DNA from: Pseudomonas sp. R-28-1W-6
GTDB taxonomy: Bacteria > Pseudomonadota > Gammaproteobacteria > Pseudomonadales > Pseudomonadaceae
DNA length: 64,000 bases
NCBI RefSeq assembly: GCF_009799925.1
Contig: NZ_WELK01000001.1
Span: 496,001 to 560,000, forward strand
Direction of reading: 5' to 3'
The notes under the pieces are model-generated. The model saw only the letters and a program-made list of their open reading frames with translations. It was not told the origin of the DNA and did not search any database. Positions 1 to 64,000 of the stretch are shown here, piece after piece (the first letter of the stretch is position 1; every line of letters starts with the position of its first letter). The position numbers and the translations under genes were made by a program.

Positions 1-1784
1 GCCACACCGTTGGTCTTGCTGTTGGATTTGGTGATCTCGGCGTCGAGGTAGGCGTAGCCGCCGTAGACCTGCCACTTGTCGGTCAGCTCGCCGCTGAAGG
101 TGGCCTCGAAGCCATCGGTGCGCTGCTCCCCGGCGAGGACCAGCAGGGCCGGGTTGGCCGGGTCAGTGGTCTTCATGTTGGTGCGCTCGAGGCGAAACAC
201 CGCCGCGGTGAGCGACAGGCGGCCGTCGAACAGCTCCCACTTGCTGCCCAGCTCGTAGTTGGTGGTCTCCTCCGGCTCCAGGCCGGCATTGGCCGCGCTG
301 ACGGCGAACACTTCGCCCGAGGGCTGGTAGCCGCGGCTGACCGAGACGTAGTAGGACTGCACCTGGTCGGGCTGGTAGACCAGGCCGGCGCGTGGGCTCC
401 AGGTCTTGTCGGTGCGGTCGAGATCGACGTTGGCCGCGCGCTCGTCGTCGTACTCCTGGCCGAAGATGTCGTAGCGCACGCCCAGCAGGGCCTTCCACTG
501 TGCATTCAGCTCGATCAGGTCCTGCACGTAGAAGCCGGCAGTTTCCTGGAAGTTGGTGCCCTTGGTGGACAGGGTGCTGGCGTGCTCCGGCACGACGACC
601 AGGGCGTCGCGATACACCGGCACCTGGGCCACATTGTTCTGGCTGAATACCCGCTGGTGCTTGTCCTGATGGCCCAGCTCGACGCCATACAGCAGGCTGT
701 GCTGCAGGCCGGCCAGCCGGACCTGCTGCTTCAGCTCGGTCTGGTTGAAGATGCCGTATTCGTCGCGGGCGACGTTGCCGCGGTTCAGCTTGACCAGCAG
801 CTCGCCGTTCGGCGCGGTGACGAAGCGTTTCGCGCCGGAGTCGGCCAGGGTGTTGTTGCGGTCCAGGTCGTAGCGGTAGTAACGGGTGTTGTTGCTCAGG
901 CTGAGATCGTCGTCGATCTGGTAGTCGACACCGGCCGTGAGGGTGAATACCTCGCTGCGTGCATAGTCCTGATCCGGGTCGCCGGAACCGAAGCGCTTGT
1001 CGCGGTCGACATCCACCGGGCGGCCGTCACGGGCGGGGATGCCGAAGTCGATCAGGCGCTGGTCATACAGGTAGGTGGCGCCGAGGTTCAGCTCCAGGTC
1101 GTCGGACAGGCGGAAGTAGGCCGACGGCGCGATGGCCTTGCGGTCGGTGTAGCCGTCGTCGCGGAAGGTGTCGCTGTCCTCCAGCGCGCCAGTGATGCGC
1201 AAGGCCTTGTCGCCCTGCTGCTGGTCGGCCCAGCCGGCATCGAACTGGGTGCGGCGCTGGCCTTCGCTGTCGAAGCTGACGCCGACTTCCTGTTGCGGGG
1301 CGAAATTCGGCTTCTTGCTGACGTTGTTGATCAGCCCGCCGGAGGAGCCGCGACCGTAGAGCACGGCGGCCGGACCCTTGATCACCTCGACCCGCTCGAT
1401 GTTGGACAGGTCGCGGAAGTACAGGGCGTCGTCGCGGAAGCCGTCGACGAAGATGTCGCCGATGGCGCTGAAGCCGCGGATGGTGACCTGGTCGCGCTGG
1501 CCGTCGCCGTTGGACAGGCCGATGCCGGGCACGTTCTTCAGCACGTCCTCCATGGATTGGGCGCCCTGATCCTTGATCACGCTCGCGGGTATAACGTTCA
1601 CCGTCTGCGGGATGTCGCGCAGCGGGGCATCGATCTTCAGCGCCCCCTTGCTCTCGGTGGCCTGGTAGCTCTGTTGGGCATAGTCGCCTTGGATGGTGGT
1701 GGCCGGCAGGGTCGCGGCTGACAGGGCGGGAGCAACGAGTAGGCCGACCAGTGGCAGGGTCGAGGGGATGCGTGAGAAAGTCAC
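1..1784 (-). CDS. TonB-dependent siderophore receptor (partial, C-terminus beyond window)
   Basis: This outer-membrane receptor would import a ferric siderophore using TonB energy. Reading from a GTG at 1784, the protein has a signal peptide ending near LSAA, then a plug domain (IPQTVNVIPASVI, DVLKNVPGIG, RVEVIKGPAAVLYG, GGLINNVSK), then barrel strands. It runs off the left edge, so at least 594 residues are present and the C-terminal strands are missing. No N-terminal signalling domain is seen after the signal peptide, so a sigma/anti-sigma partner is not expected. The GTG start is chosen because GGAG lies 7 bases upstream and the signal peptide begins there; the ATG at 1797 is in another frame. 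A Fur-like box lies upstream. The plug resembles the Fiu/PiuA catecholate group, but the ligand cannot be told from this sequence. Confidence 0.9.
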   Translation of the reverse strand, partial: MTFSRIPSTLPLVGLLVAPALSAATLPATTIQGDYAQQSYQATESKGALKIDAPLRDIPQTVNVIPASVIKDQGAQSMEDVLKNVPGIGLSNGDGQRDQVTIRGFSAIGDIFVDGFRDDALYFRDLSNIERVEVIKGPAAVLYGRGSSGGLINNVSKKPNFAPQQEVGVSFDSEGQRRTQFDAGWADQQQGDKALRITGALEDSDTFRDDGYTDRKAIAPSAYFRLSDDLELNLGATYLYDQRLIDFGIPARDGRPVDVDRDKRFGSGDPDQDYARSEVFTLTAGVDYQIDDDLSLSNNTRYYRYDLDRNNTLADSGAKRFVTAPNGELLVKLNRGNVARDEYGIFNQTELKQQVRLAGLQHSLLYGVELGHQDKHQRVFSQNNVAQVPVYRDALVVVPEHASTLSTKGTNFQETAGFYVQDLIELNAQWKALLGVRYDIFGQEYDDERAANVDLDRTDKTWSPRAGLVYQPDQVQSYYVSVSRGYQPSGEVFAVSAANAGLEPEETTNYELGSKWELFDGRLSLTAAVFRLERTNMKTTDPANPALLVLAGEQRTDGFEATFSGELTDKWQVYGGYAYLDAEITKSNSKTNGV

Positions 1785-1819
1785 CAGAAAGCTCCATTTG
1801 CAAATTATTTGTAAATGGT

Positions 1820-1838
1820 AACAATTCTTATAATTATT
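1820..1838 (-). promoter_or_regulatory. Candidate Fur box upstream of the TonB receptor
   Basis: On the minus strand the 19-mer AATAATTATAAGAATTGTT matches the Fur consensus GATAATGATAATCATTATC at 13 of 19 positions by eye. It lies about 36 bases upstream of the receptor's GTG start, in an unusually AT-rich patch. Iron repression is what is known for this receptor family. The site itself is an inference. Confidence 0.5.
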
Positions 1839-1896
1839 GCGAAGAGCTATATCACGGCGAATTTTCTGCCGGTCAGGTTCAGAGTGAAGGGCAGAA

Positions 1897-1932
1897 AAAA
1901 GCCGCTGCCTGCGCGAGCAGGACAGCGGCTTC
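1897..1932 (-). terminator. Intrinsic terminator of trpBA
   Basis: Read on the minus strand, AAGCCGCTG pairs with CAGCGGCTT around a loop that can itself form a small stem, and a run of T follows. It starts about 16 bases after the trpA stop and separates trpBA from the TonB receptor gene. Confidence 0.8.
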
Positions 1933-1947
1933 GGGGCGCGGGATGGC

Positions 1948-4016
<2,069 letters not shown>

Positions 4017-4050
4017 CTACCCCTGGCCGCTGCCCTGAAAAGCGATTAGA

Positions 4051-4071
4051 TTTCCGTGACACGTCAGGAAA
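4051..4071. promoter_or_regulatory. Candidate TrpI operator between trpBA and trpI
   Basis: TTTCC-N11-GGAAA is a perfect inverted repeat of the T-N11-A type bound by LysR-family regulators. It lies 13 bases upstream of the trpI start and about 70 bases upstream of the trpB start, in the shared intergenic region. The assignment is by position and symmetry only. Confidence 0.45.
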
Positions 4072-4084
4072 ACTCACAGATAGC

Positions 4085-4972
4085 ATGAGCCGAGAACTGC
4101 CCCCGCTGAATGCCCTGCGCGCCTTCGAGGCCGCCGCCCGCCTGCAGAGCGTCAGCCAGGCCGCGGAAGAACTGAGCGTGACCCACGGCGCGGTGAGCCG
4201 GCAGATCCGGCTGCTGGAGGAACAGCTCGGGGTGGCCCTGTTCAGCAAGGACGGGCGCGGCGTAAAACTCACCGATGCCGGCAGCCGCCTGCGCGACGCG
4301 GCGTCTGATGCCTTCGAGCGCCTGCGCAGCACCTGCACCGAGCTGAAACAGCAGCAGGTCGATGCGCCCTTCGTCCTCGCCTGCCCCGGCAGCCTGCTGG
4401 CGCGCTGGTTCATTCCGCGCCTGGATCGGCTCAACCGCGAGCTGCCGGAGTTGCGCCTGCAGCTGTCGGCCAGCGAAGGCGAGCTGGACCCGCGCCGTCC
4501 CGGGGTGGACGCCACCCTGTGCTTCGCCGAGCCGCCCTGGCCGGCGGATATGCAGGTCCATGAATTGACCGTGGAACGCATCGGCCCGGTGCTCAGCCCG
4601 CGCTACCAGGGCCACGACCGTCTGATCGCCGCGCCCGCCGCGGCGCTGCTCGGCGAGCCCTTGCTGCATACCGTGTCGCGTCCGCAGGCCTGGCCGCAGT
4701 GGGCCCGCGCGCAGCGGCTGGATGCCCGGCGGCTGCAGCTGGGCCAGGGTTTCGAGCACCTCTACTACCTGCTGGAAGCGGCGGCGGCCGGCCTCGGCGT
4801 GGCCATCGCGCCGCAGCAGCTGGTCGCCGACGACCTGGCCGGCGGCCGCCTGCTGGCGCCCTGGGGCTTCGTCGAGACCCCGGCCCGCCTGGCCCTGTGG
4901 GTGCCGGCGCGGGCTCGCGATGCGCGCGCCGAGCGCCTGGCCGAGTGGCTGCGGCAGGAGCTGGCCGGCTGA
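4085..4972 (+). CDS. trpI: LysR-family activator of trpBA
   Basis: Transcription activator of trpBA that responds to indoleglycerol phosphate and represses its own gene (known for TrpI). The protein is 295 residues, the length I recall for P. aeruginosa TrpI. It has an N-terminal winged helix-turn-helix ([20 protein letters not shown] then [18 protein letters not shown], about residues 6-62) and a LysR substrate-binding domain from about residue 95. The start at 4085 gives the canonical N-terminus [11 protein letters not shown]; a longer upstream reading would overlap the operator region. Divergence from trpBA supports the name over other GcvA-like LysR proteins. Confidence 0.93.
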
Positions 4973-4983
4973 TTCTCGACTAG

Positions 4984-5011
4984 CCTCAGACAGGAACAGT
5001 CCTGCCTGAGG
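4984..5011 (+). other. Hairpin overlapping the ribosome binding site of the dodecin gene
   Basis: CCTCAG-A-CAGGA pairs with TCCTG-CCTGAGG around a short loop. The 3' arm contains part of the GAGGAG ribosome binding site, 6 bases before the dodecin ATG. There is no T-tract, so it is more likely a hairpin that can mask translation than a terminator of trpI. Function is inferred. Confidence 0.4.
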
Positions 5012-5020
5012 AGAAGCAGC

Positions 5021-5236
5021 ATGTCCGATCACCACACCTACAAGAAGATCGAAGTCGTCGGTTCGTCGAAGCTCAGCATCGAGGACGCGATCAGCAACGC
5101 CCTGGCCGAATGCGCCAAGTCCGTGCGCAACATGGACTGGTTCGAGGTCACCGAAACCCGTGGGCATATCGAGAACGGCAAGGTCGGCCACTATCAGGTG
5201 ACCCTGAAGGTCGGCTTCCGCATCGGCAATAGCTGA
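5021..5236 (+). CDS. Dodecin family flavin-binding protein
   Basis: Small cytoplasmic dodecameric protein that stores or buffers flavin (or CoA in some members). The 71-residue product has the dodecin fold signature: KKIEVVGSS at the first strand, the helix IEDAISNALAECAKSVRN, the flavin-stacking Trp in the NMDWFEV strand, and the GHYQVTLKVGFRI strand. The ribosome binding site GAGGAG lies within a hairpin. No operon partner is evident. Confidence 0.92.
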   Translation: MSDHHTYKKIEVVGSSKLSIEDAISNALAECAKSVRNMDWFEVTETRGHIENGKVGHYQVTLKVGFRIGNS

Positions 5237-5392
5237 GGCGTTGGCAGAAATTCACTGGCCGTTGCGCTAGGCTGCCTGAGGTCTGGCAGCGTGGTGCCGG
5301 GGTTCGCCCAACGGCGTCCGCCCCTGCCGCCTGGGGTGGATTGCCCCGTCATGGCTCGTATGAGCCCTTTGCCTAACGAAGGAGCGTTAACC

Positions 5393-5617
5393 ATGAAGCA
5401 ACTGATCCTGGGCCTGGCCCTGTTTTCCCTGGCCGGCTCGGCCCTGGCGGCGGCCAAGCCGTGCGAGGAGCTCAAGGCGGAGATCGACGCCAAGCTCAAG
5501 GCCAAGGGCGTCGCCGCCTACAGCCTGGAGGTGGTGGACAAGGGCAGCGCCGGCGACAAGACGGTGGTCGGCACCTGCGAAGGTGGCAGCAAGGAAATCG
5601 TCTACCAGCGCGGCTGA
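5393..5617 (+). CDS. DUF1161 small periplasmic protein
   Basis: The 74-residue product has a signal peptide ([20 protein letters not shown]) and a mature domain with Cys24 and Cys62 ([17 protein letters not shown]), the pattern of DUF1161. The two cysteines could form a disulfide after export. The ATG at 5393 is chosen because GGAG lies nearby and the signal peptide begins there. Function is unknown. A terminator follows directly, so it is probably a single-gene unit. Confidence 0.8.
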
Positions 5618-5636
5618 GCGCAGCCCTCACCGGCAC

Positions 5637-5672
5637 AGGCCGGAGTTCCCGCAAGGGGCTCCGGCCTTTTCG
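5637..5672 (+). terminator. Intrinsic terminator after the DUF1161 gene
   Basis: AGGCCGGAG pairs with CTCCGGCCT across a 16-base loop, followed by TTTT. Confidence 0.8.
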
Positions 5673-5727
5673 TTGTTGCCTTTCGCCGCGCCGCCCCCAT
5701 AAAGCAGGGATGACCTCAGGAGGCTGT

Positions 5728-6726
5728 ATGAGCAGGCTATCCACCACCCCGTTTTCCATCCTCGACCTGGCGCCGATGCGCGACGACGAGACCGGCCCGG
5801 CGCCGGCCCTGCAACGCTCCCTGGCCCTGGCGCAGCACGCCGAGCGCCTGGGCTTCTCGCGCTACTGGGTGGCCGAGCACCACAACATGGAAGGCATCGC
5901 CAGCTCGGCCACGGCCGTGCTGCTCGGCTACCTGGCCGCCGGCACCACCACCCTGCGCCTGGGCTCCGGCGGCATCATGCTGCCCAACCATGCGCCGCTG
6001 GTGGTGGCTGAGCAGTTCGGCACCCTCGCCGCGCTCTATCCGGGGCGCATCGAGCTGGGCCTGGGCCGCGCGCCGGGGGCCGACCAGCAGACCGCCCGCG
6101 CCCTGCGCCGCGACCGCCTGGGCAGCGCCGACGACTTCCCCGAGGATGTCGAGGAACTGCAGGCCCTGCTCGGCCCGCGCCAGCCGGGGCAGCAGGTGAT
6201 CGCCATGCCCGGCATGGATAGCAACGTGCCGCTCTGGCTGCTCGGCTCCAGCCTGTTCAGCGCCCAGCTGGCGGCGCAGAAGGGCCTGCCCTATGCCTTC
6301 GCCGCGCACTTCGCGCCGCGCTACCTGCACCAGGCGCTGCGCATCTACCGCGACAATTTCCAGCCCTCGGCCGTGCTCGACAAGCCCTACGCCATGGTCG
6401 GCGTGCCACTGATCGCCGCACCCAGCGACGAGGAGGCCGAGTTCCTCGCCACCACCGCCTTCCAGCGCGTGCTGGCGCTGCTGCGCGGGCAGAGCTTGGT
6501 GCTGCGCCCGCCGGTGGAGAGCATGGCCGGGCGCTGGCAGCCGCACGAGCAGCAGGCGGTGGGCGATTTCCTCGGCCTGGCGGTGATCGGTGGGCCGCAG
6601 AAGGTGCGCGCGCGCCTGGAGATTCTGCTGGAGCAGACCGGCGCCGACGAGCTGATCTTCACCGGCGACCTGTACCAGCACGAGCACCGCCTGCGCAGCT
6701 TCGAGATTGTGGCCGGGTTGCGTTAG
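5728..6726 (+). CDS. LLM-class flavin-dependent oxidoreductase
   Basis: Luciferase-like monooxygenase fold enzyme of 332 residues that would use reduced FMN; substrate unknown. Features are the N-terminal [12 protein letters not shown], the conserved YWVAEHHN motif, [16 protein letters not shown], and a C-terminal [24 protein letters not shown] segment, as in the YhbW/MsnO8 subgroup. The ATG at 5728 follows AGGAGG with good spacing. It is flanked by a terminator upstream and a REP doublet downstream, so it is probably monocistronic. Confidence 0.88.
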
Positions 6727-6751
6727 CTAACGCGCGGCAGGCGCCGCTCTT

Positions 6752-6816
6752 GTGGGAGCGGCTTCAGCCGCGAAAACCCGACGCCGCAAGAGCATCGCGG
6801 TTAAAGCCGCTCCCAC
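6752..6816. repeat. REP doublet (inverted pair)
   Basis: TGGGAGCGGCTTCAGCCGCGA is followed after a short spacer by its near-complement ending in GCCGCTCCCAC. This is a Pseudomonas REP pair in the gap between convergent genes. A second copy with the same ends lies inside recC at 59172. Confidence 0.9.
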
Positions 6817-6877
6817 CAAATCGCGTGTGGCGGCAGGCAGGCTGCCGAGTAGCCCGGATTACCTACGGGCCAGGCCA

Positions 6878-7300
6878 TCAACCAAAGGTGTTGCAGCGCA
6901 GCACCTTGGCACGCGCCAGCACCCGGCGCTGGCTGTCGTACAGCCAGCCCTGGGCCTTCATCAGCAGCGGCCGGGCCTCGATGCGGTACTGCTGGCCGGC
7001 GGCGAAGCCGTCGTACTGCAGGCGCAGGTGGCAGGTCATCTGCAGCGGTTCGCTGTTGAAGTCGCTGCCACCGCCGCCGCCGGCCACTTCGAACTGGAAG
7101 CGCACATCCAGGGTGTGGGCCCCGGGGCTGACCTGGAAGTAGCGACCGTCGGGGGTCTGCTGATCGTCCAGCTTGTGCGCCATCAGGGTATAGCCGGCGC
7201 TGGCGTACAGCGTGACCCAGGCCTGCTGCGGGTCGGGGCTGGGCAACGGGCTGGCGCAGGCGCCGAGCGTGAGCAGGGCGAGGAGAAAGAGTGGGCGCAT
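6878..7300 (-). CDS. Small lipoprotein, paralogue of its upstream neighbour
   Basis: 140-residue predicted lipoprotein with lipobox LGAC at residues 12-15 (MRPLFLLALLTLGAC). The mature part has the phrases YFQVSPGAHTLDVRFQFEV, CHLRLQYDGFAAGQQYRIEAR and a Cys near the C-terminus (VLRCNTFG), all mirrored in the gene just upstream. The recurring YFQVSPG..LQVR strand pattern suggests a small beta-sandwich. AGGAG precedes the ATG at 7300. Function is not recognised. A glycine run interrupts one loop. Confidence 0.75.
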   Translation of the reverse strand: MRPLFLLALLTLGACASPLPSPDPQQAWVTLYASAGYTLMAHKLDDQQTPDGRYFQVSPGAHTLDVRFQFEVAGGGGGSDFNSEPLQMTCHLRLQYDGFAAGQQYRIEARPLLMKAQGWLYDSQRRVLARAKVLRCNTFG

Positions 7301-7341
7301 GGTGGATGACTCCTGGCGACAGGCTTTCAGCATAACGCCGA

Positions 7342-7758
7342 TCAAACCTCGCCGCAGCGACCTTCGCGGGCCCGCGCCAGGTGCTGGCCACGGGTGTCGT
7401 AGAGCTTGGCCCAGGGGCGGAAACCATGGCTGCCGGTGCGCAGCAGGTAGCGCTGGCCGGCGGCGAATTCGGCGTAGTCCAGGGTCAGCAGGCAGGTGCG
7501 CGGGCGGCCCTGGCTGTTGGGGCCGATATTGCCCGGCGCAACCCGGAACTGCAGGCGTACCTGCAAGGCGTGGCGCCCGGGGCTGACCTGGAAGTAGCGG
7601 TCGTCCTCCAGGGCCTTGCCGTCCACCTGCAGGGCCTGCAGCCGCTGGTCTTCGCCGCCGTGCAGCTCGATCCAGGCCTGGCCGGGGTCGTGGCGCGGCA
7701 GCCAGAGGGCACAGCCGGCAAGGACGATGGGCAGGCAGCAGAGCAACAGGCGGCGCAT
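7342..7758 (-). CDS. Small lipoprotein, paralogue of its downstream neighbour
   Basis: 138-residue predicted lipoprotein with lipobox LAGC (MRRLLLCCLPIVLAGC). It shares RYFQVSPGRHALQVRLQFRV, LTLDYAEFAAGQRYLLR and a penultimate Cys (EGRCGEV) with the following gene, 41 bases downstream on the same strand, so the pair looks like a tandem duplication. The ATG at 7758 has GAGGA 7 bases upstream; a start 15 bases earlier lacks such a site. Function unknown. Confidence 0.75.
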   Translation of the reverse strand: MRRLLLCCLPIVLAGCALWLPRHDPGQAWIELHGGEDQRLQALQVDGKALEDDRYFQVSPGRHALQVRLQFRVAPGNIGPNSQGRPRTCLLTLDYAEFAAGQRYLLRTGSHGFRPWAKLYDTRGQHLARAREGRCGEV

Positions 7759-7813
7759 GGCGGTTTTCCTCATGGGTGGCGTATGGCAGGGGCAATGCAA
7801 TAGGCTCATGGGC

Positions 7814-8890
7814 ATGTTACCGATCCCATCGTTCGTCATACTCGACCGCGCCCGCCGCCGCGTGGTTCCCCTGCTGCTCGGCCTGCTGCTGAGCGGTTGT
7901 GCCAACCTGGATTATTTGAGCCACCTGGCCGTGGGGCAGGCGCGGTTGCTGCAGGCGCGTGAGCCGGTCAGCGCGATTCTCGCCGACCCGGGCGCCGACC
8001 CGCAGCTGCAGCGGCGTCTGGCCCTGGCCCAGCAGGCCCGGACCTTTGCCAGCGCCGAACTGGGCCTGCCGGACAACCGCAGCTATCGCCTGTATGCCGA
8101 TCTGCAGCGGCCCTACGTGGTGTGGAATGTGTTCGCCACCGCCGAGCTGTCCCTGGCGCCGCAGACCCACTGCTTCCCCATCGCCGGCTGCGTGGCCTAC
8201 CGCGGCTACTACCAGCAGGGCCGCGCCCGTGGCGCCGCCGCGCTGCTGCGCCAGGAGGGGCTGGATACCCATGTCGCCGGGATCGAGGCCTATTCCACCC
8301 TGGGCTGGTTCGATGACCCGATCCTCAACAGCATGCTGCGCTGGGACGACGAGCGTCTGGCCGCGGTGATCTTCCACGAGCTGGCGCACCAGCAGCTGTA
8401 TGTGCAGGACGACACCGCGTTCAACGAGTCCTTCGCCAGCTTCGTCGAGCAGCAAGGCCTGCACCAGTGGCGGGTCAGCCGTGGCCTGCCGGCGCAGGAC
8501 GACGCCGGCGAACGGCAGAATCAGCAGTTCATCGCGCTGATCCTGGCCAGCCGCGCGCGCCTCGAACGGCTGTACGCCAGCCCGCGCAGCGACGCGGAAA
8601 AGCGCCAGGGCAAGGCTGCCGAGTTCGCCCGCCTGCGCGGCGAGTACCGCCGGCTGCGCGATGACCAATGGCACGGCGACCGGCGTTTCGATGCCTGGAT
8701 CAACGCGCCGCTGAACAATGCCAAGCTGCTGCCCTTCGGTCTGTATGACCAGTGGGTGCCGGCGTTTGCCACCTTGTTTCGCCAGGCCGGCGGCGACTGG
8801 GCCGTCTTCTATGCGCAAGCCACGCTACTCGGCGAGTTGCTGGCCAAGCAGCGCCATGCCCGGTTGAACAGGCTGGCGGCGGGCAACTAG
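7814..8890 (+). CDS. Putative aminopeptidase lipoprotein (HExxH zinc peptidase)
   Basis: 358-residue predicted lipoprotein with lipobox LSGC ending at Cys29. The zinc motif HELAH starts near residue 188, and NESFASFVE about 20 residues later would supply the third ligand. This is the pattern of the bacterial 'Aminopep' family of cell-envelope peptidases; the substrate is unknown. An AGG sits 9 bases before the ATG at 7814, and an in-frame ATG at 7808 is an alternative. It is divergent from the lipoprotein pair. Confidence 0.85.
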   Translation: MLPIPSFVILDRARRRVVPLLLGLLLSGCANLDYLSHLAVGQARLLQAREPVSAILADPGADPQLQRRLALAQQARTFASAELGLPDNRSYRLYADLQRPYVVWNVFATAELSLAPQTHCFPIAGCVAYRGYYQQGRARGAAALLRQEGLDTHVAGIEAYSTLGWFDDPILNSMLRWDDERLAAVIFHELAHQQLYVQDDTAFNESFASFVEQQGLHQWRVSRGLPAQDDAGERQNQQFIALILASRARLERLYASPRSDAEKRQGKAAEFARLRGEYRRLRDDQWHGDRRFDAWINAPLNNAKLLPFGLYDQWVPAFATLFRQAGGDWAVFYAQATLLGELLAKQRHARLNRLAAGN

Positions 8891-8917
8891 CGCACGAAGC
8901 AGCCGGGTACCTGGCCA

Positions 8918-9880
8918 TCAAACGGCTTGCGGCCGGTACACCCAGCGCAGGCTCAGGCGCGTCAGCGGCCAGAGCAGGGCCAGCAGGCCCAGACCGGGCA
9001 GCGCCAGCAGCGCTTCGCTGAACAGCTCGTTGCCGTTCAGGGTATACAGCGCGATGGCCACGGCAACCAGCACGAAGGCCAGCAGCCAGAGCAACAGGCA
9101 CAGCAGGCTGGCCAGGATCAGCCGACCCGGGTTGCACTGCCTCAGTTGCAGCGGCAGGCCGCTCCAGGCCGCGGCGAAAACCAGTGCGCCGTACGGCAGG
9201 CCGACCAGCAGGAGCAGGCCGTAGACCCAGGTGTTGTCGTAGAAGAATACCTGTTCCGGCAGCAGGCTCAGCAGCTTCAGATAGAACACCGCAAAACACA
9301 GGGCAAAGGCCAGTGCCGGTTCCCCGCGCGCGATCGCCTGGGCCTTGCCTGGCTCGGCGTTGCGGCGCAGCAGGTGCAGGCACAGCCACAGCGGTAGCAG
9401 GGTGTCGAGGGCGAACAGCAGCAGGTTGATCGGCTCGCTGACCAGCAACTGCGCCAGCGTCGGTGATTCGAACCATTCATAGGCCCAGGCCAGCAGGTGC
9501 GCCAGCAACTGCCCGCCGAACAGCCCAGCAGCCAGAGACAGCGCCAGCGCCATGCCGAAGTACAGCGCCAGCAGCTGCCGCGGGCGCTTGAAACCGGCGA
9601 TGGCGTGCCGTTCCAGATAGCTGCGGGTCAGCAGCAGGGCGGCCACTGCGCTGAGCAGCGTGGCCTCGACGAACGAGGCGAGGATCTGCGGCAGGTACTC
9701 CAGATAACTCGCGAAAATCTGCTCATCCTGCAGCAGCCAGACGTTGAGCAGATTGATGACCAGGCCGAGCAGGCCGATCAGTGCGGCCAGGCCCATGAAG
9801 GCGTAAGGCAGGCTGGGCGCCTTGGCCGCCGGCTGGGCCTGGGCCGTTGCGGCTGGGGTGTCGAAAGGGTTGGCGTGCAT
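8918..9880 (-). CDS. Polytopic membrane protein, family not recognised
   Basis: 320-residue inner-membrane protein. After a soluble Ala/Pro/Gln-rich N-terminus of about 25 residues there are around seven to eight hydrophobic segments (for example LAALIGLLGLVINLLNVWLL, VEATLLSAVAALLL, ALYFGMALALSLAAGLFGG, ILASLLCLLLWLLAFVLVAV). No catalytic or transporter motif is evident. It converges on the aminopeptidase gene with a 27-base gap. Confidence 0.75.
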   Translation of the reverse strand: MHANPFDTPAATAQAQPAAKAPSLPYAFMGLAALIGLLGLVINLLNVWLLQDEQIFASYLEYLPQILASFVEATLLSAVAALLLTRSYLERHAIAGFKRPRQLLALYFGMALALSLAAGLFGGQLLAHLLAWAYEWFESPTLAQLLVSEPINLLLFALDTLLPLWLCLHLLRRNAEPGKAQAIARGEPALAFALCFAVFYLKLLSLLPEQVFFYDNTWVYGLLLLVGLPYGALVFAAAWSGLPLQLRQCNPGRLILASLLCLLLWLLAFVLVAVAIALYTLNGNELFSEALLALPGLGLLALLWPLTRLSLRWVYRPQAV

Positions 9881-9937
9881 GGGGGAAAGTCCTTTTCTAT
9901 TGTCTGAGTCGCGGCGCGATAACCAATCAGGTCGGGG

Positions 9938-10486
9938 CTATTCGGCCTGGTCGTAGCCCTCGGCGATATGCAGGTCCTTGAGCTTCACGTAGTTGGCCGC
10001 GCTGTAGCTGAAGAAGGCGCGCTCCTTGTCGCTCAGCGCCCGCGCCTGCTGCACCGGGCTGCCGACGTAGAGGTAGCCGCTCTGCAGCACCTTGCCCGGC
10101 GGCACCAGGCTGCCGGCGCCGATGATCACCTCGTCCTGCACCACCGCGCCGTCCATCACGATGCTGCCCATGCCGACCAGGATGCGGTTGCCCAGGGTGC
10201 AGCCGTGCAGGGTGACCTTGTGGCCGATGGTCACTTCGTCGCCGATGATCAGCGGGTAGCCGTCCGGGTTGAACGGCCCGGCGTGGGTGATGTGCAGCAC
10301 GCTGCCGTCCTGCACGCTGGTGCGGTTGCCAATCCTGATTCGGTGCATATCGCCGCGGATCAGGGCGAAGGGCCACACCGAGCTGTCTTCGCCCAGTTCG
10401 ACATCGCCGATGACCACGGACGAGCGGTCGACGAACACCCGTGCGCCGAGCTGCGGGTTCACGCCCTGGTATGTACGAATCGCCAC
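9938..10486 (-). CDS. Gamma-class carbonic anhydrase family protein
   Basis: 182-residue left-handed beta-helix protein made of hexapeptide repeats (VVIGDV, IGNRTSVQDGSVLHI, IGDEVTIGHKVTLHGC, VIIGAGSLVPPG). Metal-ligand histidines are visible in VLHITHAG and IGHKV. It resembles YrdA/PaaY-like proteins, of which only some have shown carbonic anhydrase activity, so the activity is uncertain. It is divergent from prlC; this pairing, as I recall, is also found in P. aeruginosa. Confidence 0.9.
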   Translation of the reverse strand: MAIRTYQGVNPQLGARVFVDRSSVVIGDVELGEDSSVWPFALIRGDMHRIRIGNRTSVQDGSVLHITHAGPFNPDGYPLIIGDEVTIGHKVTLHGCTLGNRILVGMGSIVMDGAVVQDEVIIGAGSLVPPGKVLQSGYLYVGSPVQQARALSDKERAFFSYSAANYVKLKDLHIAEGYDQAE

Positions 10487-10610
10487 GATAGAAAGCTCCC
10501 AAGCTGCGGTTTGCCCCGATTGTAATTAACATGCAGGGCATTCCGGTTGTGAATTGCCGCCCGCGGCCCCATAACCTGTTCCTGAATATGCGCATCAAAG
10601 GTGCCTTGCC

Positions 10611-12659
10611 GTGTCCGCCAGCAATCCCCTCCTGCAAGATTTCGACCTGCCGCCCTACTCCGCGATCAAGCCCGAGCATGTCGAGCCGGCCATCGACAGC
10701 ATCCTCGCCGACAGCCGCGCGGCGCTGGTTTCCATCCTCGAAAGCCAGCGCGCCGCGCCGAGCTGGGACGGCCTGGTGCTGGCCCTGGACGAGCTGAACG
10801 CGCGCCTGGGTCGGGCCTGGAGCCCGGTCAGCCATCTCAATGCGGTGTGCAACAACGCCGAGCTGCGCGCGGCCTACGAGGCCTGCCTGCCCAAGCTGTC
10901 CGAGTACTGGACCGAGATGGGCCAGAACAAGCCGCTGTTCCAGGCCTATGAGGCGCTGGCTGGCAGCCCGGCCGCCGCCGGCTTCGACGTGGCGCAAAAG
11001 ACCATCCTCGAACACGCCCTGCGCGACTTCCGCCTGTCCGGTATCGACCTGCCGGCCGCCGAGCAGAAGCGCTACGGCGAGATCCAGATGAAGCTGTCCG
11101 AGCTGACCAGCACATTCTCCAACCAGCTGCTCGACGCCACCCAGGCCTGGACCAAGCACGTCACCGATGAAGCCGCCCTGGCCGGCCTCACCGACTCGGC
11201 CAAGGCGCAGATGGCCCAGGCCGCCGCCGCCAAGGGCCTGGACGGCTGGCTGATCAGCCTGGAGTTCCCCAGCTACTTCGCGGTGATGACCTACGCCGAC
11301 GACCGCGCCCTGCGCGAAGAGGTCTACGCCGCCTACTGCACCCGCGCCTCCGACCAGGGGCCGAATGCCGGCCAGTTCGACAACGGCCCGCTGATGGCCG
11401 AGATTCTCGACCTGCGCCAGGAACTGGCCCGCCTGCTCGGCTTCGCCCATTACAGCGAACTGTCGCTGGCCAGCAAGATGGCCGAAAATACCGACCAGGT
11501 TCTGCATTTTCTCCGTGACCTGGCCGTGCGCAGCAAGCCCTTCGCCGTCCAGGACCTGCAGGAACTGAAAGCCTTCGCCGCCGAGCAGGGCTGCGCCGAT
11601 CTGCAGAGCTGGGACGTCGGTTACTACAGCGAGAAGCTGCGCGAGCAGCGCTACAGCATTTCCCAGGAGCAGGTGCGCGCCTGGTTCCCCATCGACAAGG
11701 TGCTGAGCGGCCTGTTCGCCATAGTCCAGAAGCTCTACGGCATCCAGATCAAGGAACTGTCCGGCTTCGACAGCTGGCACCCGGATGTGCGCCTGTTCGA
11801 GATTGAGGAGAACGGCCAGCACGTCGGGCGCTTCTTCTTCGACCTCTACGCCCGCGCCAACAAGCGTGGCGGCGCCTGGATGGACGGCGCCCGCGACAAG
11901 CGGCGTGCCGCCGATGGCCAGCTGATCAGCCCGGTGGCCAACCTGGTGTGCAACTTCACCCCGGCCTCCCTCGGCAAGCCGGCGCTGCTGACCCACGACG
12001 AAGTCACCACCCTGTTCCACGAGTTCGGCCACGGCCTGCACCACCTGCTGACCCGCGTCGAGCACGCCGGCGCGTCCGGCATCAACGGCGTGGCCTGGGA
12101 CGCGGTGGAGCTGCCCAGCCAGTTCATGGAGAACTGGTGCTGGGAGCCCGAGGGCCTGGCGCTGATCTCCGGCCACTACGAGACCGGCGAGCCGCTGCCG
12201 CAAGACCTGCTGGACAAGATGCTGGCGGCGAAGAACTTCCAGTCCGGGCTGATGATGGTGCGCCAGCTGGAGTTCAGCCTGTTCGACTTCGAACTGCACG
12301 CCAGCCATGGCGACGGCCGCAGCGTGCTGGAGGTGCTCGAAGGCATCCGCGCCGAGGTCTCGGTGCTGCGCCCGCCGGCCTACAACCGCTTCGCCAACAG
12401 CTTCGCGCACATCTTCGCCGGCGGTTACGCGGCCGGTTACTACAGCTACAAGTGGGCCGAGGTGCTGAGCGCCGACGCCTTCTCCCGGTTCGAGGAAGAG
12501 GGCGTGCTCAACCCCGCCACCGGCCGCGCCTTCCGCGAGGCGATCCTGGCCCGCGGCGGCTCTCAGGAGCCGATGCTGCTGTTCGTCGACTTCCGTGGCC
12601 GCGAGCCGAGCATCGATGCCTTGCTGCGCCACTCCGGTCTGAGCGGGGAGGCGGCATGA
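10611..12659 (+). CDS. prlC: Oligopeptidase A (M3 metallopeptidase)
   Basis: Cytoplasmic zinc endopeptidase that degrades peptides, including cleaved signal peptides. The 682-residue product has the HEFGH zinc motif at about residue 470, within TLFHEFGHGLHHLLTRVEH, and the downstream ligand region in DAVELPSQFMENW. Translation starts at a GTG giving MSASNPLLQDFDLPPYSAI, the typical N-terminus. The stop codon overlaps the yheV ATG by four bases. Confidence 0.96.
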   Translation: MSASNPLLQDFDLPPYSAIKPEHVEPAIDSILADSRAALVSILESQRAAPSWDGLVLALDELNARLGRAWSPVSHLNAVCNNAELRAAYEACLPKLSEYWTEMGQNKPLFQAYEALAGSPAAAGFDVAQKTILEHALRDFRLSGIDLPAAEQKRYGEIQMKLSELTSTFSNQLLDATQAWTKHVTDEAALAGLTDSAKAQMAQAAAAKGLDGWLISLEFPSYFAVMTYADDRALREEVYAAYCTRASDQGPNAGQFDNGPLMAEILDLRQELARLLGFAHYSELSLASKMAENTDQVLHFLRDLAVRSKPFAVQDLQELKAFAAEQGCADLQSWDVGYYSEKLREQRYSISQEQVRAWFPIDKVLSGLFAIVQKLYGIQIKELSGFDSWHPDVRLFEIEENGQHVGRFFFDLYARANKRGGAWMDGARDKRRAADGQLISPVANLVCNFTPASLGKPALLTHDEVTTLFHEFGHGLHHLLTRVEHAGASGINGVAWDAVELPSQFMENWCWEPEGLALISGHYETGEPLPQDLLDKMLAAKNFQSGLMMVRQLEFSLFDFELHASHGDGRSVLEVLEGIRAEVSVLRPPAYNRFANSFAHIFAGGYAAGYYSYKWAEVLSADAFSRFEEEGVLNPATGRAFREAILARGGSQEPMLLFVDFRGREPSIDALLRHSGLSGEAA

Positions 12660-12922
12660 GCACCCTGAAGAAGCGGTTTATCGCCGGCGCCGTGTGCCCG
12701 GCCTGCAGCGCCATGGACACCATCCAGATGTGGGACGTGGACGGCACGCCGAACCGCGAGTGCGTGGCCTGCGGCTTCGGCGACACCCTGGACGCCCAGG
12801 GCAACTCGATCCCCCGCGAGCTGCCGACCCGGGTCAACAAGAGCGCGGCCAAGCCGGCCAACCCCAAGGTGCAGGCGGTGCAGTTCTTCCCCAACCCGAA
12901 GCTGAAGAAGCCCAGCGAGTAA
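12656..12922 (+). CDS. yheV: YheV family putative zinc ribbon protein
   Basis: 88-residue protein with two Cys pairs, CPACSAMD and CVACGFG, which probably hold one zinc. It has a basic, lysine/proline-rich C-terminus (NPKLKKPSE). It is translationally coupled to prlC (ATGA overlap), the same neighbour as in gammaproteobacteria generally. The molecular function is unknown. Confidence 0.88.
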   Translation: MSTLKKRFIAGAVCPACSAMDTIQMWDVDGTPNRECVACGFGDTLDAQGNSIPRELPTRVNKSAAKPANPKVQAVQFFPNPKLKKPSE

Positions 12923-12975
12923 CTTTCCCGCGGCCATGAAGGGGTGGCCGCGATGTAGGGTCGGCCGGCTCTTGC

Positions 12976-13038
12976 GTAGGGTGCGCTGTGCGCACCAGAG
13001 GCCTGTGCGGGGTTGGTGGTGCGCGCGGCGCACCCTAC
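12976..13038. repeat. GTAGGGTGCGC palindromic repeat, copy 1
   Basis: A 63-base element with inverted ends GTAGGGTGCGC / GCGCACCCTAC and an inner GTGCGCACC. It is followed at 13046-13059 by CGTCAACAGGCTCT, which resembles the right end of the other repeat family (CGTGAACAGGTTCT). Confidence 0.8.
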
Positions 13039-13098
13039 GGGAGCTCGTCAACAGGCTCTAAGAAACCCGCAAAGTAACTTCCGGACGGTACTGCCGCC

Positions 13099-13140
13099 CT
13101 CGACAGATAGCTGTATATTCATACAGTTATCTGTCGAGGG
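13099..13140 (+). promoter_or_regulatory. LexA box inside a 42-base palindrome
   Basis: CTGTATATTCATACAG at 13111-13126 matches the SOS consensus CTG-N10-CAG. It is the centre of a larger near-perfect palindrome whose outer arms are CCTCGACAGATA and TATCTGTCGAGG. It ends 8 bases before the radical SAM ATG, so the LexA site would overlap or closely follow the promoter. I recall the P. aeruginosa homologue (PA0069) as part of the LexA regulon. Confidence 0.85.
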
Positions 13141-13147
13141 CCTTGCC

Positions 13148-14206
13148 ATGTCTACCCCCCTGCCACCGCGCGGTCGCGGCACCGCCAGCAACCCGCACAA
13201 CCGCTTCGCGGCGCAGCGCATCATCGCCACGGACGACGGCTGGTTCCAGGAAGTGCCGCCCAGTCGCGCCACCGAGGTGCGGGTGGAAATGGCCAAGAGC
13301 ATCATCAGCCGCAACCAGTCGCCGGACCTGCCGTTCGACCGTTCGCTCAATGCCTACCGCGGCTGCGAACACGGTTGCATCTACTGCTATGCGCGGCCCA
13401 GCCATGCCTACTGGGACCTGTCGCCGGGCATCGACTTCGAGACCAAGCTGATCGCCAAGCGCAACGCGCCGGCCCTGCTCGAACAGCAGCTGAGCAAGCC
13501 CGGCTACGTCTGCGCGCCGATCGCCCTGGGCAGCAACACCGACCCCTATCAGCCGATCGAGCGCGAGCACCAGCTGACCCGCCGTTGCCTGGAAGTGCTG
13601 CTGCGCTATGGCCACCCACTGACCATCGTCACCAAGGGCGCGCTGATCCTGCGCGACCTCGACCTGCTGAGCCAACTGGCCGAGCGCCGCCTGGTCGCGG
13701 TGTATATCAGCCTGACCACCCTGGATGACGCGCTCAAGCGCATTCTCGAACCGCGTGCCGCCGCCCCCTCCGCGCGTTTGCGGACGATCCGCGTGCTGCG
13801 CGAAAACAGGATTCCGGTGGGCGTGCTGTGCTCGCCGATGATCCCGATGATCAACGACATGGAGCTGGAGAGCCTGCTGGAAGCGGCCAAGCAGGCCGGC
13901 GCGCAGAGTGCCAACTACATGCTGCTGCGCCTGCCGCGGGAGGTGGCACCGCTGTTCGAGGAATGGTTGCAGGCCCATCACCCGCAACGCGCCGAGCATG
14001 TGCTGAGCCTGATCCGCCAGAGCCGCGGCGGCGAGCTGTACGACAGCCGCTTCGGTCAGCGCTTCCGCGGCCAGGGGGTGTTCGCCGAGCTGCTGGCCCA
14101 GCGTTTCCAGCTGGCGCTCAAGCGCCTGGGGCTGAATCGGCGCGAGGGTTTCGGCCTCGACTGCAGCCAGTTCGCCCCGCCCGGCGGGCAGTTGTCTCTA
14201 CTGTAA
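13148..14206 (+). CDS. PA0069-family radical SAM protein, SOS-regulated
   Basis: 352-residue radical SAM protein. The 4Fe-4S-binding CxxxCxxC motif is Cys73-Cys77-Cys80 in YRGCEHGCIYCYARPSH, and the rest is a partial TIM barrel (LGSNTDPYQPIE, HPLTIVTKGALILRDLDLL, YISLTTLD). It resembles the Rv2578c/SplB-like group, but the substrate is not established. The LexA box directly upstream indicates induction by DNA damage, which favours a repair or nucleotide role. The ATG at 13148 is the first after the palindrome. There is no clear operon partner. Confidence 0.9.
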   Translation: MSTPLPPRGRGTASNPHNRFAAQRIIATDDGWFQEVPPSRATEVRVEMAKSIISRNQSPDLPFDRSLNAYRGCEHGCIYCYARPSHAYWDLSPGIDFETKLIAKRNAPALLEQQLSKPGYVCAPIALGSNTDPYQPIEREHQLTRRCLEVLLRYGHPLTIVTKGALILRDLDLLSQLAERRLVAVYISLTTLDDALKRILEPRAAAPSARLRTIRVLRENRIPVGVLCSPMIPMINDMELESLLEAAKQAGAQSANYMLLRLPREVAPLFEEWLQAHHPQRAEHVLSLIRQSRGGELYDSRFGQRFRGQGVFAELLAQRFQLALKRLGLNRREGFGLDCSQFAPPGGQLSLL

Positions 14207-14290
14207 TTTGTGACTATTCGCGGCTGGCGGCTGTCCGCATGCCAGGTCGATAATTCGCCCAGCGCAACGGTTCAGCATGAGGTAGACGCA

Positions 14291-15016
14291 ATGCCCTACA
14301 AGCACAACGCCATTCCCCTGCAGGCGCGCACCGCGCCGGAAAGCGCCGACGAGGCGCTGAGCGCCATAGTCGGCGGCTTCAAGCGCTTCCGCAGCGAGGT
14401 CTTCCCGCAGCAGGAAGAGCTGTTCAAGGCCCTGGCCAGCGCGCAGAACCCGCGCGCTATGTTCATCACCTGCGCCGACTCGCGCATCGTCCCCGAACTG
14501 ATCACCCAGAGCGCGCCGGGCGACCTGTTCGTCACCCGCAACGTCGGCAACGTGGTGCCGCCCTACGGGCAGATGATGGGCGGCGTTTCCACCGCCATCG
14601 AGTACGCGGTGCTGGCCCTGGGCGTGCAGCACATCATCGTCTGCGGCCATTCCGACTGCGGTGCGATGAAGGCGGTGCTGGCCCCCGAGACCCTGGAGCA
14701 GATGCCCACGGTCAAGGCCTGGCTGCGCCACAGCGAGGTGGCGCTCAGGGTGGTCGAGGAGAACTGCACCTGCAACGGCCACGACACCCTGGGCATCCTC
14801 ACCGAGGAGAACGTGATCGCCCAGCTCAACCACCTGTGCACCCACCCCTCGGTCGCGGCCAGGCTGGCCAGCGGCCAACTGTTCATCCACGGCTGGGTGT
14901 ACGACATCGAGAGCAGCGCGATCCGTGCCTATGATGCCAAGAGCGGGGGCTTCCTGCCGCTGGATGGCGAGGTGGTGCCGATGGCCACGCCCAAGGCGCG
15001 CTACCCGGCGCAGTGA
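14291..15016 (+). CDS. Beta-class carbonic anhydrase
   Basis: Interconverts CO2 and bicarbonate; cytoplasmic zinc enzyme. The 241-residue protein has all ligands: Cys61, Asp63 and Arg65 (CADSR), His120 and Cys123 (CGHSDCG). The segment VTRNVGNVVPPYG is typical of the family. In P. aeruginosa the homologue lies near the cox genes, as here, but the sulfate transporter I recall beside it is absent. A hairpin terminator follows the stop. Confidence 0.95.
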   Translation: MPYKHNAIPLQARTAPESADEALSAIVGGFKRFRSEVFPQQEELFKALASAQNPRAMFITCADSRIVPELITQSAPGDLFVTRNVGNVVPPYGQMMGGVSTAIEYAVLALGVQHIIVCGHSDCGAMKAVLAPETLEQMPTVKAWLRHSEVALRVVEENCTCNGHDTLGILTEENVIAQLNHLCTHPSVAARLASGQLFIHGWVYDIESSAIRAYDAKSGGFLPLDGEVVPMATPKARYPAQ

Positions 15017-15021
15017 AACGA

Positions 15022-15045
15022 CAAGGCCCGCGCATGCGGGCCTTG
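15022..15045. terminator. Hairpin between convergent genes
   Basis: CAAGGCCCGC and GCGGGCCTTG form a 10-bp stem with a 4-base loop between two convergent genes. The T-tract is short, so termination in either direction is likely but not strong. Confidence 0.65.
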
Positions 15046-15062
15046 TTGCATCTGGCGCGTGA

Positions 15063-15704
15063 TCAGGCCGGCAGGCCCAGCTCCACGCCCAGCTGGCGCG
15101 ACAGGCACGGCCAGCTCTGCCAGGCCGCCAGGGTCTGCGGGCTGCTCAGGCGGGCGCGGTAGTCCTGCACCGAACTCTGCTGGAACACGCGGTCATCCAG
15201 CAGCCCGTCCATGGCGTGCCGCACCGCTTCGTCCAGCTGGTTGGCGAAGGGCTCGCCGATCAGCTGGTGGGCGATCAGGTTGGCCACCGTGGTATCCAGC
15301 GGGATCAGCGGCTGGCCGAGGTGGGTGATGTAGCGGTCGTTGACCTCCTCGACCAGGCGGTGGGCCAGGTAGGATTCGTCGAGCAGGGCATCCAGGCCCT
15401 GATGGCCCTCCATGACGCTTGGCGGGCTGAGGAAGAACTGCTCGGCCAGCTTCAGCACCGGCTTGATCTGCTCCTCGATGCCGGCTTCGCGGGCCACGCT
15501 GTTGGCTGCGTCGAGCACGTCCGGTACCTGCTCGATATAGGCGGCGACGAAGCGTTCGAGCACGCCGCGGGCGTCACTGGCCGGCAGCTGGATGCTCGGA
15601 TGCAGCTTGGCCAGCTGGCCTTGCAGCTGTCGCGCCAGGGCGCCGCTGTCGGCCTCATGGGCGAGGGCCTGTTGGATCTGTTCGCGCAGTGCGAGGGTAT
15701 TCAT
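15063..15704 (-). CDS. Conserved hypothetical protein (PA0104-like position)
   Basis: 213-residue soluble, mostly helical protein without signal peptide or cysteine motif. Visible phrases are FVAAYIEQVPDVLDAANSVAREAG and PLIPLDTTVANLIAHQLIGEPFANQLDEAV. The start at 15704 follows AGGAG with 5-base spacing; a longer reading upstream has no ribosome binding site. It sits between the carbonic anhydrase and the cox operon, divergent from coxB, as I recall for the P. aeruginosa locus. Function not recognised. Confidence 0.75.
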   Translation of the reverse strand: MNTLALREQIQQALAHEADSGALARQLQGQLAKLHPSIQLPASDARGVLERFVAAYIEQVPDVLDAANSVAREAGIEEQIKPVLKLAEQFFLSPPSVMEGHQGLDALLDESYLAHRLVEEVNDRYITHLGQPLIPLDTTVANLIAHQLIGEPFANQLDEAVRHAMDGLLDDRVFQQSSVQDYRARLSSPQTLAAWQSWPCLSRQLGVELGLPA

Positions 15705-16076
15705 GACGGCTCCTGTGATGAGGACATGATTCAAACGAGAATTCACCTTAGCTCGCCAGGGGCGCTGACTAAGATCGGATTGTCATAATTATTAAATATT
15801 TATTCTACTCTGCTATATCAAGCGCCCCGCTCTAGGCCGCAGCCCTCGCCATTGCTGCCACTGCGGCCAAGGATAAATTTCCCGCGGCATTTTTCTGGCT
15901 GCGTTGTTATGTCGCAGCGGCTGTCTATACTCGAAATCGCAAGGCGTTACCTGATGGAACCGGACGGGCTGCGGCACGGAGAGGTTTCGACAGTTTCAGC
16001 CAGCCGTATTGGCAGTCGATCCCTTTGCCGCGGGCTTTGCCGGCGGGATAACAAGAAAAATTAAGGGGAACCCGCA
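15705..16076. other. Intergenic region upstream of coxB
   Basis: 372 bases without a convincing gene. An AT-rich stretch (about 15777-15825) lies between the two divergent genes. A hairpin GCTGCG/CGCAGC lies at about 15899-15918, overlapping the candidate coxB promoter. The last 60 bases hold an AGGGG ribosome binding site for coxB. A long 5' leader of about 140 bases is implied. Confidence 0.6.
15904..15931 (+). promoter_or_regulatory. Candidate RpoS-type promoter of the cox operon
   Basis: TTGTTA, 16-base spacer, then TATACT preceded by C, giving the CTATACT extended -10 preferred by RpoS. It lies about 140 bases upstream of coxB. I recall that P. aeruginosa caa3 oxidase genes are activated by RpoS under nutrient limitation, which fits. 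No other equally good -10 was seen in the region. Confidence 0.5.
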
Positions 16077-17201
16077 ATGATGCGACATCCACGAGTCTGG
16101 ATGGGCCTCCTGCTGTGGTTGGCATTTGGCTCGGCGCAGGCCGAGTGGGCAGTCAACATGCTGCCCGGCGCCACCGAGGTCAGCCGTTCAGTCTTCGACC
16201 TGCACATGATCATCTTCTGGATCTGCGTCGTGATCGGCGTGGTGGTCTTCGGTGCCATGTTCTGGTCGATGATCATCCACCGCCGCTCCACCGGCCAGGT
16301 CGCTGCCCACTTCCACGAAAGCACCACGGTGGAAATCCTCTGGACCGTGGTGCCGTTCGCGATCCTGGTGGTCATGGCGGTGCCGGCGACCAAGACCCTG
16401 ATCGACATCTACGACACCTCCGAGTCGGAGCTGGATATCCAGATCACCGGCTACCAGTGGAAGTGGCACTACAAGTACCTGGGCCAGGACGTCGAGTTCT
16501 TCAGCAACCTGGCCACGCCGAGCGCGCAGATCCACAACCAGGCGGAAAAAGGCGAGCACTACCTGCTCGAGGTGGACCAGCCGCTGGTGGTGCCGGTCGG
16601 CACCAAGGTGCGCTTCCTGATCACCGCTGCCGACGTGATTCACTCCTGGTGGGTGCCGGCCCTGGCGGTGAAGAAGGACGCCATCCCCGGCTTCGTCAAC
16701 GAGTCCTGGACGCGCATCGACAACCCCGGCATCTACCGTGGCCAGTGCACCGAGCTGTGCGGCAAGGATCACGGCTTCATGCCGGTGGTGGTGGAAGCCA
16801 AGAGCAAGGAAGACTTCGCCATCTGGCTGGCCGAGCGCAAGGCCGAGGCGGCCAAGGTCAAGGAGCTGACCAGCAAGGAATGGACCCGCGACGAGCTCTA
16901 CGCCCGTGGCGAGAAGGCCTACCAGACCACCTGCGCCGCCTGTCACCAGCCGACCGGCGAGGGCCTGCCGCCGATGTTCCCGGCGCTCAAGGGCTCGAAG
17001 ATCGCCACCGGCCCGGCCGCCGGCCATATCGGCATCGTGGTCAACGGCAAGCCGGGCACCTCCATGGCCGCCTTCGGCAAGCAACTCTCGGAAGTCGACA
17101 TCGCCGCGATCATCACCTACGAACGCAATGCCTGGGGCAATGCGGTGGGCGACATGGTCACGCCGAAAGACATCCTCGCGTTCAAACAGGCTCAGGAGTA
17201 A
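16077..17201 (+). CDS. coxB: caa3 cytochrome c oxidase subunit II
   Basis: Takes electrons from cytochrome c into the oxidase; inner membrane with a periplasmic CuA domain. The 374-residue protein has a signal peptide (to AQA, residue 22), two membrane helices (about 42-66 and 86-105), and CuA ligands His189, Cys224, Cys228, His232 and Met235. A C-terminal cytochrome c domain with heme motif CAACH at 286-290 makes this a caa3-type enzyme. Two adjacent ATGs exist; AGGGG is 8 bases before the first. It leads the coxBA-cox11-coxC operon. Confidence 0.97.
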   Translation: MMRHPRVWMGLLLWLAFGSAQAEWAVNMLPGATEVSRSVFDLHMIIFWICVVIGVVVFGAMFWSMIIHRRSTGQVAAHFHESTTVEILWTVVPFAILVVMAVPATKTLIDIYDTSESELDIQITGYQWKWHYKYLGQDVEFFSNLATPSAQIHNQAEKGEHYLLEVDQPLVVPVGTKVRFLITAADVIHSWWVPALAVKKDAIPGFVNESWTRIDNPGIYRGQCTELCGKDHGFMPVVVEAKSKEDFAIWLAERKAEAAKVKELTSKEWTRDELYARGEKAYQTTCAACHQPTGEGLPPMFPALKGSKIATGPAAGHIGIVVNGKPGTSMAAFGKQLSEVDIAAIITYERNAWGNAVGDMVTPKDILAFKQAQE

Positions 17202-17205
17202 GGAC

Positions 17206-18789
17206 ATGAGTGCAGTGATCGACCACGGTCATACTGACCACCACCATGGCCCGGCCAAGGGCCTGATGCGCTGGGTACTGACCACCAACCACAAAGACAT
17301 CGGCACCATGTACCTGTGGTTCAGTTTCATCATGTTCCTGCTCGGCGGCAGCATGGCCATGGTGATCCGCGCCGAGCTGTTCCAGCCGGGCCTGCAGATC
17401 GTGCAGCCGGAGTTCTTCAACCAGATGACCACCATGCACGGCCTGATCATGGTGTTCGGTGCGGTGATGCCGGCCTTCGTCGGCCTGGCCAACTGGATGA
17501 TCCCGCTGATGGTCGGCGCGCCGGACATGGCCCTGCCGCGGATGAACAACTTCAGCTTCTGGCTGCTGCCGGCGGCCTTCGGCATGCTGGTCAGCACCCT
17601 GTTCAGCGAAGGTGGCGGGCCCAACTTCGGCTGGACCTTCTACGCGCCGCTGTCGACAACCTACGCGCCGGAGTCGGTGACCTTCTTCATCTTCGCCGTG
17701 CACCTGATGGGCATCAGCTCGATCATGGGCGCGATCAACGTGATCGCCACCATCCTCAACCTGCGTGCCCCCGGCATGACCCTGATGAAGATGCCGCTGT
17801 TCGTCTGGACCTGGCTGATCACCGCCTTCCTGCTGATCGCGGTGATGCCGGTGCTGGCCGGCGTGGTGACCATGATGCTGATGGACATCCACTTCGGCAC
17901 CAGCTTCTTCAGCGCGGCCGGCGGCGGCGACCCGGTGCTGTTCCAGCACGTGTTCTGGTTCTTCGGCCACCCCGAGGTGTACATCATGATCCTGCCGGCC
18001 TTCGGCGCGGTCAGTTCGATCATCCCGGCCTTCGCGCGCAAGCCGCTGTTCGGCTACACCTCGATGGTCTATGCCACCGCCTCGATCGCCTTCCTGTCGT
18101 TCATCGTCTGGGCGCACCACATGTTCACCGTGGGCATCCCGCTGACCGGCGAACTGTTCTTCATGTACGCCACCATGCTGATCGCCGTGCCCACCGGGGT
18201 GAAGGTGTTCAACTGGGCCAGCACCATGTGGCAGGGCTCGATGACCTTCGAGACGCCGATGCTGTTCTCCGTGGCCTTCGTCATCCTGTTCACCATCGGC
18301 GGCTTCTCCGGGCTGATGCTGGCCATCGCCCCGGCGGACTTCCAGTACCACGACACCTACTTCGTGGTGGCGCACTTCCACTACGTGCTGGTGCCCGGCG
18401 CGATCTTCGGCATCTTCGCCTCGGCCTACTACTGGCTGCCGAAGTGGACCGGGCACATGTACGACGAGACCCTCGGCAAGCTGCACTTCTGGATGAGCTT
18501 CATCGGCATGAACCTGGCGTTCTTCCCCATGCACTTCGTCGGCCTGGCCGGCATGCCGCGGCGCATCCCCGACTACAACCTGCAGTTCGCCGACTTCAAC
18601 ATGATCTCGTCGATCGGCGCGTTCACCTTCGGGGCAACGCAATTCTTGTTCCTGTTCATCGTCATCAAGTGCATCCGTGGCGGCAAACCGGCCCCGGCCA
18701 AGCCCTGGGACGGCGCCGAGGGGCTGGAGTGGACGGTGCCGTCGCCGGCGCCCTACCACACCTTCACCACCCCGCCGGACGTGAAGTAG
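17206..18789 (+). CDS. coxA: Cytochrome c oxidase subunit I
   Basis: Catalytic subunit that reduces O2 to water and pumps protons, carrying heme a, heme a3 and CuB. The 527-residue protein has about 12 membrane helices. The low-spin heme His is in TMHGLIMVFG, the CuB His-Tyr pair in HPEVYIMILP, the two CuB histidines in WAHHMFTVG, and the heme histidines in VVAHFHYVL. A His-rich N-terminus (HGHTDHHHG) precedes the first helix. It starts 4 bases after the coxB stop, with AGGA just before. Confidence 0.98.
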   Translation: MSAVIDHGHTDHHHGPAKGLMRWVLTTNHKDIGTMYLWFSFIMFLLGGSMAMVIRAELFQPGLQIVQPEFFNQMTTMHGLIMVFGAVMPAFVGLANWMIPLMVGAPDMALPRMNNFSFWLLPAAFGMLVSTLFSEGGGPNFGWTFYAPLSTTYAPESVTFFIFAVHLMGISSIMGAINVIATILNLRAPGMTLMKMPLFVWTWLITAFLLIAVMPVLAGVVTMMLMDIHFGTSFFSAAGGGDPVLFQHVFWFFGHPEVYIMILPAFGAVSSIIPAFARKPLFGYTSMVYATASIAFLSFIVWAHHMFTVGIPLTGELFFMYATMLIAVPTGVKVFNWASTMWQGSMTFETPMLFSVAFVILFTIGGFSGLMLAIAPADFQYHDTYFVVAHFHYVLVPGAIFGIFASAYYWLPKWTGHMYDETLGKLHFWMSFIGMNLAFFPMHFVGLAGMPRRIPDYNLQFADFNMISSIGAFTFGATQFLFLFIVIKCIRGGKPAPAKPWDGAEGLEWTVPSPAPYHTFTTPPDVK

Positions 18790-18799
18790 GAGCGCCGCC

Positions 18800-19348
18800 G
18801 TGAGCGAAGCCCTGGCTACCCGTCGCCTGATCGTCCGCCTGCTGGCGGTGGTGGTCGGCATGTTCGCCTTCGGCTTCGCCCTGGTGCCGATCTACGACGT
18901 GATGTGCCAGGCCTTCGGCATCAACGGCAAGACCGCCGGGGCCTACCAGGGCGGACAGGTGGTGGACGAGCAGCGCCAGGTGCGCGTGCAGTTTCTCGCC
19001 ACCAATGCCGCCGACATGGTCTGGGAATTCCGCGCCAAGGCGGATGACCTGGTGGTGCATCCGGGGGCCAGCAACGAGATGCTGTTCGTCGCCTACAACC
19101 CCACCGACAAGCCGATGACCGCCCAGGCCGTGCCCAGCGTGGCGCCGTCCAAGGCGGCGGCGTTCTTCCACAAGACCGAGTGCTTCTGCTTCACCCAGCA
19201 GGTGCTGCAGCCTGGCGAGCGCATCGAGATGCCGGTGCGCTTCATCGTCGACCGCGACCTGCCCGCCGATGTGAAGCACCTGACGCTGGCCTACACCCTG
19301 TTCGATATCACTGCGGCGCAGGTTTCTGTGGCGCAGACGACTCCATAA
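18800..19348 (+). CDS. ctaG: Cytochrome c oxidase assembly protein Cox11/CtaG
   Basis: Delivers copper to CuB of subunit I; one membrane anchor with a periplasmic domain. The 182-residue protein has a helix at about residues 10-31 followed by YDVMCQAFGINGKT and the copper-binding CFCF motif at 128-131 (KTECFCFTQQ). It starts at GTG, 10 bases after coxA, with AGGAG upstream. In the operon it sits between subunits I and III, as usual. Confidence 0.95.
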   Translation: MSEALATRRLIVRLLAVVVGMFAFGFALVPIYDVMCQAFGINGKTAGAYQGGQVVDEQRQVRVQFLATNAADMVWEFRAKADDLVVHPGASNEMLFVAYNPTDKPMTAQAVPSVAPSKAAAFFHKTECFCFTQQVLQPGERIEMPVRFIVDRDLPADVKHLTLAYTLFDITAAQVSVAQTTP

Positions 19349-19359
19349 GGAGAACAACA

Positions 19360-20247
19360 ATGTCGAGTCACCAGCACTACTACGTTCCCGCCCAGAGCAA
19401 GTGGCCGATCATCGCCACCCTCGGCATGCTGCTGACCGTCTACGGTCTCGGCACCTGGTTCAACGACCTCAAGGCCGAGCGGGCCGACTCCAATGGCCCG
19501 CTGATCTTCTTCGTCGGCGGCCTGTTCCTCGCCTACATGCTGTTCGGCTGGTTCGGCGCGGTGATCAAGGAGAGCCGCGGCGGCCTGTACAGCCCGCAGA
19601 TGGATCGCTCGTTCCGCTGGGGCATGAGCTGGTTCATCTTCTCCGAGGTGATGTTCTTCGCCGCCTTCTTCGGCGCGCTGTTCTATGTGCGCAACTTCGC
19701 CGGGCCCTGGCTCGGCGGCGAGGGCGCCAAGGGCGTGGCCAACATGCTCTGGCCGGCATTCGAGTTTGCCTGGCCGGCGCTGAACAACCCGGATGCCAAG
19801 CTGTTCCCGCCGCCCAAGGAGGTGATCGATCCCTGGCACCTGCCGCTGATCAACACCATCCTGCTGGTCAGCTCCAGCTTCACCGTGACCTTCGCCCACC
19901 ACGCGCTGAAGAAGAACAAGCGCGGCCCGCTCAAGGCCTGGCTGGCGCTGACCATCCTGCTCGGCCTGAGCTTCCTGGCGCTGCAGATCGAGGAATACAT
20001 CGAGGCCTATACCGAGCTGGGCCTGACTCTGGGCTCGGGCATCTACGGCGCGACCTTCTTCATGCTCACCGGCTTCCACGGCGCCCACGTGACCCTGGGG
20101 GCGATCATCCTCACGGTGATGCTGGTGCGCATCCTCAGGGGCCATTTCGATGGCGACCACCACTTCGGTTTCGAGGCGGCCAGCTGGTACTGGCACTTCG
20201 TCGACGTGGTCTGGCTGGGCTTGTTCGTCTTCGTCTACGTGCTTTGA
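19360..20247 (+). CDS. coxC: Cytochrome c oxidase subunit III
   Basis: Seven-helix inner-membrane subunit that stabilises the oxidase core. The 295-residue product has ESRGGLYSPQMDRSFRWGMSWFIFSEVMFF, the conserved GFHGAHVTLG and the C-terminal WYWHFVDVVWLGLFVFVYVL. A good AAGGAG site precedes the ATG. It is the last clear oxidase structural gene of the operon. Confidence 0.97.
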   Translation: MSSHQHYYVPAQSKWPIIATLGMLLTVYGLGTWFNDLKAERADSNGPLIFFVGGLFLAYMLFGWFGAVIKESRGGLYSPQMDRSFRWGMSWFIFSEVMFFAAFFGALFYVRNFAGPWLGGEGAKGVANMLWPAFEFAWPALNNPDAKLFPPPKEVIDPWHLPLINTILLVSSSFTVTFAHHALKKNKRGPLKAWLALTILLGLSFLALQIEEYIEAYTELGLTLGSGIYGATFFMLTGFHGAHVTLGAIILTVMLVRILRGHFDGDHHFGFEAASWYWHFVDVVWLGLFVFVYVL

Positions 20248-20277
20248 GGTGCGTGCCGGGCAGCCGACTTGGCTGCC

Positions 20278-20481
20278 TTACCAGGGGGCGTGGCTGGCCA
20301 GTTGGCCGCTGTAGAACCCCCAGGCGATCAGCGCCACGGTCAGTGCAGTGAGAATCACCCGCAGGCTCAGCGAATTGACCACTCGCATGCCACGGCCCTC
20401 GTCCTTGACCAGGAAGAACAGGCCGCTGAACAGGCTGACCAGGGTGGCCAGCAGCAAGAGGACGATCGCGGCTTTGAGCAT
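20278..20481 (-). CDS. DUF2909 twin-helix small membrane protein
   Basis: 67-residue protein with two membrane helices (LKAAIVLLLLATLVSLFSGLFFLV and SLRVILTALTVALIAWGFYSG) joined by KDEGRGMRVVN, the DUF2909 pattern. It lies antisense inside the cox locus, converging on coxC and divergent from SURF1, as I recall in P. aeruginosa (PA0109 position). A role with the oxidase is suggested by position only. Confidence 0.85.
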   Translation of the reverse strand: MLKAAIVLLLLATLVSLFSGLFFLVKDEGRGMRVVNSLSLRVILTALTVALIAWGFYSGQLASHAPW

Positions 20482-20556
20482 GCGGGACTCCGGGGGATGG
20501 GCAATGGGATGTACTTGCAGTATAGCCAGCCGCGTTGCGGGTTTCGGGAGGCACCG

Positions 20557-21300
20557 ATGAGCGCCTTTCGTCCCGGCATTCTGCCCAGCGTGGTGGTGGC
20601 GCTGCTGTTGCCGCTGCTGGTGGCCCTGGGTTTCTGGCAACTCGAGCGGGCCGAGCAGAAGCGTGCCCTGCTGGCCAGCCATGCGGCGCGTCAGCAGGCG
20701 GCGCCGATCAGCCTGGCCGAGCTGGAGCAACAGCGCGACCCGGCGCACACCCGCTTCCGCCTGCAGGGCCAGTTCGATGCCGGCCACAGCCTGCTGCTGG
20801 ACAACCGCCAGCGCCACGGCCAGGTCGGCGTCGAGCTGCTGCAACCCTTCTATGACCAGGCCAGCGGCCTGTGGCTGCTGGTCAACCGCGGCTGGCTGCC
20901 CTGGCCGGATCGGCGCACCCCGCCGCAGTTCAGTACCCCGGAGCAGCCCCTGGAACTGGTGGCGCAGGTCTACCTGTCGCCGGGCGCCGGCTTCCAGCTG
21001 CAGGCCGACCCGGCGGGCAAGGACTGGCCGCGGCTGATCACCCTGGTCGAGCCGGAGCGCCTGTGGCAGCAGCTCGGCCGCGGCGGTCTGGCCTACGAAG
21101 TCCGTCTCGAACCCGGCCCTGCCGCCTACCTGGTCGAGTGGCCGGTGGTGGCCATGAGCCCGGACAAGCACACCGGCTATGCCGTGCAGTGGTTCGCCCT
21201 GGCGGCGGCGCTGTGTGGCCTTTATCTCTATCTCGGATGGCGCAATGCGCGGGAGCAGCACGATGAGCACAACCCTGAATCCCCTCGGCAGCATTCCTGA
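20557..21300 (+). CDS. SURF1 family oxidase assembly protein
   Basis: Helps heme a insertion into subunit I. The 247-residue protein has an N-terminal helix (VVVALLLPLLVALGFWQLERAEQKR), the periplasmic motif VNRGWLPW, and a C-terminal helix after SPDKHTGYAVQWF, which is the SURF1 signature. It overlaps the next gene by 38 bases, showing tight coupling. Confidence 0.93.
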   Translation: MSAFRPGILPSVVVALLLPLLVALGFWQLERAEQKRALLASHAARQQAAPISLAELEQQRDPAHTRFRLQGQFDAGHSLLLDNRQRHGQVGVELLQPFYDQASGLWLLVNRGWLPWPDRRTPPQFSTPEQPLELVAQVYLSPGAGFQLQADPAGKDWPRLITLVEPERLWQQLGRGGLAYEVRLEPGPAAYLVEWPVVAMSPDKHTGYAVQWFALAAALCGLYLYLGWRNAREQHDEHNPESPRQHS

Positions 21301-21856
21301 GGTGGCCGTACCGCGTGCGCGCGGACGCCTGCAGCTGATCCTGCTGCTGCTGGTGGCGATCGGCCCGATGATCCTCGCCACGGCCATGTACCAGTGGCGC
21401 TTCTGGGTGCCGGATGCGCGCAACTACCACGGCGAGCTGATCGGCGACGGCCAGAGCCTGGCCGATCTCGGCGTCACCGGGGCCAGCCAGGCACGTTGGC
21501 AGATCCTGGTCACCGCGCCGCAGGGCTGCGCCGAGGATTGCCGCCAGTTGGTCTACACCGCCCGACAGATCCAGATCGGCCTCAATCGCGATGCCAGCCG
21601 CGCCAGCCACGGCCTGGCCAGCGGCAGCCCGCTGCCGGCCGACTACGATGCCCAGCTGCAGCGCGAATACCCGCAGCTGGGCCGCTATGGCCTCGACCTG
21701 CCGGCCTACGCGAAGACCAGCAAGGGTGCCAGCGGCGCCCAGCTGTGGCTGGTCGACCCGCACGGCAACCTGGTGCTGCGCTACGACGCCACGACCAAGG
21801 GCAAGGCCATCCTCAATGACCTGCGGCTGTTGCTGAAGCTGTCGCAGATCGGCTGA
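21263..21856 (+). CDS. Membrane-anchored thioredoxin-like protein of the cox locus
   Basis: 197-residue protein with one N-terminal helix (LQLILLLLVAIGPMILATAMY) and a periplasmic part that reads like a degenerate Sco/thioredoxin domain (RWQILVTAPQGCAEDCRQLVYTARQI, then LWLVDPHGNLVLRYD). CAEDC could bind copper or act as a thiol pair. It lies between SURF1 and heme A synthase, the PA0111 position as I recall. It is probably a copper or redox assembly factor, by inference. Its stop codon abuts a repeat element. Confidence 0.75.
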   Translation: MSTTLNPLGSIPEVAVPRARGRLQLILLLLVAIGPMILATAMYQWRFWVPDARNYHGELIGDGQSLADLGVTGASQARWQILVTAPQGCAEDCRQLVYTARQIQIGLNRDASRASHGLASGSPLPADYDAQLQREYPQLGRYGLDLPAYAKTSKGASGAQLWLVDPHGNLVLRYDATTKGKAILNDLRLLLKLSQIG

Positions 21857-21936
21857 GAACCAGCCCATGATCTGCTGCGCGTCGGCCATGCCGCGTTGGA
21901 CGCGGGCTCTAGCTCGCGAGATCATGGACAGGTTCT
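21856..21936. repeat. Stop-codon inverted-repeat element, copy A1 (internally shortened)
   Basis: Ends GAACCagcCcATGATCT and AGATCATGGACAGGTTC pair at 15 of 17 positions. Inside, TGCTGCGCGTCGGCCATGCCGCGTTGG matches the left part of the longer copies, but the central TGCTCATTTACA block is missing. It begins at the last base of the preceding gene's stop codon. About 80 bases. Confidence 0.75.
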
Positions 21937-21977
21937 GACTGCTCTTCAGCCCAATAAAAACAAGAAGAGGCTTGCGC

Positions 21978-23042
21978 ATGACTGAACGCACAACCCGCCC
22001 CGGCTACCGCCTGGCCCTGTTCGCCACCCTGCTGGCGGTGCTGGTGGTCCTGCTCGGCGCCTACACCCGGCTGACCCACGCCGGCCTCGGCTGCCCGGAC
22101 TGGCCGGGCTGCTACGGCTTTATCGGCGTGCCGCAGAGCGAGGCGCAACTGGCCCATGCCGAGGCGCGCTTCCCCGAGGCGCCGGTGGAAGCACAAAAAG
22201 GCTGGAACGAGATGGTCCATCGCTACTTCGCCGGCAGCCTCGGCCTGGTGATTCTCGGCCTGGCGCTGCAGGCCCTGCGCCGCCGCGGCGAGCCGGGCCA
22301 GCCGCTCAAACTGCCCCTGCTGCTGCTCGGCGTGGTGATCGCCCAGGCCGCCTTCGGCATGTGGACGGTGACCCTCAAGCTGTGGCCGCAGGTGGTCACC
22401 GCGCACCTGCTGGGCGGCTTCACCACCCTGGCGCTGCTGTTCCTGCTGAGCCTGCGCCTGTCCGGTGCACTGCCGGCGCTGCCGAGCATTTCCCGGCGCC
22501 TGCGCCTGCTGGCGGGCGTGGCCCTGGCCCTGGTCATCGGGCAGATCGCCCTGGGCGGCTGGGTCAGCTCCAACTACGCGGCGGTGGCCTGCATCGACCT
22601 GCCCACCTGCCATGGCCAATGGCTGCCGGAGATGGACTTCGCCAACGGCTTCCACCTGACCCAGCACATCGGCCCCAACTACCTCGGCGGCCAGCTCGAC
22701 AGCGATGCGCGCACCGCCATTCACATGAGCCACCGCATCGGCGCCCTGCTGGTCAGCCTGGTTCTGCTGGTTCTGGCCTGGCGCCTGCGCGCTGCCGGCC
22801 AGGGCCGCCTGGCCGCTTTGCTGCTGCTGGCCCTGACCGCGCAGATCAGCCTGGGCATCAGCAACGTGCTGCTGCACCTGCCGCTGGCCGTCGCGGTCGC
22901 GCACAACGCCGGTGGTGCGGCCCTGCTGCTGGTGCTGGTGCTGATCAACTACCGCCTGCGTGGCGTTGCCATAGCCACAAGCCCCGCTAGCCAATCCTCC
23001 GTCATCCCGGCTGACGCCGGTCTGGCCCAGGTCAGTCAGTAA
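21978..23042 (+). CDS. ctaA: Heme A synthase (COX15/CtaA)
   Basis: Oxidises heme O to heme A in the inner membrane. The 354-residue protein has about eight helices, with the family phrases GAYTRLTHAGLGCPDWPGCYG, EMVHRYFAGSLGL, GGWVSSNYAAVACIDLPTCHG and HMSHRIGALLVSL, which contain the heme-ligand histidines. The start at 21978 follows AGAGG by 7 bases. Cyclase and oxidase genes nearby form one biosynthetic set. Confidence 0.95.
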   Translation: MTERTTRPGYRLALFATLLAVLVVLLGAYTRLTHAGLGCPDWPGCYGFIGVPQSEAQLAHAEARFPEAPVEAQKGWNEMVHRYFAGSLGLVILGLALQALRRRGEPGQPLKLPLLLLGVVIAQAAFGMWTVTLKLWPQVVTAHLLGGFTTLALLFLLSLRLSGALPALPSISRRLRLLAGVALALVIGQIALGGWVSSNYAAVACIDLPTCHGQWLPEMDFANGFHLTQHIGPNYLGGQLDSDARTAIHMSHRIGALLVSLVLLVLAWRLRAAGQGRLAALLLLALTAQISLGISNVLLHLPLAVAVAHNAGGAALLLVLVLINYRLRGVAIATSPASQSSVIPADAGLAQVSQ

Positions 23043-23060
23043 TCATAAGGAGAGACCCCC

Positions 23061-23960
23061 ATGGCTACTCTGTTGCAAACCCGCCGGGAGCACGCCAGCT
23101 GGCGCGACTACCTGGAACTGACCAAGCCGCGTGTGGTGCTGCTGATGCTGATCACCTCCTTGGTCGGCATGTTCCTCGCCACCCGCGCCGGGGTCGCCTG
23201 GCCGGTGCTGGTGTTCGGCAACCTCGGCATCGGTCTGTGTGCCGGCGCGGCGGCGGCGGTTAACCATGTGGTCGACCGGCGGATCGACTCGATCATGGCG
23301 CGCACGCACAAGCGTCCGGTCACCGCCGGGCGCCTGTCGCCGGTGGCGGCGCTGGGCTTTGCCCTGTTGCTGGCGGTGGCGGGCATGGCCCTGCTGCTGA
23401 CCTTCACCAACGAGCTGGCCGCCTGGCTGACCCTGGCCTCGTTGCTCGGCTATGCGGTGCTCTACACCGGCTTTCTCAAGCGCGCCACGCCGCAGAACAT
23501 CGTCATCGGCGGCCTGGCCGGCGCCGCGCCGCCGCTGCTCGGCTGGGTCGCGGTCACCGGGCATATCAGCGCCGAGCCGCTGCTGCTGGTGCTGATCATC
23601 TTCGCCTGGACACCGCCGCACTTCTGGGCCCTGGCCATCCACCGCAAGGAGGAGTACGCCAAGGCCGACATCCCCATGCTGCCGGTGACCCATGGCGAGC
23701 ACTACACCAAGGTGCACATCCTGCTGTACACCGCGGTGATGATCGCCGTGACCCTGCTGCCCTATGCCATCCACATGAGCGGGCTGCTCTATCTCGCCTG
23801 CGCGGTGGTGCTCGGCGGGCGCTTTATGCACTGGGCGCTGGTGCTGTACCGTGACAGCCGACCGCACGCGGCGATCAACACCTTCAAGTACAGTATCTGG
23901 TACCTGTTCCTGCTGTTTATCGCCCTCCTCGCCGACCACTACCTGTTGCTGAACCTATGA
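23061..23960 (+). CDS. cyoE: Protoheme IX farnesyltransferase (heme O synthase)
   Basis: Adds a farnesyl group to heme B to make heme O, the substrate of CtaA. The 299-residue UbiA-family membrane protein carries the aspartate-rich NHVVDRRIDSIMARTHKRP motif and a second motif in HRKEEYAKADIPMLPV. Often called ctaB when it serves an aa3/caa3 oxidase. AAGGAGAG precedes the ATG. Its stop overlaps the Sco gene by four bases. Confidence 0.95.
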   Translation: MATLLQTRREHASWRDYLELTKPRVVLLMLITSLVGMFLATRAGVAWPVLVFGNLGIGLCAGAAAAVNHVVDRRIDSIMARTHKRPVTAGRLSPVAALGFALLLAVAGMALLLTFTNELAAWLTLASLLGYAVLYTGFLKRATPQNIVIGGLAGAAPPLLGWVAVTGHISAEPLLLVLIIFAWTPPHFWALAIHRKEEYAKADIPMLPVTHGEHYTKVHILLYTAVMIAVTLLPYAIHMSGLLYLACAVVLGGRFMHWALVLYRDSRPHAAINTFKYSIWYLFLLFIALLADHYLLLNL

Positions 23961-24595
23961 GCCGAACGCAGAAAACCGTCTTTGTCCTCTTCGCCGCCGT
24001 CGCCCTGGTGCTCGGCCTCACCGTCAACAAGGTGCTCAACAGCAAGGGCGACGGCACCGACAAGGTGGCCCTGCTCGATGCCGGCATCGTCCTGCTGCCG
24101 CAGAGCCGCAGCCTGCCGGGCCTGTCGCTGACCAACCAGGATGGCCAGGCGCAGGCCGTGGACCAGCTCAAGGGCCAGTGGAGCCTGCTGTTCTTCGGCT
24201 ACACCTTCTGCCCGGATATCTGCCCGGCCACCCTGGCGCAGCTGCGCCAGCTCAAGGGCATGCTGCCGGCCGAGGCCCAGGCCAGGCTGCGCGTGGTGCT
24301 GGTGACGGTCGACCCGCAGCGCGACAATCCCGAACAGCTGAAGAAATACCTGGGCTTCTTCGACCCGGCCTTCATGGGCCTGACCGGTGCCCAGGACGAT
24401 CTGCAGAAGCTCGCCAGCGCGGTGAGCATCCCCTATATCCCGGCCGATACCAGCCAGGAAAACTACACCGTCGACCACAGCGGTAACCTAGTGATCCTCG
24501 GCCCGGACGGCACCCAGCGTGGCTTCATCCGCGCGCCGCTGAACAACGACAAGCTGGCGGCGCAATTGCCGGGACTGCTGCAGAGCGAAAAGTGA
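23957..24595 (+). CDS. Sco1/SenC copper chaperone
   Basis: Periplasmic, membrane-anchored copper chaperone for the CuA site. The 212-residue protein has an N-terminal helix (VFVLFAAVALVLGLTV), the CxxxC motif Cys85/Cys89 (TFCPDICPATLAQL), and the conserved His174 (VDHSGN). It is coupled to cyoE by an ATGA overlap and ends the cox locus; an intrinsic terminator follows. Confidence 0.95.
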   Translation: MSRTQKTVFVLFAAVALVLGLTVNKVLNSKGDGTDKVALLDAGIVLLPQSRSLPGLSLTNQDGQAQAVDQLKGQWSLLFFGYTFCPDICPATLAQLRQLKGMLPAEAQARLRVVLVTVDPQRDNPEQLKKYLGFFDPAFMGLTGAQDDLQKLASAVSIPYIPADTSQENYTVDHSGNLVILGPDGTQRGFIRAPLNNDKLAAQLPGLLQSEK

Positions 24596-24614
24596 TCGTC
24601 CGGCATCCGGACAG

Positions 24615-24642
24615 AAAAAAGCCGCGCAGTGCGCGGCTTTTT
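24615..24642. terminator. Bidirectional intrinsic terminator
   Basis: AAAAAAGCCGCGC-AGT-GCGCGGCTTTTT is a symmetric hairpin with A- and T-runs on both sides. It lies between the convergent Sco and metQ genes. Confidence 0.9.
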
Positions 24643-24664
24643 CTTGGGCGGGTTAAGCCGGCGA

Positions 24665-25447
24665 TCAGAACGCCGGGACTACCGCGCCTTTATATTTGTC
24701 GTTGATGAAGGCTTTGACTTCGGCGCTGTGCAGCGCCTTGGCCAGCTTCTGCAGGGCCGCGTCGTTCTTGCTGGCTTCACGCACCACCAGGATGTTGACG
24801 TAAGGCGAGTCGCTGCCTTCGATCACCAGGGCATCCTTGGTCGGGTTGAGGCCGGCTTCCAGGGCGTAGTTGGTGTTGATCAGCGCCAGGTCGACCTGAG
24901 CCAGTACACGCGGCAGGGTGGCCGCTTCCAGCTCACGCACCTTGATCGCTTTGGGGTTCTCGGCGATGTCCTTGACGGTGGCGGTGATTCCGGCGCCGTC
25001 TTTCAGCTTGATCACGCCAGCTTTTTGCAGCAGCAGCAGGGCACGGCCGCCGTTGGTGGCGTCGTTGGGAATCACCACCTGGGCGCCCTGCGGCAGCTCG
25101 GCGAGGGTCTTGATCTTGCTCGAGTAGGCGCCGAAGGGTTCGACGTGCACGCCGGCGATGCTCACCAGCTTGGTGCCGCGCGAGGCGTTGAATTCATCCA
25201 GGTACGGCTGGTGCTGGAAAAAGTTGGCGTCCAGGCGCTCTTCGGCCACTTGCACGTTCGGCTGCACGTAGTCGGTGAAGACTTTCACCTGTAGGTCGAC
25301 GCCGTCCTTGGCCAGGGCCGGTTTGACGAACTCGAGGATCTCCGCGTGCGGCACGGCGGTGGCGGCGACGCGCAGGGTGTCGGCGGCCTGGGCGGCAGCA
25401 CTGGTCAGGGCGGCCGCGGCGGCCAGGGCAGTCAGCAGTTTTTTCAT
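24665..25447 (-). CDS. metQ: Methionine ABC transporter substrate-binding protein
   Basis: NlpA/MetQ-family binding protein of 260 residues that would deliver D/L-methionine to MetNI. The signal peptide is cleaved near AAAQA-ADTLRV; no lipobox cysteine is present, so it is a soluble periplasmic protein. Family phrases are RVAATAVPHAEIL, FQHQPYLDEFN and GSDSPYVNILVVR. It is the last gene of metNIQ. Confidence 0.94.
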   Translation of the reverse strand: MKKLLTALAAAAALTSAAAQAADTLRVAATAVPHAEILEFVKPALAKDGVDLQVKVFTDYVQPNVQVAEERLDANFFQHQPYLDEFNASRGTKLVSIAGVHVEPFGAYSSKIKTLAELPQGAQVVIPNDATNGGRALLLLQKAGVIKLKDGAGITATVKDIAENPKAIKVRELEAATLPRVLAQVDLALINTNYALEAGLNPTKDALVIEGSDSPYVNILVVREASKNDAALQKLAKALHSAEVKAFINDKYKGAVVPAF

Positions 25448-25549
25448 GGTGCAGCTCCTTGTGGGATTGGGTGCGGGGTCCCGTGGGTAACGGGTCGCCC
25501 GCTGTGCTATGGGGTAAGGCGAATTCAGTCGGTTATTTGCGCGAGCTTT

Positions 25550-26230
25550 TTATTTCCTAGAAAAATGCACCACCAGCTTGTCGCCGGCGGTCTGCAGCAC
25601 CTGCACCAGCACCAGCAGGAGGATCACGGTCACCGCCATCACGTCCGGCTGGTAGCGCTGGTAGCCGTAGCGCACGGCCAGGTCGCCGAGGCCGCCGCCG
25701 CCGATCAGGCCGCTCATGGCGGTGTAGGAGACCAGGGTGATGGCGGTCACGGTGGCAGCGGCGATCAGCCCCGGCAGCGCTTCCGGCAGCAGGGCACGGA
25801 AGATGATCTGCAGGGTGGTCGCGCCCATGGCCTGGGTCGCCTCGATGATGCCGCGGTCGACTTCGCGCAGGGCGGTTTCCACCAAACGGGCGAAGAACGG
25901 CGTGGCCCCGACCACCAGCGGCGGGATGGCCCCGGCCACGCCCAGCGAGGTGCCGGTGATCAGCACGGTGAGCGGAATCATCAGGATCAGCAGGATCACG
26001 AACGGCACCGAGCGCAGCACGTTGACCAGCAGCGACAACACGGCGTACAGCGCGCGTTGCTCGAACATCTGCCGCGGCCCGGTGAGGAACAGCAGCACGC
26101 CCAGCGGCAGGCCGAGCAGCACGGTGAACAACAGCGAACCACCGAGCATGTTGAGGGTGTCGAGGCTGGCGTAGCCGATCTCCTGCCAGTCGACATTGGG
26201 CAGCCAGCTGGCCAGCAGGGACTCGATCAT
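25550..26230 (-). CDS. metI: Methionine ABC transporter permease
   Basis: Inner-membrane permease of 226 residues with about five helices and the EAA-like loop [25 protein letters not shown] that docks MetN. The start at 26230 overlaps the metN stop by four bases. About 100 bases separate it from metQ. Confidence 0.94.
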
Positions 26231-27234
26231 CGCAGCACCTCCAGGTGCACGTCGGCGGCCTGGAAGCGCGCCAGCGCGGCGTCGATGTCGCCGCCGGTGA
26301 GGGCCAGGGTCAGCTGGCCGTAGGGGCTGTCCTTGATGCGGTCGATGCGCCCGGCGAGGATGCTGTAGTCCACCCCGGTCTCGCGGGCCACGGTGCCCAG
26401 CAGCGGCGCATAGGTGGCCTCGCCCTGGAAGGTCAGCCGGAGGATGCGGCCCTGCACGTGGGCGAAGTCGTCGCGCTGCTCGTCCTCGTCGACGTGCTCG
26501 TCTTCCTGGACGAAGCGCTTGGTGGTGGCGTGCTGCGGATGCAGGAACACCTGGGCCACCGGGCCCTGTTCGACGATCTGCCCGCCGTCCATCACCGCCA
26601 CCTGGTCGCACACCCGGCGGATCACGTCCATCTCGTGGGTGATCAGCACGATGGTCAGGCCCAGCTCGCGGTTGATCTCGGCCAGCAGTTGCAGGACGGA
26701 GGCGGTGGTCTGCGGGTCGAGGGCGCTGGTGGCCTCGTCGCACAGCAGGATCTTCGGCCGGGTGGCCAGGGCGCGGGCGATGCCGACGCGCTGCTTCTGC
26801 CCGCCGGACAGCTGCGCCGGGTACTTGCTGGCGTGGTCGGCCAGGCCGACGCGGGCCAGCAGTTCGGCGACGCGCTGGGCGATCGCGTCGCGGCTCAGCT
26901 CGCCGGCCAGTTGCAGGGGCATGGCGACGTTGGCGGCGACGGTCTTCGACGACAGCAGGTTGAAGTGCTGGAAGATCATCCCGACCTGCTGGCGGAAGCG
27001 GCGCAGGCCGTTGGCATCGAGCGCGGTGACGTCCTCGCCGGCGACCGTGATGCGCCCGCCACTGGGCTCTTCCAGGCGGTTGATCAGGCGCAGCAGGGTG
27101 CTCTTGCCGGCCCCGGAATGGCCGATCAGGCCGAACACCTGGCCGGCTTCGATGCGCAGGTCGGTAGGCTGCAAGGCGGGCACGGCGCGCCCGGCGACCT
27201 GGTAGGTCTTGTTGACGTGGTGGAACTCGATCAC
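26227..27234 (-). CDS. metN: Methionine ABC transporter ATP-binding protein
   Basis: ATPase of the MetNIQ importer. The 335-residue protein has Walker [10 protein letters not shown], signature LSGGQKQR, Walker B ILLCDEAT and the H-loop ITHEMD. The last 85 or so residues form the NIL domain that binds methionine and inhibits transport. An acidic stretch ([13 protein letters not shown]) links the two parts and is longer than I would expect. First gene of the operon. Confidence 0.95.
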
Positions 27235-27610
27235 GGAGCGAACCTTGTGGGTACGTGGGAGTGACTGCCGCCATCCGATGGGCGCGGCGACTCCTTCTAG
27301 CCTAGGCGGTTAGCCGAAAGCCGCGCATTTTAGCCGGTTTGTTTATGCGCTCTTAGTCTTTATTGGCCTGAATTTCTTTCGAAGGGGCATAAGCTAGCAG
27401 GGCGGGTGAAACCTGCCCTGCTAGGGTTCGGAGCTCGCGAGCTAGAGCGAGACAAGGCGCAACGACCAGCGGGAGTAACAGCCGCAGGCTGGCCCGAAGG
27501 GGGAGCGCCAGCGAATCAAATGGCCGAGGGCGCGGAGTTTACGAGCTGTAAATGAGCAGCCCGAGGCCATTTCCAACGCAGTATCGCCGACGCGCAGCAG
27601 CTCCGAGAGG
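27235..27610. other. Intergenic region upstream of metN
   Basis: 376 bases without a gene. It contains the metN 5' leader, an AT-richer stretch at about 27330-27390 that probably holds the metN promoter (a TAAAAT is visible on the minus strand but no convincing -35), a perfect-stem hairpin CTAGCAGGGC/GCCCTGCTAG at 27394-27424, and repeat copy A2. No known SAM riboswitch motif was recognised. Confidence 0.55.
27428..27606. repeat. Stop-codon inverted-repeat element, copy A2 (long form)
   Basis: Read on the minus strand it matches copy A3 through GCGCGTCGG, GCCTCGGGCTGCTCATTTACAG and CGTAAACTCCGCGCCCTCG. A block of about 55-60 extra bases follows before GCGCCTTGTC. Outer arms GGAGCTGC and CTCGCGAGCTCC pair. 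It ends 5 bases from the stop codon of the neighbouring minus-strand gene. About 179 bases. Confidence 0.75.
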
Positions 27611-28654
27611 TCAGCTGTTGCTCTGCGGGCTCAGCACCAGGCGCGGCTCCTGGTCCGGCTTGAGCACCGGCGAGAATTGCGGGGTGAAGCTGGGGTCGAG
27701 CTTCTTGATGCGCGCCGAGAGCAGGGCGGCGACGAAGGGATAGTCCTTGGCCTCGCGCACTTCCAGGCGCACCGCGCAGTCGAAGGCGACCACATCGGCG
27801 GCGACCGCGTCGAGCAGGGTGCGCAGGCTGTCGCGGTCGTTGGCGTCGAGCATCGGCATGGCCACGCTGCTGCTGCTGGCGCTGGGGTCGATCAGGCGGG
27901 CGCGGCCGCTGCTCTGCGGCTTGCTGACCACCTGCGGCGCGGCGGCAACCACCGCCGGTGCGGTGCTGGCGGCCTCACGGACGGCGCGCTGTGCGGCGGC
28001 GGCGGCCTGTTCCTCGGCCAGTTGCTGCTGGCGGGCGCGCTCGGCTTCCTTCTTGGCGATGATCGCCTCGGCCTCGCGCAGGCGCCGCTCCACTTCTTCG
28101 CGGCGCTCGTCCGGGGCGGCGGGCGCTGCGCTCTTGGTGGCGGCGACGGGCGCTGCGGGCTGGCTGGCTGCCGGCGGCTGGGCGGCTGCCTGACGTTCGA
28201 CGGCCTGCGGCCGGGCCGCTGCCTGGGCGGCCTGTTGTGGCGCGGCCTTGCGCGGCTGGGCGGCCTGCGGCGTGTCGCCGGCTGCTGCCGCGGCCAGGCT
28301 GGCCTGGTAGTCCTGCTTCAGGCCGGGGGCCTTGGCCATGTAGGGTTCGGCCTTGGCCAGGGCGGCCGCGGCGGCCTGCGGATTGTGCGCCGCCAGCTGC
28401 TGCTTGCCCTGGTTCAGGTAGGCGCCGGCCAGCTCGCGCTGGTACTGCTCGATGCGCACGTCGTTCCGGGCGGTTTGCTGTTGCAGGGCGGCCAGTCCCT
28501 GCTCGGCGGCCTGCAGTTCGCCGCGGCTGATCTGCGTGGAGACGGCGTTGAAGGCCTTGACCTGTTCGTCGATGGTCCAGTACTCGGCACGGGCTTCGCT
28601 GAGCAGCAGGCCCAGGGCAAGGGCCATGAAATAGCGCGGCGCGGTAGCGTTCAT
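27611..28654 (-). CDS. Periplasmic Ala/Gln-rich coiled-coil protein (PA5502-like)
   Basis: 347-residue protein with a signal peptide (to EARA), then a helical TPR-like region (AFNAVSTQISRGELQAAEQGLAALQQQ and AGAYLNQGKQQLAAHNPQAAAAALAKAEPYM). A low-complexity Ala/Gln/Pro linker, a charged coiled coil (RREEVERRLREAEAIIAKKEAERARQ) and a C-terminal globular part with one Cys follow. I recall a protein of this type at the same position in P. aeruginosa. Function unknown; adjacency to znu suggests, but does not prove, an envelope or metal role. Confidence 0.75.
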   Translation of the reverse strand: MNATAPRYFMALALGLLLSEARAEYWTIDEQVKAFNAVSTQISRGELQAAEQGLAALQQQTARNDVRIEQYQRELAGAYLNQGKQQLAAHNPQAAAAALAKAEPYMAKAPGLKQDYQASLAAAAAGDTPQAAQPRKAAPQQAAQAAARPQAVERQAAAQPPAASQPAAPVAATKSAAPAAPDERREEVERRLREAEAIIAKKEAERARQQQLAEEQAAAAAQRAVREAASTAPAVVAAAPQVVSKPQSSGRARLIDPSASSSSVAMPMLDANDRDSLRTLLDAVAADVVAFDCAVRLEVREAKDYPFVAALLSARIKKLDPSFTPQFSPVLKPDQEPRLVLSPQSNS

Positions 28655-28707
28655 TTTGTGACCTGTCGGTTCTTGTTCGTTTTTGTTTGTGCAAAAAACG
28701 GCCAATA

Positions 28708-29496
28708 CTAACGGGCCCGACGGGGGAGTACAAAGCTCAGCAGGAAAAGTGCGGCGGCGGCCACAACTATGGACGGCCCGGCGGGCGTGTCCTGGTACCA
28801 GGAAAGGCTCAGGCCCGCGCCTACCGCGAGCATGCCCAGCACGCTGGCGCCGATCGCCATCTGCTCCGGGGTGCGCGCATGGCGCTGGGCGGCGGCGGCC
28901 GGAATGATCAGCAGCGAGGTGATCAGCAGCACCCCGACTATCTTCATCGCCACCGCGATCACCACCGCGATCAGCAGCATCAGCGCCAGGCGCAGGGCCG
29001 CCACCGGCAGGCCTTCGACCCGCGCCAGCTCCTCGTGCACGGTGATCGCCAGCAGCTGGCGCCACAGCGGCAGCAGCAGGGCCAGGACCAGGACGGCGCC
29101 GCCGACTATCCAGGCCAGGTCGCCGGGGCCGACGGCCAGCAGGTCGCCGAACAGGTAGGCCATCAGGTCGATGCGCACCTCGTCCATGAAGCTCAGCACC
29201 ACCAGGCCCAGCGACAGGGTGGTTGGCGCGAGGATGCCCAGCAGGGTGTCCGAGGCCAGCGGCTGGCGCTGCTGCAGGGTCACCAGCAACACGGCCAGCA
29301 GCAGGCAGCCGGCGGTCACCGCCAGGGTCGGGCTGACATCCAGCAGCAGGCCGAGGGCCACGCCGAGCAGGGCGGCATGGGACAGGGTGTCACCGAAGTA
29401 GGCCATGCGCCGCCAGACCACGAAGGAGCCCAGGGGGCCGGCGACCAGGGCCAGGGCCAGGCCGGCGAGCAATGCGTTAAGCAGGAAATCGGGCAT
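28708..29496 (-). CDS. znuB: Zinc ABC transporter permease
   Basis: 262-residue ABC-3 family inner-membrane permease with about eight helices ([41 protein letters not shown] at the N-terminus). It forms the high-affinity zinc importer with ZnuC and ZnuA. The ATG at 29496 overlaps the znuC stop (ATGA). Third gene of zur-znuC-znuB. Confidence 0.95.
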
Positions 29497-30287
29497 CAGT
29501 GTTTACATCCCGGGCCGTGGACATGGGCCGGGCCGTGGATGGTCAGGCCGGGCTGGCTGACCACCGCGCCGTGCAGGTCGTGGCTGTGGTCGTGGTTGTG
29601 GTGGTAGATGGCCAGGCTCCTGGCGTCCTGGCCGAACATCTCGACGAACACCGGGTCGTTGCTGACCTGTTCCGGGTGGCCGGAGCAGCACACGTGGCGA
29701 TTCAGGCAGACCACCTGGTCGGTGGTGCTCATCACCAGGTGCAGGTCGTGGGAGACCATCAGCACGCCGCAGCCGTGGCGGTCGCGCAGGCGGGTGATCA
29801 GGCGGTACAGCTCGGCCTGGCCGGCCACGTCGACGCCCTGCACCGGCTCGTCGAGAACCAGCAGCTCGGGCTCGCGCAGCAGGGCGCGGGCCAGCAGCAC
29901 GCGCTGCAGTTCGCCGCCGGAAATGCCCTGCAGCGGGCTGTCGATCACCTGCTCGGCGCCGACCTCGGCCAGCGCCGCCTGCGCCGCGGCGCGGTCGACC
30001 CCCGGCACCAGGCGCAGGAAGCGCAGTACCGAGAGCGGCAAAGTCGGGTCGACGTGCAGCTTCTGCGGCATGTAGCCGATGCGCAGGCGTGCCTTGCGCT
30101 GCACCCGGCCGCTGTCCGGCTTGAGCAGGCCGAGCACGGCGCGCACCAGGGTGGTCTTGCCGGCGCCGTTGGGGCCGATCAGGGTGACGATCTCGCCGGC
30201 GCGTACGGTCAGCTGCACATCCTGCAGCACGGCCTGCCCGGCGAAGCCGACGCCGACGCCGTCGAGCTGGATCAATACCTCGCTCAT
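29496..30287 (-). CDS. znuC: Zinc ABC transporter ATP-binding protein with His-rich tail
   Basis: 263-residue ATPase of the zinc importer: Walker [10 protein letters not shown], signature ISGGELQR, Walker [14 protein letters not shown]-loop VSHDLH. The last 38 residues carry a His cluster ([13 protein letters not shown], then [13 protein letters not shown]) that could bind zinc in the cytoplasm. It overlaps both neighbours by ATGA junctions, so zur, znuC and znuB are translationally coupled. Confidence 0.95.
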
Positions 30288-30784
30288 GTCGCCTCCCGGC
30301 AGCTGGCGCACAGGCCGACGATTTCCACGGTCTGGCTTTCCACCACGAAGCCCACCTCTCTGGCACCGGCGACAATCGCCTGGCTGATGCTCGGCAGCTC
30401 CAGCTCGATGGCGGTGTGGCAGCTCCGGCAGATCAGGAATTGGCCCTGGTGCGCATGTTCCGGGCGCACGCAGCCGATAAAGGCGTTGAGCGAGGCGATG
30501 CGATGCACCAGGCCGTTCTCCTGAAGGAAATCCAGCGCCCGATAGACGGTCGGCGGGGCGGCGCGGCGGCCGTCCTCCTCGCTCAGCACGCCGAGGATGT
30601 CGTAGGCGCCCAGCGGCTTGTGGCTCTGCCAGACCAGCTCCAGCACGCGCTTGCGCAGGGCGGTCAGGCGCGTGCCCTGCTTGCTGCACAGCGCATCGGC
30701 CTCGGCCAGGGCGCTGCTGACGCAGTGCGAATGGTCGTGTGGCAGGCAGGCCAGCGGGGTCTTGGCGGTGTGGGGTTTGAGCAT
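30284..30784 (-). CDS. zur: Zinc uptake regulator (Fur family)
   Basis: 166-residue Fur-family repressor that shuts off zinc uptake when zinc-loaded; called np20 in P. aeruginosa. The winged helix is in [25 protein letters not shown] and [20 protein letters not shown]. Zinc sites are suggested by the N-terminal HDHSHC, and by CRSCH and CASC. It is cotranscribed with znuCB and divergent from znuA, with a palindromic operator between. Confidence 0.95.
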
Positions 30785-30810
30785 GGGCGGCGACGTCCAG
30801 GGTAAGAGAC

Positions 30811-30823
30811 GTTATTCTATAAC
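30811..30823. promoter_or_regulatory. Zur box between zur and znuA
   Basis: GTTAT-TCT-ATAAC is a perfect inverted repeat that fits the GTTATA/TATAAC core of Zur operators. It lies 27 bases upstream of the zur start and 26 bases upstream of the znuA start, so one site could control both directions. Confidence 0.8.
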
Positions 30824-30848
30824 TCTTTGTCCGCCGAGTGTCGCTGTC

Positions 30849-31793
30849 GTGTCGCGTCTGTTTGCCATTGTCCTGTTGTGCCTGTTTTCCCTATCCGCCC
30901 GTGCCGAGGTGCAGCTGCTGACCAGCATCAAGCCGTTGCAGCTGATCGCCGCCGCCGTGCAGGAGGGCGTCGGCACGCCCGCCGTGCTGCTGCCGCCGGG
31001 CGCCTCGCCGCACAGCTTCGCCCTGCGCCCCTCGGATGTGCGCCGGGTGCACAGCGTCACCCTGCTGTACTGGATCGGCCCGGACATGGAGAGCTTCCTG
31101 CCGCGCGTGCTGCAGGGCCGCAGCCTGCCGAGCGTGGTCGTGCAGGACTTGCCGGGCTTGCAGCTGCGTCACTTTGCCAAGGTGGAAAGCGGCGAGGACG
31201 AGCCTGCCGATGAGCACGGGCATGACGAGCACGCGGCGGCGACCGATGAGCACGACCACGACCACCGCCCCGGCACCCTGGACGCCCATCTCTGGCTGCT
31301 GCCGCACAACGCCCGGGTGATAGCGGCGAAGATGGCCGCCGACCTGGCCCAGGCCGACCCGGCCAATGCCGCGCGCTACCAGGCCAACCTGGCCGCCTTC
31401 GGTGCGCGCCTGGATGCCCTGGATGCGCGGCTCAAGACGCGCCTGGCCAAGCTGGCCGGCAAGCCCTACTTCGTCTTCCACGAGGCCTACGACTACTTCG
31501 AAGCCGCCTATGGCCTGCAGCATGCCGGTGTGTTCAGCGTGGCGGCCGAGGTGCAGCCGGGGGCGCGGCACGTGGCGGCCATGCGTGAGCGCCTGCAGGC
31601 GGCCGGGCCGAGCTGCGTGTTCAGCGAGCCGCCGCTGCGCCCGCGCCTGGCGCAAACCCTGAGCGCCGGTCTGCCGGTCAAACTGGCGGAAATGGATGCC
31701 CTGGGCGGCAGCCTGGCGGTATCGGCGCAGGGCTACGAGCAGTTGCTGGACAATCTCGGCCAGCAGCTGGCCGCTTGCCTGGAAGGCCTCTGA
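30849..31793 (+). CDS. znuA: Zinc ABC transporter substrate-binding protein
   Basis: 314-residue periplasmic zinc-binding protein. A signal peptide ([17 protein letters not shown]) is followed by the cluster A-I fold. Zinc histidines are in [23 protein letters not shown] and FHEAYDYF. A charged His/Asp/Glu loop ([18 protein letters not shown]) is typical of ZnuA. The start is a GTG at 30849; no ATG gives a full signal peptide, and the ribosome binding site is weak. Confidence 0.95.
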
Positions 31794-31802
31794 CGCAGGG
31801 CC

Positions 31803-32753
31803 TTACAGGGCGAAGGGCAGGGTCAGGCTGACCTGCTGGCGCTGCGCCAGGCGGCGCTGGAACTCGCCGGGGTCCTTGACCAGCACGTCGCGGCCCTGGA
31901 AGCGCCGCGCGGCGATCAGCCGCGACAGCCAGAAGCGCAGGCAGGCGATGCGCAGCATGGCCGGCCACAACTCGGCCTCGGCGCGGTTGAACGGCCGTAG
32001 CGCGGCGTAGGCGCCGAGCAGGGCACGGGCGCGCGGCAGGTCGAGGCTGTCGTCGGCCTGCGAGCACCAGTCGTTCACGGTGATCGCCAGGTCGTAGAGC
32101 ATCGGCCCCGAGCAGGCGTTGTAGAAGTCGATCACCCCGGCCAGCTGGTTGCCGTCGAACAGCGCGTTGTCGCGGAACAGGTCGGCGTGCAGGTTGGCCC
32201 GCGGCAGGGCGAGGATGCGCTCCTTCAGCTCGGCGACCTCGTGCAGGCTGTCGCGCAGCAGCGGCAGCTGTTCGTCGTGCAGCTCCAGGGCCAGCATCGG
32301 GCCTTCCTCGAGCATCCAGTCGAGGCCGCGGTCGCTGCGCCGTTCGAGAATATTGTCGCGAGTGGCCAGGTGCAGGTGCGCCAGCCAGCCGCCGATCTCG
32401 GCGCAGTGGTGGGCGTTGGGCTGGGCGACATGCTTGCCGGCCAGGCGTGGCTGCAGCAGGGCGGGTTTTTCCGCCAGCTCGCGCAGGGTTTCGCCGCTTT
32501 GCGTGGGGATCGCGTAGGGCACCGGCAGGCCGGCCTGGTGCAGGCGTTCGAGCAGGGCGATGAAAAACGGCAGGTCGGCGCGCGGGCCGCGCTCGATCAG
32601 GGTCAGCACATATTCGCCGCCGTCCAGGCTGACGAAGAAGTTGCTGTTCTCGGTGCCGGCACTGATGCCCTGGAAGTCCTTCAGCCGTCCCAGCCCGTAG
32701 GGGGCGAGGAAGGCTTCCAGTTCGTGGCGTTCCAGCGGGGTGAAGACCGACAT
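31803..32753 (-). CDS. thrB: Homoserine kinase (APH-fold type)
   Basis: Phosphorylates homoserine in threonine synthesis. The 316-residue protein has the aminoglycoside-phosphotransferase-like fold of Pseudomonas ThrB rather than the GHMP fold: catalytic LHADLFRDNALF and metal-binding GVIDFYNACSGPMLYDLAI. Length and N-terminus MSVFTPLERHELEAFLAPYGLG are normal. It converges on znuA with a 9-base gap. Confidence 0.94.
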   Translation of the reverse strand: MSVFTPLERHELEAFLAPYGLGRLKDFQGISAGTENSNFFVSLDGGEYVLTLIERGPRADLPFFIALLERLHQAGLPVPYAIPTQSGETLRELAEKPALLQPRLAGKHVAQPNAHHCAEIGGWLAHLHLATRDNILERRSDRGLDWMLEEGPMLALELHDEQLPLLRDSLHEVAELKERILALPRANLHADLFRDNALFDGNQLAGVIDFYNACSGPMLYDLAITVNDWCSQADDSLDLPRARALLGAYAALRPFNRAEAELWPAMLRIACLRFWLSRLIAARRFQGRDVLVKDPGEFQRRLAQRQQVSLTLPFAL

Positions 32754-32804
32754 GGCATTAGCCTCCGAGGGGTGTGGCGGCGGGCCGGGGCCCGCCGCCG
32801 GCAG

Positions 32805-33092
32805 TTACCACTTAAAGATTTCCCAGGCCGGGATCAGCATGTCCGGCTGGTCGGAGCGGATGAAGTTGCCCTCGCTGCCGTCGGCGCGCACCAGGAAGTA
32901 GGGCTTGCCGATTTTCGGGGTGACCTTGATGGCGTAGAGGAAGCCATTCTGCCGGTATTCGGTGATGGTCTTGTCGCCATCCTGGCGGATGGTCACGTCC
33001 GGGTCGGCGCCCGGTGCATCCTCGGCGGCGATGGCATACAGCGGGCTGATGGCCAGCAGGCCGGTGAGCAACAGGCGGTTGAGTACGCGCAT
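32805..33092 (-). CDS. DUF2782 periplasmic protein
   Basis: 95-residue protein with a signal peptide (to AIAA) and a small beta-rich domain (VTIRQDGDKTITEYRQNGFLYAIKVTPKIGKPYFLV), the DUF2782 pattern. It lies divergently next to polA and upstream of thrB on the same strand, 51 bases apart. Function unknown. AAGG lies 5 bases before the start at 33092. Confidence 0.82.
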   Translation of the reverse strand: MRVLNRLLLTGLLAISPLYAIAAEDAPGADPDVTIRQDGDKTITEYRQNGFLYAIKVTPKIGKPYFLVRADGSEGNFIRSDQPDMLIPAWEIFKW

Positions 33093-33165
33093 GGTAACCT
33101 TGTCCCTTTCTCTGGTTGGTGGGTTCATTCTAGCGCCCGCCCCTGGCAAAAGGTTGATCCTGCGC

Positions 33166-35976
33166 ATGTCTAACACCCCTCTGGTTCTGGTCGACGGTTC
33201 CTCCTACCTGTACCGCGCCTTCCACGCCCTGCCGCCGCTGGCCACTTCCAAGGGCCTGCAGACCGGTGCGGTGAAGGGCGTGCTGAACATGCTCAAGAGC
33301 CTGCGCAAGCAGTACCCGGACAGCCCCTTCGCGGTGGTCTTCGACGCCAAGGGCGGGACCTTCCGCGATGCCATGTTCGAGCACTACAAGGCCAACCGCC
33401 CGCCGATGCCGGAGGAGCTGCGCGGCCAGGTCGAGCCGCTGCATGCCAGCGTGCGCGCCCTCGGCTACCCGCTGCTGTGCGTCGAAGGCGTCGAAGCCGA
33501 CGACGTGATCGGCACCCTGGCCCGCCAGTGCGCGGCCGAGGGCCGCGACGTGGTGATCTCCACCGGCGACAAGGACATGGCCCAGCTGGTCTGCCCGCAC
33601 GTGACCCTGGTCAACACCATGACCGGCAGCGTGTATGACATCGAGGGGGTCAGGGCCAAGTTCGGCGTCGGCCCGGAGCTGATCATCGACTACCTGGCGC
33701 TGATGGGCGACAAGGTCGACAACATCCCCGGCGTGCCGGGGGTCGGCGAGAAGACCGCGCTGGGCCTGCTGGTCGGCGTCGGCGGCGGCCTCGACGTGCT
33801 CTACGCCAACCTCGACAAGGTCCCGGCGCTGCCGATCCGCGGCGCCAAGACCCTGCCGGCCAAGCTGCTCGAGCACAAGGACATGGCCTACCTGTCCTAC
33901 CAGCTGGCGACCATTAAGATCGACCTCGAACTGAATATCGCCATCGACGACCTGCATCCGGGCGAGCCGGACCGCGAGGCGCTGGTGGCGCTGTACAGCG
34001 AGCTGGAGTTCCGCGGCTGGCTGGACGAGCTGCAGCGCGGCCAGGCGCAGGGCAAGCCGCCGGTCAAGGCGGCGGCCAAGCCGGTCGCGGCCACGGGCGG
34101 CCTGTTCGACGAGCCGGCCGTTGCGGAAGGCGAGCCGGCAGAAGCGCCGGCCGCCAGCGATGCGCGCTATGAAACCGTGCTGGAACAGGCGCAGTTCGAG
34201 GCCTGGCTGAAGAAGCTGGAGCAGGCCGAGCTGATCGCCTTCGATACCGAAACCACCAGCCTCGACCCGCAGCAGGCCCAGGTGGTCGGCGTGTCCTTCG
34301 CCGTCAGCGCCCACGAAGCGGCCTATGTGCCGCTGGCGCACAGCTACATGGGCGTGCCGGCGCAACTGGACCGCGACGCGGTGCTGCGCGCGCTCAAGCC
34401 GATCCTCGAAGACCCGGCCAAGGCCAAGGTCGGCCAGCACGCCAAGTACGACATCAACGTGCTGGCCAACGCCTCGACGCCGATCAGCGTGCAGGGCGTG
34501 GCCTTCGACACCATGCTCGAATCCTACGTGCTGGACTCCACCGCCACCCGCCACGACATGGACAGCCTGGCGCTGAAGTACCTCGATCACAGCACCATCC
34601 GTTTCGAGGACATCGCCGGCAAGGGTGCCAAGCAGCTGACCTTCGACCAGATCGCCCTGGAGCAGGCCGGCCCCTATGCCGCGGAAGACGCCGACGTGAC
34701 CCTGCGCCTGCACCAGACGCTGTGGGCCAGGCTGCAGCAGACCCCGGCGCTGGCCAGGGTGCTGCAGGAGATCGAGATGCCGCTGGTGCCGGTGCTGGCG
34801 CGCATCGAGCGCCAGGGCGCGCTGGTCGACGCCAAGCTGCTCGGCCAGCACAGCGTCGAGCTGGGCGAGCGCCTGGTCGAACTGGAGCGCCAGGCCTTCG
34901 CCATCGCCGGCGAGGAGTTCAACCTGGGTTCGCCCAAGCAGCTCGGCGCGATCCTCTACGAGAAACTGGGCCTGCCGATCATCAGCAAGACCGCCACCGG
35001 CCAGGCCTCCACCGCCGAGGCGGTGCTGGCCGAGCTGGCCGAGCAGGACTACGAGCTGCCCAAGGTGCTGATGCAATACCGCAGCCTGAGCAAGCTGAAG
35101 AGCACCTACACCGACCGCCTGCCGGAGCAGATCAACCCGCGCACCGGGCGCATCCACACCAGCTACCACCAGGCGGTCACCGCCACCGGCCGGCTGTCCT
35201 CGTCCGACCCGAACCTGCAGAACATCCCGATCCGCACCGCCGAGGGCCGGCGCATCCGCCAGGCCTTCGTCGCGCCCCAGGGCTACAAGCTGGTGGCGGC
35301 CGACTACTCGCAGATCGAGCTGCGCATCATGGCCCACCTGGCCCAGGACGAGGGGCTGCTGGATGCCTTCCGTCACGGCCGCGACGTGCACAAGGCGACC
35401 GCCGCCGAGGTGTTCGGCGTGCCGCTGGACGAGGTGACCACTGACCAGCGCCGCAGCGCCAAGGCGATCAACTTCGGCCTGATCTACGGCATGAGCGCCT
35501 TCGGCCTGGCCAAGCAGATCGGCTGCGACCGCAAGCAGGCGCAGGCCTATATCGACGTGTATTTCCACCGCTATCCCGGCGTGCTGGCCTACATGGAGCG
35601 CACCCGCGAGCAGGCGTCGCAGCAGGGCTATGTCGAGACCCTGTTCGGCCGCCGCCTGTACCTGCCGGACATCCAGGCGAAGAACCCGGCGCTGCGCAAG
35701 GGCGCCGAGCGCACCGCGATCAACGCGCCGATGCAGGGCACCGCGGCGGACATCATGAAGCGCGCGATGATTGCCGTGGACGCCTGGCTGCCGCAGTCCG
35801 GCCTGGATGCCAAGGTGATCCTGCAGGTCCACGACGAACTGGTGCTGGAGGTGCGCGAGGATCAGGTCGAGGCGCTCAAGGCCGGCCTGCTGCCGCTGAT
35901 GAGCGGCGCCGCGGCGCTGGACGTGCCGCTGCTGGTCGAGGCCGGGGTGGGCGACAACTGGGACGAGGCGCACTGA
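33166..35976 (+). CDS. polA: DNA polymerase I
   Basis: Repair and Okazaki-fragment polymerase, 936 residues. The 5'-3' exonuclease occupies about residues 1-300 (VDGSSYLYRAFHA, VEADDVIGTLA, GDKVDNIPGVPGVGEKTA). The 3'-5' exonuclease begins with FDTETTSLDP at about residue 358. The polymerase motifs are A (VAADYSQIELRIMAH), B (RRSAKAINFGLIYG) and C (VILQVHDELVLEV). The linker (about 305-345) is Ala/Pro rich. It is followed by the ErsA locus, as in other pseudomonads. Confidence 0.98.
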   Translation: MSNTPLVLVDGSSYLYRAFHALPPLATSKGLQTGAVKGVLNMLKSLRKQYPDSPFAVVFDAKGGTFRDAMFEHYKANRPPMPEELRGQVEPLHASVRALGYPLLCVEGVEADDVIGTLARQCAAEGRDVVISTGDKDMAQLVCPHVTLVNTMTGSVYDIEGVRAKFGVGPELIIDYLALMGDKVDNIPGVPGVGEKTALGLLVGVGGGLDVLYANLDKVPALPIRGAKTLPAKLLEHKDMAYLSYQLATIKIDLELNIAIDDLHPGEPDREALVALYSELEFRGWLDELQRGQAQGKPPVKAAAKPVAATGGLFDEPAVAEGEPAEAPAASDARYETVLEQAQFEAWLKKLEQAELIAFDTETTSLDPQQAQVVGVSFAVSAHEAAYVPLAHSYMGVPAQLDRDAVLRALKPILEDPAKAKVGQHAKYDINVLANASTPISVQGVAFDTMLESYVLDSTATRHDMDSLALKYLDHSTIRFEDIAGKGAKQLTFDQIALEQAGPYAAEDADVTLRLHQTLWARLQQTPALARVLQEIEMPLVPVLARIERQGALVDAKLLGQHSVELGERLVELERQAFAIAGEEFNLGSPKQLGAILYEKLGLPIISKTATGQASTAEAVLAELAEQDYELPKVLMQYRSLSKLKSTYTDRLPEQINPRTGRIHTSYHQAVTATGRLSSSDPNLQNIPIRTAEGRRIRQAFVAPQGYKLVAADYSQIELRIMAHLAQDEGLLDAFRHGRDVHKATAAEVFGVPLDEVTTDQRRSAKAINFGLIYGMSAFGLAKQIGCDRKQAQAYIDVYFHRYPGVLAYMERTREQASQQGYVETLFGRRLYLPDIQAKNPALRKGAERTAINAPMQGTAADIMKRAMIAVDAWLPQSGLDAKVILQVHDELVLEVREDQVEALKAGLLPLMSGAAALDVPLLVEAGVGDNWDEAH

Positions 35977-36080
35977 TTGCGTGGCCCCGGGCTGCGGCAT
36001 GGGGTCGCAGCTTGGCGGCTAGTTAGCTCTTTTCGGTCTTTTAAATTACTGCTTATCGCAATGCGATTTAAAAAATGGCT

Positions 36081-36108
36081 GAACTATCCGCTGGCGGCAC
36101 CGGTCAGA
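36081..36108 (+). promoter_or_regulatory. AlgU (sigma-22) type promoter for the ErsA sRNA
   Basis: GAACTA, a 17-base spacer, then TCAGA matches the envelope-stress consensus GAACTT-N16/17-TCTGA. It predicts transcription from about 36115. I recall that ErsA in P. aeruginosa depends on sigma-22. Confidence 0.75.
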
Positions 36109-36114
36109 GTTTAC

Positions 36115-36241
36115 GAATGGCATGTAGCCCTTCGATGCTCCTATGTGTGTTCTAGTGTTGGCAGATCTCTGAACCCCGCCCTAGCGGTTCAGAATTGAAC
36201 CCCGGTCTTCTCCTCCCCATACGAAGTCCGGGGTTTTTTTT
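36115..36241 (+). ncRNA. ersA: Candidate ErsA small RNA (Spot 42 position)
   Basis: The polA-engB interval is where spf lies in enterobacteria and ersA in P. aeruginosa. Here it holds an AlgU-type promoter, then about 126 bases with no convincing gene, a single-stranded pyrimidine stretch (TCTTCTCCTCCCCATACG), and a terminator CCCCGG..CCGGGG with eight T. Known ErsA is about 130 nt and uses a C/U-rich segment to pair with mRNAs such as algC. An upstream hairpin GAACCCCGCCCTAGCGGTTC is also visible. The exact 5' end is inferred. Confidence 0.8.
36198..36241 (+). terminator. Intrinsic terminator of the ErsA candidate
   Basis: AACCCCGG pairs with CCGGGGTT around a pyrimidine-rich loop and is followed by eight T. 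The loop is the likely mRNA-binding segment. Confidence 0.88.
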
Positions 36242-36244
36242 GCT

Positions 36245-36366
36245 CACGATTTGCTGCGCGTCGGCCAGGCGGCGTTGAAATTGGGCTCGGGCTGCTCATT
36301 TACAGCACGTAAACTCCGCGCCCTCGCCCAATTTCGCCTTGCCTGATCCTAGCTCGCGAAATCGGG
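36245..36366. repeat. Stop-codon inverted-repeat element, copy A3
   Basis: The core GCGCGTCGGCCA, GGGCTCGGGCTGCTCATTTACA and CGTAAACTCCGCGCCCTCGCC matches A2 and A4. Outer arms CGATTTGC and GCGAAATCG pair. The last codons and TAG stop of engB lie inside the right arm. About 122 bases. Confidence 0.8.
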
Positions 36367-37002
36367 ATCCGAGCCTTCCTCTGCTTCGAGAAGCCCCATC
36401 CAGCCAGCCAGCACGGCCTGCGCTTCCTCGACGCCCTGGCGCTTGGGCGCCGAGAACAGCTGGATGCTGGCGTCCGTGCCCCAGCCCTTGCGGATATCCT
36501 GGCGAACCTTGAGCAGGGCGTTCTTGGCGGCGCCGAAGGTCAGCTTGTCGGCCTTGGTCAGCAGGATATGCAGGCGCATGCCACTGGCCTGGGACCAGTC
36601 GAGCATCATGCGGTCGAACTCGGTCAGCGGATGGCGGATATCCATCATCAGGATCAGCCCGACCAGGCTCTCGCGGCTGCTCAGGTAGGCTTCCAGGTGG
36701 CGTTGCCAGTGCTGTTTAAGCGGAATTGGCACCTTGGCATAGCCATAACCGGGCAGGTCGACCAGGCGGCGCTCTTCGTCCAGGGTGAAGAAGTTGAGCA
36801 GCTGGGTGCGCCCCGGGGTCTTCGAGGTGCGTGCCAGGTTGGCGTGGGTCAGGGTATTCAGCGCGCTCGACTTGCCGGCGTTGGAGCGCCCGGCGAAGGC
36901 CACTTCGAAGCCCTCGTCCGGCGGGCACTGGTCGACCTTGGCCGCACTGATCATGAAGGCAGCCTGTTGGCACAGACCGATGATGGGATTCTTGGGTTGC
37001 AT
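36349..37002 (-). CDS. engB: Ribosome biogenesis GTPase YihA/EngB
   Basis: Essential-type GTPase that helps assemble the large ribosomal subunit. The 217-residue protein has G1 [10 protein letters not shown]2 near [10 protein letters not shown]3 DLPGYGYA and G4 TKADKL. The C-terminal residues DPDFAS and the stop are encoded by the arm of repeat A3. Neighbours polA/ErsA and cytochrome c5 match other pseudomonads. Confidence 0.96.
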
Positions 37003-37186
37003 GGGGATTTTCCGGTTGAGCCGGGCGCCAGCGTGGGGCGCGGCATGGTGTCGCTTCCGTTTCAGCGACGCCAGTATATAATGCCGCAGATTTTGTGTGC
37101 GCTTTGTCCCGTCCGTTGTTCCGGGAACGACATAATTAGCTGCGCGATAGAACGCAGAGCGTTCCTAACCCTGATGAGGTTGGCCC

Positions 37187-37480
37187 ATGAAAAAAGTATT
37201 GATCGTTGCCGCCGCGCTTTGCGCCCTGTCCGTTAACGTGCAGGCCGCACAGGATGCCGAGGCGGTGTATGCCAAGGCCTGCATGGCTTGTCACAATGGC
37301 CAATTGCCGATGGCGCCCAAGCGTGGCGACAAGGCTGCCTGGGAGCCACGCGTGGCCAAGGGCATGGACGCGCTGGTGCAGAGCGTGACCAATGGTTTGA
37401 ACGCCATGCCGCCGCGTGGCTTGTGCATGGATTGCACTGCAGAGGATTACCAGGCCGTCATTAAGTTGATGAGCGAGTAG
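37187..37480 (+). CDS. Cytochrome c5 family protein
   Basis: 97-residue periplasmic monoheme cytochrome. A signal peptide (to VQA) is followed by heme motif CMACH, axial Met in NAMPPRG, and an extra Cys pair in GLCMDCTAED that is a hallmark of the c5 group. It lies directly before the diheme c4 gene, with 45 bases between, so the two are probably cotranscribed electron carriers. Confidence 0.92.
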   Translation: MKKVLIVAAALCALSVNVQAAQDAEAVYAKACMACHNGQLPMAPKRGDKAAWEPRVAKGMDALVQSVTNGLNAMPPRGLCMDCTAEDYQAVIKLMSE

Positions 37481-37525
37481 TCCCGCAGAAATTTCTTTTA
37501 CCTCTAGCCGTTATTGGATTAGCTG

Positions 37526-38149
37526 ATGAACAAAGTACTCGTGAGTCTGCTGTTGAGCCTGGGCATTTCCTCTGCTGCGTATGCTGCAGGCGATGCCGCG
37601 ATCGTCGGCGACGCCGAAGCCGGTAAGGCGAAGACCGCTGTGTGTGGCGCCTGCCACGCTGCGGACGGCAACAGCGCCGCCCCGAACTTCCCGAAACTGG
37701 CTGGCCAGGGCGAGCGCTACCTGCTCAAGCAGCTGAATGACATCAAGGGCGGCAAGCGTCAGGTGCTGGAAATGACCGGCCTGCTGACCAACCTCAGCGA
37801 CCAGGATCTGGCCGACATCGCCGCCTACTTCGCCAGCCAGAGCATGAGCGTCGGCGCTGCCGATCCGGCCCTGGTGGCGCGTGGCGAGGAACTGTTCCGC
37901 GGCGGCAAGCTGGATCAGGGCATGCCGGCCTGCACCGGTTGCCACTCGCCGAACGGCGCGGGCAACGACCTGGCGGGCTTCCCGCAACTGGGTGGCCAGC
38001 ACGCCGCCTATGTGGCCAAGCAGCTCACCGACTTCCGCGAAGGCAACCGCACCAATGACGGCGACACGCTGATCATGCGCGCTATTGCGGCCAAGCTGAG
38101 CAACAAGGATATCGCCGCGGTATCCAGCTACATCCAGGGCCTGCACTAA
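37526..38149 (+). CDS. cc4: Cytochrome c4 (diheme)
   Basis: 207-residue periplasmic diheme electron carrier. A signal peptide ends near AYA. Two tandem cytochrome domains carry CGACH and CTGCH, each with an axial Met further on (EMTGLL, LIMRAIA). It is a known electron donor to terminal oxidases in pseudomonads, so it may feed the caa3 oxidase encoded 16 kb away. Confidence 0.95.
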   Translation: MNKVLVSLLLSLGISSAAYAAGDAAIVGDAEAGKAKTAVCGACHAADGNSAAPNFPKLAGQGERYLLKQLNDIKGGKRQVLEMTGLLTNLSDQDLADIAAYFASQSMSVGAADPALVARGEELFRGGKLDQGMPACTGCHSPNGAGNDLAGFPQLGGQHAAYVAKQLTDFREGNRTNDGDTLIMRAIAAKLSNKDIAAVSSYIQGLH

Positions 38150-38167
38150 GTCCTGCGCGAGCGTCTG

Positions 38168-38196
38168 AAAAAGGGTGGCCACGGCCACCCTTTTTT
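38168..38196 (+). terminator. Intrinsic terminator after cytochrome c4
   Basis: AAAAAGGGTGGCC pairs with GGCCACCCTTTTTT around a short loop; symmetric A/T flanks. Confidence 0.9.
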
Positions 38197-38291
38197 GTGG
38201 GCGGCGCCGCTACAATGCAGGAACCCGCACCCGGGCCGCCGGTCGAACCCAGGCCCGCCCCGAGCGGCATCCATTTGCCAAGGAGTCATGC

Positions 38292-38936
38292 ATGCGTAAC
38301 CTGATTTTCAGTGCCGCCCTCGCCAGCCTCAGCCTGTTCAGCATCGGTGCCCAGGCCGAGTCGATTGAGGCCGGGCCGTTCACCGCCGGCAAGCAGTATG
38401 TCGAGCTGGCGACGCCGGTACCGGTATCGCAGCCGGACAAGATCGAAGTGGTCGAGCTGTTCTGGTACGGCTGCCCGCATTGCTACCAGCTCGAACCGAC
38501 CCTCAATGCCTGGGCGGAAAAGCTGCCGGCCGACGTCAACTTCGTGCGCATCCCGGCCCTGTTCGGGCGCACCTGGGATATCCACGGCCAGCTGTTCATC
38601 ACCCTCGACCTGATGAAGGTCGAGCAGAAGGTGCACAAGGCGGTGTTCGATGCCATCCACAAGGAAGGCAAGAAGCTGACCGATCCGCAAGAGATGGCCG
38701 AGTTCCTCGCCGGCCAGGGCGTCGATGCCGAGGCCTTCCTCAGCACCTACAACTCCTTCGCCGTGAAAGGCCAGATGACCAAGGCCCGCCAGCTGGCCAA
38801 GGCCTACCAGATCAGCGGCGTACCGGTGCTGATCGTGGGCGGCAAGTACCGTTTCGACGTGCGCAGCGCCGGCGGCGAAGAGCAGCTGCTGCAGGTGGCC
38901 GACTTCCTCATCGACAAAGAGCGCGCCGCACGCTGA
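38292..38936 (+). CDS. dsbA: Thiol:disulfide interchange protein DsbA
   Basis: Periplasmic oxidase that introduces disulfides. The 214-residue protein has a signal peptide (to AQA), active site Cys61-Pro-His-Cys64 in FWYGCPHCYQ, and the cis-Pro loop SGVPVLIV. AGGAG precedes; an out-of-frame ATG at 38288 is ignored. It is followed closely by an EEP-family gene. Confidence 0.96.
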   Translation: MRNLIFSAALASLSLFSIGAQAESIEAGPFTAGKQYVELATPVPVSQPDKIEVVELFWYGCPHCYQLEPTLNAWAEKLPADVNFVRIPALFGRTWDIHGQLFITLDLMKVEQKVHKAVFDAIHKEGKKLTDPQEMAEFLAGQGVDAEAFLSTYNSFAVKGQMTKARQLAKAYQISGVPVLIVGGKYRFDVRSAGGEEQLLQVADFLIDKERAAR

Positions 38937-38946
38937 GTATCCCGCC

Positions 38947-39828
38947 ATGCTGCGCCGCTGGAATTCCGGGCGTTCGATCGGCCTGCACCCGCCGCAGGTC
39001 AACGGCCGTTGTCCGGATTCCAGCGGCCTGCCCTGCGACGGCCTGCTGCGCCTGCTCAGCTTCAATATCCAGGTCGGCATCAGCACCGAGCGCTATCGCC
39101 ACTACCTGACCCGCGGTTGGCAGCACCTGCTGCCGCACCGCGGACGGGCCGGCAACCTGCAGAAGATCGGCGCGCTGCTCGGCGACTACGACCTGGTGGC
39201 CCTGCAGGAGGCCGATGGTGGCAGCCTGCGCTCCGGCTTCGTCAACCAGGTCCAGCACCTCGCCGAACTCGGCGCCTTCCCCTACTGGTACCAGCAGCTC
39301 AACCGCAACCTCGGGCGCTTCGCCCAGCACAGCAACGGCGTGCTCAGCCGCTTGCGCCCGTGCCGCCTGGAAGACCATCCGCTGCCCGGCCCGCCGGGGC
39401 GCGGGGCGATCCTGCTGGCGTTTGGCGAAGGCGCGGACGCCCTGGCGGTGGTGGTCATGCACCTGGCGCTGGGTGCGGGCACCCGCACCCGCCAGCTGGC
39501 CTACATCCGCGAGCTGATCGGCGGCTATCGCCACCAGGTGCTGATGGGCGACATGAACACCCATGCCCTCGATCTGCTGCAGCACTCGCCGCTGCGCGAC
39601 CTCGGCCTGCTCGCGCCGCAGGTCGAGGCGACCTTTCCCAGCTGGCGGCCGCAACGCTGCCTCGACCATATCCTGCTCAGCCCGGGCCTGGCCCTGGAAC
39701 GGGTGGCGGTGCTCAGTCAGCCGATTTCCGACCATCTGCCGGTCGCCGTCGATATCCGCCTGCCGGCCGCGCTGTGCGGCGCGATGGCTCCCCAGCTGAA
39801 ACCGCTCGCCACTGGATCGCTGCCATGA
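38947..39828 (+). CDS. Endonuclease/exonuclease/phosphatase family protein
   Basis: 293-residue EEP-fold hydrolase, predicted cytoplasmic. Motifs in order: [16 protein letters not shown] (metal Glu), [21 protein letters not shown] and the C-terminal CLDHILLS and SDHLPV (catalytic Asp-His). The substrate (nucleic acid or phospholipid/phosphoinositide) cannot be told. The stop overlaps the following diguanylate cyclase gene by four bases. Confidence 0.9.
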
Positions 39829-41708
39829 CCGATGATGCCCAGCGCTGGAAAGCCAAGTACCTCGAGAATCTGGAACAGCAGGAAAAGCTGGAGCAGCGCT
39901 GGGAGGCCCGCCTCGACCTGCTGCGCCGCGGCCTGGTGCGCAGCTCCCTGGCCGCCGAGGGTGCGGACAAGGCCGTCGACCAGTGCATGCGCGAGCTGCG
40001 CGAGATCATCCGCGGCGAGCAGATGGATGCCGGCCTGGCCGCACTGATCCCGCGCCTGGAAAAGGCCGTGCTCGAGTCCGAGCAGCGTCGTCAGCAACGC
40101 AGCGCGCAGAATGTCGCCGGGATCACCGGCCTGACCGAGCAGCTGCTGGCCCTGGAGCTGCCGCGCGAGGTGCGCAAGGCGCTCAAGCAGTTCGCCAGGC
40201 GCATCGACGAACGGGCCAGCCAGTCCCGCGAGCTGCCGGCCCTGCTGGCCGAGCTGAGCAGCCTGCAGCACAAGGTGCTGGAGGTGCTGGGCAGCGACCA
40301 GGTCGCCCGCCCCGGCCTGCTGCAGCGCCTGTTCGGCGGCCGCGACGAGGCCGCTGCCGGCCAGGCCCCGACAGAAGCACCGAGCGCGACACCGCCGGCG
40401 GCCACCGCCGAGCCGCTGCCGGTGGCTGGCGAGCAGGCGCAGGTCGCCCCACCGAGCCCGCCCCCCGCCCCCGTTACGCCAGCTCCCGCGCCAGAGGTAG
40501 TGGCTGCTCAGCCCGCCGCGGCAGCGCTGCCCCAGGTCGATGCCATTGAAGGGCCGGCGCCGTTCAAGCCGACCGCCACCCTCGATAGCCTGCCGCTGGA
40601 TGCGCGCTTCTTCACCGGCAGCGACGACCCGGCCTATGCCTTGCCGGAGTCGGCCGAGCCGGGCTACAGCGCGGTGGCGGTGCACGTGGCGCAAAGCCTG
40701 CTGGGCCTGCTCGACGAACTGGAGCTGCCGGCGCGCCACCAGCCCCAGGGCGAGGCCCTGCGCGAGCGCCTGCAGGGCGGCCTGAACTGGTACGAGCTGG
40801 TGCCGCTGCTGGACGACCTGGCGGTGCTGGTGCTGGCGGTGACCGACAGCGGCCAGCGTGAGTTTGCCGGCTACCTGAAGCAGCTCAACGAGCGCCTGGC
40901 GGCCTTTCTCGGCACCCTCAGCGAGGCCCACGAGGGCTACAGCGAGTCGATCGAAAGCGCGCGCAGCTTCAACCGCGAGCTGCGCGAACAGGTCGGCGGG
41001 CTGCAGGCCAGCGTGCAGGGGGCGGCCGACCTGGACGACCTCAAGCACGTCCTGGAGACGCGCCTCGACGGCCTGCTGAGCACCGTCGCCGAGCACCAGC
41101 GCCAGCGCGAGGGCCGCGAGGCCGATGTGGCCGAACGCCTGCAGGCCTTGGTACAGCGGGTCGCGGAGATGGAACAGGAGGCGCAGGTGTTCCGCGATCA
41201 CCTCGAGGAACAGCGGCAGAAGGCCCTGATCGACCCGCTCACCGGCCTGCCCAACCGCGCCGGCTGGAGCGAACGGCTGGAGCTGGAGGTGGCACGCTGG
41301 CAGCGCTACGGCGGCGAGCTGCTGCTGGCGGTGCTGGATGTCGACCACTTCAAGCGGATCAACGATGGCTACGGCCACCTGGCCGGCGACAAGGTGCTGA
41401 AGATCATCGCCAGCGAGCTGGGCAAGCGCCTGCGCAAGACCGACTTCATCGCCCGCTTCGGCGGCGAGGAGTTTGTCCTGCTGGTCCCCACCACCCCGCT
41501 GGCGGGCGGCCAGCAGCTGATGGAAACCCTGCGCCTGGCCATCGAGGCCTGTCCCTTCCACTTCCGTGGCGAGCGGGTGACCATCACCCTGTCGGGCGGC
41601 ATCACCGCCTTTGCCGCCGGCGAGTCGGCCGAGCAGGTGTTCGACCGCGCCGATCAGGCGCTGTACCGGGCCAAGGGCGAAGGGCGCAACCGCATCCTGG
41701 TGGTCTAA
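39825..41708 (+). CDS. Diguanylate cyclase (GGDEF) with coiled-coil N-terminus
   Basis: Makes c-di-GMP. The 627-residue protein has no membrane helix: an N-terminal coiled coil, a Pro/Ala-rich linker (about 195-245), a helical central region and a C-terminal GGDEF domain. The active motif is GGEEF near residue 546, with an I-site RKTD five residues before it, so product inhibition is likely. Synteny with dsbA and ampDh2 matches what I recall of P. aeruginosa DgcH. It is coupled to the EEP gene. Confidence 0.9.
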
Positions 41709-41828
41709 GCCGTCGCCGGCCAGAGCAGGCGCCGCGGGGCGTCGCCTGGCTGGCCGCGAATGCCGCGCCAGCCACAGCCGTGCAGGCGGGCGCCGGCTAA
41801 ACTAGGCATTTGCGCAAGAGAGTGGAAC

Positions 41829-42422
41829 ATGGACATTTTCGGCATCGCCGTCCTGGTGTTTCTGGTCACCGACCCGTTCGGCAACATCGCCATTTTCCTC
41901 GCCGCCCTGAAGACCGTGGCTCCCGAGCGGCGCCTGCGCGTGGCGCTGCGCGAGCTGTTGTTCGCCCTGGCCCTGCTGATGCTGTTCCTCACCTTCGGCG
42001 ACAAGATCCTCAGCGGTCTCGGGCTGTCGCGCGAGGCCACGGCGATTGCCGGCGGCATCATCCTGTTCGTCATCGCCATGCGCCTGATCTTCCCCCGGCC
42101 CGAGGGCGTGCTCGGCGACCTGCCGGATGGCGAGCCGCTGCTGGTGCCGCTGGCCACGCCGGCGGTGGCCGGGCCTTCGGCGCTGGCGGTGCTGATGACC
42201 CTGCGCAATACCCACGAAGGCGCGCTGTGGGAACTGTACCTGGCGGTCGGCCTGGCCTGGCTGGGCACCGCGCTGATCCTCCTGCAGGCCTCCTGGCTGC
42301 AGCGCTTCCTCGGTGCGCGCGGCCTGACGGCGGTGGAACGGCTGACCGGCATGCTGCTGATCATGCTCAGCGTCGACATGCTCCTGGACAACCTGCAGAG
42401 CGTGTTACATATCGCCCCCTGA
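41829..42422 (+). CDS. MarC family membrane protein
   Basis: 197-residue inner-membrane protein with six helices. The N-terminal FLVTDPFGNIAIFLA and the repeat-like LATPAVAGPSALAVLMTLRN are the two MarC half-motifs. Transport function is not established for the family. Its stop codon forms the first base of repeat A4. Confidence 0.9.
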   Translation: MDIFGIAVLVFLVTDPFGNIAIFLAALKTVAPERRLRVALRELLFALALLMLFLTFGDKILSGLGLSREATAIAGGIILFVIAMRLIFPRPEGVLGDLPDGEPLLVPLATPAVAGPSALAVLMTLRNTHEGALWELYLAVGLAWLGTALILLQASWLQRFLGARGLTAVERLTGMLLIMLSVDMLLDNLQSVLHIAP

Positions 42423-42563
42423 GAACCTGTTCACGATCTCCTGTCCGTCGGCCATACCGCGTTAAAACCAGGCTCGGAATGCTCATTTACAACTCGTAAA
42501 CTCCGCTTCCTCGCCTGTTTTTGCCTTGTCTGGCTCTAGTCCAAAAGATCGTGAACAGGTTCT
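42422..42563. repeat. Stop-codon inverted-repeat element, copy A4 (perfect ends)
   Basis: Perfect 17-bp terminal inverted repeats GAACCTGTTCACGATCT. The interior has GTCGGCCATACCGCGTT, GGCTCGGAATGCTCATTTACA and CGTAAACTCCGCTTCCTCGCC, matching A2 and A3. It begins at the stop codon of marC. About 142 bases. Confidence 0.85.
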
Positions 42564-42629
42564 GAGCCGTCCCGCAGCGGCCGGGCGGCGGGTTAAACTG
42601 CGCGCCCGCCCCCAGCCGTGCCGACCCCG

Positions 42630-43409
42630 ATGCGCCTCGTCTTCCTCGCCTTCTCCGCCCTGTTCCTGGCCGCCTGCAGCAGCGGCCCGTCGATCAACGA
42701 CAGTTTCAGCGCACGCAGCCAGAGCAGCCGGGTGCAGTACATCGTGCTGCACTACACCTCGACCGACCTGGCCCATTCCCTGGCCTTGCTGACCGAGGGC
42801 GAGGTGAGCAGCCATTACCTGATCGACGCCAACCCGCCGACCATCTATCGCCTGGTCGATGAGGACCGCCGCGCCTGGCATGCCGGCGACAGTGCCTGGC
42901 AGGGACGCACCTGGCTGAATGCCAGCACCCTGGGCATCGAGCTGGTCAACCAGGGCTATGCCGAGGGGCCCAACGGGCTGGCCTGGCAGCCCTACAGCGA
43001 GGCGCAGATCGGCGCGCTGATCGAGCTGCTCAAGGACCTGGTGCGGCGTCACCAGTTGCCGATCGACAGCATCATCGGTCACAGCGACATCGCCCCGCAG
43101 CGCAAGGTCGACCCGGGCCCGCTGTTTCCCTGGCGGCGTCTGGCCGAGGCCGGGCTGATCCGCTGGCCGGATGCCGCCGCCGTGGCCCGCGAGCAGGCGC
43201 GCTTCGCCACGGCCCTGCCGGATCCGGCCTGGTTCCAGGGGCAGCTGCAGCAGCTGGGTTTCGTCACGCCGCAGAGCGGCGTGTTGGACGATGCCACGCG
43301 CAACGTGCTGGCGGCCTTGCAGATGAAATACCGCCCGGCCCGCTACGACGGCGAGCCGGACGCGGAAACCGCCGCCATCCTGCAGGTGCTCAACCAGCCT
43401 GGCGGCTGA
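42630..43409 (+). CDS. ampDh2: N-acetylmuramoyl-L-alanine amidase lipoprotein
   Basis: Cleaves the lactyl-peptide bond of peptidoglycan from the periplasmic face of the outer membrane. The 259-residue lipoprotein has lipobox LAAC (Cys16), an Amidase_2 domain with zinc ligands in VLHYTS, GHSDIAPQRKVDPG, and a C-terminal peptidoglycan-binding domain (LQQLGFVTPQSGVLDDATRNVLAALQ). An in-frame GTG at 42618 is an alternative start. Neighbouring genes support AmpDh2 over AmpDh3. Confidence 0.93.
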   Translation: MRLVFLAFSALFLAACSSGPSINDSFSARSQSSRVQYIVLHYTSTDLAHSLALLTEGEVSSHYLIDANPPTIYRLVDEDRRAWHAGDSAWQGRTWLNASTLGIELVNQGYAEGPNGLAWQPYSEAQIGALIELLKDLVRRHQLPIDSIIGHSDIAPQRKVDPGPLFPWRRLAEAGLIRWPDAAAVAREQARFATALPDPAWFQGQLQQLGFVTPQSGVLDDATRNVLAALQMKYRPARYDGEPDAETAAILQVLNQPGG

Positions 43410-43427
43410 GACCCGGCCGGGTCCGCC

Positions 43428-44081
43428 TCAGGGGCGGAAGTTGCGGGCGTCGAGGGCCCAGACATCCAGCGCCGGCTTGAGGTCGTCGAGGCTCAGCTGG
43501 GTATTCTGGTTTTCCAGGGCCAGGCCGTGGCCCTTGCGTACCACCCGGGCCACCGGCTTGCTGGTGCGGGCGTCCAGCACCTCGATCTCGACATAGATCT
43601 CGGTCGTGCGGTCGCGGGTACCGGCGGCGGTGCTGGCGGCGGCGGCGACCAGGGCGATGGGGATGACCTCGTAGACCTTCAGGCCTTCGGCCGACACGTC
43701 CACCGCGGTGATCGCGCTGCGCATCACCAGGCTGTCGTGGTTGGCCTGCTCGACCACCACCAGGCGCCCCTGCATTTCGCGCTTCAGGGCCTGTTGCAGG
43801 TAGCTGGCGATCTCGTTCAGGGCGTCCTGGCCGACCTGCTCGCTCGGGGTCGGGGCCGGGTAGAACTGCGGTTTTTCCACCAGGATCGAGCTGTAGTTTG
43901 CCAGCTTGAAGTCCGGCGAGACCCAGCGCATCACCGGCGCGCCGCTGGCCGAGGTGGTCGCCTGCAGCTGCGAATAGTCGCCGAGGAAGCCCGAGTATTG
44001 CTCGGGCTGGGTGGTCTGGCTGGCGCAGCCGGCCAGCAGCAGGCTGCCGCCGAGGCTGAGAGCGAGCATCAAGTGTTTCAT
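43428..44081 (-). CDS. DUF3313 lipoprotein
   Basis: 217-residue predicted lipoprotein with lipobox LAGC at about residue 19. The domain has YSGFLGDYSQLQ, YSSILVEKPQFYP, and a segment of small residues (IPIALVAAAASTAAGTRDRTTEIYVEIEVLDARTSKPVARV) as in DUF3313. AGGAG precedes the start at 44081. It converges on ampDh2. Function unknown. Confidence 0.85.
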   Translation of the reverse strand: MKHLMLALSLGGSLLLAGCASQTTQPEQYSGFLGDYSQLQATTSASGAPVMRWVSPDFKLANYSSILVEKPQFYPAPTPSEQVGQDALNEIASYLQQALKREMQGRLVVVEQANHDSLVMRSAITAVDVSAEGLKVYEVIPIALVAAAASTAAGTRDRTTEIYVEIEVLDARTSKPVARVVRKGHGLALENQNTQLSLDDLKPALDVWALDARNFRP

Positions 44082-44266
44082 CCCTGTACTCCTGAGGTTG
44101 AGCGCGTCATCCGACGCTAGTGGCGAGCGAAACAGTGGCACATTCGGCCGGCAGTTTTCATGTGCTTTTTCGTCGCGCCGATCCGCGCCGGCCGCACGTC
44201 GGGCCTGATGGATGGCCGCCGCTGGCCGGCCCCGCTATCATCCGCGCCATCGACTGGGGGTGACCG

Positions 44267-45493
44267 ATGCTCAATGGCCTGTGGCTGGGATTCTTCGTGG
44301 TGGCGGCGCTCGCCGCGCTGGTGCGCTGGCTAGGCGGCGATGTGGCGGTGTGGGCGGCCATGGTCGAGAGCCTGTTCGCCATGGCCAAGGTCTCGGTCGA
44401 GCTGATGGTGGTGCTGTTTGGCACCCTGACCCTGTGGCTGGGCTTTCTGCGCATCGCCGAGCAGGCCGGCCTGGTCGACCTGCTCGGGCGCGCCCTCGGC
44501 CCGCTGTTCGCCCGCCTGATGCCGGAGGTGCCGCGCGGCCATCCGGCGCTCGGCCTGATCACCCTCAACTTCGCCGCCAACGGCCTGGGCCTGGACAACG
44601 CCGCCACGCCGATCGGGCTCAAGGCGATGAAGGCCCTGCAGGAGCTCAACCCCAGCGCCACGGTGGCGAGCAACGCGCAGATCCTGTTTCTGGTGCTCAA
44701 CGCCTCGTCGCTGACCCTGCTGCCGGTATCAATCTTCATGTACCGCGTGCAGCAGGGCGCTGCCGACCCGACCCTGGTATTCCTGCCGATCCTCCTGGCC
44801 ACCAGCGCCTCGACCCTGGCCGGCCTGCTGGCGGTGGCGCTGATGCAGCGCCTGCGCCTGTGGGACCCGGTGGTGCTGGCCTACCTGATTCCAGGGGCCT
44901 TGTTATTGGGCGGCTTCATGGCCCTGCTCGGCGGGCTGACCGCCACGGCCCTGGCGGCGCTGTCGTCGCTGCTCGGCAACCTGGTGCTGTTCGGCCTGAT
45001 CCTGCTGTTCCTGCTGGTCGGCTGGCTGCGCCGGGTGCCGGTCTATGAAACCTTCGTCGACGGCGCCAAGGAAGGCTTCGAGGTGGCCAAGAACCTGCTG
45101 CCCTACCTAGTCGCCATGCTCTGCGCGATCGGCGTGCTGCGTGCCTCCGGCGCCCTGGATTTCGGCCTGGACGGCATCCGTAGCCTGATCGAATGGGCCG
45201 GCTGGGATACCCGCTTCGTCGATGCCCTGCCCACCGCCCTGGTCAAGCCGTTCTCCGGCAGCGCGGCGCGCGCCATGCTCATCGAGACCATGCAGACCCA
45301 TGGTGTCGACAGCTTCCCGGCCCTGGTGGCGGCGACCATCCAGGGCAGCACCGAGACCACCTTCTACGTGCTGGCCGTGTACTTCGGCGCGGTCGGCATC
45401 CAGCGCGCCCGTCACGCGGTGGGCTGCGCCCTGGTCGCCGACCTGGCCGGGGTGCTGGCGGCCATCGGCGTGTGCTACTGGTTCTTCGGCTAA
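44267..45493 (+). CDS. Nucleoside-recognition (SpmA/SpmB-like) membrane protein
   Basis: 408-residue protein with about ten helices in two similar halves. Each half has a Gate-like motif: LNFAANGLGLDNAATPIGLKAM in the first (SpmA-like) and TALVKPFSGSAARAMLIE with ATIQGSTETTFYVLAVYFGAVG in the second (SpmB-like). It looks like a fusion of the two spore-maturation proteins in a non-sporulating organism. Substrate unknown. A palindromic repeat follows. Confidence 0.85.
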   Translation: MLNGLWLGFFVVAALAALVRWLGGDVAVWAAMVESLFAMAKVSVELMVVLFGTLTLWLGFLRIAEQAGLVDLLGRALGPLFARLMPEVPRGHPALGLITLNFAANGLGLDNAATPIGLKAMKALQELNPSATVASNAQILFLVLNASSLTLLPVSIFMYRVQQGAADPTLVFLPILLATSASTLAGLLAVALMQRLRLWDPVVLAYLIPGALLLGGFMALLGGLTATALAALSSLLGNLVLFGLILLFLLVGWLRRVPVYETFVDGAKEGFEVAKNLLPYLVAMLCAIGVLRASGALDFGLDGIRSLIEWAGWDTRFVDALPTALVKPFSGSAARAMLIETMQTHGVDSFPALVAATIQGSTETTFYVLAVYFGAVGIQRARHAVGCALVADLAGVLAAIGVCYWFFG

Positions 45494-45520
45494 GCGCCTG
45501 CTGCCCCCTGCTGCGCTTTT

Positions 45521-45576
45521 GTAGGGTGCGCCGTGCGTACCGGCCGGCACCGGGCGGGTCCAGGTGCGCACCCTAC
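45521..45576. repeat. GTAGGGTGCGC palindromic repeat, copy 2
   Basis: A 56-base element with ends GTAGGGTGCGC and GTGCGCACCCTAC, between two convergent genes. It could act as a bidirectional terminator hairpin, but there is no T-tract. Confidence 0.75.
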
Positions 45577-45611
45577 TCGCGTGAGCAGACGCCAAGCCGC
45601 TTGTACGGGAT

Positions 45612-47162
<1,551 letters not shown>

Positions 47163-47177
47163 GATGACTCCATGCGG

Positions 47178-47214
47178 TCTGAATGACAGCTAAGCAGATG
47201 CTGTCTAAAGCACA
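47178..47214 (+). promoter_or_regulatory. Two NorR/FhpR-type sites (GT-N7-AC)
   Basis: GTCTGAATGAC at 47178-47188 and GTCTAAAGCAC at 47204-47214 fit the GT-N7-AC enhancer core of NorR-type regulators. They lie 67 and 41 bases upstream of the sigma-54 promoter candidate, centre to -24 element, a normal distance. Two sites are seen; NorR usually has three. Confidence 0.55.
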
Positions 47215-47254
47215 ACATAGCGCATAACTCACTGATTTATATAGGGCAAATAGC

Positions 47255-47270
47255 TGGCACGCTTCGTGGA
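47255..47270 (+). promoter_or_regulatory. hmp: Candidate sigma-54 promoter of hmp
   Basis: CTGGCACG is an intact -24 element; the -12 element reads GTGGA where TTGCA is expected, with the correct 10-base spacing from GG. It starts 62 bases before the hmp ATG. Confidence 0.55.
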
Positions 47271-47316
47271 TTGTTCTCGGCAGAATTCAAACCTGCGTGC
47301 AATCAAGGAGTTACCC

Positions 47317-48498
47317 ATGCTGTCCGGCGAACAAATCGCGATCATCAAGGCCACCGTGCCGCTGCTGGAAAGCGGCGGCGAAGCCCTGACCAGCCACTTC
47401 TACCGCCTGATGCTCGGCGAGTACCCCGAGGTGCGCCCGCTGTTCAACCAGGCCCACCAGGCCAGCGGCGACCAGCCGCGCGCCCTGGCCAACGGCGTGC
47501 TGATGTACGCCCGGCATATCGACCGCCTGCAGGAACTCGGCCCGCTGGTCGGGCAGATCGTCAACAAGCATGTCTCGCTGCAGATCCTGCCCGAGCACTA
47601 CCCGATCGTCGGCAGCTGCCTGTTGCGGGCGATCCGCGAGGTGCTCGGCGCCGAAGTCGCCAGCGATGCGGTGATCGACGCCTGGGCCGCCGCCTACGGC
47701 CAGCTGGCCGAGCTGCTGATCGGCGCCGAGGAGGAAGTCTATGCCGCCACCGAACGCGCCCCCGGCGGCTGGCGCGGCGGCCGGCTGTTCCGCGTGGTAC
47801 GCAAGGTGGCGGAAAGCGAGGAAATCACTTCGTTCCACCTGCAGCCGAGCGATGGCGGCGCCGTGGTGGACTTCGTCCCCGGCCAGTACATCGGCCTGCG
47901 CCTGCAGCTGGACGGCGAGGAAGTGCGCCGCAACTATTCGCTGTCGGCCGCGCCGAACGGCCGCGAGTACCGCATCAGCGTCAAGCGCGAGGTCGGCGGG
48001 CGGGTCTCCAACCACCTGCATGACCAGGTCCGGGAAGGCAGCGAGCTGGAGCTGTTCGCCCCGGCCGGCGAGTTCAGCCTGACGCCGTCGCGCAAGCCGC
48101 TGCTGCTGATCAGTGCCGGGGTCGGCATCACCCCGCTGCTGGCCATGCTGGAAGACGCGGTGCACAGCGGCCGGCCGATCCGCTTCATCCACTGCGCGCG
48201 GCATGCCGGGGTGCAGGCCTTCGCCGCGCGGGTCGACGAGCTGGCTGCGCAGCATCCGCAGCTGCAGCGCTTCTACTGCTTCGAGGAGCGCCGCGCCGGC
48301 GATGGCGGCGATGCCACCGGCCGCCTCGGCCGCGAGCAGCTGCAGGCCTGGCTGCCGGCCGAGCGCGATGTGGATGCCTATTTCCTCGGGCCCAAGCCGT
48401 TCATGGCCCAGATCAAACGCCAGCTGCGCGAGCTGGGCGTGCCGCCACAGCAGACCCGCTACGAGTTCTTCGGTCCGGCGGCGGCGCTGGAGGGCTGA
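47317..48498 (+). CDS. hmp: Flavohemoglobin nitric oxide dioxygenase
   Basis: Converts NO and O2 to nitrate; cytoplasmic. The 393-residue protein has a globin domain (1-140) with proximal His85 and distal Tyr29, an FAD domain with RNYSLS, and an NAD-binding domain with SAGVGITPLLAML. AAGGAG lies 9 bases before the ATG. Divergence from fhpR and the sigma-54 promoter point to NO induction. The gene is also called fhp in pseudomonads. Confidence 0.97.
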   Translation: MLSGEQIAIIKATVPLLESGGEALTSHFYRLMLGEYPEVRPLFNQAHQASGDQPRALANGVLMYARHIDRLQELGPLVGQIVNKHVSLQILPEHYPIVGSCLLRAIREVLGAEVASDAVIDAWAAAYGQLAELLIGAEEEVYAATERAPGGWRGGRLFRVVRKVAESEEITSFHLQPSDGGAVVDFVPGQYIGLRLQLDGEEVRRNYSLSAAPNGREYRISVKREVGGRVSNHLHDQVREGSELELFAPAGEFSLTPSRKPLLLISAGVGITPLLAMLEDAVHSGRPIRFIHCARHAGVQAFAARVDELAAQHPQLQRFYCFEERRAGDGGDATGRLGREQLQAWLPAERDVDAYFLGPKPFMAQIKRQLRELGVPPQQTRYEFFGPAAALEG

Positions 48499-48506
48499 GG
48501 CTGGCT

Positions 48507-48536
48507 CCCGGCCGCCGGTAAGTTCCGGCGGCCGGG
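48507..48536 (+). terminator. Strong GC hairpin after hmp
   Basis: CCCGGCCGCCGG pairs perfectly with CCGGCGGCCGGG around TAAGTT. There is no following T-run, so termination would be weak or Rho-assisted. Confidence 0.5.
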
Positions 48537-48551
48537 CGTTGCTGACAGTGC

Positions 48552-48605
48552 GTAGGACGGGTGCAACCCGTGGCGGGGCCGCCGCCGGTTGCACCCGCCT
48601 GCCTA
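48552..48605. repeat. Palindromic repeat, divergent relative of the GTAGGGTGCGC family
   Basis: GTAGGACGGGTGCAACCCG and CGGTTGCACCCGCCTGCCTA form inverted arms around a G/C-rich centre. The layout and the GTAGG/CCTA ends recall the GTAGGGTGCGC repeats, but the sequence differs. Confidence 0.5.
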
Positions 48606-48621
48606 TTGGCTCGGCGCCGAG

Positions 48622-49629
48622 CTATTCCCGGACCTCGAAACGCAGCACGCCGATCTGCTGGCCGGTCTCGGTGACCACCTGCACCTGCCAGTTGCCGACC
48701 ACCGTGCTGGGGAAGTTGCGCTTGTGCGTCCAGGCCCGGTAGCCGCCCTGGCGCCCGCCGTTGATCTCCAGGGCGATGCGGTCGACCTCCACGCCTTCAT
48801 GCCGCCAGACATGGTAGATGCGCTCGTTCAGCCCGCGCGGCGCGCTGATCGCGGTGTAGGCGTAGAGGCCGTCGCTGCGCAGCTGCTGCGCACTGACCTG
48901 CTGCAGGCTGCGGCCGGGGGTGCGCTGGTGCAGCTCGGCACTCACCGCCACGTCGGTCAGCCACAGGGTCGCCGGGGGAATCCACGGCCGTGCCAGCCAG
49001 GCGCCGGCCCCCAGCGTCGCGATCAGGCCGCTCATCGCCAGCCAGCGCCGCCAGTTGTGCAGGCGCAGTTCGCCGGCCAGGCTGGGCACGGCCAGCAGCA
49101 GGGCGGTGGCCAGGGCCAGGCGGTAGCTCTGCGCGGTGGTCTGCTGCAGCAGCAGCGGCAGCGCGGTGAGCAGCACGGCGAACAGGGTCAGGGTGTGGTA
49201 GCTCAGGTACAGCCAGCGCCGCGCCGCCAGCCACTTGTAGTACAGCGGGTCGGTGATGGCCAGCAGGGCGGCGGCGCCGAGCAGGCTGGTGAACACCAGC
49301 TGGCCGCTGTTCCAGGCGGTGGTGATGAAGAAGAACGGCAAGACGAAGAACAGGCTTTCCTGGTGGATCAGCTGGGTCAGGTAGCGCAGCAGCCTGGGCG
49401 GGATTTCCAGCCCCAGCCAGCGCGCCGCACTGCGCGTGAGCAGGCCTTCGAGCAGCAGCCAGGCCCAGCTCAGCAGCATCAGCACGGCGATCACCCGGCC
49501 CACGCCTTCCTGGCGGTCGACCAGGATGAAGCTGGCCACGCCGGAGCAGAAGCCGAAGGCGGCGATCAGCCCGGGGTAGCGTTGCAGCAGGGCGAGCAGG
49601 CGAAGGACGTGCGGTTTCCAGTGAGGCAT
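48622..49629 (-). CDS. DUF5924/DUF2914 membrane protein
   Basis: 335-residue protein. About six helices occupy the first 215 residues (GLIAAFGFCSGVASFILVDR, IAVLMLLSWAWLLLEGLL, LFFVLPFFFITTAWNSGQLVF, LTLFAVLLTALPLLL and others). The C-terminal 100 residues form a periplasmic-type beta domain (IYHVWRHEGVEVDRIALEINGGRQGGYRAWTHKRNFPSTVVGNWQVQVVTETGQQIG) like DUF2914. Function unknown. Confidence 0.8.
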   Translation of the reverse strand: MPHWKPHVLRLLALLQRYPGLIAAFGFCSGVASFILVDRQEGVGRVIAVLMLLSWAWLLLEGLLTRSAARWLGLEIPPRLLRYLTQLIHQESLFFVLPFFFITTAWNSGQLVFTSLLGAAALLAITDPLYYKWLAARRWLYLSYHTLTLFAVLLTALPLLLQQTTAQSYRLALATALLLAVPSLAGELRLHNWRRWLAMSGLIATLGAGAWLARPWIPPATLWLTDVAVSAELHQRTPGRSLQQVSAQQLRSDGLYAYTAISAPRGLNERIYHVWRHEGVEVDRIALEINGGRQGGYRAWTHKRNFPSTVVGNWQVQVVTETGQQIGVLRFEVRE

Positions 49630-49829
49630 CGGTGTCGGCGGCGAGGTGTTGCGGGGCGCGCATCATCGCACGGGCCCCGGCGGCGAGGACATACTTTGCA
49701 AAAGCCTGCTGGTTGAGTGCGGCGCCCCCCCTTGCCTATCCTGCGCACGTGACACCGGGCCCCTCTGACGGCTGATCGCCGCCATGTCGGAGTCACAGCT
49801 GGTACAACTTCGACTGCAAGGAGGGGCTC

Positions 49830-50825
49830 ATGCACGCCTTACAACCGTTTCTCTTCGCCGACCTGCTCGGCACCGCCGTGTGGCTCTGGCTGCTGTTCCT
49901 GGGCGTGGTGATCGCCCTGCTGGCCTTCGACCTGGGCGTACTGCATCGCCACGACCGCGAGATCGGCGTCAAGGAAAGCCTGGCGCTGTCCGCCGGCTAC
50001 ATCAGCGCCGGCCTGCTGTTCGGCCTGTGGGTGTATTTCCAGAAAGGCGGCGACGCCGGCATGGACTACCTGACCGGCTTCCTCATCGAGAAATCGTTGT
50101 CGATGGACAACGTGTTCCTCATGGCGATGATCTTCAGCTTCCTGGCCATCCCCCGCCAGTACCAGCACAAGGTGCTGTTCTGGGGCATCCTCGGCGTGAT
50201 CGTGCTGCGCGCCATCATGATCGGCCTGGGTGCCGCGCTGATTCACCAGTTCAGCTGGATCCTCTACGTGTTCGGCGTGTTCCTGGTGCTCACCGGAATC
50301 AAGATGCTGTTCGCCAAGGTCGACGCCGAGCCGGACCTGGCGGACAACCCCCTGGTCAAGTTCCTGCGCCGCCACCTGCGGGTCACCGAGCGCCTGCACG
50401 GGCAGCGCTTCTTCGTGCGCCAGGCGGATGCCGGCGGCAAGCGCGTGCTGTGGGTGACCCCGCTGTTCCTCGCCCTGATCCTGATCGAGTGCGCCGACCT
50501 GGTGTTCGCCGTGGACAGCGTGCCGGCGATCTTCGCCATCACCCAGGACCCCTTCATCGTCTACACCTCGAACATCTTCGCCATCCTCGGCCTGCGGGCC
50601 CTGTACTTCGCCCTGGCCGCTCTGATCCACCGCTTCGCCTACCTGAAGTACGCCCTGGCCCTGGTGCTGGTGTTCATCGGCAGCAAGATCTTCCTGGTCG
50701 GCATCATCGGCAAGATTCCGCCGGTCATCTCCCTCGGCGTGACCCTCGGCCTGCTGATCGGCGGGGTGCTGCTGTCGCTGTGGAAGACCCGCAACCTGCC
50801 GCCCGTTACGCAGTCCGAGAACTGA
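49830..50825 (+). CDS. TerC family membrane protein
   Basis: 331-residue inner-membrane protein with about nine helices, of the TerC/Alx group now linked to manganese or calcium export. Family motifs with charged residues are in DLGVLHRHDREIGVKES, FLIEKSLSMDNVFL and ECADLVFAVDSVPAIFAI. AAGGAGG precedes the ATG. The 200 bases upstream contain no yybP-ykoY manganese riboswitch that I can recognise. Confidence 0.92.
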   Translation: MHALQPFLFADLLGTAVWLWLLFLGVVIALLAFDLGVLHRHDREIGVKESLALSAGYISAGLLFGLWVYFQKGGDAGMDYLTGFLIEKSLSMDNVFLMAMIFSFLAIPRQYQHKVLFWGILGVIVLRAIMIGLGAALIHQFSWILYVFGVFLVLTGIKMLFAKVDAEPDLADNPLVKFLRRHLRVTERLHGQRFFVRQADAGGKRVLWVTPLFLALILIECADLVFAVDSVPAIFAITQDPFIVYTSNIFAILGLRALYFALAALIHRFAYLKYALALVLVFIGSKIFLVGIIGKIPPVISLGVTLGLLIGGVLLSLWKTRNLPPVTQSEN

Positions 50826-50882
50826 TCCATTGCCGCCGTCGCCCGCAGCGGCGACGGCTCCATCTCACCAGAGGACATGAGC

Positions 50883-51170
50883 ATGCACATGCTGTTGAAA
50901 ACCACCCTCGGCGCCTGCGCCCTGCTGGCCCTGAGCGCCTGCGAGCGCGCCGAGCAGGCGGCCCAGGGGCTGGTCGAGAAGGCCGAACAGGCGGTGGTCG
51001 AGCAGGCCCGCGAGAGCCTCGGCGAAACCCTCGATCAGATCAACCAGACGGTCGACCAGGCCCAGGCGTCCGCTGACCAGTTGCTCGATCGCCCGGCCCC
51101 GCCGGCTGCCGCCGAAAAGCCCGCAGAGCCGGCGGCAGTGCCTGCGCCAGCGGTGACCCAGGAGCTCTGA
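50883..51170 (+). CDS. Small helical lipoprotein
   Basis: 95-residue predicted lipoprotein with lipobox LSAC, then an amphipathic helix (EQAAQGLVEKAEQAVVEQARESLGETLDQINQTVDQAQASADQLL) and a Pro/Ala-rich tail. The helix recalls apolipoprotein-like envelope lipoproteins. The ATG at 50883 has AGAGGA 7 bases upstream; the ATG at 50877 is too close to that site. It is probably cotranscribed with the TerC gene 57 bases upstream. Confidence 0.72.
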   Translation: MHMLLKTTLGACALLALSACERAEQAAQGLVEKAEQAVVEQARESLGETLDQINQTVDQAQASADQLLDRPAPPAAAEKPAEPAAVPAPAVTQEL

Positions 51171-51191
51171 GCCGGCCGCGCCGGGCGCGCC

Positions 51192-52781
51192 TCAGCCCGG
51201 CTGTTGCCGGCTCCAGGCCTGCTCCACCAGCAGCTGCAGGCGTTCGGCCAGGCCGGCCACGTGCTCGGCGCTGCTGCGGCTCTGGTCGCTGGCCACCACG
51301 GTGCTCTCGTTGGCCTGGCGGATGCCGCACAGGTTGCGCTGGATATCGTCGCCGACCGCGCTCTGCTGCTCCACGGCGGCGGCGATCTGGATGCTCATGT
51401 CGCTGATCTGGCCGACCCGCTGATTGATCCCGCCGAGGGCCTGGGCCGCCTGCAGGGCCTGTTCGACGCTGGCGCTGGCTTGCTGCTGGCTGCGCTGCAT
51501 GGCCGCCACCGCCTGCCCGGTGCCCTGCTGCAGGGTGCCGATGATGGCGTTGATCTCGGCGGTGGACTGCTGGGTGCGCGAGGCCAGCCCGCGCACTTCG
51601 TCGGCGACCACGGCGAAGCCGCGCCCGGCCTCGCCGGCCCGCGCCGCCTCGATGGCGGCGTTCAGCGCCAGCAGGTTGGTCTGCTCGGCGATGCCCTGGA
51701 TCACCTCCAGCACCTGGTTGATCTTCTGCCCGTGCAGCTCCAGCTGGTGGATCACCTGGCTGCTCTGCTGCACTTCGCCGGCCAGCGCGGCGATCAGCTG
51801 GCGGGTCTGCTCGACCAGCTGCAGGCCATTGGCGGTTTCCAGGTCGGCCTCGCTGGCCGCGCTGGCGCTGAGCTGGGCGTGGCGCGCCACCTCCTGCACG
51901 CTGGCCGCCATCTGGGCGATGGCGCTGGCCACCTGGGCGGTCTCGCCCTGCTGCTGCAGGCTGGCCTGGCTGCTGCTGTCCACCGCGGCGGCCAGCTCGC
52001 TGGCTTCCTGGCTGAGCTGGCGCGCCGAGTCGGCGATGCGCCCGACCACCGACCCGGATTCGGCCTGCAGGCTGCGCAGGGCGAAGGCCAGCTGGCCGAA
52101 CTCGTCGTTGCGCGCGGTGTACACCCACTGGCTCAGCGGGTTGTCGGCGATGCGTCGGGCCTGCTCGGTCAGTGCCCGCAGCGGGCGCAGGCCGAGCTGC
52201 AGCAGGCCGCCGAGCAGCCCGGCCAGGGCCAGGCCACCGGCCAGGGCGGGCAGCATGGGCAGCGCGCCGCCCAGGCCGAGGGCCGTGGCCAGCGCCAGCA
52301 CCGGCGCGCCCGCCAGCAGGCCGAGGCGTGCGGCCAGGCCCAGGCGCGGTGGGCGCAGCTGGCGCGGCGTGCGCCCGGCCCTCAGCTCGGCGTAGAGCTG
52401 CTCGGCGCGGGCCACCAGGGCCGGTTCGGCGCGGGTGCGCACCGACTGGTATTCGACCACCTGGCCGTTGCGCACCACTGGCGTGGCGTAGGCGCTGACC
52501 CAGTAGTGGTCGCCGTTCTTGCAGCGGTTCTTCACCAGGCCCATCCAGGCCTGGCCAGCCTTGAGGGTCTGCCAGAGGTGAGCGAAGGCCGCCGGCGGCA
52601 TGTCCGGGTGGCGCACGATGTTGTGGTTGTGGCCGAGCAGTTCGGCCTCGTTGTAGCCGCTGATGGCGATGAAGTCCGGGTTGACGTAGCTGACCGCGCC
52701 CTTGAGATCGGTAGTGGACAGGATGTTGGCGTGGGCGGGCACGTCCACCGCACGCTGGCTGACCGGCAGGTTGATTTTCAT
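51192..52781 (-). CDS. Aer-type energy taxis methyl-accepting chemotaxis protein
   Basis: 529-residue receptor. An N-terminal PAS domain ([39 protein letters not shown]) would bind FAD or another redox cofactor. Two hydrophobic stretches around residues 165-205 form a membrane hairpin, followed by a HAMP-like linker and the signalling domain with the tip [35 protein letters not shown]. The ATG overlaps the stop of the upstream GGDEF-EAL gene (ATGA), so the receptor and the c-di-GMP enzyme are made together. Confidence 0.92.
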
Positions 52782-55039
52782 TGTTGTAGTTCCGCAGGTA
52801 CGGGGTGGGGAGTGGCCAGCGGCGCGTGGCCGCACAGCCCTTCGAAACGCTCTGCGCCGCTGAGCAGGCGCTGCAGCTCGGCGGCCGGGCGCGGCCGGCT
52901 GAACCAGTAGCCCTGGGCCAGCCGGCAGCCCTGCTCATGCAGGAAGTCCAGGTGCTCGGCGCGTTCCACGCCCTCGGCCACCACTTCCAGGCCGAGGCTG
53001 TGGCCGAGGCCGATGATCGCCCGGCTGATCGCCGCCAGTTCGCCATCCTGCGGCGCGCCGCCGATGAAGCTCTTGTCGATCTTGAGGATGTGCAGGGGGA
53101 AGCGCTTGAGGTAGCCGAGCGAGGAGTAGCCGGTGCCGAAGTCGTCCAGGGCCAGGCGCACGCCGAGGCCGGCCAGCTCGCGCAGGGCGATCAGGGTGGC
53201 GGTGCAGTCCTGCATCAGCTGGCTCTCGGTGATCTCGAGGATCAGGCTGGCCGGCGGCAGGCCGCTGGCCAGGAGGATGTCGGTGACCCGGGCGACGAAG
53301 TCGTCCTGCTGCAGCTGGCGGCTGGACAGGTTCACCGAACAGCGCAACTGCGCCTGCCCGGCCAGCTGCCAGGCACGCACCTGGCGGCAGGCCTGGGCCA
53401 GCACCCAGTCGCCGACCCGGAGGATCTCGCCGGACTCCTCCAGCGAGGGGATGAACGCCTGCGGCGGCACCAGGCTGTCGCCCTGGCGCCAGCGCAGCAG
53501 GGCCTCGACGCCGATCAGCTGGATCTCGCCCTGCTCAATGTGGCAGATCGGCTGGTAGTGCAGGACGAATTCGTCGCGGTCGAGGGCCTGGCCCAGCGCG
53601 CTCTCCAGCTCCAGCTGATAGCGCGCGCTGGTCTGCAGATCGGCGCTGTAGCGGGCGAACTGCGCCTTGCCGGCCTGCTTGGCGCGGTACAGGGCGAGGT
53701 CGGCGGCCTGCAGGGCATCCTGCGAGGCGTCGCTGGCCTGCAGCGCGGCGATGCCGATGCTGGCGCTGACCACCAGGGTCTGCTCGGCCAGGTGCAGCGG
53801 CAGGTGCAGGCTGTCGAGCATGCGCTGGGCGACCTGTTCGGCGTCGTTGGCGCTGGCCATGTCGGTGAGCAGCACGACGAACTCGTCGCCGCCGAAGCGG
53901 CACAGGTGGTCGCCGGGGCGCAGGCACTGGGCCAGGCGCCGGCCGACTTCGACCAGCACCTGGTCGCCGCACTGGTGGCCGAGGCTGTCGTTGATCAGCT
54001 TGAAGCGGTCGAGGTCGATGAACAGCAGGGCGGCCTGGCGCGCGCCGACCTTGCCCAGCTGCTGCAGGGCCTGGGCCAGCAGTTCGTCGAGGCGCAGGCG
54101 GTTGGCCAGGCCGGTCAGCGGGTCGTGGCGGGCGGCGTGGCGCAGCTGCTGCTCGACCGCCTTGCGCGCACTCACATCGCTCTGCGAGCCGGCGATCCGG
54201 CGTTGCCCGCCGGCGTCGGTCTCCGCCACGCCGCGCGCCAGCACCCACAGGTAGTCGCCGGCGCTGCGGCGCATGCGGTATTCGTGGTGAAGCAGGGCGC
54301 TGGCGCCGCGCAGGTGGGCGTCGATGGCCTGGCGCAGGCCGGGCAGGTCGTCCGGGTGGACCCGCGAGAACCAGCTGGCGCTGCCTTCGCCGAGGCTGTC
54401 GCGGCTCAGTCCGAGCATGCCGGCCCAGCGCTCGGAGACGTACAGCCGGTCGTGTTCCAGGTGCCAGTCCCAGATGCCGTCGTTGGCCCCGCGCAGGGCG
54501 CGGGCGAAGCGCGCCTCGCTGTCTTCCAGGGCCTTGCGCTGGGCCGCGCTGTAGGTGTCGATGGCCAGGGTCATGTCGAAGAACACCACCTTGAGCAGGC
54601 TGGCCAGCAGCGTGCGCTGTTCGGCGTCGGGGCACAGCTCGGCGAGCATCGAGTCGAGGTACAGGCGGTAGCCGCCCAGGTACCACTTCAGCTCGACCCC
54701 GGCGACCTGGTGGATCAGGCCGATGCGCAGGCGGCTGGCCACGTAGTCGCCGTCGTAGGGGCCGCGCCACAGGCGCTGGTAGTAATCCAGCTGGCTGTGC
54801 TTGAGGCGGGCCAGGGTGGCCTCGTCGCTGATCAGGCTGGCCGGCCCGGGAAACTCGCCGAGGTGCCGGTACAGGCGCTCGACGAACGTCTGCTGGGCGT
54901 GGTCCACGGCCGCCGCGGCGCCGTTCAGGAGCTGCGCATCCATGCCCTGCCAGTCGAGCAGGCGGCAGCGCTCGTCGACTTCCGCCTGGTCGAGGCCGAT
55001 GCGGCGCATCAGTTCCTCGAGTGTTGCCACTGCGCCCAT
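52778..55039 (-). CDS. Globin-coupled PAS-GGDEF-EAL c-di-GMP enzyme
   Basis: 753-residue cytoplasmic protein. Residues about 1-165 are a sensor-globin domain with the heme-ligand His110 in [30 protein letters not shown] domain follows at about 180-305 ([33 protein letters not shown]). The GGDEF domain at about 310-475 has the intact motif [11 protein letters not shown]. The EAL domain at about 485-735 has VEALLRW, EITES and [19 protein letters not shown], which are complete. Both synthesis and breakdown of c-di-GMP are possible, with O2 or NO binding to heme as the likely input. GGAGG precedes the ATG; a structured leader with a terminator lies upstream. Confidence 0.92.
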
Positions 55040-55071
55040 ATGTCCTCCCTGTTGTTGTTTTTCGCGGGCAT

Positions 55072-55122
55072 AAAAAAAGCGCCGGACGGCGCGTTCTCGG
55101 GGAACGGGGCGTCTCGGCGCTT
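55072..55122 (-). terminator. Intrinsic terminator inside the leader of the globin-GGDEF-EAL gene
   Basis: On the minus strand AGCGCCG-A-GACG pairs with CGTC-CGGCGCT, enclosing a second hairpin CGTTC/GAACG, and is followed by seven T. It ends 33 bases before the start codon of the downstream gene. It may terminate the small upstream gene or attenuate the GGDEF-EAL gene. Confidence 0.85.
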
Positions 55123-55128
55123 CGTCTT

Positions 55129-55178
55129 GCAGGCCCATGCGTCCTGCCCGGCAAAGCCGGTCTCCGCCTGTGGGCGGA
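55129..55178 (-). promoter_or_regulatory. Three tandem hairpins: candidate structured leader
   Basis: On the minus strand TCCGCC-CACA-GGCGGA, then CCGG-CTTTG-CCGG, then GCAGG-ACGCATGGG-CCTGC follow one another almost without spacers, directly before the terminator at 55072-55122. The layout is that of an aptamer followed by an expression platform. It does not match the c-di-GMP-I (GEMM) consensus as I know it. Identity unknown. Confidence 0.45.
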
Positions 55179-55200
55179 ACCTACTGCGGTCTTTTCTACC

Positions 55201-55512
55201 CTATTCCGGCGGCGCTGACAATTCGCCGAGCAATTGCTCCAGGCGCTGGCGCAGGTCGGCCAGGTCGCGGGACTTGAAGGCATGCCGGGAACGCTCGAGC
55301 ACTTCGATGGCGTCGGCCAGGCTGGCATGCAGGGTGGCGTGGGCCGGCAGCGGCTGATCCTGTAGCCAGCCGCACAGGGGCGCCTGGCTACAGTCTTCCG
55401 GGCGGGCCAGCACGGTGCAGTCCAGGCCTTCGCCGTGCAGCAGGCGGCGCAGGCGGCAGGCCAGCTGCTGGTCGCTGTTGGCGACCAGTATGGTGGGGGG
55501 CGTTCGCGGCAT
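55201..55512 (-). CDS. Small receiver-like protein
   Basis: 103-residue protein. The N-terminal third (TILVANSDQQLACRLRRLLHGEGLDCTVLARPEDC) reads like the first strand-helix-strand of a response-regulator receiver, but the phospho-acceptor Asp and later motifs are missing; the C-terminus is helical (AIEVLERSRHAFKSRDLADLRQRLEQLL). It could be a degenerate or truncated receiver. It lies between the pilus ATPase and the globin-GGDEF-EAL gene on the same strand. Confidence 0.65.
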   Translation of the reverse strand: MPRTPPTILVANSDQQLACRLRRLLHGEGLDCTVLARPEDCSQAPLCGWLQDQPLPAHATLHASLADAIEVLERSRHAFKSRDLADLRQRLEQLLGELSAPPE

Positions 55513-55611
55513 GACTACGGGACAGGCGCTGGATTTCGGACGGGCACTCTAGGTGGCCCTTGGCCAGCTGGTTTTGACCTGGATCAACGCCGCGCGCGCC
55601 GTGGCGAAGCT

Positions 55612-56745
55612 TCAGCTGTCGCGCAGCAGGTGCAGGTTGCCGCCCTCGCCGGCGCCGCCGTGGCCGAGCTTGATGCGCAGGGTCAGGTCGGTGCGCGAGT
55701 CGGCGTGGCGGATGGCTTCCTCCATCGAGATGCGCCCGCTCTCGAACAGCTCGTAGAGGTGCTGGTCGAAGGTCTGCAGGCCCTGCTCGCGGCCGCGGCC
55801 GATGGCCTCGCGCAGGTCGTCGAGCAGGCCGCGCTGGATCAGGTCGCGGATATGCGCGGTGCCGAGCAGCAGCTCCACCGCCGCCACCCGGCGCTGGTCG
55901 AGAGCCGGCACCAGGCGCTGGCCGACGATGGCCAGCAGGTTCTGCGCCACGTCGGCGAGTATCTGCGCGCGAGCCTCCTCGGGGAAGAAACGCACGATGC
56001 GCTCCAGCGCGTGGCTGGTGCTGGTGGCATGCAGGGTGGCCAGGCACAGGTGGCCGGTTTCCGCGTAGTGCAGGGCGTGCTGCATGGTGTCGAGGTCGCG
56101 GATCTCGCCGAGCATGATCACGTCCGGCGCCTCGCGCAGCACGTTGCGCAGGGCCGCGGCGAAGCTGTGGGTGTCCAGGCCGACTTCGCGCTGGTCGATC
56201 ACCGAGCGCTGGTGCTGGTGGAGGAACTCGATCGGGTCTTCGATGCAGATGATGTGCCCGGACTTGTTGCGGTTGCGCAGGTCGAGCATGGCCGCCAGGG
56301 TGGTCGACTTGCCCGAGCCGGCGGCGCCGATCACCAGGATCAGGCCGCGGTCGAGCAGCGCCAGCTTGCCCAGCTGGGGCGGCAGGCCGAGGGCCTCCAG
56401 GCTGGGGATCTGGCTCTTGATCAGGCGCACCACCATCGCGACCTCGCCGCGCTGGTAGTAGATGTTGATGCGAAAACGCCCGGAGCTGGCCACGCTGACC
56501 GCCAGGTTCATCTCCAGGTCGCGCTCGAATTCGGCGACCTGGCGCTCGTTCATCAGCTGGTAGGCCATCTGCCGCACCTCGCCCGGCTTCAGCGCGGCGA
56601 CCGGCAGCGGCACGGTATGGCCTTCGAGCTTGATCTGCGGCGGCGTGCCGACGCTGAAGAACATGTCCGAGCCGCCCTTTTCATAGAGCGTCTGCAGCAG
56701 CGGGTAGACATCCGGCTGTGTGGCTGGCGTGAGCGTGTCGGTCAT
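55612..56745 (-). CDS. PilT/PilU-family type IV pilus motor ATPase
   Basis: 377-residue hexameric ATPase that would act in pilus retraction. Walker A is GAAGSGKST, Asp box IEDPIEF, Walker B VIMLGEIRD, His box ETGHLCLATLHA. The IEFLHQHQ and QREVGLDTHSF phrases and the long C-terminus are closer to PilU than PilT as I remember them. It stands alone here rather than as a pilT-pilU pair, so it may be an additional paralogue. The Walker A has Ala where PilT has Thr (GATGSGKST). Confidence 0.9.
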   Translation of the reverse strand: MTDTLTPATQPDVYPLLQTLYEKGGSDMFFSVGTPPQIKLEGHTVPLPVAALKPGEVRQMAYQLMNERQVAEFERDLEMNLAVSVASSGRFRINIYYQRGEVAMVVRLIKSQIPSLEALGLPPQLGKLALLDRGLILVIGAAGSGKSTTLAAMLDLRNRNKSGHIICIEDPIEFLHQHQRSVIDQREVGLDTHSFAAALRNVLREAPDVIMLGEIRDLDTMQHALHYAETGHLCLATLHATSTSHALERIVRFFPEEARAQILADVAQNLLAIVGQRLVPALDQRRVAAVELLLGTAHIRDLIQRGLLDDLREAIGRGREQGLQTFDQHLYELFESGRISMEEAIRHADSRTDLTLRIKLGHGGAGEGGNLHLLRDS

Positions 56746-56832
56746 GGTGGCCCCTGGGCTGAGCGAGAAAGCTGCCTTCAGTACAGTGCATCCGCCGGCA
56801 TTCGACCAGAGGGCCGAGTGTCGCGCCCAGCG

Positions 56833-56926
56833 CCTGTTCACGATCTCCCGTAGGGTGCGCCGTGCGCACCAGAGGCCGGTGCGTGGTGTTGTGGTGCGCA
56901 CAGCGCACCCTACGCGAGGCTCTGAG
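56833..56926. repeat. Composite repeat: GTAGGGTGCGC copy 3 flanked by ends of the stop-codon element
   Basis: CCTGTTCACGATCTCC at 56833-56848 is identical to the left end of copy A4. It is followed at once by GTAGGGTGCGC..GCGCACCCTAC (56850-56913), and then AGGCTCTGAG, close to the A4 right end AGGTTCTGAG. The second palindrome thus replaces the interior of the first element. Confidence 0.7.
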
Positions 56927-56987
56927 CCCTGCCGGCCTGCGCACCTTGCTGGTAACCTAACGGCCCCGACAGGATGCCCGGCCGCCC

Positions 56988-59900
56988 ATGCTCAACCTCT
57001 TCCACGCCCCCGACCTGGAAACCCTCGGTGCCCTGGCCACACGGCTGCTCGCCCAGCCGCTGCAAGACCCCTTCGCCCCGGCGCGGGTGGTGGTGCCGAG
57101 CCAGGGCATCGGCCGCTGGCTGACCCTGCAGCTGGCGCGCGAACAGGGCATTGCCATGCAGCTGGAGGTGCAGCTGCCCTCGGCCTTCGTCTGGGAGCTG
57201 TCGCGGCTGGTGCTCGGCCAGCTGCCCGAGCAGTCCGCCTTCACCCCGCTGACCCTGAGCTGGCGCCTGTATGACTGGCTGTGCGAGCCGGCCAACCTCG
57301 ACCGCGCGCCGCGCCTGGCGCGCTACCTGGAGGGCGGCGACGAACGCCGCCGGTTGTCCCTGGCCAGCCGTATCGCCGACGTGTTCGACCAGTACCTGCT
57401 GTATCGCGACGACTGGCTGGCCGCCTGGGAACGCGGCGAACTGTGTGACCTCGGTGCCGACGAAGCCTGGCAGGCCCTGCTCTGGCGCGAGCTGACCGCC
57501 GATGGCCACCCGCACCGTGCGCGCTTGCTCGACGAGCTGCTGCAGCGCCTGTACGACCCCACGGCCATTGCCGGCCTGCCCGAGCGCCTGCTGGTGTTCG
57601 GCATCAGCAGCTTGCCGCCTCATCACCTGCGCGTGCTCGAAGGCCTGGCGCGGCATACCGAGGTGGTGATCTTCGCCCTCAACCCGTGCCGCGAGGCCTG
57701 GGGCGAGATCCGCGACATCCGTGAGCTGGCCAGGCAGCCGGAGCTGAGCCCGGACGAGTGGTATCTCGACGTCGGCCACCCGCTGCTGGCCAGCCTCGGC
57801 AAGCAGGGCCGCGACTTCTTCGACAGCCTGTTCAGCCTGGCCTCGGCTGAGGGCGGGCAGGAAACCGGGCTGTATTCGGAAGACGCCGACCTGCACGACG
57901 ACAGCCTGCTGCACGCCCTGCAGCACGATATCCTGCGGCTCAGAACGCGTAGTGCGGACGAGCGCATCGAGCTGCGCGCGGACGACCGTTCGCTGGAGCT
58001 GCATATCGCCCACTCGCCGCTGCGCGAAGTGGAAATCCTGCATGATCAGCTGCTCGCCCGCTTTGCCGCCGAACCCAGCTTGACCCCGGATCAGGTGGTG
58101 GTGCTGACCCCGGATATCGAGCGCTACGCGCCCTACATCGAAGCCGTCTTTGCCCCGCGCGAAGGCGCCCCGCGCATCCCCTTCAGCCTGGCCGACCGCA
58201 GCCTGCGCGCCGAGCTGCCGCTGCTGGAAGCCTTTATCGACCTGCTCGCCCTGCCCGAAAGCCGCTTCGCCGCCGAGGAAATCCTCGCCTGGCTGGAGCA
58301 GCCGGCCATCGCCCGCCGCGCCGGCATCGAGCCCGAAGACCTGCCGCTGCTGCGCGACTGGCTGCGCGATGCCGGTGTGCGCTGGGGCCGCGACGCCGGC
58401 CACCATGCCGACCTCGGCCTGCCGGCAGACAACGCCTTCACCTGGGCCCAGGGCCTCGACCGCCTGCTGCTGGGCTTCGCGGCGCCACCGCAACTGGCCG
58501 GCGAGGGCATTCCCCTGCTCGGTGACAACCTGCCGCTGGATGCCCTGGAAGGCGCGCGCGGCCAGTTGCTCGGCCGCCTGTGCGCCTTCGTCGGCAGGCT
58601 CGCCGGCCTCGCCGAGAGCCTGCAGCGTGCGCGCCCGCTGGCCGACTGGGCGCTGGACCTGCAGGCGCTGATCGACAGCCTGTTCGACGAGCGCGAAGCC
58701 GGCGACACCCTGCTCCTGCTCAGCCAGGCCTGTGCCGCCCTCGCCCGCCAGGCCGCTGATGCCGGCATCGCCCGGCCGCTGGAGCTGGTCCTGGTACGCC
58801 AGCAACTGGGTACGGCGCTGGAAGCCGGCGGCGGCGCCTCGGGCTTCCTCACCGGCGCGGTGACCTTCTGCACCATGGTGCCGATGCGCAGCCTGCCGTT
58901 CCGCCTGGTCTGCCTGCTCGGCCTGGACGACGGCGCCCTGCCACGGCGTACCCCAGCGGCCGGCTTCGACCTGATCAGCCACAAGCCGCGCCGCGGCGAT
59001 CGCGCGCGACGCCTGGACGACCGCTACCTGCTGCTGGAAACCCTGCTCTCGGCACGCGACGGCCTGTACTTGAGCTACGTCGGCCGCGACCCGCGCGACA
59101 ACGCGGTGCTGCCGCCCTCGGTGCTGGTCAGCGAACTGCTCGAAGCCGTCGACATCACCGCCATCGCCTCTTGTGGGAGCGGCTTCAGCCGCGATGCAGA
59201 CCCCACCGACGCATCGCGGCTGAAGCCGCTCCCACAGGAGCAGAAAGCCAGCGCGGCGATCACCGTGGCCCATCCGCTGCAACCCTTCGCCCCCGGCAAC
59301 TTCCAGCAATCGGGCCAGCAGTTGGGCTTCTCCAGTTCCTGGTTCCGCGCCGCCCAGCGCCTGGCCGAGGCGCCGCTGCTGACCCCGCCGCCGTTCATCA
59401 GCCAGCTGCCGGAGCCCGGCGAGGACTGGCTGTGTATCGAGCCGGCGCAGCTGCTGCTGTGCTTCCGCAATCCGGCGCGCTTCCTCCTCGAGCAGCGCCT
59501 GGGCCTGCGCCTGGCCGATGCCGAGGAAGCCATTGCCAGCGACGAGCCCTTCGCCCTCGAAGGCCCGGCCCGCCGTGGCCTGCGCCACCTGGCCCTGCAG
59601 GCGGTGGAGCGCGACTGGAGCGAGCAGCAGGAACGGCGCATCGCCCGCGCCGCCGGCTGGCTGCCCACCGGCGAGCTGGGCCACGCCCTGTGGGGCAAGC
59701 TGCGCGGCCCGGTGCGCGCCTTTGCGCCACGGCTGTTCGAGGCGCGCCCGGCGGAAGCGCCACAACCGCTGCTGGTGGATATCAGCTTGGCCGGCGTGCG
59801 CCTGCATGGTTGGCTGGATGGGGTGACCAGCGCCGGCCTGTTCGACTGGCGGCTGAATGCGCCGAGCGCCTGGGACCTGCCCGGCTTCTGGCTGCGCCAC

Positions 59901-60326
59901 CTGCTGCTCAACGTCGCCGCCAGCGAAGGCATCGCCCGCGACAGCCTGCTGGTCTCGCCGGCCGGCGACTGGCAGCTCGGCGCCCTGGCCAACCCGCGCG
60001 AGCTGCTGGAACCCTGGCTGGCCGCCTACCGTGAGGCGCTCAGCGCGCCGCTGCCGTTCCTGCCGCGCAGCAGCTACGAATTCGCCAAGGCGCTGGTCAC
60101 CCCCAGTGCGCGCAGCAAGAAGGAACCCATCGACGCCGCCCGTGGCGCCGCGCAAAGCGCCTGGCTCGGCGCCGACTTCAGCCCGATCCCCGGCGAGGCC
60201 CTCGACCCCTGGAACGCCCTAGCCTTTCGCGAGCGCGAACCGCTCGGCGAGCGCTTCGAGCAACTGGCCGAACAACTGCTCGGCCCGGCTTTGCTGGCCC
60301 TGGCCGCCGACGAGGACGACGCATGA
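56988..60326 (+). CDS. recC: RecBCD subunit RecC
   Basis: Chi-recognition and scaffolding subunit of the RecBCD helicase-nuclease. The 1112-residue protein begins MLNLFHAPDLETLGALATRLLAQP, the usual N-terminus, and has PSQGIGRWLTLQLA, FGISSLPPHHL and VTFCTMVPMRSLPFRLVCLLGLDDGALPR. A REP doublet is embedded in frame near residues 729-750 (reading CGSGFSRDADPTDASRLKPL). The stop overlaps recB by four bases. Confidence 0.95.
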   Translation: MLNLFHAPDLETLGALATRLLAQPLQDPFAPARVVVPSQGIGRWLTLQLAREQGIAMQLEVQLPSAFVWELSRLVLGQLPEQSAFTPLTLSWRLYDWLCEPANLDRAPRLARYLEGGDERRRLSLASRIADVFDQYLLYRDDWLAAWERGELCDLGADEAWQALLWRELTADGHPHRARLLDELLQRLYDPTAIAGLPERLLVFGISSLPPHHLRVLEGLARHTEVVIFALNPCREAWGEIRDIRELARQPELSPDEWYLDVGHPLLASLGKQGRDFFDSLFSLASAEGGQETGLYSEDADLHDDSLLHALQHDILRLRTRSADERIELRADDRSLELHIAHSPLREVEILHDQLLARFAAEPSLTPDQVVVLTPDIERYAPYIEAVFAPREGAPRIPFSLADRSLRAELPLLEAFIDLLALPESRFAAEEILAWLEQPAIARRAGIEPEDLPLLRDWLRDAGVRWGRDAGHHADLGLPADNAFTWAQGLDRLLLGFAAPPQLAGEGIPLLGDNLPLDALEGARGQLLGRLCAFVGRLAGLAESLQRARPLADWALDLQALIDSLFDEREAGDTLLLLSQACAALARQAADAGIARPLELVLVRQQLGTALEAGGGASGFLTGAVTFCTMVPMRSLPFRLVCLLGLDDGALPRRTPAAGFDLISHKPRRGDRARRLDDRYLLLETLLSARDGLYLSYVGRDPRDNAVLPPSVLVSELLEAVDITAIASCGSGFSRDADPTDASRLKPLPQEQKASAAITVAHPLQPFAPGNFQQSGQQLGFSSSWFRAAQRLAEAPLLTPPPFISQLPEPGEDWLCIEPAQLLLCFRNPARFLLEQRLGLRLADAEEAIASDEPFALEGPARRGLRHLALQAVERDWSEQQERRIARAAGWLPTGELGHALWGKLRGPVRAFAPRLFEARPAEAPQPLLVDISLAGVRLHGWLDGVTSAGLFDWRLNAPSAWDLPGFWLRHLLLNVAASEGIARDSLLVSPAGDWQLGALANPRELLEPWLAAYREALSAPLPFLPRSSYEFAKALVTPSARSKKEPIDAARGAAQSAWLGADFSPIPGEALDPWNALAFREREPLGERFEQLAEQLLGPALLALAADEDDA
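59172..59235. repeat. REP doublet inside recC
   Basis: TGTGGGAGCGGCTTCAGCCG and its near-complement ending GCCGCTCCCACA enclose a 20-base spacer. It has the same ends as the intergenic copy at 6752. The reading frame of recC stays open through it. Confidence 0.92.
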
Positions 60327-63300
60327 GCCTCGACCTGCAGACCTCCTCCTTCACCGGCCGCTCGCTGATCGAGGCCAGCGCCGGTACCGGCAAGACCTGG
60401 ACCCTGACCGCGCTGTACGCGCGCCTGTTGCTGGAGCAGCAACTCAGCGTCAGCCAGATCCTCGTGGTCACCTACACCACCGCCGCCACCGCCGAGCTGC
60501 GCGAGCGCATCCGCGCGCGTCTGGCCGAGCTGCTGGCGGTCTATGAAGGCACGCCGAGTGACGACCCCTTCCTCCTCGAGCTGCACAGCCGCCATCCCGG
60601 CGAGGAGGCGCGCCGCCGTCTGCTGCTGGCCGTGCACGGCTTCGACGAGGCGGCGATCTTCACCATCCACGGCTTCTGCCAGCGCGCCCTGCAGGACGCC
60701 GCGTTCGAGGCCGGTGGCGACTTCGACAGCGAGCTGACCCAGGACGACCGTGAGGTGCTCGACGTCCTGCTCGCCGACGCCTGGCGCCATGTGCTGGCGG
60801 CGGCCGACCCGGCCTGGGCGCGCTTCCTGGCCAAGCAGAAGATCACCCCGGCCAGCCTGCGCCAGATCCTGCGCAGCCACCTGGGCAAGCCCTACCTGCG
60901 CATCGAGCCGCGCGAGGCGTTGAGCGGCGACGAGCTGAACGCCGCCAGCCGCGCCTGGGAGCGCGCCGAGCAGCTGTGGCGCGAACAGGGCGCGGCCTTG
61001 GTCGCGCAGCTGCGCGAGCATGGCGGGCTGAGCCAGAGCACTCACAAGGCCGGCAAGTTCGCCCTGTGGGCCGCCGGCCTGGACGCCTACTTCGCCGACC
61101 CAGCGGCGCTGTTCGAGCAGCCCGATGGCCTGGCCAAGTTCGGCGCGGCGGCGCTGCACAAGGCCACCAAGAAGGGTTTCGACGCGCCGCAGGGCGCCCT
61201 GGCCGAGGCCTTCGATCTATTGAGCGAAGCGCTTGGTGCTGCCGTGCCGGCCGGCCGCCAGCGCCTGATCGCCCTGCAGGTCGAACTGCTCGATCAGCTC
61301 AACGCCGAGCTGCCGGCGCGCAAGGCGGCGCAGCGCCTGTTGGCCTTCGACGATTTGCTCAATCGGCTCAACGAGGCGCTGCACGGCCCGGCCGGTGCCG
61401 ACCTGGCCGCGACCCTGCGCACACAGTACCCGCTGGCGCTGATCGACGAATTCCAGGACACCGATCCGGTGCAGTACCAGATCTTCGATCGCATCTACCG
61501 CGAAGGTGGGGATCTCTGCTTCGTCGGCGACCCCAAGCAGGCGATCTATGCGTTTCGTGGCGCCGACCTGGCCACCTACCTCAGCGCCCGCGATGCCGCC
61601 GCGCGGCGCTACGATCTGCCGTTCAACTACCGCTCCACGCCACAGCTGATCGACGCGCTGAACCGCCTGTTCGACCGCCCGCAGCCGTTCGCCGAACAGG
61701 GCCTGGACTACCCGCCGGTCAGCGCCGGGAAGAAGTCGCGGGCTGATCTGGTGCTGCCGGATGACCAGGCCGGCGCGCCGCTGGCCCTGGTCTGGCTGGG
61801 CGACGAGGGGCTGAACAAGGGCCGCGCCGGCGAGATCGCCGCCCTCGACACGGCCCAGCGCATCGCCGGGCTGCTGGCCGCCAGTGGCGAGGGCCGCGCC
61901 TATTTCGACGATAAAGGCGCGCGCACCCCGCTCCGCGGTGGCGATATCGCCGTGCTGGTCGCCAGCCACCGCGAGGCGGCGAGCATCGCCGAGCAGCTGG
62001 CGGCCCGCGGTGTGCCCAGCGTGCGCCGCGGCCGCGACAGCGTGTGGCACAGCGAGGAAGCCGCCGAGCTGGCCGCGGTGCTGGCCGCCTACGCCGAGCC
62101 GGGGCGCGAGGGCGTGCTGCGCTACGCCCTGGCCAGCCGCCTGCTCGGTCGCGACGCCGCGCAACTGGCGCGTTGCCAGGACGACGAGCGCGCCTGGGAC
62201 AAGGAGCGCGCCGACGCCGAGCAGTACCACCAGCTGTGGCAGCAGCACGGTTTCATGCGCGTGTTCAGGACCTGGCTGGACCAGGAGCAGGTGGCCGAAC
62301 GCCTGCTGGCAGGCATCGACGGCGAGCGCCGGTTGACCAACCTGCTGCACCTGGCCGAGCTGCTGCAGACCGAGAGCCTGCAGCGCCCCGGCCTGGAGGC
62401 CCTGCTCGCCTGGTTCAACGGCCAGCGCGGCAGCGAGGGCGCCGGCGAGGATGCCCTGCTGCGCCTGGAAAGCGATGCCGAGCGGGTGCAGATCGTCACC
62501 ATCCACACTTCCAAGGGCCTGGAATACCCGCTGGTGTTCTGCCCCTTCCTGTGGGACGGCCGCCTGCTCGGCCAGCATACCGACAGCGCCCGTTGTCATG
62601 ACGAACAGGGCCAGCCGCTGCTCGACCTCGGCAGCGCACGCCTCGACGAGCGCCTGCAGACAGCCCGGCGCGAGGTGTTCGCCGAGAAGCTGCGCCTGAC
62701 CTACGTGGCCCTGACCCGTGCCGAGCACCGCCTGTGGCTGCACTGGGGCCCGGTGGCCGTGCCCAAGCCGAAGAAGGACGGCGGCCTGCCCGACGAAGGC
62801 CTGCACAGCAGCGCCCTGGCCTGGCTGCTGCACGGCCGCGAGCTGGGCGGTGAGGATGCCCTCGCCGAGCTGGCGGGCCATCTCAACGACAAGCCCGGCG
62901 TGGCCCTGGCTGCCGAGCTGGACCACCTGGCCGCAGGCAGCGCCGGGATGATCGCCCGCGTGCCGCTGCTCAATCGTGAGGCCAATGCCGCCGGCGAACA
63001 GCGTGCCGTCGCGCCGGCCCAGTTGCAGCAGTTCCAGCGCAGCCTGCACAGCGCTTGGCGCATCGGCAGCTTTTCGGGATTGGCCGCCGGCATGCATATG
63101 GAAGCGCCGGACCGCGACGGCCTGGTGATGCCCGATGCCAGCGAGCCGGGCAGCGGCTTCTTCGCTTTCCCCCGTGGCGCCCGCGCCGGCACCTGCTTGC
63201 ACGCCATTCTCGAAGACTGGGCGCGCGGCAAGGCCCCGCTGGCCGAACTGGTCGAGCCGGCGCTGAGCGCCCACGGCATCAACGCCGAACTGTGGACGGC

Positions 63301-63868
63301 CATCGCCAGCGCCCACCTGCAGCGGGTGCTGGACAGCGACCTGGACGGCAGCGGCCTGACCCTGGCCAGCCTGCAGGCGGCGCGGCGTCTGCCCGAACTG
63401 GGCTTCACCTTCCCGGTGGCCGACCTGGACGTGCAGCGCCTGCGCGCGATCCTGGTCGACCCGGCCATGGGCCTGGCCGAGCCGCTGCGCCAGGCCGCCG
63501 AGCGCCTGGAGTTCGACGGCCTCAAGGGCTTCCTCAAGGGCTTCATCGACCTGACCTTCGAGCATGCCGGGCGCTGGTACATCCTCGACTACAAGTCCAA
63601 CTGGCTCGGCCCGGACGCCAGCCACTATGGCGGCGAACGCCTGCTGCAGGCCCTGGCCGGCGAGCACTACTACCTGCAGTACCTGATCTACCTGGTGGCG
63701 CTGCGGCGTTTCCTCCGTCAGCGCCTGGCCGACTTCAGCAATGATCAGCTCGGCGGCGCCTACTACCTGTTCCTGCGCGGCATGCCCCAGGCCGGCGTGT
63801 ACTTTGCCCGGCCCGGCGATGCGCTGCTGGATGCGCTAGATGCTCTGTTCGCCGGAGAAGGCCAATGA
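60323..63868 (+). CDS. recB: RecBCD subunit RecB (helicase-nuclease)
   Basis: 3'-5' helicase and nuclease of RecBCD, 1181 residues. Walker A is EASAGTGKTWTLTALYARLL near residue 13. Motif II is LIDEFQDTDPVQYQIF, then FVGDPKQAIYAFRGAD, the motif V-VI region is IVTIHTSKGLEYPLVF and LTYVALTRAEHR. The C-terminal nuclease has GFIDLTFEH and WYILDYKSNWLG. It is coupled to recC by an ATGA overlap. Confidence 0.97.
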   Translation: MSLDLQTSSFTGRSLIEASAGTGKTWTLTALYARLLLEQQLSVSQILVVTYTTAATAELRERIRARLAELLAVYEGTPSDDPFLLELHSRHPGEEARRRLLLAVHGFDEAAIFTIHGFCQRALQDAAFEAGGDFDSELTQDDREVLDVLLADAWRHVLAAADPAWARFLAKQKITPASLRQILRSHLGKPYLRIEPREALSGDELNAASRAWERAEQLWREQGAALVAQLREHGGLSQSTHKAGKFALWAAGLDAYFADPAALFEQPDGLAKFGAAALHKATKKGFDAPQGALAEAFDLLSEALGAAVPAGRQRLIALQVELLDQLNAELPARKAAQRLLAFDDLLNRLNEALHGPAGADLAATLRTQYPLALIDEFQDTDPVQYQIFDRIYREGGDLCFVGDPKQAIYAFRGADLATYLSARDAAARRYDLPFNYRSTPQLIDALNRLFDRPQPFAEQGLDYPPVSAGKKSRADLVLPDDQAGAPLALVWLGDEGLNKGRAGEIAALDTAQRIAGLLAASGEGRAYFDDKGARTPLRGGDIAVLVASHREAASIAEQLAARGVPSVRRGRDSVWHSEEAAELAAVLAAYAEPGREGVLRYALASRLLGRDAAQLARCQDDERAWDKERADAEQYHQLWQQHGFMRVFRTWLDQEQVAERLLAGIDGERRLTNLLHLAELLQTESLQRPGLEALLAWFNGQRGSEGAGEDALLRLESDAERVQIVTIHTSKGLEYPLVFCPFLWDGRLLGQHTDSARCHDEQGQPLLDLGSARLDERLQTARREVFAEKLRLTYVALTRAEHRLWLHWGPVAVPKPKKDGGLPDEGLHSSALAWLLHGRELGGEDALAELAGHLNDKPGVALAAELDHLAAGSAGMIARVPLLNREANAAGEQRAVAPAQLQQFQRSLHSAWRIGSFSGLAAGMHMEAPDRDGLVMPDASEPGSGFFAFPRGARAGTCLHAILEDWARGKAPLAELVEPALSAHGINAELWTAIASAHLQRVLDSDLDGSGLTLASLQAARRLPELGFTFPVADLDVQRLRAILVDPAMGLAEPLRQAAERLEFDGLKGFLKGFIDLTFEHAGRWYILDYKSNWLGPDASHYGGERLLQALAGEHYYLQYLIYLVALRRFLRQRLADFSNDQLGGAYYLFLRGMPQAGVYFARPGDALLDALDALFAGEGQ

Positions 63869-63882
63869 GCCGCTGCCCTGCC

Positions 63883-63945
63883 GTAGGGTGCGCCGCGCGC
63901 ACCACCGACCCCGTACAGGCCATTGGTGCGCACGGCGCACCCTAC
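63883..63945. repeat. GTAGGGTGCGC palindromic repeat, copy 4
   Basis: A 63-base element with ends GTAGGGTGCGC and GGCGCACCCTAC fills most of the gap between recB and recD. The other junction of this operon overlaps, so the repeat breaks an otherwise compact arrangement. Confidence 0.8.
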
Positions 63946-63956
63946 GGGGGATGCCG

Positions 63957-64000
63957 ATGAGCCTCGCCGATCTGCCCCTCGGCCCGCTGGAGCGGGCGCT
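63957..64000 (+). CDS. recD: RecBCD subunit RecD (partial, start only)
   Basis: Only about 14 residues are present (MSLADLPLGPLERA) before the window ends. The call rests on position after recB and an open frame. An in-frame ATG at 63951 is an alternative start; GGGGG lies just before it. Confidence 0.6.
   Translation, partial: MSLADLPLGPLERA

Follow-up and report, generated by a model that had tools for sequence, protein, structure and literature searches.

The 161-nt gap in front of a globin-coupled c-di-GMP enzyme gene of Pseudomonas sp. R-28-1W-6 probably encodes a cis-regulatory RNA that attenuates transcription of an oxygen/aerotaxis operon and is switched on by some ligand or protein. 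Attenuation by such an RNA had been suggested by the original prediction, and computation now supports it by conservation together with the downstream gene, linkage, a promoter-like site, separate copies at tandem genes, covariation and an antiterminator whose predicted fold excludes the terminator. We infer that the switch is regulated and that its bound state is the on state. The signal could relate to oxygen, redox or energy state, since both kinds of target gene serve such sensing: judging by sequence comparison, this type of leader precedes the globin-coupled c-di-GMP enzyme in most lineages seen and an Aer-like chemoreceptor in Stutzerimonas.

Genomic context

Here the window is the whole 64,000-nucleotide stretch of DNA that was analyzed, and positions are counted from its first letter. 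The host genome is 4.27 Mb in size, and its family is represented in our genome set by Pseudomonas, Stutzerimonas and Halopseudomonas. On the minus strand a PilT/PilU-type ATPase gene is followed by a gene for a 103-aa protein, the gap, a globin-PAS-GGDEF-EAL gene and a chemoreceptor gene, which we call Aer-like for its presumed resemblance to Aer of E. coli. The features of this locus are as follows.

55201-55512, minus strand: small upstream gene, 103 aa, with a receiver-like N-terminal part, a conserved C-x5-C and a C-terminal helical motif
55200-55040, minus strand: gap of 161 nt between the stop codon of the 103-aa gene (55203-55201) and the ATG of the globin gene (55039-55037)
55050-55044, minus strand: ribosome binding site AGGGAGG, read from the sequence, with the start codon at 55039
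52778-55039, minus strand: globin-coupled sensor of 753 aa, protoglobin-PAS-GGDEF-EAL (Pfam PF11563, PF08447, PF00990, PF00563), the first gene behind the leader
51192-52781, minus strand: Aer-like chemoreceptor of 529 aa (PAS, HAMP, MCP signal), its start overlapping the globin-gene stop (ATGA)

An A-rich AAAAACAACAACAGGGAGG adjoins the ribosome binding site (55044-55062, minus strand); it is present in only a few close relatives and presumably resembles Hfq/Crc target repeats. Two known RNAs lie elsewhere in the window, both on the plus strand: the Pseudomon-1/ErsA small RNA at 36135-36249, with a strong Rfam match of 114.5 bits, and a terC leader RNA (RF03067, 48.6 bits) at 49747-49799, just 5' of an open reading frame (49830-50825) that presumably encodes a TerC-family membrane protein.

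Predicted fold, terminator and promoter-like site

The original prediction had described the minus strand as three consecutive hairpins, a seven-T terminator, GGAGG and an ATG 33 nt further on, and both the sequence and the predicted fold agree with it: after the three hairpins comes a terminator stem that is long and bulged, with T7, the last T of which (55072) lies 33 nt from the ATG, leaving 32 nt in between. The description of the gap as structured also held. Its 161 nt fold at -68 kcal/mol, more stable than any of 200 dinucleotide shuffles (z = -3.36), and the stretch ending six bases past the T run likewise outdid 200 shuffles (z = -4.05). The elements of the leader are listed below.

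55193-55221, minus strand: promoter-like pair TTGTCA (55221-55216), N17, TAGAAA (55198-55193), overlapping the 3' end of the small gene
55159-55181, minus strand: hairpin P1, GGUUCCGCC/GGCGGAGACC, from the predicted fold
55148-55160, minus strand: hairpin P2, CCGGC-UUU-GCCGG, alternative to the antiterminator, in the terminated fold
55119-55157, minus strand: antiterminator hairpin, GCUUUG (55157-55152) pairing with CGAAGC (55124-55119), from covariation, complementarity and predicted fold
55072-55123, minus strand: intrinsic terminator, stem GAAGCGCCG.../...CGGCGCUUU (55123-55076) and T7 (55078-55072), from sequence, scan and fold

In P1 one pair changes on both sides, from C-G to U-A, in five of 28 sequences (alignment A1), and the P1 sequence is variable in other clades. 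A simple terminator scan detected the terminator with 5 stem pairs; it is not significant alone, because 3 sites were found in 5 kb compared with 1.5 (sd 1.2) in shuffles. Although it would lie beyond the terminator, a GCCCG or GCCTG comes after the T run (55061-55071 in the window, minus strand) in 45 of 83 sequences, and a search for a partner gave no consistent pairing. Pairing of this GCCYG with leader CGGGC fits the window and by eye fails in other clades, and was dropped.

Transcription from the promoter-like pair would start near 55187-55185. A strict scan found no sigma-70-like promoter in 52000-57000; TTGTCA-N17-TAGAAA fails it for want of the final T that the scan requires in the -10 element. 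Nor did strict scanning find anything promoter-like in the 32 nt between the terminator and the ATG, in keeping with the original prediction. Similar pairs with a 17-nt spacer lie 5' of the RNA in 50 of 83 distinct sequences, compared with 2.2% in letter-shuffled upstream stretches, with four of the 50 (L061, L062, L064, L117) looking like other places or chance. A pair with an 18-nt spacer is present in 15 of the 83, three of them also among the 50. In relatives the pair takes the form of a TTGnC-type -35 and a TAgAAn or CAAAAT -10. The TTGTC of the -35 also codes for conserved residues of the small upstream protein; codon constraint as the sole reason for the pair is disfavored because in Stutzerimonas the pair sits past the 3' end of the chemoreceptor gene.

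A predicted antiterminator conserved by pairing

The antiterminator had not been noticed in the original prediction and was found in this analysis. A leader segment GCUUUR is complementary to YRRRGC, the start of the terminator 5' arm, and the two would form a long hairpin that is mutually exclusive with the terminator in the predicted folds. In the window this hairpin encloses an internal loop CCGG/AAGA and a distal hairpin P3, GCAGG-A-C...G-GG-CCUGC (55147-55129). In an alignment of 83 distinct sequences (A3), GCUUUR/YRRRGC complementarity is complete (6 of 6) in 81, all at a single offset, whereas the chance for shuffled 6-mers is about 0.0005; the two exceptions, L004 and L029, carry GCUAU and have a mismatch. 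Standard pairs make up 98.6% of 1079 antiterminator cells, compared with at most 47.6% in slid-partner controls.

Five antiterminator pairs change on both sides, amounting to 44 such cells in A3 compared with 10.9 in shuffles. These are 14-44 (G-C to A-U, 8 cells), 19-39 (G-C to U-A, 21), 20-38 (3), 21-37 (3) and 25-32 (C-G to U-A, 9). All 8 A-U cells at 14-44 come from Stutzerimonas, a single clade, and may represent one event; pair 19-39 is broken in 13 sequences. Further pair types show no excess (12 compared with 11.8 in shuffles), and purines at three of the partner positions are also needed for pairing with the terminator U tract. Three genomes of Halopseudomonas type have second copies whose distal stem is UGGG/CCCA rather than CAGG/CCUG.

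The collecting pattern of A3 required GCU[U/A]U[A/G]CCG, the P3 letters and AG and left partner columns 43-50 free, so that the invariance of the patterned columns, internal loop included, is by construction. The patterned letters are nonetheless shown by all 30 loci gathered by DNA similarity (GCUAU in two), and a P3-only pattern found GCUUUGCCG in 39 of 40 globin leaders but not in that of G934, which lacks GCUUU; the loci behind both checks derive from matches to similar queries. P2 was considered as the conserved structure and rejected as weaker than the antiterminator: of the four P2 pairs that were tested, three are lost, in 4, 15 and 8 of the 83 sequences, among them Stutzerimonas and the second Halopseudomonas-type copies, where the persistence of GCUUU is partly an effect of the collecting pattern.

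Folding energies were predicted for 80 of the 83 sequences; the three omitted have GU for GC in the arm, which the search string missed. With the terminator 3' arm absent, the antiterminator was part of the best predicted fold in 51 of the 80 and cost 0.67 kcal/mol on average, while 29 best folds did without it, and in one sequence including it would cost 12.5 kcal/mol. Once the terminator was complete, the antiterminator was 5.3 kcal/mol worse on average and stayed in the best fold of only two sequences, both of which the T-run rule had cut short. Unfinished window RNA starting at 55187 has the antiterminator in its best predicted fold; for an RNA six bases longer at its 5' end and reaching slightly further 3', the antiterminator falls 0.5 kcal/mol short of the best. 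The predicted energetics fit the behavior of an attenuator needing a helper.

Distribution and linkage to target genes

As a DNA query, the gap matched 40 of 398 genomes of the genus. We inspected 31 loci from DNA searches of 57 relatives and of the genus. Small gene and RNA are present in 30 of them. Behind the RNA, 28 of these 30 have the start of the globin gene; of the other two, L026 has lost most of that gene and L012 breaks off with its contig. Among the stronger matches, the conserved part begins at about position 13-20 of the gap and extends to the T run, while the terminator's upper stem and loop vary. Conservation in relatives that have the same gene, which the original prediction had made a condition, is strong. 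Locus L017 is longer by about 60 bases in the part from the T run to the globin start codon, giving a gap of 221 nt instead of about 160. A DNA match in G009 (E 9.8e-4), where the small gene is absent, was set aside as chance.

A model of the RNA core (R1), built from 26 sequences, gave 97 matches in 92 of 398 family genomes and 7 of 19 genera. Directly 5' of a globin-GGDEF-EAL gene and on the same strand lie 76 of the 97, at a median of 89.5 nt (range 73-176 nt). The other 21 comprise 17 in Stutzerimonas, one before a chemoreceptor gene (G866) and three rejected as coding sequence (G085, G345 second match, G846). In all 11 of the 17 Stutzerimonas loci that were examined, the RNA precedes an Aer-like chemoreceptor gene, and nine of the 11 have a match to a short form of the small gene in between.

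A separate scan covered 84,980 species genomes, with species overlapping the first set, and used a degenerate pattern that omits the window's own linker letter. It found 40 instances on 38 stretches, whose titles name Pseudomonas, Stutzerimonas, Halopseudomonas or, in two cases, a Gammaproteobacteria MAG; the latter two are the G855 and G870 contigs of Pseudomonadaceae. The first gene behind the RNA is a globin gene in 21 instances, the small gene and then a chemoreceptor gene in 12 and a chemoreceptor gene in three, while four reach the end of their stretch and none has another gene. A T run follows 39 of the 40, the exception being at the end of its stretch. R1 hit six of 293 genomes of the order, all within the family, and R2 in 369 genomes of the class found the window and three weak, coding-like matches without a T run, both under a strict filter that loses weak matches. 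Within the window's own genome no further copy was convincing: the next best matches have E 0.028 (R1) and 0.145 (R2), and three of the six next-best R2 matches, which were examined, have no T run.

Separate RNA copies stand at tandem genes in some genomes of Halopseudomonas type, and in G855 and G819 the two tandem globin genes have one each. G866 has a second copy before a chemoreceptor gene, and a further globin gene on the same contig is without RNA. Among 20 larger loci, the small gene precedes the RNA in 19, and a chemoreceptor gene follows in 17, in 16 after the globin gene and in one (L222, G103) that has lost most of the globin gene and retains the small gene, the RNA and an intact chemoreceptor gene. 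L214 and L215 have small gene, RNA and globin gene and no chemoreceptor match, and in L221 (G934) the globin gene has a degenerate leader and neither neighbor gene. At L227 (G309) the globin protein match stops at residue 550 and the chemoreceptor match begins at once. No leader was found at eight examined globin genes away from the locus (L149-L155, L161), one of them in a genome with the RNA at another globin gene, nor at three relocated Stutzerimonas globin genes.

Most Stutzerimonas-type loci examined have a second, diverged leader with a distal CAGGAC...GGGCCUG hairpin and a GAAGCGCC terminator before the other tandem Aer-like gene. Its kinship with the leader is a judgement by eye, because the models score it weakly (R2 best 20.4 bits). 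This GAAGCGCC leader lies upstream of the first chemoreceptor gene in L102-L105 and L108; L109 differs there.

The small upstream protein

The protein encoded just upstream has a nearly invariant C-x5-C (DCSQAPLCRWL in relatives) and a C-terminal motif VLERTRHAFKSRELGxLRxRL. Stutzerimonas retains only the C-terminal half, as a separate short gene, and the Cys half is absent. No Pfam or NCBIfam family matched the small gene above cut-off, and its short form gave three weak Pfam matches below cut-off. The predicted structure model is of medium quality (mean pLDDT 73.3), and a fold search with it returned weak matches, several of them to receiver domains or fragments and none at E <= 0.001. Among the 57 relatives, strong matches to the small gene are found only in the four genomes that have the RNA, a count that ignores weak small-gene matches in G013 (second) and G043 and a weak RNA match in G009. 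The small protein is a candidate partner of the RNA.

Proposed mechanism and alternative explanations

In the mechanism that we propose, RNA polymerase would start at the promoter-like pair that overlaps the 3' end of the small gene, and make P1 first. The antiterminator hairpin would form next, GCUUUR pairing with the first bases of the terminator 5' arm. If this hairpin is left unheld, the growing terminator would reclaim these bases and transcription would end some 33 nt short of the globin gene. Should a ligand or protein grip the hairpin via the internal loop (CCGN/WAG) and the distal hairpin, readthrough would follow, and both the globin-GGDEF-EAL gene and the chemoreceptor gene would be transcribed. 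An oxygen-sensing c-di-GMP enzyme and an aerotaxis-type receptor would then be expressed under one RNA switch. It is quite possible, if somewhat short of probable, that these leaders form a new Pseudomonadaceae-specific family of oxygen- or redox-responsive antiterminator RNAs, which couples biofilm signaling and aerotaxis to one intracellular signal, the reader of that signal being either the RNA, as an orphan riboswitch in its own right, or the neighboring C-x5-C protein, as a new type of RNA-binding partner. This orphan RNA is short and well conserved and has a predicted recognition loop, so that searches for a ligand or protein could begin at once.

Direct binding of a small molecule, with the antiterminator hairpin and its internal loop serving as the aptamer that turns the operon on, is a reading that we consider possible but less likely than not. 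The internal-loop letters are identical in all 30 loci gathered by DNA similarity, the predicted energetics are typical of a switch and the RNA is common to two different kinds of target gene, yet an aptamer made of just one hairpin and its internal loop would be a small one, the range is one family in the searches made and Rfam holds no match. Alternatively, the antiterminator may be stabilized by a protein, for which the adjacent small protein is the best local candidate and its C-x5-C would suggest redox or oxygen dependence; this too we regard as possible rather than probable. Strong matches to small gene and RNA occur in the same four of 57 relatives, the two adjoin in 19 of the 20 larger loci, and the C-terminal motif is the part kept in Stutzerimonas. 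However, this co-occurrence may just reflect inheritance of the locus as a block, the Stutzerimonas form has lost the half with the cysteines, and neither family nor structure searches above cut-off (or at E <= 0.001, with a medium-quality model) give the protein a known fold.

A point against attenuation is that globin genes at other loci are without the RNA, also in genomes that have it elsewhere. Two further readings dispense with attenuation. The leader could mainly be a trans-acting small RNA of about 115 nt with its own promoter-like site and terminator, the globin operon being transcribed by leaky readthrough or from further upstream. Its very conserved sequence and its retention where the globin gene is deleted agree with this, but we consider it unlikely: in all 36 instances with enough downstream sequence the RNA immediately precedes a globin or chemoreceptor gene of its own strand, tandem genes have separate copies, and a conserved antiterminator would be needless for a plain small RNA. 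The simpler reading offered by the original prediction, a plain terminator of the small gene with the globin operon served by its own promoter behind it, has become highly improbable. Terminators between two genes are common and the site count of the simple scan is little above the chance rate, but here the upstream structure is conserved with covariation and a promoter-like site precedes it, while strict scanning gave no promoter-like pair in the 32 nt from the T run to the ATG. An attenuator that some ligand or protein switches on is the reading that we prefer.

Comparison with known systems

Riboswitches of the c-di-GMP-I (GEMM) class control c-di-GMP genes, and the kind of target gene is alike in the leader. 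The original prediction had noted a misfit to this class, and the Rfam search it proposed bears this out: no family in Rfam 15, c-di-GMP-I and c-di-GMP-II riboswitches included, reached its gathering score in the gap region, and at E <= 10 only four matches far below gathering scores appeared (STnc130, mir-Ro6-3, sroD and Pseudomon-groES), none of them a riboswitch and none c-di-GMP-I. A known RNA family, and with it feedback via a known c-di-GMP riboswitch, was therefore rejected. Parts of the leader RNA resemble what we take to be the guanidine-III (ykkC-III) string CCGGUCAGGACAAGACGGCGC. The guanidine-III aptamer (RF01763) was rejected as well, with no Rfam match at E <= 10 and with P3 contradicting it: in the leader, CAGG pairs with the CCUG of an extra hairpin, with compensatory changes.

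Antitermination held by a protein is known in Pseudomonas. ANTAR proteins act as antiterminators in the amiE, nasF and eut leaders, and their targets are described as two stem-loops with loop residues A1 and G4 (PMC3369936). As in the leader, the target stem-loop overlaps the proximal stem of the terminator. An ANTAR target as described there was rejected, as two loops with A1 and G4 were not found by eye in our alignments, where columns 25 and 32 of A3 close a variable loop of 3-6 nt and the P1 loop varies in length and letters.

In its general plan the leader resembles attenuating riboswitches with an antiterminator, which likewise combine a promoter-like site, a structured leader, an antiterminator sharing bases of the terminator 5' arm and an open reading frame behind. 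The leader has a terminator 5' of the start codon and an alternative hairpin that uses the terminator 5' arm and is conserved by pairing; it differs in matching no Rfam family.

The closest published counterpart may be Pseudomon-GGDEF, which Table 1 of Weinberg et al. 2010 (PMC2864571) lists for Pseudomonas as ambiguous as an RNA, probable as cis-regulatory and ambiguous as a switch, with no Rfam number. The likeness lies in the genus, the probable cis-regulatory role and GGDEF in the name, and, compared by table description rather than by alignment, the leader may be this motif. The original prediction had raised an undescribed cis-regulatory RNA as a possibility; its cis-regulatory part is supported by computation, and "undescribed" is uncertain because this survey lists an ambiguous RNA without an Rfam entry. 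In the literature searched, whose reach mostly excluded subscription journals, we found no published description of the leader and no mention of Pseudomon-GGDEF besides the 2010 table; a term search of the main text of PMC2965389, on premature terminators, gave no GGDEF, chemotaxis, globin or diguanylate. Within the reach of these searches, the element has at best appeared in print as an ambiguous, uncharacterized entry, to which the antiterminator, the second target gene and the range are added here. A motif that the table had left ambiguous in 2010 may gain a structure, a mechanism and a second target gene from our analysis.
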